From the NCBI GenBank assembly GCA_003671275.1, contig QWPB01000054.1, positions 1-38,229 on the forward strand: DNA of 38,229 nucleotides. Direction: 5' to 3'. Below the pieces are notes generated by a model, which saw only the letters and a list, made by a program, of their open reading frames with translations, was not told where the DNA came from and searched no databases. Position 1 is the first letter of the stretch. Every line of letters starts with the position of its first letter. The translations under genes and the position numbers were made by a program. Source of the stretch: Planctomycetota bacterium (GTDB lineage Bacteria > Planctomycetota > Planctomycetia > Planctomycetales > Planctomycetaceae). Shown here piece after piece: positions 1 to 38,229 of this stretch.

Positions 1-127
1 CACACGAACCGAGTACCACAAACCGAACAGCCAGAACCAGTGCCCGGAACAGACCTTACGCCATGTCGCAAAAACACCCCCTGTGGTAAAAACACAACAG
101 CCAGGAAGGGGATCGTTCATACCTATG

Positions 128-165
128 AAAACACTCCGCCCGATTGCTGGTAGCGGAGTGTTTTT
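128..165 (-). terminator. Bidirectional intrinsic terminator
   Basis: A 9-bp perfect stem (131-139 pairing with 153-161) encloses a 13-base loop. The stem is preceded by AAA and followed by a T-run, so it can end transcription on both strands. It lies just after the stop of the minus-strand gene at 187 and is most likely that gene's terminator. Bases 1-127 upstream hold no gene I can support; a frame open from base 1 runs into the hairpin and may be chance. Confidence 0.8.
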
Positions 166-186
166 GATCGGTCGGTGATTGAATGG

Positions 187-959
187 TTAGAAGCCAACTC
201 CGCCGCCGCCGCCCCCTCCACCGTTGTTTCCATTATTACCATTGTTTCCATTGTTGCCGCTGTAGATGTGCCGGGAGTACATCCGTTCGGCTTCCATTGA
301 TGTGTAGCCCGGTCCATAGGCGGTCGACACGACTGTCCGCTGTTGAGCGTCCTGATTGCCCAGATCGGTCAGCACTTGGGCGATGACGTTGCGGCGGTGC
401 ATGTCGAGCTCGGGGTCCGCGTTGTTCGTGCTCCGCTCAATCAGGACGGGGAACGGCGCACTGCGCATTCGAGCTGCGATCTCCAGCACTTTATCTTTGC
501 CATCGGGCGTCAATTGGGCAGTGCTTCCCACGAAATCGTTCAGATTCAAGATGAAGTCCACGGCCTCGGCGTTGGTCTCCATGGTCTGATAGTGCGAACG
601 GACCGTATGGCCCAGTGGGAGTGTGTCCGGAATGGTCATCGATCGTCGATGCATCCAGCCGAAGGTGACCACCAGCGACGTTCCGTATCCGCGGAAGGTG
701 GTGGTGGCGGCCCCCACACCGTTCACACCCACGGTCGTCGGAACGGCAAATTCACCCCCGGAGAGGAAGGCTGCCGAGCGGCCACTGAGTGTCACCAGTG
801 TCTGGTCGGTGCCGCAACGGGCGCGGGAGGCTGGGGAGCGTCGAGGGGAGTCGGTTCCGCGAAAGTCGGAGCTGGCAGCGATGGGGCTTGAGCATTGAGA
901 GAACCGAGGCCAGTCAGTCCCATCAGCCCCAGCAGTGCGGGGGTTTTCCATGATTGCAT
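187..959 (-). pseudogene. Frameshifted secreted protein with secretin-like and OmpA-like segments
   Basis: An ATG at 959 with a GGAG site upstream opens a clear signal peptide (MQSWKTPALL, then a hydrophobic stretch ending in NAQA) and a Pro/Ala linker. That frame stops at a TGA at 792-794. The frame that continues to the TAA at 187 carries the rest: a secretin-like stretch (GRSAAFLSGGEFAVP, then GYGTSLVVTF), a region resembling planctomycete OmpA-like domains (QLTPDGKDKVLEIAARM), and a low-complexity Asn/Gly tail. The two halves join if one base is restored near 802-806. Upstream of that point the second frame does not read like protein. So this is one gene broken by a one-base deletion, a sequencing error, or, less likely, programmed slippage. 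Only a fragment of a secretin domain is present, so a pore function is doubtful. A terminator follows. Confidence 0.65.
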
Positions 960-1262
960 TGGTCGTGCTCCATTGACTCGATAGATGGCAGGGCGGGCCT
1001 GCGAAGAGACTGCCGGTAAGGTAAGAGCGGGGGTGACCCCTGCGAACTGGAGGAATCGGAAACTCCGTCATTTCCCTTGCGATGGGTATCGATTTTCCGT
1101 TTTTGCCGGTTGGCGCAGCGATTTCCGGTGCATGCTCCAAAATCGCAGGTCCGATCACACTGAGGAATGGGGCGTGTTGTCTTCAGGCATCATACACCGT
1201 CTTCCTCGCTGGCGTTTGACGCCGGCACGTATGGCGGCAGCACCCCGCGACTGGAGACTGGC
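960..1262. other. Divergent intergenic region
   Basis: This stretch separates the starts of the frameshifted minus-strand gene (959) and the plus-strand secreted-protein gene (1263), so it should hold both promoters. I see a GGAG site for each gene at its edges but no convincing -35/-10 pair, repeat or small gene. Confidence 0.5.
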
Positions 1263-1880
1263 ATGGACAAGGCCTTTTGGGTAGCGGTGTTCACAACGAC
1301 GATCGCTGGTGTCGGAGTGGCACAGGATTACGTTGGCCCCTCGTCGGTGGGGAGCAGCGAGCAGCTTTATCCATACGATGATCAGGAGAAATGGAAGCAT
1401 GGGTATCTGAAAGAGATGCCCTATTATCATGGGCAGCATTCCTTCAAACCGTCCAACTACCATCACATCTATTCGCAGTCGCAGACAGCGGCCGGATGGG
1501 GGATGAATCCGAACGCTCCGTATTCGCAACAGTTCTGGCACAAGTACGAGCAGGCGGCCAGCCCTGGAACTCCTATCTTGACCCGGGAAGAGCGGATCTA
1601 TCGCGAAGATCAAATCGTGCGGATGCAGTTGCAGAACCAGGCCCAACAGCAGTTGCAGATGCAGCAGCGAGTCAACGGCACCAGCTTTGTTGTCGGAGCG
1701 ACACTTCCGATGAACACACAGGAAGTCGCACCGGTGGTCTATCAGAGCACCGTGCCGACACTGCCCAATGGGGCTCCGGTTTACACCCCCGATATTGCGC
1801 CGCGTCAGTCCGATCCTTCGCTGAAAGACGTGCAGCGGGAAGAGCTGCGATCGTATCTGGCAAATCCCCAGAATCGCTGA
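1263..1880 (+). CDS. Conserved secreted protein of unknown function
   Basis: The 205-residue product begins with a short signal peptide (MDKAFWVAVF...GVGVA, cleavage before QDY). The mature part is rich in Tyr, His, Gln and Asn, with blocks such as YPYDDQEKWKHGY and QTAAGWGMNPNAPYSQQFWH, then a Gln-rich helix (about residues 115-140, QNQAQQQLQMQQ) and a Pro-rich tail. The aromatic block matches a pattern I recall from planctomycete secreted proteins of unknown role. The ATG at 1263 follows GGAG at good spacing; upstream in-frame codons do not look coding. It is a single gene, divergent from the broken gene on its left and ending at a strong terminator. A role at the cell surface is only inferred from export. 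Confidence 0.85.
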   Translation: MDKAFWVAVFTTTIAGVGVAQDYVGPSSVGSSEQLYPYDDQEKWKHGYLKEMPYYHGQHSFKPSNYHHIYSQSQTAAGWGMNPNAPYSQQFWHKYEQAASPGTPILTREERIYREDQIVRMQLQNQAQQQLQMQQRVNGTSFVVGATLPMNTQEVAPVVYQSTVPTLPNGAPVYTPDIAPRQSDPSLKDVQREELRSYLANPQNR

Positions 1881-1905
1881 TCGGGAATTCAATCACCGGT
1901 GGCAC

Positions 1906-1932
1906 ACACCCTCGGATCTCCGAGGGTGTTTT
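1906..1932 (+). terminator. Intrinsic terminator
   Basis: A 10-bp perfect stem (1906-1915 with 1920-1929), a 4-base loop and a T-run at 1929-1932 follow the stop of the 1263-1880 gene by 25 bases. It lies between convergent genes and should end transcription of the plus-strand one. Confidence 0.85.
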
Positions 1933-1944
1933 CACAGGTACGGG

Positions 1945-2832
1945 TCAGATTACGCCTTCGACACCGGACAACAGATCTCCGGTTTCTTGAAGGTAGGCGG
2001 CCAGGGCTGCTTGCCAGGGACGCAGAGTGCGGCCCGTCACGGTTTCAATTTTGTGGCAGTCCAACCAGCTGTTGGCAGGGCGTTTGGCTTTGGCGGGGAA
2101 TTCTGCGGAAGTGATCGGGGTCACGGGCGTGGTCAGCCCCGCCAGCCGGACGGCTTCGCGGGCCACTTCATACCACGAGGCCCCGCCTGAATTGGTGGCG
2201 TGGTATAGTCCATAAGCCTTTGTGGTGATCAATGCCGCGATGATTTCGGCGACATCGCGTGTGTAGGACGGGACGCAACGCTGGTCGGAGACGACCTTGA
2301 TCTCGGGACGTTCGCGGGCCAGCCGCAGCATGGTCTGGACAAAGTTGCCTTTGGCCTTGGTCGCTGCCCGTCCATAGAGTCCACAGGTCCGAATCACGAA
2401 ATGTTGAGGGCAGAAGCTGCGAACAAAATACTCGCCGAGAAGTTTACTAGCAGCATAAACGCTTTCGGGTCCGGGGGCCTCCTCTTCGGTCCAGGCGGTG
2501 TTGCGGCCGGCTCCCCCCAGTCCGAATACAAAGTCAGTTCCAATATGAACGAGAGTGATCCCGCGTGATCCACACTGTTCGGCCAGTGATTTCACCCCCC
2601 AGGCATTTACGGCCATTGCAGTGTCGGGCTCGGACTCGGCCTTGTCGACAAGGTTATAGGCTGCGGTGTTGACGACCATGGTGGGAACCACGGTGTCGAG
2701 CATTGTGCGGATGCTGTCGGGCTGGGTGATTTCCAGCGCGGTGTGATCGATGGGGATGATCTCCCCGACCAGTTGTCGATGGAGGTCAGTACCCAACTGG
2801 CCCGAAGCACCAATCAGAGCAATACGTGTCAT
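1945..2832 (-). CDS. rfbD: dTDP-4-dehydrorhamnose reductase
   Basis: RfbD/RmlD reduces dTDP-4-keto-L-rhamnose with NAD(P)H, the last step of dTDP-L-rhamnose synthesis for surface polysaccharides. The 295-residue protein has the extended-SDR nucleotide motif GASGQLG at residues 8-14, the family block NTAAYNLVDKAESE at about 55-68, GTDFVFG near 98-104, and the catalytic Tyr126/Lys130 in YAASK. Length fits the family. The ATG at 2832 directly precedes the first beta strand (TRIALIGA); the open frame continues upstream, but that part is not protein-like. No other rhamnose genes (rfbA, B, C) are next to it. The two SDRs and the glycosyltransferase further right may also serve sugar metabolism, but no operon links them. 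Confidence 0.93.
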   Translation of the reverse strand: MTRIALIGASGQLGTDLHRQLVGEIIPIDHTALEITQPDSIRTMLDTVVPTMVVNTAAYNLVDKAESEPDTAMAVNAWGVKSLAEQCGSRGITLVHIGTDFVFGLGGAGRNTAWTEEEAPGPESVYAASKLLGEYFVRSFCPQHFVIRTCGLYGRAATKAKGNFVQTMLRLARERPEIKVVSDQRCVPSYTRDVAEIIAALITTKAYGLYHATNSGGASWYEVAREAVRLAGLTTPVTPITSAEFPAKAKRPANSWLDCHKIETVTGRTLRPWQAALAAYLQETGDLLSGVEGVI

Positions 2833-3143
2833 GTCTGCATCCAGTATCCACGGAGTGTCCGACGGCATTCTGGTCGCTTCCGGGGAAACCGAGAAGCTGA
2901 GTTTTCCCGTGTCACCGGGGTGTCCGGTAATCCCCTTCACGGGTGATGACGCCGAACGAGTCGGTGAGATCGTAACAGAGGACATTGCTCTTGTTTGGAC
3001 GACAAATCCGACCACGCTGAAGCGGACCACGAGAGCCGGTTCAGAATCTGTCTTCAGGACGCACGGACATGAATGTCTGTGCCGCTCGATCCGTGGAGCA
3101 GACATTCGGGCCTGCCGGGCCTGTTGACAATTCTAAAACTGAG
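2833..3143. other. Intergenic region with a hairpin
   Basis: No gene is seen in this 311-bp stretch between rfbD and the upstream minus-strand gene. It holds the 3071-3107 hairpin described separately and a short tandem (GGCCTGCCGGGCCTG, about 3110-3124). The rfbD promoter must lie here if the gene is not read from upstream; no clear promoter was recognised. Confidence 0.5.
3071..3107 (-). repeat. Hairpin with ATGTCTG/CAGACAT core, copy 1
   Basis: A 9-bp perfect stem (3071-3079 with 3099-3107) sits 37 bases after the stop of the PEP-hydrolase-family gene. On the minus strand it reads GAATGTCTGCTCCACGGAT and then closes. It shares its stem core and the CCAC-GGAT loop side with the hairpin at 5812-5856, which has the same position relative to its own upstream gene. 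There is no T-run, so it is not a standard terminator. An RNA 3'-end element or a small dispersed repeat is possible. Confidence 0.6.
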
Positions 3144-3977
3144 TTAGGAACGGAATCTCAGCCGGGTGAATTCCCGTGTGCGTTCGGTAATGGCAGGTTC
3201 CACGGGCAGGCGTTCCATGCTGCTGGCCCCGTAGAAGCCGACGACCCCCTCGGTGTGGTCGAGGACATACTGGGCATCCGATGGTTCGGCGATGGGGCCT
3301 CCGTGACACAGGACCAGGATCTCGGGGTTGATCCGCCGGGCGGCATCGGCCATCGCCTGCACTCGATGCGGAGCGTCTTCCAGGCTGACAGCGGTGGAGG
3401 CCCCAATGGTCCCCTGGGTTGTCAGGCCCAGATGGGGAATCAGAATGTCGGCCCCCGCTTGGGTCATCGCGGCAGCCTCCTCTGGGTTGAAGCAATAGGG
3501 GGTTGTCAGCAGGCCCATCGTATGAGCCTCGCGGATCATATCGACCTCCAGGCCGTACCCCATTTCGGTCTCTTCCAGGCCCTGTCGGAATACGCCATCA
3601 ATCAGGCCCACGGTCGGGAAATTCTGGACCCCTGCGAATCCGGCGGCCTGCACCTCTCGAAGAAAGCGGGGCATGATTCGAAAGGGGTCGGTCCCGCAAA
3701 CTCCCGCCAGGACTGGAGTGCGTTTCACGACAGGCAGAACTTCGCGGGCCATCTCCATGACGATGGCATTGGCATCGCCATAGGGCATCATGCCCGCCAG
3801 TGAGCCTCGACCCGCCATGCGGAAACGGCCCGAATTATAGATCACGATCAGATCGATACCGCCCGCTTCTTCCAGCTTGGCGCTGATTCCGGTGCCCGCT
3901 CCACCGCCGATGATCGGACGTCCAAGGGTGATCTGGTGTCGCAGTCGGGTCAGGATTGATTCACGGGTGAATGACAT
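3144..3977 (-). CDS. Phosphoenolpyruvate hydrolase family TIM-barrel protein
   Basis: The 277-residue product resembles the TIM-barrel family annotated as phosphoenolpyruvate hydrolase-like (Pfam PEP_hydrolase, known also as a signal-transduction TIM barrel). Recognisable blocks are [19 protein letters not shown] near the N terminus, [40 protein letters not shown], and CHGGPI followed by [12 protein letters not shown] at the C terminus. The actual substrate of most members is not settled. The start at 3977 has a GGGGA site 5 bases upstream; an ATG at 3998 in the same frame has none. The gene begins 40 bases after the cobA-hemD stop and may be co-transcribed with it, though no pathway link is apparent. 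Confidence 0.85.
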
Positions 3978-4017
3978 GGGGATTCCCCGGTTGGTCATGA
4001 AGAGGGCGGTGTAGTGA

Positions 4018-5577
4018 TCAGCGATCGCATGCGGCGATGGCATCCAGCAGGCCGTCCCATGTGTATTCGCGGGCGACCACCGCGATGGGCAGACCCGCTT
4101 CGATGGCTGCTGCCTCAGTGACCGGGCTGATCGCTGCCAACCGCAGCTGGCCTCCCAGATGTGTTCGGGCGGCGGGAGACAGAAGTTGAGCCAGGCTGCG
4201 GGCGGCGGACGGGCTGCTGAGACCGATCCAGTTCACATCGCCCTGGGTCAGCCGTTCTTCCACGCGGGGATCGAAAGCGGTGGTATCGTAGTTATCGTAG
4301 ACCGGCAATTCGGTGACGTCCGCCCCGGCCGCCCGAAGTGTCGCAGGCAGAATATCGCGGCCGCGTGTCGCCCGGGCCCATAATATCCGGCGTCCAGCCA
4401 CGTGTGGCGCGAGGGCTGCCCCGAGTGCCTCGGCCCGAAATTCCGTCGGGATCAGATCCGCTCTCAAGTGCCAGCTGGCCAGTCGCTCGGCGGTGACCGT
4501 GCCGATGGCGGCCAGACGACATGCGCCCCAGGCACGGCTGTCTCGGCCCGACTGCCAGAGTCGTCGCAGTAACTGATCCACGCCATTCACGCTCGTAAAG
4601 ACGGCCCAATCGTATTCGGCCAATCGGGGCAGAATCGCATCCACAGCTGTCCAGTCGTGTAAGGGACCGACGGCAATCGTGGGCATCAGCACGGCTTCAC
4701 CGCCCAACTGGCGGATGCGGCGGATGGTTTCTTCGGCCTGCTCGGCAGGGCGAGTGACTCCGATGGTTAGACCATGCAGCGGACGCCGCTCCACCCAGCG
4801 GGTCTGGTCCCTGAGGCGGACACAATCTCCGACGATCAACAGAGAGGGAGGTTTTAAGCGGGCGGCCTGAGCAATACTCGAAATGGTTTGCAGCGTACCG
4901 GTAACGACCTGCTGACGCGGGGTGGTGGCCTGGCAGACGACTGCCGCGGATTCCGTGGGTGAGCGGCCGGATTGAATGAGCGACTGTGTGATCGCGTCAA
5001 TGCGATGCAGTCCCATGTAGAAGACCAGGGTTCCTGGGAAACCGGCCAGCTGATCGTAGGGCAGGGCACTTTCCGGTTTGGTCGGGTCTTCGTGCCCGGT
5101 GATCAGGGCCACGGCGGAAGCGTGATCGCGATGCGTGAGCGAGATCCCGGAATACACCGCCGCCCCGGTGGCCGCTGTGATGCCGGGAACGACTTCGAAC
5201 GGGATGCCGGCTTCCGCGAGGGCCACCGCTTCTTCACTGCCCCGGCCAAAGATGAAGGGGTCGCCGCCCTTGAGTCGGACAACGGTTTTGCCTTTCCGCG
5301 CAGCAGCGATCAGGCGGTCGTTAATCTCGGTTTGCTCCAGATGTCGGCCCTGTGGGCCTCCCACCCGGGCCGTACGTTCCGCCAGAGCATTGGTGTATTG
5401 CAGCAGATCGGGATTGGCCAGCCCGTCATACAGCACAAAATCAGCCGCTCGCAAGCACTCCAACCCTCGCAGTGTCAACAGCCCCGCGTCCCCTGGCCCC
5501 GCCCCGACCAGATAGACAACTCCTGGCCGAATCGATGTTCGGACGGAACCAGTATCGGAGGGAGCGAGTTCGGACAT
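4018..5577 (-). CDS. cobA: Uroporphyrinogen-III C-methyltransferase / uroporphyrinogen-III synthase fusion
   Basis: This 519-residue protein joins two enzymes of tetrapyrrole synthesis. Residues about 18-265 form the SAM-dependent methyltransferase (SUMT, CobA) that makes precorrin-2, with VGAGPGD at 24-30, [10 protein letters not shown] at 104-113 and [11 protein letters not shown] near 140. Residues about 270-519 form uroporphyrinogen-III synthase (HemD), with [11 protein letters not shown] at its start, [11 protein letters not shown] and [11 protein letters not shown]. HemD makes uroporphyrinogen III and CobA uses it, so the fusion couples successive steps at the branch to sirohaem and cobalamin. 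CobA-HemD fusions are known in several bacterial groups. No hemA, hemC or hemB gene is adjacent. Confidence 0.95.
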
Positions 5578-5811
5578 GGGACATCAGCTTGGATCTGTGG
5601 AAGCTGCGACAGCCACAGCTGCGAGCGAATGACGGAAGATTTTTTCCGGGATGCGGAGTGGGCGACTCGTTGAACCGGACCGCAGAATCTGAATGGGTTG
5701 CCCGAGTCACCGAGAGCCGATCATGGCGGTCTGACCCGCCCGACGGAAATCGGTCGCGTGGAACATCATGACCGGTCTGAGGACTGTTTCCGAATGGGCT
5801 GCACGAAGGCC

Positions 5812-5856
5812 GACAGGCATGTCTGCTCCACTCATCCGTGGAACAGACATCCTGTC
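5812..5856 (-). repeat. Hairpin with ATGTCTG/CAGACAT core, copy 2
   Basis: A long stem is built from GACAGG/CCTGTC (5812-5817 with 5851-5856), ATGTCTG/CAGACAT (5819-5825 with 5844-5850) and TCCAC/GTGGA (5827-5831 with 5838-5842), with a 6-base loop. One base bulges at 5818. The 5826/5843 position is C/A on the plus strand but a G-U wobble in a minus-strand transcript, so the RNA would come from the minus strand. It starts 20 bases after the stop of the His-rich lipoprotein gene. There is no T-run. The rest of 5578-5811 holds nothing I can name beyond the likely cobA promoter region. Confidence 0.7.
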
Positions 5857-5875
5857 AATGCGAACGGAATCGGCT

Positions 5876-6385
5876 CTAGTGAGCATGTCCGTGGTCATGA
5901 TCGTGACCGATCTCGGCGGTCAACGACTTCTCTCCCACCTTCAGGGTCAGCTTGCCAGTCAGTCCTTCGATGTCGGCAATCGCGCCCGGCAGTTTGTCTC
6001 CGGCAAGTTCAAATCGCGAGGATTTGCCATCGGTTTCACCGTCCTGGGGGGCGGCCGTCAGTTCCAGGGCCGTGGCCTTGCCATCGACCATCGCTTCGAT
6101 GGTGACCGTACCGTTTTCAACAGGCTTGTTCCCCTTGACATGCTCATCCAGGAGATAGACGGACAGCTTGCGACTGGTCGGGTCGATGGCCACTTCCGCG
6201 TGGTACTCTTCCTGGCCCAGTTCCAGGATGTGTCCGCCGTTTGGGCCGTGTTCGTGCGCTTCCGGCGGAGCGGTGTTGACCACATCGTCCTTGGATTCAA
6301 AGCCACGGGAATCATCCTTGGTCCCGTTACAGCTGTACAAGCCAGCGACCAATACCAGACACAATCCTGTACGCCACATCGACAT
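5876..6385 (-). CDS. Small exported lipoprotein with His-rich tail
   Basis: The 169-residue product starts with a lipoprotein-type signal (SMWRTGLCLVLVAGLYSC, Cys19). Tyr at position -2 of the lipobox is atypical, so lipid attachment is likely but not certain. The mature part opens with EHGPNGGHILELGQEEYHAE, a His-rich block I recall from planctomycete proteins of unknown function, and ends in GHDHDHGHAH. The tail suggests binding of divalent metal ions in the periplasm; this is inference. The ATG at 6385 has GAGG 8 bases upstream and places the signal correctly; a further in-frame ATG at 6418 would add a polar leader before it. A stable hairpin follows the stop. Confidence 0.8.
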   Translation of the reverse strand: MSMWRTGLCLVLVAGLYSCNGTKDDSRGFESKDDVVNTAPPEAHEHGPNGGHILELGQEEYHAEVAIDPTSRKLSVYLLDEHVKGNKPVENGTVTIEAMVDGKATALELTAAPQDGETDGKSSRFELAGDKLPGAIADIEGLTGKLTLKVGEKSLTAEIGHDHDHGHAH

Positions 6386-6486
6386 CGTTCCGTCCTCAGA
6401 TGAATGGTCTCTCGTCACCGTCTTCGGCGACAGTGGTAGGGAATTCCGGCCTCATTGTACGGCCCCCCGTTCGATCCGGCGAGCAT

Positions 6487-6870
6487 TCAACGGGTAATCC
6501 GCGGTGCTCGGCGAGCCAAAACCTCGGGCAGCGGGTACTCGGAGATCGAAATCCCGAGAGTGCGGACCTCCTGCAGGCGACGCCAGGCTCGCGTGACCAG
6601 TTCCTCTCGCTGGCGGACCGATACCGCGTCTAATTCGGCTTTGGAAAAGATTCCCTCGACCGTGACCGGCGGAAACGCCGGGTCAACAATGAATTGAGCG
6701 ACCACGGGGTTGCAGCGCAGATGTCGCTCGGGGGTCGACAAGAGTTCGCGGGCTTCGACTTCCCCCAGGATATAGCGCAAATACAGATCGCTGCCTTCCA
6801 CGAATTCGACTTCTTCGCCGCAGACTTCACAGAGGTAGCCTTGGTCGCATTGGGCCATCGTATCGGGCAT
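6487..6870 (-). CDS. Conserved hypothetical protein with Cys motif
   Basis: A 127-residue soluble protein with no signal peptide. Near the N terminus CDQGYLCEVCGEE gives three closely spaced cysteines, and HLRCNP about 45 residues later gives a fourth, which could form a zinc site. The rest is helical and charged (SKAELDAVSVRQREELVTRAWRRLQEV). I do not recognise a named family; similar short Cys-motif proteins occur in planctomycetes. The start could be 6870 or the ATG at 6858 (MAQCDQ); neither has a strong ribosome site. Its function is unknown. Confidence 0.75.
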   Translation of the reverse strand: MPDTMAQCDQGYLCEVCGEEVEFVEGSDLYLRYILGEVEARELLSTPERHLRCNPVVAQFIVDPAFPPVTVEGIFSKAELDAVSVRQREELVTRAWRRLQEVRTLGISISEYPLPEVLARRAPRITR

Positions 6871-6893
6871 TCTCAAGAGGTCTGGAAATACAG

Positions 6894-6919
6894 CGACCAC
6901 CCTCGGGCGAGGGTGGTCG
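6894..6919 (-). terminator. Strong hairpin, likely terminator
   Basis: A GC-rich perfect inverted repeat (CGACCACCCTC with GAGGGTGGTCG) lies 18 bases after the stop of the 29-residue peptide gene and just before the next gene. The T-run on the minus side is poor (TGTATTTCC), so termination is likely but not certain. Confidence 0.6.
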
Positions 6920-6937
6920 GATCAGGGCGGCAGGGGA

Positions 6938-7027
6938 TTACTTCTTGACTTCGGCTTTGCCCTTCTTGTCCTGCTTGGGCTTCATTGCCTTTTTGTCGTT
7001 TTTCTGTGAGTTGTTGCCTTTGGCCAT
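6938..7027 (-). CDS. 29-residue lysine-rich small protein
   Basis: An ATG at 7027 preceded by AAGGA at 8 bases opens a 29-codon frame that starts MAKGNNSQKNDKK and ends GKAEVKK before a TAA at 6938. About twelve of the 29 residues are Lys and there are no aliphatic core residues, so it cannot fold alone and probably binds nucleic acid or another acidic partner. Short proteins with a MAKG-NSQK type start followed by Lys-rich sequence occur in several bacterial groups, as far as I recall, and have no known function. The good ribosome site, the following hairpin and its place in a gap with no other gene support it. Confidence 0.75.
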   Translation of the reverse strand: MAKGNNSQKNDKKAMKPKQDKKGKAEVKK

Positions 7028-7114
7028 GATTGAATCCTTGTGGGCTGAAGTGTGGGTCGTGAGGGGCTCCATCACGATTCGTGGATTATAGCAAATCAGG
7101 GGAAATGCAAGAGA

Positions 7115-7483
7115 TCAATCGGCTTCGTACTCGGGCCAGGGAGCATCGTTTTTGATCCATTGCTGAATGAGTTCGATCTGCTTAGCGGTCAGTCGATCAC
7201 CTTTGGGGGGCATGACCTGTTCCGGGTCTTCGGTCTGGATGAACTTCAACAGCAGTCCGCTGGTTGTGTCCCCGGGAACAATGGCCGGGCCCGTGTTCCC
7301 CCCCGCGAGGGCCTCCTGTCGTTTGTCCAGTCGCAATCCGGATTCCTGTTTCTTCGGCCCATGGCACTCATAACAGTGGTCTCGAAAAATCGGACGAATT
7401 TGCTGAAGGTAGTCCACGGGAGGAGCTGCCAGGAGTGGAGCGGTCATTGTCAGAATACCGCAGAGAGTCGCAGCGGTACGCAT
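7115..7483 (-). CDS. Small exported c-type cytochrome
   Basis: The 122-residue product has a signal peptide (cleavage near LLAA/PPVDY), a haem-binding CYECH motif (Cys37, Cys40, His41) and a likely axial Met91 in QVMPPKGD. The order IRPIFRDHCYECHGP, GLRLDKRQEALAGG and the final IQQWIKNDAPWP matches the planctomycete cytochrome C domain (PSCyt1), which is usually the N-terminal part of long proteins with PSD1 domains. Here it stands alone. It should carry electrons in the periplasm; the partner is unknown. An ATG at 7528 would add 15 polar residues and is less likely. Confidence 0.88.
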   Translation of the reverse strand: MRTAATLCGILTMTAPLLAAPPVDYLQQIRPIFRDHCYECHGPKKQESGLRLDKRQEALAGGNTGPAIVPGDTTSGLLLKFIQTEDPEQVMPPKGDRLTAKQIELIQQWIKNDAPWPEYEAD

Positions 7484-7555
7484 CGGGGGATCGACCCTGA
7501 ATGGAAGCAGCGGGATCGGTATGTGCATTTCTGATTCACACCGGTGGAACGGAAG

Positions 7556-8425
7556 TCACGTGGGGGGCAACCAGGCGTCTCGGGCTTCTTTCCCCTGGTT
7601 CAGAATCGCTTGGAGTTTGTCCGCCTGATCGCCTTGAAGAGCCAGTTCGAATTGTTGCAACTGGCCGATGATGGAATGGATCTGAGAGGTGACGGCGACG
7701 CGGTTTTCCCGCAGGATCGCGGTCCACAGACCGGGATTTCCACTGGCGATTCGCGTCGTGTCGCGGAAACCTGTGGCTGCCAGCGGCCACCCCTCGGGGG
7801 TCAGTTGAGCGGCCAGGGCTGCCGCGACCAGATGGGGCAGGTGGCTGGTGGTGGCGACCAGCCGGTCGTGCTCTTCAGCGGAGAAACGCAGTGTTTGCAT
7901 CCCGATCGATTGCCAGAAGGTCTCGATGACAGCGATATCCTGATTGGACGAATGGCAGGGAGTGATCGCGCAATTCCGGCCTTCAAACAGGTCTGTCCGA
8001 GCAAATTCCCAACCGCCATGCTCCGATCCGGCCATAGGATGGGAACCGATGAATCGCGGGATGTCCGCCAACGTTCGGCAGAGCGGGCCTTTAACACTTC
8101 CCGCATCCGTGAACAGCGCCGTGGCAGAGGCACAGGTTGCGAGAGCCCGCACGTCAGCGGCGATCCGGTCAACGGGGGTACAGACCACTGCCAGCGAATA
8201 AGGGGGCAAGTCCTGGGCCGACGTTGTCCAGGCGTCGAGCACTCCGGCGGACTGAGCGGCCGCTAACCGCTCGGCGTTTCGTCCGAGTCCCGTGATACGG
8301 TGTGCGAGCCCCCTTTTGCGAAGGGCTTTCGCAATCGATCCTCCAATCAAGCCGACACCCACAATGACCACATGGTCGAAAGTCTGGGGACGGGAAAGAG
8401 ACGGTGACTGGCTCACGTAAGGCAC
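7556..8425 (-). CDS. tyrA: Prephenate dehydrogenase
   Basis: TyrA oxidises prephenate (or arogenate) to 4-hydroxyphenylpyruvate (or tyrosine) with NAD(P)+ in tyrosine synthesis. The 289-residue protein has the Rossmann motif GVGLIGGS at residues 23-30, GSVKGPL, and the family signature GSHPMAGSEHGG near the middle, then ATTSHLPHLVAAALA and a helical C-terminal domain. No ACT domain is present, so feedback control by tyrosine through such a domain is not expected. The gene begins 65 bases after the next SDR gene on the same strand, with no functional link. Confidence 0.93.
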   Translation of the reverse strand: MPYVSQSPSLSRPQTFDHVVIVGVGLIGGSIAKALRKRGLAHRITGLGRNAERLAAAQSAGVLDAWTTSAQDLPPYSLAVVCTPVDRIAADVRALATCASATALFTDAGSVKGPLCRTLADIPRFIGSHPMAGSEHGGWEFARTDLFEGRNCAITPCHSSNQDIAVIETFWQSIGMQTLRFSAEEHDRLVATTSHLPHLVAAALAAQLTPEGWPLAATGFRDTTRIASGNPGLWTAILRENRVAVTSQIHSIIGQLQQFELALQGDQADKLQAILNQGKEARDAWLPPT

Positions 8426-8490
8426 ATCCAGACAGGGCTGTTCGCAGGTGTTAAGTTAGCTCTCTTGACCGGGGCGTGTCGACTGTGGTC

Positions 8491-9309
8491 TCAACGGGCA
8501 GCAGCTCCGAACTGGGCAACTTCACTGGGGACGGTGCATTTCCGGTCAAGATGGGTGTATCCCCCATCTACGAAAATGATCTGTCCGGTCGTGTGACTGG
8601 AGCACGGGGATGCCAGGAAGACCGCCATGTTCGCCAGTTCTTCGATCGTCGTGAACCGGCGACCGAGCGGGATCAGCTGTTCGAGCTTGGCCTTGGCTGC
8701 GGCGGGGTCCGGCATGGCCGCGAGGCATTTTTCGTAAAGCGGCGTCCAGGTTTCCGCTGGCAGGACGGCGTTCACCCGGATTCCGTGGGGGGCCAGGTCC
8801 ACGGCCCACTCGCGAGTCAATGCGTTAATGCCTCCCTTGGATGCGGCATAGCCCGATGTCCCTCCCTGGCCGGTTTCGCAGACCTTGGAGCCGATGTTCA
8901 CGATCGTGCCACGTGTGGTCTTGAGGGACTCCAGGGCATAGTGCGTCATCGCATAGACGTGAATCAGATTCCGCTTCAACGAATCGATGAACGCGCTGAC
9001 TCCGGCATCCAGGCCAACGCCGTCATTGACCCCGGCGTTGTTGACCAGGATGTCGATCTGGCCATACCGCGCCAGCGTCAACTGCACGGCATTCCGGCAG
9101 GCGTTTTCGTCGGACAGGTCGCCAGGAATGAACAAGCATTCTTTCCCCTGGGCGGCATAGGCGATCTCCAGTGCGCGGCCTTCGGACTCACTGCGGTTGA
9201 CGTTCGCGACGCGGGCCCCTTCGGCAATCAACCGCTGCACGATTCCCAGGCCGATCCCTTTCGATCCACCGGTAACGAGGGCGACTTTTCCCTGAAGTCC
9301 AAGATCCAT
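8491..9309 (-). CDS. SDR oxidoreductase, L-fucose dehydrogenase-like
   Basis: A 272-residue short-chain dehydrogenase with TGGSKGIG (13-20) for NAD(P), NNAG at 90-93, and catalytic Ser141, Tyr154 and Lys158. The blocks NDGVGLDAGVSAFIDSLKRN, ETGQGGTSGYAASKGG and GQIIFVDGGYTHLDR resemble bacterial L-fucose dehydrogenases, which start oxidative fucose breakdown. A related sugar or polyol substrate is possible. The start at 9309 (MDLGLQGK) is where the family begins; the longer open frame to 9429 is not protein-like. The neighbours do not encode the later steps of fucose degradation. The 191-bp gap to the next gene (9310-9500) shows nothing notable. Confidence 0.85.
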   Translation of the reverse strand: MDLGLQGKVALVTGGSKGIGLGIVQRLIAEGARVANVNRSESEGRALEIAYAAQGKECLFIPGDLSDENACRNAVQLTLARYGQIDILVNNAGVNDGVGLDAGVSAFIDSLKRNLIHVYAMTHYALESLKTTRGTIVNIGSKVCETGQGGTSGYAASKGGINALTREWAVDLAPHGIRVNAVLPAETWTPLYEKCLAAMPDPAAAKAKLEQLIPLGRRFTTIEELANMAVFLASPCSSHTTGQIIFVDGGYTHLDRKCTVPSEVAQFGAAAR

Positions 9310-9500
9310 GATGCGTTGTCCGTCTGGAAGCAATCTGCGAGGCCCAGGAATCGTGAGGCGGCCAGCCTGGGTGACTGCACTGGCCGTGTTCTGAATTCGA
9401 GTGGTGCCCATCCGCCACAGGGGGCTCACTTTGGGAGGTAACCGGATGCGAGTCTGTTCCCGCTGGTTTGTCGAAATCCAAACACCGATCTGAAAGAGGT

Positions 9501-11603
9501 CTAGCCGATCAGGCCGTTCTGTTTCAGCAGGGCGGTCGGAGAGGGTTCCCGACCCCGGAACGCTCGGAAGATTTCCATCGGATGCTGGCTCCCTCCCAAG
9601 GCGAGTACGGTGTCGCGGAATCGGTGTCCCGTGGCCTGCACCTGCTGGGCATCATCCAGTCCGGCTTCCACGAAGGCTCCAAAGGCATCGGCGCTGAGGA
9701 CCTCGGCCCATTTGTAACTGTAATATCCGGCGGCGTAGCCTCCCGCGAAGATGTGAGAGAAGGCACACAGGAACCGGTCCTCGGGGTACATGGGCAGAAC
9801 ACTGGTGCGTTCCATGACGCGCCGTTGAACATCGAAGACGCTCTCGCTTCCCGCCGGATCAAAAGTCGTGTGGAGTGCCAGATCGGTCATCCCAAAGGTC
9901 AGTTGTCGCAACATCAGCGAGCCCGCCCGATAGGTCTTGGCGGCGACCAGCTTCTGGTATAGATCGTCGGGCAGTCCGGCCCCGGTCTGGTAATGCCGGG
10001 CCAGCTTGTCGAGCGTGGGGCGGTGGTAGCACCAGTTTTCCATGAACTGACTGGGGAGTTCCACGGCATCCCATTCGACTCCATTAATCCCCGCTGCATC
10101 GGCATGATTGACGGTGGTCAGCATATGCTGTAGTCCGTGTCCAAACTCGTGAAAGAGCGTCTCGACTTCCCGGAAGCTCATCAGCGACGGGGTGTCGCCC
10201 ATCGGTGGCGTCGCGTTGCAAATCAGGTAAGCCACGGGCAACTGAATCCCGGTGGGCGAGATCCGCCGGGTCAGGCAGTCATCCATCCAGGCTCCCGGAC
10301 GCTTGGTCTCGGGACGCGAGTACGGATCGTAGAAGAACCCCGCGATCGGCTGTCCCGCTTCCTGAAACACCGTGTAGAAGCGGACATCGGTGTGCCAGGT
10401 CGGGGCCTCTGTCTGGCGAATGGTGATCCCGAACAGCGTCGTCAATAGCTCGAACAGACCGTTGAGTACCGTTTCGTGAGAGAAGTAGGGCCGCAACTCC
10501 TCCTCCGTAAAGTTGTAGCGCTGCTCGCGAATCCGTTCGGCCCAGTAACCCACGTCCCAATGTTCAATGGGTTCGGTCTGGCCGTTCTGACGAGCCTGGA
10601 GAGCGACTTCTTCCAGATCCCGGCGGGCCCCCGGGAGTGACGCTGTCAACAGAGTGTCGTACATCGCTTCGATCGCGGCGACATTCGGAGCCATCTTCTG
10701 GGCCAGGCTCAATTGAGCATAACTGGAATAGCCGAGAAGATGGGCCTTTTCCTGACGCAATGCCAGATGCCGGACGCAGAGCTGGGTGTTGTCGAGATCA
10801 CCGGACGAGGCCCGCGTCATGTAGGCGTGGTACACCTGTTCTCGCAGAGTACGCTGGACGCAGTGCTGGATGAACGAGTTGAAGATCGGCAATTCCAGTG
10901 TGACCCGCCACGGCCCGGCTTCGGGGGTCGATTCCGGATCAGTTTCGGCTTTCAGGCGGTTATAGGCACCGGATGTCATCCGTCGCAGCGTGTCCGGCCA
11001 TCCGGTCGTGTCGGCGGCGTCGGTCACCAGCAGCGACCAGGCCTTATTGGCATCGAGGACATGGTTGGAAAAGTCAGTTCCCACCTGTGACAGTTCGGTC
11101 TCGATGGCATTGAATCGTTCCCGTTCCGCTCCTTGCAAGCCGATTCCTGACAGATCGCAATTGAGAATTTTGCGTTCCACGATCCGTCGTTGAGCCGAAT
11201 CAAGTGTTGACCACTCGGGACCAGACCGGAGGGCTTTGAGGGCCTGGTAGGACGGAGCGCTCTGTGAGATCCGCAAGCCGAACTGCACGACCTCCGGTTG
11301 GACGGTTTCGAACGCTTCACGGAGGGCATCGGAATTCATCACACCGAATAGGTGCGTCACGGGGCCCCAGGCCCGCTCAAACATGCGGTTCAAGGCATCG
11401 AACTGCTCGACGGCTCCCGACCAGTTGGGTTCGATGGCGGCTTCAATCCGCTCCAGTTCGGCTGCGGCCTGCCGCAGGACGAATCGGACTGCCGGCACGA
11501 CATGCTCGGGCTGGATCTGGTCAAATCGGGGTGTTCCACTTTCTGTGAGCAGGGGGTTGCCCGCCAGATCTGCCGGAAGAGTGCCAAAAAGCGATGAAGT
11601 CAC
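9501..11603 (-). CDS. prlC: Oligopeptidase A, M3 metallopeptidase
   Basis: The 700-residue product matches oligopeptidase A along its length: NPLLTESG and IQPEHVVPAVR at the N terminus, DLSGIGL, NHVLDANKAWSLLVTD, the zinc site HEFGHGLQH at about residues 483-491, WDAVELPSQFMENW, and FSHIFAGGYAAGYYSYKWAEVLSADAF near the end. It is a cytosolic zinc endopeptidase that clears short peptides, including cleaved signal peptides. I chose the GTG at 11603 because the family starts just before NPLL. An ATG at 11756 lies in frame but its extra 51 residues look non-coding. It ends a run of four close minus-strand genes. Confidence 0.93.
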   Translation of the reverse strand: MTSSLFGTLPADLAGNPLLTESGTPRFDQIQPEHVVPAVRFVLRQAAAELERIEAAIEPNWSGAVEQFDALNRMFERAWGPVTHLFGVMNSDALREAFETVQPEVVQFGLRISQSAPSYQALKALRSGPEWSTLDSAQRRIVERKILNCDLSGIGLQGAERERFNAIETELSQVGTDFSNHVLDANKAWSLLVTDAADTTGWPDTLRRMTSGAYNRLKAETDPESTPEAGPWRVTLELPIFNSFIQHCVQRTLREQVYHAYMTRASSGDLDNTQLCVRHLALRQEKAHLLGYSSYAQLSLAQKMAPNVAAIEAMYDTLLTASLPGARRDLEEVALQARQNGQTEPIEHWDVGYWAERIREQRYNFTEEELRPYFSHETVLNGLFELLTTLFGITIRQTEAPTWHTDVRFYTVFQEAGQPIAGFFYDPYSRPETKRPGAWMDDCLTRRISPTGIQLPVAYLICNATPPMGDTPSLMSFREVETLFHEFGHGLQHMLTTVNHADAAGINGVEWDAVELPSQFMENWCYHRPTLDKLARHYQTGAGLPDDLYQKLVAAKTYRAGSLMLRQLTFGMTDLALHTTFDPAGSESVFDVQRRVMERTSVLPMYPEDRFLCAFSHIFAGGYAAGYYSYKWAEVLSADAFGAFVEAGLDDAQQVQATGHRFRDTVLALGGSQHPMEIFRAFRGREPSPTALLKQNGLIG

Positions 11604-11806
11604 GGGAAGAACGCCAGAACAGAGGAGGGAAAAACAGGTCAGAAATCCGTGGACAGGGGCCGTTGTAAAGGGGGACCACCAGCGATGCAAGCCGCGTTCG
11701 AGACTCCGGGGACCGGGAACATCTTGACACCACTGGATCCCCTTCCGTCGGTCCATGAATCCGGTCCATCAAATACGACGGCGTTGGGGGATCGCAACGA
11801 GCAGAC

Positions 11807-13129
11807 TCATGCCGGAGGCGGCGAATGGCTCAGGGAGACGGTTCGCAACTGGTTCGCCAATTCATGGGCCACGTGCTCCGCGCGGTGGTGTTTTTCGACA
11901 TAGGCTCGGCCCGCATCGCCATAGGATTGCCGGAGGGCGGCATCGTTCATCCACTGCGTGAGCGTATCCGCAGCCCATGGGAGATCGCCACCGACGAAAA
12001 CACCGGCTTGTGATTCCCGCAGAAAGGTCGAGGCGACTTCCAGGCTCACGATCGGAACACGCGATGCCGCCGCTTGCAGGAAGGCGTTGGGGAACCCCTC
12101 CAGTGCGGACGTGTTGATGCAGGCAATGGCCCTTTGAAACAGGGCGGGCATCTGTGGAAAAGGAACCTGAGTGATGATCCGTACATTCGGGGGCGCGGTC
12201 TGCCGGATTTCAGCGTCGACCGCTGGATCGCGAGGGTTCAGCAACATGACGAACGGCACACTCGGGCACATTCGGGCCACCTCCAGCAGCGTTTGCGGTC
12301 GCTTGTGGATCTTTTCCGCGCGACCCATCCATAACACAAACCGGTCGGCCCCCATTGATAATTCGGTCGGCAACGGTGTCCGGGCCCGGCAATCCCACTC
12401 GTCGAGATCGATTGGATTGGGGATCACCGTGCTCTCGCGACCAAACCGATTCTGGAGCAGTTGCTGCTGCTCGGAGGTCTGTGTCAGTACGGCATCGGCC
12501 TGCGTCAAGGAGTAAAAGCAGGTCGCTCCTGTGTCGCCGTACGGATTGCGTACCGAAGAATCCGCCGTGTACCCCGGATTGAGATCGTCGTCTGAACCAA
12601 TGAACAGAACCGCGGGACGACCTGTGGCATGGGCGGAAGCGATGGCTGTGGCAGCTGTCGCCTGATTCCCAAAGCAGCAGAACAGATCGGCATCGATCTG
12701 TTCGAAAAAAGACATGGGCTGTCGGGGATCGGTGGGGCGGGGTTCCAGGAGTCGGGCTGTGGCCAGCAGGGGGATTTGCCATAGGAGATCCGGTGACCAG
12801 CGGTGAATTTGGATCCACGGAAAACCCGCTCGCCGTGACGCATACCCGCCGACCGTTTCCCGCAATCGATAGAATCGATCCTGCAATCCCACGATATAGA
12901 CCCCCTCGACCACGGTCGTGGTGATGGGATCGGTCGTCCGAACGGCCAGTGAAACCTCCAGATCTGGGATTTTTGCCAGATGGCGAGCCAGTATCCAGGC
13001 TCGGGTTTCTGTGCCACCAACCTGGCCTCCCGTTTCCGGGTGAACCGCCGGGTAGGCGTTCAATGCAACCAGACAGAGGCGGAGTCGACGGGCTGTCATC
13101 TCGGATTGTTTCTCACGGGGCCCGCCCAT
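11807..13129 (-). CDS. GT4-type glycosyltransferase
   Basis: This protein of about 440 residues has a two-domain GT-B shape. The N-terminal acceptor domain starts RLRLCLVALNAYPAV with GGQVGGTETRAW. The C-terminal donor domain contains VIPNPIDLDEW, VLWMGRAEKIHKRPQ and SALEGFPNAFLQAAASRVPIV, the last holding the conserved E-x(7)-E-like sugar-nucleotide site of family 4. It should transfer a sugar to a lipid or polysaccharide at the inner membrane; donor and acceptor are unknown. The ATG at 13129 overlaps the upstream SDR stop as TAATG, which suggests translational coupling, but no ribosome site is visible. The conserved part begins at the ATG at 13099, an equally possible start. Confidence 0.88.
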   Translation of the reverse strand: MGGPREKQSEMTARRLRLCLVALNAYPAVHPETGGQVGGTETRAWILARHLAKIPDLEVSLAVRTTDPITTTVVEGVYIVGLQDRFYRLRETVGGYASRRAGFPWIQIHRWSPDLLWQIPLLATARLLEPRPTDPRQPMSFFEQIDADLFCCFGNQATAATAIASAHATGRPAVLFIGSDDDLNPGYTADSSVRNPYGDTGATCFYSLTQADAVLTQTSEQQQLLQNRFGRESTVIPNPIDLDEWDCRARTPLPTELSMGADRFVLWMGRAEKIHKRPQTLLEVARMCPSVPFVMLLNPRDPAVDAEIRQTAPPNVRIITQVPFPQMPALFQRAIACINTSALEGFPNAFLQAAASRVPIVSLEVASTFLRESQAGVFVGGDLPWAADTLTQWMNDAALRQSYGDAGRAYVEKHHRAEHVAHELANQLRTVSLSHSPPPA

Positions 13130-14046
13130 TAAGGCGATTTCGGGGGGGAGGGGTGTGCGGCACGGTCTTTGTGGAGGCGGCGAGTCAGCAGGCGACGCAT
13201 CAGCCAGCGTGGAATCAGACGGAAGAACTGACTGGCGATGGTCGGGCCCCATCCGGGGTAGATCGTGGCTTGCTGATGTTCGAGAGCGGCCAGTCCCTGG
13301 GCAACCACGGCGTCGTTCGGCATTCGCAGGAAGGTTTGGCCGGACCGATTGGTGTCCTGGCCTCCCGTACGTTGGGCAACGGCACTGAAAGTTGTCGGTG
13401 TGGGTCCCGGGCAGACGGCGGAAACCGTGACCCCCTGGTCGAGCAGCTCGATCCGCAGGGCCTCGGTGAAGCTGGTCACGAAGGCTTTGGTCGCGGCGTA
13501 GATGGCCATTTCCGGGAGAGGGATCGTTCCGGCCAGCGAACTGACATTCAAAATTCCGGAGGGACGCTGCGCTTTGAGTTGTGGCAACAGGCGATGCGTG
13601 AGCATCACCAGCCCGGTGATATTGACATCGATCTGCTGTTGAATCCGTTCAGCGGAAGCGGTTTCAAAGGAGCCGTAGTCTCCGAGCCCGGCGTTGTTGA
13701 TCAGGAGATTCGGGGCGAACTGGTGCCGTTCGAGACTGGACGAGATGGCCACGCGGCCCGCTTCCGTGGCGACATCCGCCGGGCAGATCACGACATCCAG
13801 ATCCGGCCATTGAGCCTGCAAATCGGCAGCCACGACAGTCAGGAATTCCGCGCGGCGGGCGACCAGCAACATCCGGGTCGAGCGGGGGGCCAACTGGCGG
13901 GCAAATTCAACCCCCAGCCCCGCGGAGGCTCCCGTAATGATCGGTTGAAATCGCAATGACGGGGCGGGCACGACAGACTCCGAAGGCACAGTACGCCCGA
14001 TCAAGGATTGCGTGGGCGGATTATTCGATCTCGTTCCCGTCCTCAT
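13129..14046 (-). CDS. SDR family NAD(P)-dependent oxidoreductase
   Basis: A classical SDR with ITGASAGLG for the cofactor, [12 protein letters not shown], the catalytic set in [10 protein letters not shown] and YAATKAF, and a C-terminal stretch ([18 protein letters not shown]) that is basic and may touch the membrane. It resembles the DltE/YqjQ-like branch that includes 3-ketoacyl or steroid-type reductases; the substrate cannot be read. The longest frame starts at 14046, inside the 3' end of the response-regulator gene (26-bp overlap); a GTG at 13989 avoids the overlap and gives 286 residues. The next gene starts on its stop codon. Confidence 0.83.
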
Positions 14047-14467
14047 CCTTCTTCTTCAGAACACGGCGGCGGGAGAGCGGAGCCTTTTTTTCGACGTCGA
14101 CCGTTCCCAGAATCTTACGAACGGCCTCCAGCAGAACGTCCATGGCGAACGGTTTGCGGAGATATTCGGAGACTCCCAGCATCTCGGCATACGCCTTATG
14201 GCGTCCACCTTCGTTGGCCGTAATCATGATCACCTTGGGCGGTGATTCCAGCGTTCGGAGAAACTCCAGCACGGGGAAACCACCCATTTTGGGCATCATC
14301 ATGTCCGTGATCACCAGATCCGGTCGCTCAGCCGTAATCAGCCGCTGGCCATCGATGCCGTTGTTGGTGAGAACGACCCTGTAACCGGCCCCTTCGAGGA
14401 CCGCTGACAGCGTCGCCCCGATTTCGCGGTCATCGTCAATCAGCACAATCGTCGGCTGCGGCATCAT
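14021..14467 (-). CDS. Single-domain response regulator
   Basis: The 148-residue product is a CheY-like receiver with the acidic pocket DDD at 11-13, the phosphorylation site Asp55 in [14 protein letters not shown], Thr83 and Lys105 (LRKPF). After about residue 125 it has a short Lys/Arg/Glu-rich tail ([17 protein letters not shown]) with no output domain. It should relay a phosphate or act by protein contact. No histidine kinase is nearby. The tail's coding sequence overlaps the possible start of the next gene. ATG codons at 14467 and 14464 are both possible starts. Confidence 0.92.
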
Positions 14468-14550
14468 TCCACTCCCGGTCAGGTCATGATCATCATGATA
14501 CGCCAGATGGTCGGTCGGCTGAAGGATCGGACGGGGAATTCAGGCCCCGT

Positions 14551-15348
14551 TTAGATGGTCATGGCACAGAATCCGCCATCGATCACGAGATTGGCCCCGG
14601 TCAGGAATGCGCCTGCTTTGTTGGACGCGACCAGCAGCATGGCCCCTGCCAGTTCCTGGGGCTCTCCAAAGCGGTCCATGGGGGTATGTCGCATGATGCT
14701 GGCGACCCGATCGGGTGTCAGCACCTTGCGATTCTGCTCGGCAGGGAAAAAACCCGGCGACATGGCATTGACCCGGATTCCGAACTTGGCCCACTCACGG
14801 GCCAGGTTGAGCGTCAGGTTCAAAACGGCCGCCTTGGATGCCGAGTACGTGAAGACACGGGAGAGGGGGGTGATCGCACTGAGCGAAGCAATATTCAGAA
14901 TTGAACCGCGGGTCTGTCGTTCCTGCATATCCCTGGCAAAGACCTGACAGGCAATCCGCACGCTGGTCAGGTTGACGTGGAAGATCCGATCCCATTCCTC
15001 GTCGGTGATTTCCAGGAAGGGGGTCGGGGAGTTGATCCCGGCGGCGTTCACCAGAATGTCGCTCTGGCGCCCGGTCTGTTTGAGGTGGACCACCACCTGC
15101 TCCAGATCTGCCCGCTGAGTGGCATCCGCTGCCAGAAATTCGGCACTGCCACCGGCTTCCTGAATTCGGTGGACCGCACTGGCTCCATGCTCCGCATTGC
15201 GTCCGAGGATCACAATATGGGCTCCCGCACCGGCCAGGGCATCGGCCAGCGCACCGCCCAATGTGCCCGTTCCACCAATCACAATCGCGGTCTTGTTCGA
15301 CAGCCCGAACAGATTTTCCAGATAGGCCGAGGGGGTCCGGACCGACAT
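14551..15348 (-). CDS. SDR oxidoreductase, D-mannonate/gluconate dehydrogenase-like
   Basis: A 265-residue short-chain dehydrogenase opening with LFGLSNKTAIVIGGTGTLGG, then VNAAGINSPTPFLEITDEEWDRIFHVNL, a Ser in NIASLSAITP, YSASKAAV and the final GANLVIDGGF. The opening and the FFPAEQNRKVL block recall SDRs annotated as D-mannonate oxidoreductase or gluconate 5-dehydrogenase in uronate and gluconate use. The precise substrate is not certain. The frame also has a GTG at 15357, but MSVRTPS at 15348 is preferred. It stands alone between the response regulator and a long gene-poor region. Confidence 0.85.
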   Translation of the reverse strand: MSVRTPSAYLENLFGLSNKTAIVIGGTGTLGGALADALAGAGAHIVILGRNAEHGASAVHRIQEAGGSAEFLAADATQRADLEQVVVHLKQTGRQSDILVNAAGINSPTPFLEITDEEWDRIFHVNLTSVRIACQVFARDMQERQTRGSILNIASLSAITPLSRVFTYSASKAAVLNLTLNLAREWAKFGIRVNAMSPGFFPAEQNRKVLTPDRVASIMRHTPMDRFGEPQELAGAMLLVASNKAGAFLTGANLVIDGGFCAMTI

Positions 15349-15941
15349 GTGGCACACTTCAACAACGGGGAGGAAACACCCGGTGAATGACCGGGTCCGA
15401 TATGGTAGGAGAGAAGCTCAGTCGGGGAAAGGACCGGGAGCGAGACGCCCCGGTGCCGCGTCGTGGTCCCTGTTGTCATTGGGGGAACAGAGTCCGATGG
15501 CGGTGGTAATGTGTCGCCACGCTCTGGTCGCGTGAACCGTGAACATCGGGGTCAGTGTTGGCTTCGGGTGACAGCCCCAGGTTCACGCGGGCTCACCTGG
15601 CATCCTTGTGTGAATATGGCTCCCAGTGCTCTACCAGCGAGCGACGGGTGTGAACCCGCCGTACCAGGCGAGGCGGGAATCCACGGCGGCGGGTGATCTC
15701 CGGTAGACATCTCGTGAGTCACGGGGAACTGTCCGGCCCCGCTTGTTGAGGCGCTGGTCCGTTGGGTCGATGCGGTGTTCATCCGGGGATCGGAATCGGG
15801 GGCGGGCTGGGGTTTCGAATCAGCCGGACCCGCTCGCATCTGGTTCCGCACCGGGTGTGACGCCATGCAATCGCCGTGGAAATGGATACTTTTCAATATG
15901 AATTGGAATTGGTGTTTGCCTCGTGAGGAATTCACGCTGCA
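15349..15941. other. Gene-poor structured intergenic region
   Basis: About 590 bases with no gene I can support; an open frame at 15552-15935 on the minus strand has no signal, domain or ribosome site. Visible structure includes a 6-bp stem at 15577-15600 (CCAGGT/ACCTGG), a CGGGT/ACCCG stem near 15645-15658, GC-rich repeats near 15670-15692, and a minus-strand GCTCGCTGGTAGAGC that looks like a tRNA D-arm at 15627-15641. No complete tRNA or known riboswitch fits. It may hold the leader of the SDR gene or a non-coding RNA. Confidence 0.4.
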
Positions 15942-17075
15942 TTAGTCGAGGCACCATTCGCTTTCTTTGGCATTCCGGTTGAGGATGGCGGGGCGGTTGA
16001 GCGTGACCCCTTTGATCTGGACCTTGAGAATCGGCCAGTGTTCCTGAGGAGTGAGCAGTTCCGATTGATCGCCCTGGATCAGAATCGTGTCGCCGGTCGT
16101 GGCAAAGCGGACGCTGGGGTGCCAATGGATCACCTGGCCCTCGCTGAACTGCTGAGTCTGATCCGGGGTGATGGGCATCCCGCTGAGATCGTATCCCATG
16201 GCTTCCGCCTGATCAGCGAGACGCCATTCGTCGGCAACGCCCAATTTTTCGTAGATTCGCTGCACACGTTTCCAAGTCTCGGCGACTTCCCAACCGGTGT
16301 TTGAGAAGAAAATGCCAGTCGCTTGCAGCAGGCAGGCCACCTGATGGGTGTCGGCCATCTCTGGCGGGGGCGGGCCAAAGCAGACGGTTCGCGTGCAACC
16401 GGCATGCAGCCCGAATTGCCGACCAACCGCTGAGATCACGCAATGTCGTTCGATCTTGTCCGGGCCATAGCCCCAATGGCGGTACCGGGCGCCCTGTCCG
16501 TCAGCCATGACCTGGATTCGTGCGGGGGTGATCTCGTGTTTCATCAGCCGGTGGGCGAGTTCACCCGCGACTTCGGCTTCGGACATTCCCCGCGGCAGAT
16601 GGCGGGCTGTCGCTTCCACCGCATGGGCCACAGCTCGGCCCAAGGCTCGCAGTTTTGCCGTTTCAAACGGAGTCACCGACCGGCGAAAATCGGCCAACTC
16701 CAGGGCGAGGTTGGTTGTTCCCAGCACACCGCTGTCACTGGCAACATTCCGCCCCCGGCAAAGATCGGTGAGCAGGACATGTCGGGGCTCCGTCCACGGA
16801 CGTTCCTTGACCTGGAACCCCAATCCAGGAATTTCCCGGTCAAACAGTTGTCCACTGTGGATGGCATTACACAATACGACACGTGCGTCGCGGCTGATAA
16901 ACAGTGCCGCGGTGGTTTCCGTGGTTCCGCGGCGTGTGTTATCGCCGCCGGAGGTGAGCCATGCGAAGTTCTCGGGAGACTCCAGCAGCAACCCGTCCAG
17001 GTTCTTCAGGTGCAGGTATTCCGCGAGAAGTTTGTGCTTCCGCTCGACTTCGTCGTACCGGTCGTGGTCCGGCAT
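15942..17075 (-). CDS. M24-fold protein without evident metal ligands
   Basis: The 377-residue product has the two-domain build of Xaa-Pro peptidases and creatinases: a creatinase-like N domain (LDGLLLESPENFAWLTSGGDN, residues about 26-46) and a pita-bread C domain (ETAKLRALGRAVAHAVEAT onward). Aligned by eye to PepP, the strand that should carry the two metal-binding Asp reads VISAVGRQFGLHAGCTRT: Ser and Gly replace both. The usual His and Glu sites (MGYDLSGMP, QVIHWHPSV) also differ. Creatinase uses this fold without metal, so another reaction, or no catalysis, is possible. The start at 17075 has GGTGAG 6 bases upstream; an ATG at 17129 is an alternative. Divergent from the next gene. Confidence 0.78.
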   Translation of the reverse strand: MPDHDRYDEVERKHKLLAEYLHLKNLDGLLLESPENFAWLTSGGDNTRRGTTETTAALFISRDARVVLCNAIHSGQLFDREIPGLGFQVKERPWTEPRHVLLTDLCRGRNVASDSGVLGTTNLALELADFRRSVTPFETAKLRALGRAVAHAVEATARHLPRGMSEAEVAGELAHRLMKHEITPARIQVMADGQGARYRHWGYGPDKIERHCVISAVGRQFGLHAGCTRTVCFGPPPPEMADTHQVACLLQATGIFFSNTGWEVAETWKRVQRIYEKLGVADEWRLADQAEAMGYDLSGMPITPDQTQQFSEGQVIHWHPSVRFATTGDTILIQGDQSELLTPQEHWPILKVQIKGVTLNRPAILNRNAKESEWCLD

Positions 17076-17293
17076 ACGGATCTCACCGGACGATTTCGGC
17101 AGGTACGGAGGCAGTGGAGTTAGCGACATCCATGCAGTTCCGGGGAAAGGTGCACGGGCCGGATTCGGCTCGATGGAACGATCGGGCGGAGCCTTGAGAA
17201 TCCATGCCATCCCGGTTCAGCTTACCGAACCCCGCATGCCATTTGTACAATCTCCGGGGGGACCGGCTGCAATTCCGTACTCAGGAGACAACT

Positions 17294-17791
17294 ATGCCGA
17301 GGAGTCGGATTGAAGCGGATCGCGAAGATATGCTGGCCGAAGCAGTCAACCTGCGGGAACGGGTGGAACAGCGAGTTCCCGGGTGGGAGGAACTGGTGAC
17401 GATCGGGCGGAATGTCCACGGGCACTGGTCGTTTTACTTTGGCCCTGATCAGATGATCCGCGTGGATGCCGAGGCGCGGGTTCGACGGGCTCTGGAAGGG
17501 GGAAAGCTGTATCGGACCCAAGGCGAAACGCTGGCCGAATTGACTCGGGTTCGCTATGAAGCGGTGACGGAACTGCAGCGGCGGGATCTGAGTGCCGACG
17601 AAGTGGCGGCGCTGCTGCTTCGCTTTCAGAATCGAATGGGGCAACTGTTGGAATCTTTGCGGCAGGGAACGGGTGAGCGTCCGCGGAGTGTGGGAATCAC
17701 CCCTGAATTCGATTTTCAGCTGGTGGCGTTGTTGGCGAGTTGCGTGGCGGGGTTGCAGCTGGCTCCGGCCTTGGCCACCAAACGGCAATAG
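17294..17791 (+). CDS. Conserved planctomycete protein of unknown function
   Basis: The 165-residue product begins MPRSRIEADREDMLAEAVNL. A central strand-rich block, VTIGRNVHGHWSFYFGPDQMIRVD up to about residue 62, matches a pattern I recall only from planctomycete proteins. A helical part follows (TLAELTRVRYEAVTELQRRD), and a short hydrophobic C-terminal stretch (FQLVALLASCVAGLQLAPA) could be a membrane-touching helix. The ATG at 17294 has AGGAG 7 bases upstream; the open frame upstream overlaps the promoter of the divergent M24-fold gene and is not coding. Function unknown. Confidence 0.82.
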   Translation: MPRSRIEADREDMLAEAVNLRERVEQRVPGWEELVTIGRNVHGHWSFYFGPDQMIRVDAEARVRRALEGGKLYRTQGETLAELTRVRYEAVTELQRRDLSADEVAALLLRFQNRMGQLLESLRQGTGERPRSVGITPEFDFQLVALLASCVAGLQLAPALATKRQ

Positions 17792-18001
17792 ACGCGGTTT
17801 ACCACGAGGTGGTTGAGGGGAATTCCTGTGGTTTGAGGGTCGGAAAGAGGCATTTTTGCCTGCCGAATCAGAAATCGAATGGCAAAGTGGCCTTCCGGTC
17901 GTATTTCGATCGGATAAATCAGAAACAGAGGGTAATAAACGCTCGCCAAATCATGGCCTGATCTTTAGCATGATTTCAACCTTTTCTCAGCGGGGCCTGC
18001 T

Positions 18002-18379
18002 ATGCCGAATCCTAGAAAGCCCAGACTGATTCGTGACGGTGAGATTACCGTTGTCGAATTTGGGGATGAGTTGTCGCATCTTGGAGAAGATGTCATGGCC
18101 GGGGTGGCTACGGCAGTGGGGGACGCCGGACAGGCGGACCCACCACTCGTGCTACTGGATATGGCGCGGGTAAAGTTCTTCGGTTCCTCCTTTATCGAGG
18201 TGCTGTATCGGCTATGGAAAGCGGTGCAGTCTCGAGGTGGACAGTTCGTACTGACGGGAGTACACGCCTACTGCCTGGAAGTTCTGCAGGTCACCAAGCT
18301 CGACCAGATCTGGAAATTTGCTCCTGACAGGGCCGCCGGTCTGGCCTTGCTGCGGGCAACCCAGCCTGCGGTCAAGTGA
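18002..18379 (+). CDS. STAS-domain protein (anti-sigma factor antagonist type)
   Basis: The 125-residue protein is a single STAS domain: VVEFGDELSHLGEDV, PLVLLDMARVKFFGSSFIEVLYRLWKAV with the switch Ser in GSSF (about residues 61-64), QFVLTGVHAYCLEVLQVTKLDQIW. In the SpoIIAA group, phosphorylation of that Ser by a kinase decides binding to an anti-sigma factor. No such kinase or phosphatase is nearby, so the partner is unknown. The gap before it (17792-18001) has a short ACCAC/GTGGT stem and nothing else of note. A weak GGGG site precedes the ATG. Confidence 0.9.
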   Translation: MPNPRKPRLIRDGEITVVEFGDELSHLGEDVMAGVATAVGDAGQADPPLVLLDMARVKFFGSSFIEVLYRLWKAVQSRGGQFVLTGVHAYCLEVLQVTKLDQIWKFAPDRAAGLALLRATQPAVK

Positions 18380-18467
18380 ACCTCACGCTGGCAGGTTGCG
18401 AGCGGGGTACGATCTGCTGCGGAGTATCATGTGGATGGGCGTTCAACGAGGATGAAGGATCGATCCG

Positions 18468-20735
18468 TTGATTGACACCCGCACCGGTTCATCGGACCAT
18501 CCCTCTCGGATCGCAACCACGGCCCGAGACTGGTCGACGATTGTGTTGTGTGGTTTGATCGGGGCTCGTTATTTCGTCCCGGCAGAGTCCGCAGACCAAG
18601 GGGAAACACTCTGGCTGGTAGTTCTGACCCTGATTTTTTCCGGGGTGCAGTCGGTCATCCGCTGGCGAACTGGCAGTCCGGGGAGGGGGCTGGACCGCAT
18701 CGATGTGGCTGTTGGGGTCATGGTCGCTGCGCATGTTGCATCGGCAGGACTGGTCCTGTCGGGGAGTGGACAAAAACGGGCCGCGTTTAATATGGCCTGG
18801 GAATGGGGGACGACGCTGGTGGTCTGGCACGAGGTGCGGGCCTGTTTCCAGCGAGGGCATGGGGCGACTTTACTGAGATCCGTACTGGTGGCAGCGGTCC
18901 TCCTGGGGGCCTATGGGATCTGGCAGAATCAGGTCTGGTTTCAGGCCAATGCCACACTGGTCGCGGAAATGGAGCAACTGGAATCGCGGACCGATCGGAC
19001 AGATGTCGAGTCCGAACGTCTGCGAAAGATTCAGGAGGGATTTGGTCCAGCAGTTTTGTCCGCTCAAGGGGGGGCGCGTGTCGCACTGCTCAACCGAATT
19101 CGCAGCAGCACCGAGCCCATCGGCTGTTTCGCCCTGGCAAATACGCTGGCCGGTGTGCTGTTGGCGGGGAGTTGGCTGGTTCGGGGGAATGGCTTGTGGT
19201 TTCGGCATGATCCGACTCGTGGAGAGGCGGATTGGCATCCGGGGCTGGTCCAGATCTGGTTGCCCCGGCTGGGGGTCGCGGGCTGTTATCTTTCTCTCGG
19301 GCTTTGTCTATTGATGACCAAAAGCCGGACGGCTTGGGTGGGGATGCTGGCGGCGACAGGACTGGTCTGGTTTGCCTCCCGGACGGGGCGGCGAATGCGG
19401 ACCGCAGCGATCGTCGCCGTGGCGGTGGTGGCCGCTGGTGCGACCTTGCTGATGGTTGCATTCCTGGCTGGTCTGATCGATTCGCAGGTGATCTCCGAAG
19501 CTCCCAAGTCGTTGAAGTATCGTTTGGAATACTGGGTCTCGACATCAAAGGTAATCCTCGATCAGCCCTGGATGGGGGTTGGACCGGGGAATTTTCGGGC
19601 GAGCTATCTACAGCACAAATTACCGGGGGCCAGTGAAGAGATCCTTGACCCGCATAACCTGTTGCTGGATGTGTGGGCCAATGCGGGGATTCTCGCCGGG
19701 GGGGCGCTCGTTTCGCTGATCTTTTGGGGTGGGCGGGGTGGTTGGAGACTGGCTGTTGCGGAGTCGAAAAAGCCGTCGACTGAGTCGTTGCCGCTCATCC
19801 GCTGGTCTGAATCCGTGCTGGCCGCCGCCGCCGGACCAGCGCTGGTCAGCCTGCAGATGATGGCGTTTGGAATGGAGTGGGATCTGCGGGTGATGGCATT
19901 GGCGATCACCGCCGCATTTCTGGGAGGCTGGCTGGCGAATCTGGCCCAGCGGTCATCGCTGGGCAGTGTGTGGGGCGCGTGGCTGGGGCTGACCATTCAT
20001 CTGTGCGGAGCAGGGGGGATTGCCATGCCAGTGATCAGCCAATTGTGGCTGTTGCTGCTGGCGGGGGTCGTGACACGACCGGCGAATTCCTGCTCACTCC
20101 CCGAGGCCACTGCCAGAATGCGACTGGTCCAGCCCGTCGTTGCCGGCTGTTTGCTGGTGCTGGCCGTGATCTGTCTGCGTACGTCTCTGCTGCCCAATGC
20201 AATTTGTCAGGCTCAACTGTCGCTGGCGGATGAGGCCATCTTTCTGCATGGGGATCGACGCGGAGCGGAGCGGCATCTGATTGCCGCCGCCGAAGCAGAT
20301 CCTTGGCAACCATTACCCTGGATTCAACTCCTGCAGTTACGGACTGCGGAGGCGGTCGCGGGCGGAACCGATCGGGAAGTCGAGTCCGCAGCGGAATCCG
20401 GACGTGAGGCACTGGCCAGGCATCCGCAGAATCCGCTGACCTATGAATTCCAAGGAGATCTGTACTACCGAAGCCGGGATGGGCATCCCGAACGTGTGGC
20501 GATCGCTGTCAAGTGGTACCGCGAAGCTGTTGATCGTTACCCGCAATCGTCCCGTCTGCTCGCCAAGCTGGCGGTGGCATTGGAGAGTGAGGGGCAACAT
20601 TCGTCCAGCCGTTCCGCAGCGTTGGCCGCATTGAAGCTGGATGACCTGAATCGACAGGCCGGGCATATTGACAAACTGTTAGAGCCCGCGATTCGAACAG
20701 CTCTGGAAGTGCTGGTCGTGCCGCTTGAGCGGTAG
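18468..20735 (+). CDS. O-antigen ligase-like polytopic membrane protein with TPR-like tail
   Basis: The 755-residue product has about a dozen hydrophobic segments between residues 25 and 580. The Wzy_C-type block is SRTAWVGMLAA, then RLEYWVSTSKVILDQPWMGVGPGNF and LDPHNLLLDVWANAGI, typical of ligases and polymerases that move polysaccharide chains from lipid carriers at the outer face of the inner membrane. Residues about 590-745 are soluble and helical (YRSRDGHPERVAIAVKWYREAVDRYPQ), resembling TPR repeats that could bind partners. The start is TTG at 18468 with AAGGA 9 bases upstream; an ATG upstream is in another frame. It is not in an obvious polysaccharide cluster. Confidence 0.88.
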   Translation: MIDTRTGSSDHPSRIATTARDWSTIVLCGLIGARYFVPAESADQGETLWLVVLTLIFSGVQSVIRWRTGSPGRGLDRIDVAVGVMVAAHVASAGLVLSGSGQKRAAFNMAWEWGTTLVVWHEVRACFQRGHGATLLRSVLVAAVLLGAYGIWQNQVWFQANATLVAEMEQLESRTDRTDVESERLRKIQEGFGPAVLSAQGGARVALLNRIRSSTEPIGCFALANTLAGVLLAGSWLVRGNGLWFRHDPTRGEADWHPGLVQIWLPRLGVAGCYLSLGLCLLMTKSRTAWVGMLAATGLVWFASRTGRRMRTAAIVAVAVVAAGATLLMVAFLAGLIDSQVISEAPKSLKYRLEYWVSTSKVILDQPWMGVGPGNFRASYLQHKLPGASEEILDPHNLLLDVWANAGILAGGALVSLIFWGGRGGWRLAVAESKKPSTESLPLIRWSESVLAAAAGPALVSLQMMAFGMEWDLRVMALAITAAFLGGWLANLAQRSSLGSVWGAWLGLTIHLCGAGGIAMPVISQLWLLLLAGVVTRPANSCSLPEATARMRLVQPVVAGCLLVLAVICLRTSLLPNAICQAQLSLADEAIFLHGDRRGAERHLIAAAEADPWQPLPWIQLLQLRTAEAVAGGTDREVESAAESGREALARHPQNPLTYEFQGDLYYRSRDGHPERVAIAVKWYREAVDRYPQSSRLLAKLAVALESEGQHSSSRSAALAALKLDDLNRQAGHIDKLLEPAIRTALEVLVVPLER

Positions 20736-21040
20736 CCTTGCAGGGGGAGGCGTGGAGTTCAATCTCGGTACAGAATGTCGTGAATTGGAATCACTGAAGC
20801 GGAGGCGATGCGTCTTAGAATCACTTCGCGGGCCGCATGGCCGCTAAAGTCGCGTCAGACTTCCCAACTCTCCGATCGCATCCAGTTGACGCCACGTGCC
20901 TAGACGTGGTGATCGACACACGCGGGATGAATCGAAGCGAAACCCTGCAAAAAAGCTCAAGAGGTGTTGCGAGTCGAGGGCCGCCTGATGAAGATTTCCC
21001 TGTCCCCCGCAGCTATTTTTCCTCAAGGAAGGATCGACTC
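20736..21040. other. Leader/intergenic region
   Basis: No gene is supported in these 305 bases. There is a 6-bp hairpin CCACGT/ACGTGG at 20892-20909 and a segment just before the 21041 start with T-rich and Pu-rich parts (CTATTTTTCCTCAAGGAAGG). A frame open across it continues into the next gene but its upstream part is not protein-like. It may be the leader of the 84-residue gene. Confidence 0.45.
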
Positions 21041-21295
21041 ATGCCGACCCCCAATTCTTTCGGCCTCGAATTTCGCGAAGACCCCTCACTCCCGGCTCAG
21101 ACGCTGATCGCTCCGATTGGAGTCGTGCGAGAAATCCGCGCTGCCTTGGGTGAAGTCCGTTTCAATATCCAGGTCACCTGGGAGACGGAAGCTGTGACGG
21201 TTTCATCAGACCTGTTCGTGGCCTTCAATCAGTGGAGTACCGCCCTGGCGTCTGACGAAGAGGAAACTCCCGTGGATGAGGGGCTGTATAACTGA
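21041..21295 (+). CDS. Small hypothetical protein (84 aa)
   Basis: The ATG at 21041 follows an AAGGAAGGA ribosome site at 7 bases, the best site in this part of the window. The product has no signal peptide. It reads as a beta-rich start (LEFREDPSLPAQTLIAPIG), a middle with VRFNIQVTWETEAVTVSSDLF, and an acidic end (DEEETPVDEGLYN). No family is recognised. A terminator-like hairpin follows, so it is probably a single gene with its own leader. Confidence 0.7.
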   Translation: MPTPNSFGLEFREDPSLPAQTLIAPIGVVREIRAALGEVRFNIQVTWETEAVTVSSDLFVAFNQWSTALASDEEETPVDEGLYN

Positions 21296-21376
21296 CAGGC
21301 CGACCGGCCCAGCCAGGGCATTCTCCAGATCGACGGGGTCGTCTGCGGGCTGTCTGGCGGTTTACGATTATCAACC

Positions 21377-21403
21377 GGACGTTCCGCAGGCAGCGGAGCG
21401 TCC
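21377..21403 (+). terminator. Probable terminator hairpin
   Basis: An 11-bp stem (21377-21387 with 21393-21403, one T-G wobble) and a 5-base loop lie 80 bases after the 84-residue gene, followed by GATTTCATT, a weak T-run. Two more hairpins follow at 21420-21438 (CCATCGG/CCGATGG) and 21450-21470 (TTACCTG/CAGGTAA). Confidence 0.6.
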
Positions 21404-21569
21404 GATTTCATTGGTACGGCCATCGGGATCACCGATGGTGACAGTGTGGTTACCTGTCTGATCCAGGTAAGTTCTGCCGGCGCTTGTCAATTGGTCCTTG
21501 AGTCGTGGGTGAGCTTGTCAAATAATACAAAAGCCGTCGGGGTGAATTGTTCGCGAAGGGGGAATCGTC

Positions 21570-21929
21570 ATGCATTTACTGGGCGAAGAGCGAAGAATTC
21601 GGATCGAAGAGGGAATTTCTGCCGCTGCCTATGCCATTGGCGCGACAATTGCGTTGTGTTTTCTGGTGTGGATGGTCCTCAAACTTCGATCACTGTATTG
21701 CGAAGATGAGGAGGATACCGGTGGCAACGCTGAATTCCTCAGCCTCTTGAACGAATCGAAGGCAGAGGGTGACGTGACGCCCGAAGAAATCCGATCCATT
21801 CAGCGTCGGTGGCTGGAACAACAGATGGGGGTTGGAGATAGCTCACAAGCTACTCCGGCCAAAACTGCCGGACACCGACGACCAACACTCACCGCGAGTC
21901 AAGACGATACCGAAGAAACCACTCCGTAA
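21570..21929 (+). CDS. Small membrane-anchored hypothetical protein
   Basis: The 119-residue product has a short N-terminal cytoplasmic part, one membrane helix (SAAAYAIGATIALCFLVWMV, residues about 18-37), and then a charged helical region with FLSLLNESKAEGDVTPEEIR, similar in style to short oligomerisation motifs that end small membrane proteins. The C-terminal 30 residues are polar and probably disordered. An AAGGGGG site precedes the ATG. It lies 152 bases upstream of clpX on the same strand and might share a transcript; no functional tie is shown. The 152-bp gap holds nothing notable. Confidence 0.75.
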   Translation: MHLLGEERRIRIEEGISAAAYAIGATIALCFLVWMVLKLRSLYCEDEEDTGGNAEFLSLLNESKAEGDVTPEEIRSIQRRWLEQQMGVGDSSQATPAKTAGHRRPTLTASQDDTEETTP

Positions 21930-22081
21930 GCCGAATCAGGGAGGCGGCCGCGGAGCAGTGCGATTCGACTTGGACGTTGCCCCATGGGTGGCGTTCGGAG
22001 CTTTGGGAATGGAACCCAGACTCCGTGTGCCTGAACTCTGGAATCCGTCCTCGCCGCATCGACACCTGAGAAGGAACCCCC

Positions 22082-23359
<1,278 letters not shown>

Positions 23360-23383
23360 TCCTTCGAACTGAAGGTCAGCCGC

Positions 23384-24442
23384 ATGTTTCGGATCCCCGT
23401 GGCTGTTCGGCGACTTTTGGCCGGCATAACCCTCTTCGCAACCCTCATCGGGGGGGCTTCGCGGGTGATGTCGGCCGATTCCATCGAACGACAGAAAAAA
23501 GTCGATCAGGCTGTCATGCGAGGCCTCGACTTCCTGGCCCGCGAGCAGCGACGGAATGGGTATTGGGAAGCAGGCGGCGGACAGTACCGCGTCGCGATGA
23601 CCGCTTTATGCGGCATGGCCCTCGTCTGCGAAGGCTCGACGACGACCCGTGGTAAGTACAGCCGAAGTATCAGCCGGGCGGTCGATTACCTGCTGGATGC
23701 CTCTCAGCCGAATGGGTTGATTGGATTCCCGGACGACTACCACTACACGTACGGGCACGGGTTTTCGATGTTGTTTCTTTCCCAGGTTTACGGGGAAGAG
23801 GAAGACAGTGATCGCCGGACCCGGCTCAAACGTGTCCTGGAAGAAGCCGTTAAGTTCTCCGCTGCGGCGCAGACCACACGTGGTGGATGGGGATACGTTT
23901 CTGCCAAAGATGGCAACGATTTCGACGAAGGCTCGACGTGTATCACTCAGGTGCAGGGACTGCGGGCTTGTCGCAATGCGGGAATCGTGGTCCCGGCAGA
24001 AATCATTGAGCGGGCACGCAAGTATATCGAAGACTGCACGACTCCCTCGGGAGGAGTGAAATACAGCTTCACCAGCGGTGGCGAACGTCCTCCGATCACC
24101 GCTGCTGCGGTTGCAGTGCTGTTCAATGCCGGGAATTACGAACAGACCCCGCAGATCAAAAAGATGATGGAGTACTGCACTCAGACGGTCTGGCCCGCCA
24201 AGGGAAATGACCAGCAGCACTTCGGCCACTGGCATTACATGCACTACTACTATGCTCAGGTGATGTACCGCATCCCGGCGGAGTGGGAAAAATATTCACC
24301 TTGGATCGAGGGAGAGATCCTGCGTACCCAGACAGCCCAAGGCGGGTGGGATGACGAAACCGTGGGAGCGGTTTACGTGACAGCGATCAATGCCACGATC
24401 CTTCAGTTGAATAAGGGCTATCTGCCCATCTACCAGCGATAG
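23384..24442 (+). CDS. Secreted alpha/alpha-toroid (prenyltransferase/squalene-oxidase repeat) protein
   Basis: The 352-residue product has a signal peptide (RRLLAGITLFATLIGGASRVMSA, cleavage near residue 31) and repeats of the squalene-cyclase/prenyltransferase type, with QNG or RGGW-like turns: LDFLAREQRRNGYWEAG, YLLDASQPNGLIG, AAAQTTRGGWGYVSA, GGVKYSFTSGG and RTQTAQGGWDDE. These form an alpha/alpha barrel. In planctomycetes such secreted proteins are common and lack a known substrate; squalene cyclisation itself is unlikely since the full enzyme's acidic motif is not seen. It begins 24 bases after clpX. No terminator is visible before the convergent efflux gene. Confidence 0.85.
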   Translation: MFRIPVAVRRLLAGITLFATLIGGASRVMSADSIERQKKVDQAVMRGLDFLAREQRRNGYWEAGGGQYRVAMTALCGMALVCEGSTTTRGKYSRSISRAVDYLLDASQPNGLIGFPDDYHYTYGHGFSMLFLSQVYGEEEDSDRRTRLKRVLEEAVKFSAAAQTTRGGWGYVSAKDGNDFDEGSTCITQVQGLRACRNAGIVVPAEIIERARKYIEDCTTPSGGVKYSFTSGGERPPITAAAVAVLFNAGNYEQTPQIKKMMEYCTQTVWPAKGNDQQHFGHWHYMHYYYAQVMYRIPAEWEKYSPWIEGEILRTQTAQGGWDDETVGAVYVTAINATILQLNKGYLPIYQR

Positions 24443-24502
24443 CTGGAACGTTGCCGGTGATCAGTACGCACTCGCGGCGGACGTTTGTTGGGAGTGTGTC
24501 GA

Positions 24503-26386
24503 TTACTCGGATCGGCGTCCGCCACTTTCGCCGCCATTCCCGCCAGCCGGAGGTCCACCGGCACCCGGGGCCCCACCGCCAAAGGCCTGACGCATTTTTT
24601 CGATGCCAGCGGTGTACTCGGCCTTGTTGAGCGAGCCGTCCTTGTCGGCATCCATATCGCCGAAGGCGGTCGCCATTCGCTCGCCCGCTTCTTCCTTACT
24701 CAGCTTGCCGTCACTGTTGGCGTCACGCTGCTCGAAGGTCATCCGACCTCGTCCCCCGCCCGCACCGGGTCCGCCGCCACCCGGTCCCGGCGATGGAGGT
24801 ACCGCGGGTGTCGGGGGAATCTTCTCAGCGGGTGTCTGTGCCTTTTCGAGATTGGCCTGGGTTTCTAGGAGGGCCAGTTCTTCGGGAAGCTGGCTGCGGG
24901 CGTTCATAATGACCTGCTCACCTTCCTGCACGCCTTCCAGCACTTCGACGTGGGACTGGTTACTTTGGCCGACTTTCAGCAGGCGTTGCTCTGGACCATT
25001 TTTAGAGAGAACGAAGGCGTACTGCTTGTTTCCGACAGCCAGCACGGACTGGACGGGCATTTGCAGGACTGACTCGCGATTGTCGACCAGAATCTCGACC
25101 TGAGCCGTCAAGCCGGGGCGGAGGGTCTTGATGATCTCGGGGTCATCCGCCAGCCGGACTTCGGTTTCGTATTCTCGCAGATCGTAATTCGGCCACCGGC
25201 CCTGCATGGGGACGGACGAGACGAACGACACGACCCCCTTGAACTGCCGATCCGGGAAGGCATCGATCTTGATTCGCACGGGCAGGTCTTTGCGGATGTT
25301 GTTGATGAGCGACTCGTGCAGCCGGACATCGACCTTCATCTGAGTGAGATCGGGCAGGTTGATGATCGCCTGCCGTTCCCGGACGGTCGCCCCTTGCTCA
25401 ATCGATTCACCACTGCCGCGTGAACTGCTGGACTGGATTGTCGCGTAGACAATTTGCCCGGACTGGGGAGCCCGCATTGTGCAGGCTTCAATCTGCGAGT
25501 TGAGTCGGACGAGCTTCTCCTGTTCCACGGCACTCTTGAGCTTCTGGGCCTCATAGTCCTTGGAAGCCTGGGTCTCGGCGGAATCCGCCTTGAGTTTCAC
25601 GCGGGCCAATTCCAGTTCGAACTCTTTCGCATTGGCCTCCAATTCTTTGACCTTGCGCTTCTTGTCGTAGTCCTGCAATACCTTCAGTTTCTCCTTGGCA
25701 CCACGCAGCTTGAACTCGGCCTGTTTGACGGCCACGCGGTTGGCTTCCATTTCGTTCTGAGTACGGTATCCCTTCTTCACCTGCTGCTTGGTGAAGTCGT
25801 AGTTGTCCTGGGCCCGGATCAGTTCTTCCTCGGCAATGGCCACGCTACCTTCCAGCTCTTTTTCCTGCTGGGGGTATTCGCCCTGGGTGTACTTCTCCAG
25901 ATCGAGCTTGGCCAATTCCCATTTGAGTTCCGCTGCCGAGATATCGCTCAGGTTCTGAGTCTTCGTGATCTCCAGTTTTTCCTTGGCCTGGATCTCCGCC
26001 GAATCGGCCTGGGAAACATCAATCTCCAACTGCTTGGCTTTCTCTCGCAGCTGGGAGGAGTCCAGTTCACAGACCACTTGATCCTTTTGGACGATCGTGC
26101 CTTCCGGGACAATGCTGATGATGGTGGTCGTTCCTTCGACCGCGCTGCTCATCGTGGCATTCCCCAGGCTGTCCAGGGGGCCTTGCGCGGCGAGGCTGAT
26201 CAGGAACGACTTTCGTTCCACAGGCTTCACAACAAAGCGGGTGAAGTCCTGGGAATGTCCCCGTGTGAAGCGGCTGAGCCATTTCTGGGGTTCGACCGAA
26301 CCGGTTGCGACCGCCGTGGCCGCTCCTGCCACGCCGCCCAATACAAGGACCGTTGTCCAGAGGGGGGACGATTTATTGGTTGTCAT
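24503..26386 (-). CDS. Membrane-fusion (HlyD-type) efflux adaptor with C-terminal EF-hands
   Basis: The 627-residue protein has an N-terminal membrane anchor or signal (residues 10-29) and the usual adaptor plan: lipoyl half (VPEGTIVQKDQVVCELD, about 93-109), a long coiled coil to about 300, second lipoyl half (MRAPQSGQIVYA), a beta-barrel (LPDLTQMKVDVRLHESL) and a membrane-proximal domain. After a Pro/Gly linker it carries two canonical EF-hand loops, DANSDGKLSKEE (555-566) and DADKDGSLNKAE (579-590), each with Ca2+ ligands at positions 1, 3, 5 and 12. Adaptors normally end before this, so the Ca2+-binding tail is unusual. Its start overlaps the TolC-like gene by 14 bp. No pump gene follows. 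Confidence 0.9.
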   Translation of the reverse strand: MTTNKSSPLWTTVLVLGGVAGAATAVATGSVEPQKWLSRFTRGHSQDFTRFVVKPVERKSFLISLAAQGPLDSLGNATMSSAVEGTTTIISIVPEGTIVQKDQVVCELDSSQLREKAKQLEIDVSQADSAEIQAKEKLEITKTQNLSDISAAELKWELAKLDLEKYTQGEYPQQEKELEGSVAIAEEELIRAQDNYDFTKQQVKKGYRTQNEMEANRVAVKQAEFKLRGAKEKLKVLQDYDKKRKVKELEANAKEFELELARVKLKADSAETQASKDYEAQKLKSAVEQEKLVRLNSQIEACTMRAPQSGQIVYATIQSSSSRGSGESIEQGATVRERQAIINLPDLTQMKVDVRLHESLINNIRKDLPVRIKIDAFPDRQFKGVVSFVSSVPMQGRWPNYDLREYETEVRLADDPEIIKTLRPGLTAQVEILVDNRESVLQMPVQSVLAVGNKQYAFVLSKNGPEQRLLKVGQSNQSHVEVLEGVQEGEQVIMNARSQLPEELALLETQANLEKAQTPAEKIPPTPAVPPSPGPGGGGPGAGGGRGRMTFEQRDANSDGKLSKEEAGERMATAFGDMDADKDGSLNKAEYTAGIEKMRQAFGGGAPGAGGPPAGGNGGESGGRRSE

Positions 26387-29222
26387 TGTCAGGCCCCATC
26401 TCGGGAAGGATCGGCGGAACCGGACGTTCCTCAGGAGTGTCCGTGTCGATCAGGTTGCGATACTGGGGATCGTTCCAGATCCCGTCTTCGCCAATCTCCA
26501 TCATACCCATGTCGCGATAAATACTCAGCCGGTTCTGCTCATAAGCCACCCAGTTCTGGATCAGTGAGTTTTGTGCAGAGACGATGGAGTTCAGAGCTTG
26601 CAACAGATTGTTGCCAGCCAGTCCGCTCCGTCCACTGCCGCCGCCTCCCCCCGTATTGACAGCGGCCGGGGCGGTGGCATCATCGACGGCAGCTTCATAC
26701 TGCCGGGCAGCCAGACGCAGCTGCAATCGGGAAGTCTCCAGGTTACGCTTGAGAACGGCCAGTTGTCGCCAGTTTCTACGGACCTGATTCTTGACGGTGT
26801 CTTCCAGTAGCATAAAGTCTCTGCGAGCCCGCTGATAGGTAATCAGCGATGCACGGTAGTTGTTTCGGTCATTCATCTGGTCCAGGGGGGCTGTGACCTG
26901 GACACCTGCCCGAATCTGACTGCGGTTGCCCCGGAAGTCGAACGGCTTGTTCCCGCCCGAGTTGCGAACGTCCCCCTCGACCACCACATTAAGGCCTGTT
27001 TGCAGACGGTTGGCGGCGATCTCCACTTTACGACGGGCATCGGTGACCGACGCTTTTTCGTTCATCAGGTCCACGCGATTCTCGACGGCGAACTCCACGA
27101 CATAACTCATGTCGAGGCCGAAGTCCGGAATCTCAATCTGCTCCACGCGCAGCCCAATCTCCACGACCGACAGGTTGCGGGCAATCTGCAGCAGCCGTTG
27201 CTGTCCCTGAAGGATCTCGTCCCGCATGGTCAACCGCAGCATTTGATCCGCTGGCAGCTCCAGTTCGTCGCTGACTTCTCCCTCCGGGATCGGTGGCGGA
27301 GCGGCCCGATCAGCAGGCTTTTGGGCAGCGGGGGAGTGGATGCTGTTGGCCAGTTCCGTGGTCGACTGTTTCAATTCTTCGAGACGGGCCCGGGCATCTT
27401 CGAGCAGACGCATGTCGCGGGCGATATCGGACTGCACCCGTCGGCGATCCTCTTCGTTCTCCAGGTCCGCCAGGCGACTTTCCAGCTTGGAGTTCAGGTT
27501 CTGAACATCCTGATCCAGCACGGCAAAACCTTCGGCCTCGACCTGGTGGATCAATTCCACAAACCTCGCATTGACCTGCTGAAGCTGTTCGGTTGTGGGG
27601 TCTTCTTCGTCAATCTCACCCCAGGGAATGATGAAGTCCATGACCGCTTGTTCCAGCGACTTTAGCTGGGGATCGATGACCGCAAAGGGCCCCAGCATGC
27701 TGTCGTCGATGGTCAGCTGGATGTCCGTTGGCAGTCCCAGGCCGAGCTTGAGTGAATCGAGACCGTCCTGAAATCCGCGCTCCTGAGATCGCAACTGGTT
27801 GATCGAGTTGGCTAGGCTGCCTTGCAGTTGAAGCACGTCCAGCGGGGTGGGGGTGACGCGGATGGCCTGGATCAATTCTTTCAACGCCAGCCGGAGTGTG
27901 TTGACCTCTTCCTGTGTCCCGTCCTGACCAGGCACCAGGTTTTCTCCGAATTGCAGCACCTGGGCCTCCTCCTCGGCAGACATGGGCCCGACCCACAACA
28001 GCAGCTTGCGTTTGTCGTTGTAAACCAGTGAAAGTTCCAGCGGCTGGGGAATCGCCACTCCCGGCAGCCACTTGTCCAGATCCGCGCTGGCGAACTTTCC
28101 CTTCTGTCCCGAGTTCGATTGAAGCTGGGCCACTTGCCGCTTCAGCCGTTCGATGTTCTCTTCTTGATTGCGAATGCCCTGGATCTGCTGGATCAGGCTG
28201 AGATAACTGCCCGAGCCATCGGAGACGATGTTGGTGAACAACGACTGTCGGAACCGGGCGAGAGACCGGGTCTGATAGAGCAGATCGCGTTCGGCCTGCG
28301 TCAGGTTTTCCATCACCACCTTGCGACCGGCCCCGTTGATCAATGGTTGCACCAGTGAGAACGACAGGACCGATGCGGAATTGGTCTGATTGGGCCCCGA
28401 GAACAGCCACAAGGTGTTGTTCGCTAGTTCGGCGGCGATCTGGCCTCCGGCGGGGAGCAGCTTGCGCACGCCGAAGCGGGAGTTCAATCCCGATGAATCA
28501 CCCGTACCGTGAGGGATGAAGGTATTGTTAAGCCCCAACGAGGGCTCGCCACCGCCGACCCCCAGGTAACGAACGCCGAATTGAAAACGCTCAAAAGACA
28601 CATCGAGTGCAGCCAGGTACATGTTCTCGACTTGTGTCTGCAACTCGCGGCTATGAATCTGCGATAACTCAACACAGTCAGAAAGCTTAAGCTTTTGCAG
28701 GGCCGGCATTCGTCCGGTGTAGTCGCCGGTCACCGGGTTGATCATCTCGGCGCTCAGGCCGTACTTGTTCAGCCACTGCGGGTTCTCGACACAGAAGCTG
28801 TCCCCCAGATTGTGCCAGCTCTTGTAACCGCCGATCCCGTCCGAGCAGTGCATGTAGGCATGTGCTGCCGGATCGTCCGGGGGCAGGGGGCCCTTGTCCG
28901 GATCATACGGATCGTAAAAGCGGCTTTCGGGATGGGGGGTGACATCAAACCGCGGCAACTGCCAGCGGAAGTCGGTCATCCGTTCGCTGATCGCTTCGTA
29001 GGCATCGCGGTCCGCCTGCTGCCGCCAGAACGCGCGGGAACATCCAGTCAGCCCCGCCAGCATCACGCCCGCTGCGGCCAATCGCCAAGCCACATTGGGC
29101 AATTTTCGCCGCCCCGTCGCGGGAAGAGATTCATGGGGAGAAGTCACAGTCATTGCCAAACTTTCTTCGTCCCGGGAGCTGCGCAACAACCACTGAGTCG
29201 ATAGGTGCCAGAGTTTCATCAC
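26373..29222 (-). CDS. Very long TolC-family outer-membrane efflux lipoprotein
   Basis: At 949 residues this is about twice the usual TolC length. It has a lipobox LTGC (Cys61 from the first ATG), then GVRYLGVGGGEPSL, and helical hairpin repeats such as RFRQSLFTNIVSDGSGSYLSLIQQIQ and RNNYRASLITYQRARRDFMLLEDTVKNQVRRNW, typical of the outer-membrane factor barrel-tunnel. A long charged coiled-coil insert (about residues 540-660) separates the two halves. It should form the exit channel for the adaptor encoded next. The ATG at 29222 overlaps the marR stop as ATGA and has GGAGG at 7 bases, so coupling is likely; the ATG at 29153 would put the signal at the very N terminus. Confidence 0.85.
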   Translation of the reverse strand: MMKLWHLSTQWLLRSSRDEESLAMTVTSPHESLPATGRRKLPNVAWRLAAAGVMLAGLTGCSRAFWRQQADRDAYEAISERMTDFRWQLPRFDVTPHPESRFYDPYDPDKGPLPPDDPAAHAYMHCSDGIGGYKSWHNLGDSFCVENPQWLNKYGLSAEMINPVTGDYTGRMPALQKLKLSDCVELSQIHSRELQTQVENMYLAALDVSFERFQFGVRYLGVGGGEPSLGLNNTFIPHGTGDSSGLNSRFGVRKLLPAGGQIAAELANNTLWLFSGPNQTNSASVLSFSLVQPLINGAGRKVVMENLTQAERDLLYQTRSLARFRQSLFTNIVSDGSGSYLSLIQQIQGIRNQEENIERLKRQVAQLQSNSGQKGKFASADLDKWLPGVAIPQPLELSLVYNDKRKLLLWVGPMSAEEEAQVLQFGENLVPGQDGTQEEVNTLRLALKELIQAIRVTPTPLDVLQLQGSLANSINQLRSQERGFQDGLDSLKLGLGLPTDIQLTIDDSMLGPFAVIDPQLKSLEQAVMDFIIPWGEIDEEDPTTEQLQQVNARFVELIHQVEAEGFAVLDQDVQNLNSKLESRLADLENEEDRRRVQSDIARDMRLLEDARARLEELKQSTTELANSIHSPAAQKPADRAAPPPIPEGEVSDELELPADQMLRLTMRDEILQGQQRLLQIARNLSVVEIGLRVEQIEIPDFGLDMSYVVEFAVENRVDLMNEKASVTDARRKVEIAANRLQTGLNVVVEGDVRNSGGNKPFDFRGNRSQIRAGVQVTAPLDQMNDRNNYRASLITYQRARRDFMLLEDTVKNQVRRNWRQLAVLKRNLETSRLQLRLAARQYEAAVDDATAPAAVNTGGGGGSGRSGLAGNNLLQALNSIVSAQNSLIQNWVAYEQNRLSIYRDMGMMEIGEDGIWNDPQYRNLIDTDTPEERPVPPILPEMGPDNDNQ

Positions 29223-29707
29223 GCGGCCTCCCCGGATCGAACTGCGCGCGAGGCCACCACCTCTGACTCACGTGCCGTGAGGGCCAGAACACGACGCCAG
29301 CGGTCCAGAAGCAAATGCAGCTGGGACTGCTCCTCGATGGTCAATCCTTTCAATGCGTCTGCCATTCGTTGCTGGCGGAGGGCATCGATTTGTGCCAGCT
29401 TGTCGCGGCCCTCATCGGACAGCAGGAGCACGCTGCAACGTCGGTCCAGCCGGGACCGCATGCGAAAGAGCAGACCATCCCGCCGCATCCGTTCGATCAG
29501 CGTCGACACGTTGGATTCCGAGGCTCCCAAGGCTTCCGCCAGCTCGGTTTGCGAGCACCCCTCCGGACCGGCGATGGAGATGGTCTCTAGAACCGCCGCC
29601 CGGGGTTCGTTGATTTGAAATGGGGCGTAGGCGTCCTCGAGTCGTGATCGCAGATGTTCACTGATTCGCTGTACGGAAATCGCGATCGGGAATGGCGTCT
29701 GAGCCAT
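29219..29707 (-). CDS. MarR-family transcriptional regulator
   Basis: The 162-residue product has a MarR winged helix: GCSQTELAEALGASESNVSTLIERMRRDGLL for the recognition helix region (about residues 50-80), the wing RSRLDRRCSVLLLSDEG, and helical ends for dimerisation. Such proteins bind palindromes and let go when a ligand binds. It is the first gene of an operon with the TolC-like and adaptor genes and overlaps the former by 4 bases, so it probably represses its own operon. The candidate operators lie upstream at 29785-29831. The ligand is unknown. Confidence 0.93.
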   Translation of the reverse strand: MAQTPFPIAISVQRISEHLRSRLEDAYAPFQINEPRAAVLETISIAGPEGCSQTELAEALGASESNVSTLIERMRRDGLLFRMRSRLDRRCSVLLLSDEGRDKLAQIDALRQQRMADALKGLTIEEQSQLHLLLDRWRRVLALTARESEVVASRAVRSGEAA

Positions 29708-29784
29708 AGTCGCATCCTTGCAGTGCTCATCCGTGGGCGGCGAATCATTCGCCGGACAGATGGTCTTCTGCTTGCATAATTCGG

Positions 29785-29831
29785 ATACGAACCGTTTGTG
29801 ATTGATGTGAATCGTCCTTATACGAACGGTT
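29785..29831. promoter_or_regulatory. Candidate MarR operators (two boxes)
   Basis: Two near-identical 12-mers, ATACGAACCGTT at 29785-29796 and ATACGAACGGTT at 29820-29831 (11 of 12 equal), lie 35 bases apart. Each is the core of an imperfect palindrome (CGAAC/GTTTG and GAAC/GTTC). They sit between divergent marR (start 29707) and the hydrolase gene (start 29987). A perfect CGGCGAA/TTCGCCG hairpin at 29738-29754 lies in the marR leader. Operator function is inferred from place and symmetry. Confidence 0.6.
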
Positions 29832-29986
29832 CTGCCTGATCCCTGACGCTAGAATCGTTAAGCTCGCCGAAAGGTCCTGGAAATCGGCACCGATTCCTGA
29901 AAAGACTGGAGTTCTTCACGCTTGCCGAAACGCAGGCCGTCCCCGATAAAGCCTGCACTTCAATTCTGCTTGTCCGGGACCAACGC

Positions 29987-30625
29987 ATGGCTGACATTCC
30001 TCTTCTGATCGACGGTCCCAAGAAGGCCCCGTGGACCTGCCTGTTGGTTCCCCCCTCCGGGTACAACATGCGGATCGAGTTCATGGCCCATTTCGCAAAA
30101 ATGCTGGGCGAGGCCGGGCTCCGCGTGGTGCGGTTTGACTATCCGCATATGGTCGAGCGAAATCACACCGGCAAGCGCCGTCCACCCGACAAGGAACCGG
30201 TGCTGTGCGATTATGTCATGCAAGTCATCCGCCAGATCGGGGCCGAGAAGCTGTTTATTGGAGGAAAATCCACGGGGGCCCGGGTGGCGGCACAAGTCGC
30301 GGACAATGCCGGGGTGCAAGCTGTGGCGTGCCTGGGGTTTCCATTCCATGCCACCAGTAAGCCCGGGGAGTACGAATCGGCCCCCTTGGACCGCATTGTC
30401 ACACCCACGATTCTGATTCAGGGGGAGCTGGACACGTTCGGAGACAAGGAAGAAGTCTCCGGGTACAGCCTGTCACCGAATCTGCAGATCAAATGGATTC
30501 GTGAAGGCGACCACAGCCTGCAACCACCCAAAGAGTCGAAGCGGACGCGGGAAGAGAATTGGAACGCCGCCGCCAAGCTGGTGGCCCGATTCTTTATGGA
30601 AGTGGCCGGGGTCGAACTGGGGTAG
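29987..30625 (+). CDS. TEX30/KANSL3-like alpha/beta hydrolase
   Basis: A 212-residue alpha/beta-hydrolase with nucleophile Ser95 in GGKSTGARVA, acid Asp149 in QGELDTFG and His176 in EGDHSL, in the order expected for a catalytic triad. The TCLLVPPSGYNMRIEFMAHF start and RVVRFDYPHM block match the family of small hydrolases related to eukaryotic TEX30 and KANSL3; bacterial members have no assigned substrate. No signal peptide, so it is cytosolic. It is divergent from marR and shares its intergenic region, so the regulator may control both. Confidence 0.85.
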   Translation: MADIPLLIDGPKKAPWTCLLVPPSGYNMRIEFMAHFAKMLGEAGLRVVRFDYPHMVERNHTGKRRPPDKEPVLCDYVMQVIRQIGAEKLFIGGKSTGARVAAQVADNAGVQAVACLGFPFHATSKPGEYESAPLDRIVTPTILIQGELDTFGDKEEVSGYSLSPNLQIKWIREGDHSLQPPKESKRTREENWNAAAKLVARFFMEVAGVELG

Positions 30626-30703
30626 AGCCGATAATGCCACCGTTTCGGCATCCAGCGGGCAGCCGATGTTCATCCATCGAAATGGGACGACCGTAAAAAT
30701 GCC

Positions 30704-30737
30704 GCATGCCCGGAAGAGATGACTCGACCGGGCATGC
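30704..30737 (-). terminator. Intrinsic terminator for the Cys-rich gene
   Basis: A 10-bp perfect stem (GCATGCCCGG/CCGGGCATGC) with a 14-base loop is followed on the minus strand, after GGC, by an ATTTTTACG run. It lies 74 bases after the stop of the Cys-rich protein gene and between convergent genes. Confidence 0.75.
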
Positions 30738-30810
30738 AGGATTCATCAGTGCTGTCACGCGTTACCGCGAGTGCTGTGCTGTTCGTGAGCGACCATCAGG
30801 CCGCTACGAT

Positions 30811-31134
30811 TTATTCAGCAGTCACGCAGCAAGCCGCATTCTCGGTGCAGCATGGGCTGCCGGGGAAGCAGCAATCCGCTTCCTTCTGGCAGCATGCAGT
30901 TGTGGCACATGCGGCGGTCGAGCAACAGCTCGACTGGGCTGTACACAATCCACTCTGGCAGCAGCTTCCTGTGCCATCCTGACAGCATGTTCCCCCAGCG
31001 GCGAGGCAGCAAGCTGCCCCCGGAGGACAGCACGAGCAGCAGCTGGCGCCCCCCGATGCCTGCGAGAGAGTGGCCCAGCCCACAAGGCCGAGCACTGCGG
31101 CGGAAATCACAGTAAACAATGAACGACGGTTCAT
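30811..31134 (-). CDS. Exported, extremely cysteine-rich small protein
   Basis: The 107-residue product has a signal peptide (MNRRSLFTVISAAVLGLVGW, cleavage near residue 26). The mature part of about 81 residues has 22 Cys: ten CC doublets (32-33, 35-36, 42-43, 50-51, 58-59, 70-71, 81-82, 88-89, 95-96, 102-103) and singles at 64 and 76. Most doublets are 5-6 residues apart. Spacers are small residues (PPGAA, LAAGGT, QDGTGS, FPGSP, TENAA). It could bind thiophilic metals such as Cu or Zn, or be disulfide-linked into the wall, as Cys-rich proteins are in planctomycete envelopes. I know no named family. The start has an upstream GAGTCAATT leader with weak site. It follows a second Cys-rich gene by 85 bases. 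Confidence 0.8.
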   Translation of the reverse strand: MNRRSLFTVISAAVLGLVGWATLSQASGGASCCSCCPPGAACCLAAGGTCCQDGTGSCCQSGLCTAQSSCCSTAACATTACCQKEADCCFPGSPCCTENAACCVTAE

Positions 31135-31219
31135 AATTGACTCCTGAAGCCGAGTCCGGAAACGGCTCGGCAGAATGAGGGTTGCTAAGCGAACAATTCG
31201 CCTGCACAGATCAAAACGA

Positions 31220-31597
31220 TCAGCCCATACCATTTTTGTCAGGAGGAGGAGTCATGGGACTCCGCGTCAAACCGATCATGCGTTGATTCGATTCGATGAC
31301 CACTTCACAAATTGCCGGGGAGCTGGACCAGACCATTTCAGGCTGCAGGAACAGCGTCATACTCACTAAACAGCACCCGCAACAGGGCTTGCTTCCCTCC
31401 CCGGAAATTGGGCATCCGGAAGAGTCGTCCGGAGTTTCCGTGGCCGGGGTTTGGCAGCAAGTCGCCTGGGAAGAGCTGGATGGCGGGGTCCGACAGGCGT
31501 GTTCCGCGATGTCCACACGATCATCGCTCAAACAGGTTCCCATGCTGGGAAAACCCGCCTGCCAGACAATCAGAAACATGAGCAGGACACGGAACAT
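31220..31597 (-). CDS. Exported Cys-containing small protein, partner of the Cys-rich gene
   Basis: The 125-residue product starts with a hydrophobic export segment (FRVLLMFLIVWQAGFPSMG) and holds 10 Cys, including CC at 47-48 and CCGCC at 72-76, followed by a second hydrophobic stretch (LVSMTLFLQPEMVW) and a tail with SPMTPPPDKNG. Short planctomycete and proteobacterial proteins with Cys pairs, a final hydrophobic stretch and a Pro-rich end often neighbour copper genes; I note this as a faint likeness only. It lies 85 bases upstream of the Cys-rich gene on the same strand, so the two may be one transcript. Confidence 0.65.
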   Translation of the reverse strand: MFRVLLMFLIVWQAGFPSMGTCLSDDRVDIAEHACRTPPSSSSQATCCQTPATETPDDSSGCPISGEGSKPCCGCCLVSMTLFLQPEMVWSSSPAICEVVIESNQRMIGLTRSPMTPPPDKNGMG

Positions 31598-31657
31598 GCT
31601 TGGATCGTACGCGGGTTCGAGGTGTCAGGCAAGACGATTTCTAACCGGGATACATGA

Positions 31658-31686
31658 AAACAGCCTCGGCAGGGCCGAGGCTGTTT
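31658..31686 (-). terminator. Bidirectional intrinsic terminator
   Basis: A 13-bp perfect stem (31658-31670 with 31674-31686) with a 3-base loop lies between the Fe-S carrier gene and the Cys gene; on the minus strand it is followed by TTTTCATG. It should end the Fe-S carrier transcript and separate it from the Cys-rich pair. Confidence 0.85.
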
Positions 31687-31735
31687 GTAGGATCAACTGT
31701 CGTATCCTGACGCATCCCATTCAGGACAAGCCGAA

Positions 31736-32065
31736 TTACATGCCAAAGCTGCTGCCGCAGCCGCAGGACTTGGTCACGTTCGGGTTATTGAAGGTGAAGC
31801 CCCGCTTGTCGAGGGCATCATGGAAGTCAACGGTGGTGCCATCCAGGTACAGGTCGCTCTTCTTGTCGACAGCCACCTTGACACCATGTTGTTCGGCCAC
31901 GAAGTCCTTGGCCACATCAGCCGCTTCATCAAAGCCCAGCTTGTATTGGAAGCCACTGCATCCGCCGCCGCTTACGCCGATTCGCAAAACCATGCCCTCG
32001 GGCATCTTCTGCTCATCCATCACCCGCTTGATTTCCTTAGCGGCCTTTTCCGTCACCGTGACCAT
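31736..32065 (-). CDS. erpA: A-type iron-sulfur cluster carrier
   Basis: The 109-residue protein has the three conserved cysteines of IscA/ErpA/SufA carriers: Cys36 in [13 protein letters not shown] and Cys101, Cys103 in SCGCGSSF. Such proteins hold an Fe-S cluster and pass it to client enzymes. The symbol cannot separate ErpA from IscA or SufA types by sight; no isc or suf genes are adjacent, which favours ErpA. The 188-bp gap upstream (32066-32253) has a 6-bp GCGAGG/CCTCGC hairpin at 32107-32123 in the leader. Confidence 0.92.
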
Positions 32066-32253
32066 CTGAGTTCCCCTACGCCTGGAAAGGACGAGTTGAA
32101 GAGTGTGCGAGGAGCCCCCTCGCGAATGCCCGCATTATATCGGACGGGCGGGCGAATCAATAGCGCGATTCAGCGAGGACCTTGTCGCGAGACCATTTTC
32201 GGGCCAATTCCCGGAGTCCGGGCGTCCTTCCAGCGGTCCTGGACAGTTCTCGG

Positions 32254-33129
32254 CTACCGCACGATCTCGGTCCCGATGCCCGTGTCGGAGTAGATTTCCA
32301 GTAGCAGCGAGTGCGGAATTCGCGCGTCGATGATATGGACCTTGCGGACACCAGCTTCCAGGGCTTCCAGGGCTGCTTCCACCTTGGGAACCATGCCCCC
32401 CGCCACGATTCCCGTGCGGATCAGTTCACGGACTCGCGGAACGTTCAGGTTGGACTGAAGTGTCTCGGGTTTGTTTTTATCCAGGTAAATTCCTGGCACA
32501 TCGCTCAGGAAGACCAGTTTCTCGGCCCGTAACAGCCGGGCGACCGCAGCGGCGGCGGTGTCGGCATTGACGTTCAGACGTCCGCCGTCTTTGTCGAGAG
32601 CGACGGAAGGAATGACAGGAATCGAACCGGCGCGGCAGGTCGCAGTCAGCAGCTCGCGGTTGATGTTGGAGACCTGTCCAACGCGACCCAGGTCGATTTC
32701 CTGGCCCGCCTCGTCTTTCATCGTGAGCCGCTCGCCGATCAGAACATTCTGGGATCGGAAGTTCATGGGAACTGCCCGCCCGCCCAGGTTCCGAATTTCA
32801 TCGACCAGCCCCTCGCACAGCTCTTCCGCCAGCACACGGGAGACGATGTCGAGGGTTGCGTCATCCGTATAGCGGCGTCCGTTGACCCACTTCGGCTCGA
32901 ATCCCGCAGACTCCATGGCCTTGTTGATGGCCTTACCACCGCCATGGATCAAAATCGGTCGCATCCCGACTGCTTCCATGAACAGGACATCGCTCAGGCA
33001 TCGTCGCACGGATTCCGTGTCGTCCAGTGCCGACCCGCCTAGCTTGATGACCACATACCGATCCCGGAACTGCCGAATCCAGTTGAGGGCTTCGACCAGA
33101 ACCTGAGCCTTGCGAATCGCTTCATCCAC
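32254..33129 (-). CDS. argB: Acetylglutamate kinase
   Basis: ArgB phosphorylates N-acetylglutamate in the second step of arginine synthesis. The 291-residue protein has the ATP-site KLGGSA at 29-34, IHGGGKAIN at 61-69 for the substrate, [12 protein letters not shown] and [15 protein letters not shown], and ends with the GTEI motif near the C terminus. A GTG start at 33129 with GGAAG at 8 bases gives the family length; the open frame extends upstream to 33288 but that part is not conserved-looking. The family feedback site cannot be judged. No other arg genes are adjacent. Confidence 0.93.
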
Positions 33130-33432
33130 GGCGGGGGACTTCCATGAAAAGAACGGATCGGTGGGCGAACAGTGGTCACCGAGTTCATCGCCGGAATTGT
33201 TCTGGGTGGCGAAATCCGTGTCAACGAGCAGTGAGGCGTGATTTGTCTGCCAAACCTCCACTGCCTGCAGAAAAGGAACCAATCGCACAGTCCAGGCCGT
33301 TCATCCTGGGGGAATCCGGACACGAACGGGTGACTCGGATCCACCAGAATTCGCTCGCGTTCGATTCCCACATCGACTGCCCGCCCAAGAGCGGGATTCC
33401 CATAAACCCGAGCTCTGAGCATTGGCTGCACT
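33130..33432. other. Intergenic region
   Basis: No gene is supported in these 303 bases; open frames on both strands lack ribosome sites and protein-like content. A small CCCGC/GCGGG hairpin lies at 33380-33395, after the stop of the proline-rich gene on the minus strand, without a T-run. The argB promoter should be here; none was recognised. Confidence 0.4.
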
Positions 33433-34824
33433 TTAGGGCAAAAGATAGATAATCCCCGTGTAGGCAGCGGCGGCTGTGCCCGCAGCTTCAGCATTCAGGG
33501 GGATCGCCATGTGACGGGGTGTCTGGCATTCCCCGGGGCGGTGGTGTCCCAAGTTTGATTCCTGTTTCCAGGCGGGGTCCAGAGCAATGGAATAGGGCAG
33601 GGCGATGACCTGGGCTCCGAATCGTCCCAGCGAAACGAACGGCTGAACACATTCGGAAAAGGTGTGACCACTCCGTTCGAGCCCCGGATCCTCAAAATAC
33701 AGCGGATTATGGGTGGCGTTGGAAGCTTCCCAGTAGACCGCCGTGGAAGCGCTGTTGCGTTCCAGCTGGCCTTGGACCTGGAGCACTTCTTCTCGCGGAT
33801 GGATGGTCGAGGTGTTGGGTGTACTCAACGACGTGGTCGCAGCTGCATAACTCGAGAACGGTTTGATCTCGCGAATCGATTTGAGCGGACGGATCATGCG
33901 GCGTTCGTTCGAGGCAGGCTCGCTTGCAGGGGAGGGGACTTCCACGGAGGGGTTGTACGGTACGGCGGGTTCCGGATTGGGCGGGGCCACTTCCGCAGGC
34001 TGCTGAGCCACGCGGAGGGTTTCGTCCGGCTGCTGCGGGGCCGACTCCGTCGAAGGGAACAGCGGCACCGGTTGAGTTTGGAAATCGCCAGTCAACGGAG
34101 TCGTTAGCCCATTTTCACGAGGCAATTCAGCGACGCGAACGGCCTGGGGTTCGGCGGGGACGGGAATCCGCTCGACCACCGATTCGAGGGGGGCCAGGGG
34201 CTGAACGTCTGTGACGCTCTCGCGGAACGGCCAATTTGGAAGATCCGGGTCGCGCGGCATGGGCCGGGCGGTGGAACGGGCTTCTCCCACCAGATTCGTT
34301 CCGCCCAGCGGGGGTTCGGCAACAGTTCCAGGGTGGTGGATGGGGGCCGTGGGATCGGCAGCTGGCTTGGCCCCCGGACGGACAAACAGATCGCGAGCCA
34401 CTTCGGGATTCACGTCCTGGGGTTCGGGAGCGGGAACAGCTGGCTCATGGGAGGGCGGCGGGACAGTGGCCGGTTCGGCCACCGCTGCCGGGGCTGCCGG
34501 AACGACCGTATCCTTGGGGGCCGACAATTGCATCGGCAGAAATTCCGGAACCAGTGGCGGCTCCGCTTCACGGCGGCTCTTATGCCCCGGCAGTTCCGGA
34601 GCGGGCACCCATTCGCCCCGTAGCTCTCGCCAGCGCTGCCGTGGTGAACGCTGCTTGAGGCGTTCCAGCGGTTCTTTGTCGTTCGCAAAGGCCTGGAATG
34701 TCCCGCCCATCATGGCCAGGCAGAGCGTTCCTGTGAGCAACTGTTGCCACAGGGACCGTCCCTTACAGCGAGTCGCTTTGTGCGGTGCTGTAGTTGGGTG
34801 ATTCTTGTGTGATGGCGATGTCAT
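33433..34824 (-). CDS. Proline-rich exported protein, start overlapping guaB
   Basis: The 463-residue product has a basic n-region (TRCKGR) and a hydrophobic export segment ([17 protein letters not shown]) ending at QAFA, near residue 48. A Pro/Ala/Glu-rich, probably disordered region spans about residues 60-310. The C-terminal 140 residues are the folded, conserved-looking part ([56 protein letters not shown]), a pattern I recall from planctomycete cell-surface proteins of unknown role. Its ATG lies 62 bases inside guaB, preceded by GAGGGAG at 10 bases, so both share sequence in different frames. An unannotated later start cannot be excluded, but it would lose the n-region. Confidence 0.78.
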
Positions 34825-36247
34825 GCGGGTGGTTCTCCCTCACCGATGCCGCGGTGATCTTGAGGAACTTCGGTTGGGTCCGAAGATCCATGATCGTTCC
34901 CACGCCCAGGTATCCCATCCCCGCTCGCAACCCACCGACCAGCTGGTACAGCAGATTTGAGAGCGGACCTTTGTAGGGGACACGTCCTTCGACCCCTTCG
35001 GGAACCAGTTTGGGGCGGGCTTTGTCTTCATCTGTTGCGACCGACTGGCGGTATCGTTCGCTGCTTCCCTTGACCATGGCGCCGAGCGACCCCATTCCGC
35101 GGTACCGTTTGAAGGTCCGCCCCTGGAACAGAATCATCTCGCCCGGACTCTCGTCGACCCCCGCCAGCAGGCCGCCAAGCATCACCGATGAAGCCCCCGC
35201 TGCGAGGGCTTTCGTAATGTCGCCGCTGTAGCGGATGCCGCCATCAGCGATCACCGGAACGTCCGTTCCAGCGAGACCGCTGACCGCCTCTGATATCGCT
35301 GTGAGCTGCGGCACCCCGACCCCGGAGATGATCCGCGTGGTGCAGATCGAACCGGGACCAATCCCCACCTTGACCGCGTCGGCCCCGGCTTGCGCCAGGT
35401 CACGAGCGCCCTCGGCAGTGGCGACGTTGCCCGCGATCACGTCGATCTTCGGCCACTGTCGCTTCAGTTCACGAACGGTCTCGATGACGTTCTTCGAGTG
35501 TCCATGGGCACTGTCCACAACCAGAAAATCGACGCCTGAATGAATCAGAGCGGCAGCCCGCTGGGTGTCATACACCCCGACAGCTGCGCCCACCCGCAAT
35601 CTCCCCCGACTGTCCTTGTTGGCTTTCGGGAATCGCAGGTTCTTGTCGATGTCCTTGATCGTGATCAATCCCTTCAATTGATATTGATCGTCTACAAGGA
35701 GCAGTTTCTCGACCTTGTTTTCGCGGAGGATTCGTTCCGCGTCTTTCAGGCTGGTATCCTCGCGGGCCGTGACCAATTTGTCCTTGGTCATCACTTCTTC
35801 GACCCGTAAATCGCGGGAATCGAGGAATCGGAGATCGCGCCGCGTAATAATCCCCTTGAGTTTCCCATTCTCCGTAATCGGAACTCCTCCAATGTTCCGC
35901 TGCTCCATGAGGTCGATGACCTCTTGCACCTTGGCGTGCGGGGGCAGGGAGACCGGGTCGACGATCACCCCGTTCTCGCTCCGCTTGACGCGCTCCACCT
36001 CCAGAGCCTGGCGCTCGATCGACATATTCTTGTGGATCACGCCGATTCCCCCCTCCTGGGACATGGCAATCGCCATATCGCTCTCGGTGACGGTGTCCAT
36101 CGGGCTGGAGAGGATCGGTACATTGATGTTGATGTTCCGGGTCAGCCGCGTGGCGGTATCCACATCGGCGGGAACCATTTCACTGTAAGCCGGAACCAGC
36201 AGCACATCGTCAAAGGTGAGTCCAGTGTCGAGAACGCGATCTTTCAT
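34763..36247 (-). CDS. guaB: Inosine-5'-monophosphate dehydrogenase
   Basis: GuaB oxidises IMP to XMP with NAD+, the committed step of GMP synthesis. The 494-residue protein has the barrel start [12 protein letters not shown], two CBS domains at about 95-205 ([34 protein letters not shown]), the active-site Cys302 in [15 protein letters not shown], the [11 protein letters not shown]-binding loop and the flap [13 protein letters not shown]. All catalytic residues appear present. Its last 62 bases overlap the next gene. No guaA is adjacent. Confidence 0.97.
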
Positions 36248-37001
36248 GAGAGACTCCGATGCGTGAGAACTTGCGAACAGGCTGTGTACCGATGGACGCG
36301 GTGATCTGGACCCCTTGGTCCAGGCGAGTCCGTGGCTGGCGAGTGGCTGTCAGGAACAGGCCCCCGCGTGTGCAGTGTGGAAAGATTCACTACGGAGGCA
36401 CGGAAGCACGGAGAAATCGAAGCATTCGGAACCGATGCCATGGACAGGAGGGATTGCCCCGGGATGCTTGAACCAAACGCACCGCAGAGCAGCCCGTTGG
36501 ACAATTCGACCTCGCCTGATGTGTCACGTGCTCGTGGTCCACTGGACTCAGCAACGGGGGATGGCCTCTGCGAGGAGTCCGTCTTGGTTCCTCCGTGCCT
36601 CCGTCGTTGAGGGCTGCTAACCGTTGTATAAGGACAAATTGAGTTGTCCGAGTGTGTGTTGGATGAGAGGCCAATCAGTCGGGGGCCGATGTCTCCCCTG
36701 CCCATACAATCACAAACTGCCGTCCCCGTCATTCCCCAATCGCGCATTACCCAACCGCGCGCTGTCGGACGCCTCGCTGAACCGAGGTGAGAGGAGCCAA
36801 ATGCCTCTACGCCGACTGCCATTGGTAGACTATAGAAACGCCGTGCAAAAACTTCAATCACGGGTTCGATCGGTGGTGGTCGGGCGATTGCATTGGGTGA
36901 CGTAATCGATGACCAGCGGTACGATGGGTAACGCTTGATGGTGGATCACCCGGACGACGTGACCGTCGTCTTCCTTCGATGACATGCTCCCCGAGGTGCC
37001 C
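36248..37001. other. Long gene-free region upstream of guaB
   Basis: No gene is supported in 754 bases; a 205-codon minus-strand frame has no ribosome site, domain or signal. It contains an inverted pair of ACGGAGGCACGGA (36392-36404 and 36592-36604), a GGACAA/TTGTCC hairpin at 36632-36649, and should hold divergent promoters for guaB and the right-edge propeller gene. The repeat pair is described separately. Confidence 0.5.
36392..36604. repeat. Inverted pair of a short GC-rich repeat
   Basis: ACGGAGGCACGGA at 36392-36404 recurs inverted (TCCGTGCCTCCGT) at 36592-36604, flanking 187 bases. The left copy extends as a third CACGGAG unit (36408-36414). Similar ACGGAGGCACGGAG-type intergenic repeats are, as I recall, frequent in planctomycetes and some other bacteria. 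No coding transposase lies between, so it may be a non-autonomous element or two REP-like copies. Confidence 0.55.
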
Positions 37002-38229
37002 ATGACACGGTGTGCGTTCCTGCTGATCTGGATCGGGCTGACGACCGTTGCTTCCGCGGCGGATTGGCCGCAATGGATGGGGCCGCATCGGGATGATGTC
37101 TGGTCTGAGTCAGACATCATCGACAAGTTTCCTGACAGTGGCCTGACATTTCGGTGGCGAAAGCCGATCAGTGGTGGATTCTCTGGGCCAGCCGTCGTCG
37201 GTCACAAGGTCTACGTCACCGACTACGTGAAGAGCGTCGGGGACGATAAGCCCGTGCCGACGGCGCGAAACGAACTTCAGGGGCGGGAACGCGTACTGTG
37301 TCTTGACTCTCTGACCGGGGAGGAAATCTGGAGGCATGAGTACGACTGTAATTATTTGATCAGTTACCCAGCTGGGCCTCGCTGTACGCCGACTGTGGCA
37401 GACGGCCAACTGTTCACGCTCGGTTCGATGGGCGATCTGTACTGTTTCGATGCGGGACGCGGGAACGTGATCTGGTCCAAAAATCTACCAAAGACCTGCA
37501 ACGCGCCGGTTCCGTTGTGGGGTTACGCCGGGCATCCCCTGATCTATAAAGACTTCGTAATCTGCGCCGTGGGAGGGCAGGGCAGCGCCCTTGTGGCCTT
37601 CGATCGGAAGACAGGCCAGGAAGCCTGGAAAGCAGTCCATACCCCTGAGATCGGTTACAGTCCGCCCACGCTGATTCAGGCGGGAGGCGTTGATCAACTG
37701 CTGTTGTTTCACGGGAAGGGGCTGGTCAGCCTGAATCCGACTTCGGGAAAAATCTATTGGACCGAGGAACTGGCCACCGCTTATGCCATGGCCATCATGG
37801 CTCCGCGCCAGGGAGGGGAATATCTGTTTGTGGGGGGGCATAACGGCCAATCGATGGGGCTGAAGCTGGATGCCTCCACTCCGGCAGTCACGAAGGTCTG
37901 GCAGGGGTCTCGAACCGTCGGATTGGCTCCGGTGAGCGGAACGCCCTTCGTTGAGAATGGAATCGCCTATGGAATTGACGGCAACGGACTGTTTCGTGCG
38001 ATGCGCATCTCTACCGGAGAACAGCTGTGGAGTACCTCCAAGCCGGTAAACGGCGTTGACAACGAGAAACGTGGTCCAAACGAAGGAGCCGCATTCGTTA
38101 CCCGGAATGGCAACCGGTATTTCATCTTAGGTGAGAATGGAGATCTGGTGATTGCCAGACTTTCGCCCGAGAAGTATGAGGAGATCAGCCGGACGAAGCT
38201 GCTGGACCCTGTGGGGTTTGGCCTGGGCC
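37002..38229 (+). CDS. Secreted PQQ-like beta-propeller protein (partial at right edge)
   Basis: At least 409 residues, cut by the window edge. A signal peptide (MTRCAFLLIWIGLTTVASAA) is followed by ADWPQWMGPHRDD, the classic opening of planctomycete PQQ-like propeller proteins, and repeated blades with RVLCLDSLTGEEIWRHEYD, DLYCFDAGRGNVIWSKNL, ALVAFDRKTGQEAWKAVH and LFRAMRISTGEQLWSTS. These resemble BamB or alcohol dehydrogenase PQQ repeats; the quinone-binding and metal residues cannot be judged, and most such planctomycete proteins have no known enzyme role. The ATG at 37002 has GAGG 5 bases upstream; 36984 is an in-frame alternative. An 11-bp perfect hairpin lies inside the gene at 37092-37121. 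Confidence 0.88.
   Translation, partial: MTRCAFLLIWIGLTTVASAADWPQWMGPHRDDVWSESDIIDKFPDSGLTFRWRKPISGGFSGPAVVGHKVYVTDYVKSVGDDKPVPTARNELQGRERVLCLDSLTGEEIWRHEYDCNYLISYPAGPRCTPTVADGQLFTLGSMGDLYCFDAGRGNVIWSKNLPKTCNAPVPLWGYAGHPLIYKDFVICAVGGQGSALVAFDRKTGQEAWKAVHTPEIGYSPPTLIQAGGVDQLLLFHGKGLVSLNPTSGKIYWTEELATAYAMAIMAPRQGGEYLFVGGHNGQSMGLKLDASTPAVTKVWQGSRTVGLAPVSGTPFVENGIAYGIDGNGLFRAMRISTGEQLWSTSKPVNGVDNEKRGPNEGAAFVTRNGNRYFILGENGDLVIARLSPEKYEEISRTKLLDPVGFGLG

Follow-up and report, generated by a model that had tools for sequence, protein, structure and literature searches.

A candidate metal-responsive leader-peptide switch ahead of an exported CC-repeat protein in planctomycetes

How a nascent exported peptide can exert copper control is understood for a few proteobacteria (PMC9973294, PMC9426467). 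In CutF of Rhodobacter capsulatus (cutFOG), Sec export goes together with a Cys motif for metal and a proline motif at the C-terminus; the cutO Shine-Dalgarno (SD) sequence lies under a stem-loop, which opens once the nascent chain is slowed by metal. Further CutF-like ORFs stand ahead of metal genes (PMC9973294). CruR of Bordetella pertussis (DUF2946) carries a Cys motif and RAPP, and copper relieves its arrest; it works through Rho termination, and copper turns the operon off (PMC9426467). The arrest of CruR has been shown in vitro (PMC12992588), and Roy et al. reported a few CruR homologues in Planctomycetes (PMC9426467). Herein, we describe a planctomycete gene pair that seems to broaden this type of copper sensor beyond the proteobacteria, where most of the work has been done so far. 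The window, i.e. the whole stretch of DNA analysed, comprises 38,229 nt, and the following features were located in it.

31220 to 31597, minus strand: P0002, the upstream ORF (uORF), 125 aa, a candidate metal-sensing leader ORF with a CutF/CruR-like layout
30811 to 31134, minus strand: P0001, the downstream gene, 107 aa with 22 Cys, an exported CC-repeat protein and putative extracytoplasmic metal-thiolate protein
31658 to 31686, minus strand: hairpin 5' of P0002, the terminator of the preceding Fe-S_biosyn gene
30704 to 30737, minus strand: terminator-like hairpin 3' of P0001, followed by GGCAUUUUUA
31241 to 31249, minus strand: CCT CCT CCT proline codons near the end of P0002, candidate stall site and anti-SD
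31247 to 31254, minus strand: UGACUCCU, 5' arm of a predicted long-range helix, within P0002 (alternative register CUCCUGA, 31239 to 31245)
31138 to 31145, minus strand: AGGAGUCA, 3' arm of this helix, including the P0001 Shine-Dalgarno AGGAG (31141 to 31145)
31149 to 31171, minus strand: intergenic stem-loop GCCGAGCCGUUUCCGGACUCGGC adjoining the SD, from the fold

The two adjacent Cys-rich genes of the original prediction are real: both lie on the minus strand, 85 nt apart, between terminator-like hairpins. The hairpin after P0001 (fold of 30690 to 30745) reached -30.1 kcal/mol and the one before P0002 -23.5 kcal/mol, each on the minus strand with a U-rich stretch next. Since these U-trailed hairpins flank the pair, a two-gene transcript is plausible. 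As for the export signals claimed for both products, each N-terminus has a hydrophobic export-type segment (read from the sequence for P0001 and from hydropathy for P0002). An IscA-type Fe-S_biosyn gene precedes the pair, the gene after P0001 is an alpha/beta hydrolase on the opposite strand, and no copper gene adjoins the pair within the window. Elsewhere in the window (24503 to 29707, minus strand), translations show an HlyD-like adaptor with an EF-hand-like C-terminus, a TolC-like protein and a MarR-type regulator.

We propose to read the pair as a metal-responsive leader-peptide switch together with its output gene, and we consider this reading probable. First, the upstream ORF would be translated and its export would begin, and its Cys core (CC...CCGCC) would sample a thiophilic metal, most likely copper. 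Second, the C-terminal codons would encode a stall-prone peptide, PPP in this genus and CVW[R/L]C, HVLRC or HVRLQI in relatives, and the mRNA of those same codons would base-pair with the SD of the next gene. Third, a ribosome dwelling at the uORF end would leave the helix open and the downstream gene translated, and fast termination on the uORF would let the helix re-form and the downstream gene stay low. The exported product would bind metal via CC pairs on a seven-residue repeat and serve as an extracytoplasmic buffer or store. Copper as the ligand, ribosome arrest at the uORF end and a metal that prolongs, not relieves, the stall are what we infer; if the output detoxifies or stores the metal, the sensible sign would be stalling that metal prolongs and that frees the SD.

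This layout is common to CutF, and P0002 falls under a simple CutF-like rule, the RNA structure over the downstream SD named in that rule being predicted here as well (PMC9973294). The likeness is one of layout. In contrast to the CxxxC core of CutF, the planctomycete uORFs carry CC/CCGCC; most of the relatives end in CVW[R/L]C, the anti-SD arm would be the stall codons themselves, and the output is a CC-heptad protein instead of a multicopper oxidase. The likeness to CruR lies in a uORF with a Cys motif and a C-terminal arrest-type motif ahead of a copper-related operon; however, P0002 has neither a DUF2946 match nor RAPP, and SD pairing is the conserved feature here. P0002 was rejected as a DUF2946/CruR member, no Pfam match being found at E up to 5.

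Homologues of P0002 and P0001 occur side by side again within the same genus, and the named contigs among relatives belong to Gimesia, Planctomycetaceae and Pirellulales. A scan of genome contigs with P0001 alone as query gave no match. Profile searches located the downstream proteins in 18 genomes of the taxonomic family, out of 170 (A1), and in 81 of 397 genomes and 46 of 185 genera of the class (A3), and a phylum-wide sample yielded only two CC-heptad profile matches outside the class. Both genes were present in 63 of the 80 loci examined in one planctomycete class, a count that is descriptive only because the uORF end motifs were set by eye from the loci. Each of these 63 upstream ORFs is short, begins with an export-type N-terminus, contains a Cys core and ends in one of a few ways: CVW[R/L/I/T][C/N/K] and close variants, PPxPPP, HVLRC or HVRLQI. 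The CVW[R/L]C type prevails in most genomes and the PPP type in the genus of the window, and the gaps to the downstream gene are about 75-160 nt. In every close pair where it was computable, dN/dS was below 0.45 for both genes; by this sequence measure, both ORFs are under protein-level selection and are not chance frames. The single two-gene unit of the original prediction is borne out by the pair in 63 loci. Non-conserved Cys, absence of co-occurrence and an untranslated frame had been named as grounds against it; the Cys residues are largely kept in homologues (one Gimesia subclade excepted), the neighbourhood survey found the pair together, and both frames are under selection. A match to P0001 in genome G035 (E 9e-4) was dismissed as a frame open by chance, and several leaderless A3-profile matches (e.g. 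L141, L142, L143, L146) came from contig ends, from reading out of frame or from Cys-rich proteins of no relation.

With a profile built on the CVW-type uORF, relatives were found in 93 of 347 class genomes, with no match in the genome of the window (G000); what links the PPP-type uORF of the window to the CVW type is the shared layout, the partner gene and the SD pairing, without a significant profile match. Where the CVW-type relatives have no CC-heptad partner, the next gene is often a metal gene. Behind these uORFs were observed a CusB-type adaptor with a CusA/CzcA-family RND pump (L179, L202, L210), HMA proteins (L207, L210), YHS or TRASH proteins (L195, L216), an outer-membrane efflux protein (OEP; L213), a Csp3-like protein (L198, E 2e-5 to 5fig) and other Cys-rich exported proteins (L178, L182, L185, L217), and a Csp-like gene follows a related uORF in G205. 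The CusB/HlyD_D23 domain occurred 9 times among 88 downstream genes; among 103 upstream genes it was not one of the 25 families listed, although HMA (3) and OEP (2) did occur there. The 23 uORFs heading other genes show SD pairing at the equivalent place (z -2.8, p 0.003). In G062, a Csp1-like protein and a copper P-type ATPase follow the pair itself. This company of CusB/CusA, Csp-like, HMA and YHS proteins points, along with a Cu/Zn SOD fusion in G581, to copper, with other soft metals possible, and it favours the metal handling originally suggested.

The same leader switch might answer to another signal, such as zinc, cadmium, mercury, silver, the thiol/disulfide state or the export pathway. 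CusA/CzcA-family pumps carry other metals too, CC pairs respond to redox, not all CutF-like proteins are Cu-specific (PMC9973294) and export is sensed by other arrest peptides (PMC10987492). However, the nearby Csp-like storage proteins and copper P-type ATPase are copper-typed, and the families downstream of the uORFs are metal genes, not Sec genes, and we regard a signal other than copper as unlikely.

Several neighbourhoods were observed among the loci. In L043, a doubled CC-heptad gene stands ahead of genes for a Csp1-like protein and a copper P-type ATPase. Behind the pair in G150 come a sigma factor and, at L048:2371-3540, an HMA/MauE fusion with another CCC leader-like exported ORF. In L205, L207, L209, L211, L212, L189 and L201, related uORFs ending in ...RC precede a CusB-like adaptor and an exported HKPGQHGGxxxxxGxDxYHAEA protein, for which no Pfam match was found (L205, L207). 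Leader-like ORFs also stand ahead of MacB/FtsX-type ABC permease operons in L214 and L215.

The output protein P0001 contains 10 CC doublets, and the 22 Cys originally counted in its mature part were confirmed, all within the last 80 residues (28-107). The claim of regular CC spacing holds for the family, which is near a strict heptad, and less well for this copy, in which successive CC doublets start 3, 7, 8, 8, 12, 11, 7, 7 and 7 residues apart. Across the family, 365 of the 512 listed CC-to-CC intervals (71%) are exactly 7, and 96% of the Cys sit in CC doublets. As had been stated for the first product described, no named family could be assigned: profile searches of P0001 and P0002 matched no entry in Pfam (E up to 5), NCBIfam or PHROGs. 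P0001 likewise had no match among solved structures or plasmids, a Gimesia homologue had none among phages, and a literature search found no description of a CC-heptad protein family. A single-sequence AF2 model of P0001 (pLDDT 56) was left unused, and the question of a four-helix bundle was put to the same model.

P0001 resembles Csp1/Csp3 in being small, Cys-rich and a proposed copper store, and Csp-like genes adjoin the G062 pair; however, it is built on CC-x5 repeats and has no sequence match, and membership was rejected after searches of NCBIfam (including TIGR04401) and solved structures showed no Csp1/Csp3 likeness. It shares with metallothioneins a Cys content of about 20% and small spacers, but it is exported and built on CC-x5 repeats, and no metallothionein profile in Pfam or NCBIfam matched, so this assignment was rejected as well. 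On the proposed reading P0001 would bind metal, and it is probably an exported protein trapping copper. In L043 (5408-5968) and L088 (8035-8595) the CC-heptad protein is internally doubled, with 38 Cys and 19 CC, and in L124 (G395, contig C18) the family profile matches two neighbouring CC-repeat stretches, possibly tandem paralogues. Outside the class, in L147 (8522-9127; G581), a CC-heptad stretch lies N-terminal to a Cu/Zn superoxide dismutase (Sod_Cu E 1.5e-41), and this fusion is a natural link between CC repeats and a copper enzyme.

CC-rich repeats elsewhere form disulfides, and P0001 might be a disulfide cross-linked envelope protein instead of a metal-thiolate protein. The planctomycete wall proteins with YTV domains are, like P0001, exported and Cys-rich (PMC8567305). 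However, P0001 is small, the YTV domain was not found in it by Pfam, which led to its rejection as a YTV wall protein, and its leader ORF is of a metal type. The leader family keeps metal-gene company, the neighbours in G062 are copper-typed, and the stretch in G581 is fused to Cu/Zn SOD. The original prediction had offered envelope cross-linking as an option; no positive evidence for it emerged, neither YTV nor any other domain being matched, and we consider it quite unlikely.

For the proposed leader switch, the RNA evidence concerns the end of the uORF. In the window, UGACUCCU (Met-Thr-Pro codons) is predicted to pair with AGGAGUCA (fold z -2.38, with 3 of 200 shuffles as good); by this prediction, the CCT-CCT-CCT proline codons are the anti-SD. 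For 39 of 62 pairs, the uORF end was predicted to pair with the SD. As a control for composition, uORF ends were matched with SD regions from other genomes: cognate duplexes had -14.8 kcal/mol versus -11.7 kcal/mol for mismatched ones, a value reached by 0 of 20,000 permutations, and with one pair per genus (n=37) the z score was -7.9. The contiguous pairs beyond the SD core were equalled in 2 of 20,000 permutations for all pairs and 27 of 20,000 per genus. The downstream starts were picked with an SD preference, which puts no bias on the comparison of cognate with non-cognate partners. Only the final 30-45 nt of the uORF carry the signal (z -5.9 and -5.2), and little was observed at positions upstream of these or between the two genes (maximum z -2.4, at one position). 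The partners vary from genus to genus (e.g. CUCCAGUGC/GCACUGGAG, CUCCACUG/CAGUGGAG, CUCCGAUUG/CAAUCGGAG, CUCCGUUGU/ACAACGGAG and UCACGUUCU/AGGACGUGA), and this variation among genera indicates that the pairing is maintained through changes on both sides. When the uORF end was held open, the predicted accessibility of the SD in the window rose from 0.01 to 0.36 (controls 0.00 and 0.04); the mean over all pairs rose modestly, from 0.16 to 0.27 (controls 0.18). In G001 and G002, the closest relatives, the SD was predicted to be only partly hidden, and masking the uORF end gave no further opening.

The peptide at this end is also constrained. P0002 has 10 Cys with an internal KPCCGCC, and its C-terminus (MTPPPDKNGMG; SPMTPPPDKNGMG), in which PPP ends 7 residues from the last, contains no RAPP motif. 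Over 11 independent close pairs, the last 12 codons of the uORF had pS 0.19 and pN 0.03, of which pN is partly favoured since the motif was required in both members and pS is unaffected; the rest of the uORF had pS of about 0.45 and pN of about 0.17, and the end of the downstream gene showed no comparable dip. Low pS together with low pN suggests that peptide and RNA are both kept. Conservation is poor in the body of the upstream protein, where the mean column identity is 23-24%. From these features, P0002 looks like a regulatory cis-acting leader ORF of the CutF/CruR type. To our knowledge, no described arrest motif corresponds to the CVW[R/L]C end, and it may be a new one.

The original prediction had taken the two products for structural proteins acting together, as a metal chaperone pair or an envelope unit, in which case the upstream C-terminus would be a protein motif. 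Both frames are under protein-level selection, each with an export-type N-terminus and Cys, and the pair is conserved. However, synonymous constraint and SD pairing are limited to the 3' end of the uORF, the upstream body is only weakly conserved and unrelated effectors follow related uORFs; what was found instead of a co-acting pair is synonymous and nonsynonymous constraint, anti-SD pairing and a conserved C-terminus at that end, and two co-acting proteins now seem improbable. Adjacent Cys-rich ORFs, as P0002 and P0001 caution, are not necessarily co-acting proteins. Translational coupling without sensing, in which uORF translation opens the SD helix for a fixed product ratio, has in its favour that the helix by itself would give coupling and is predicted to be opened by a ribosome sitting at the end of the uORF. 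Against it, for simple coupling the gaps (~75-160 nt) are long, amino-acid conservation extends to the C-terminal peptide (pN 0.03) and the Cys core has been retained; we regard it as very improbable.

For the leader switch, we tentatively extend the reading to a class-wide planctomycete system, to which we would give somewhat less than an even chance: a Cu-responsive nascent-peptide switch whose arrest codons would be the anti-SD arm, with CVW[R/L]C as a new arrest motif beside proline-run, HVLRC and HVRLQI variants, controlling a new exported CC-heptad metal-thiolate family, Cus-type efflux and Csp-like storage genes. If this is true, the planctomycetes hold a branch with a different C-terminal motif and an anti-SD inside the putative stall codons, dozens of natural variants would form a comparative set for a metal-bound nascent chain controlling the ribosome, and its output proteins would constitute a novel type of exported metal-thiolate protein.

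A variant pair was observed in a Gimesia-like genus (g56; L106 and L107, from G085 and G080). The CC-family partner there has 8 instead of 18 Cys and several His, and the leaders have 7 Cys instead of about 10 and a His-rich middle, which suggests from the sequences that sensor and output may change metal ligands in step.
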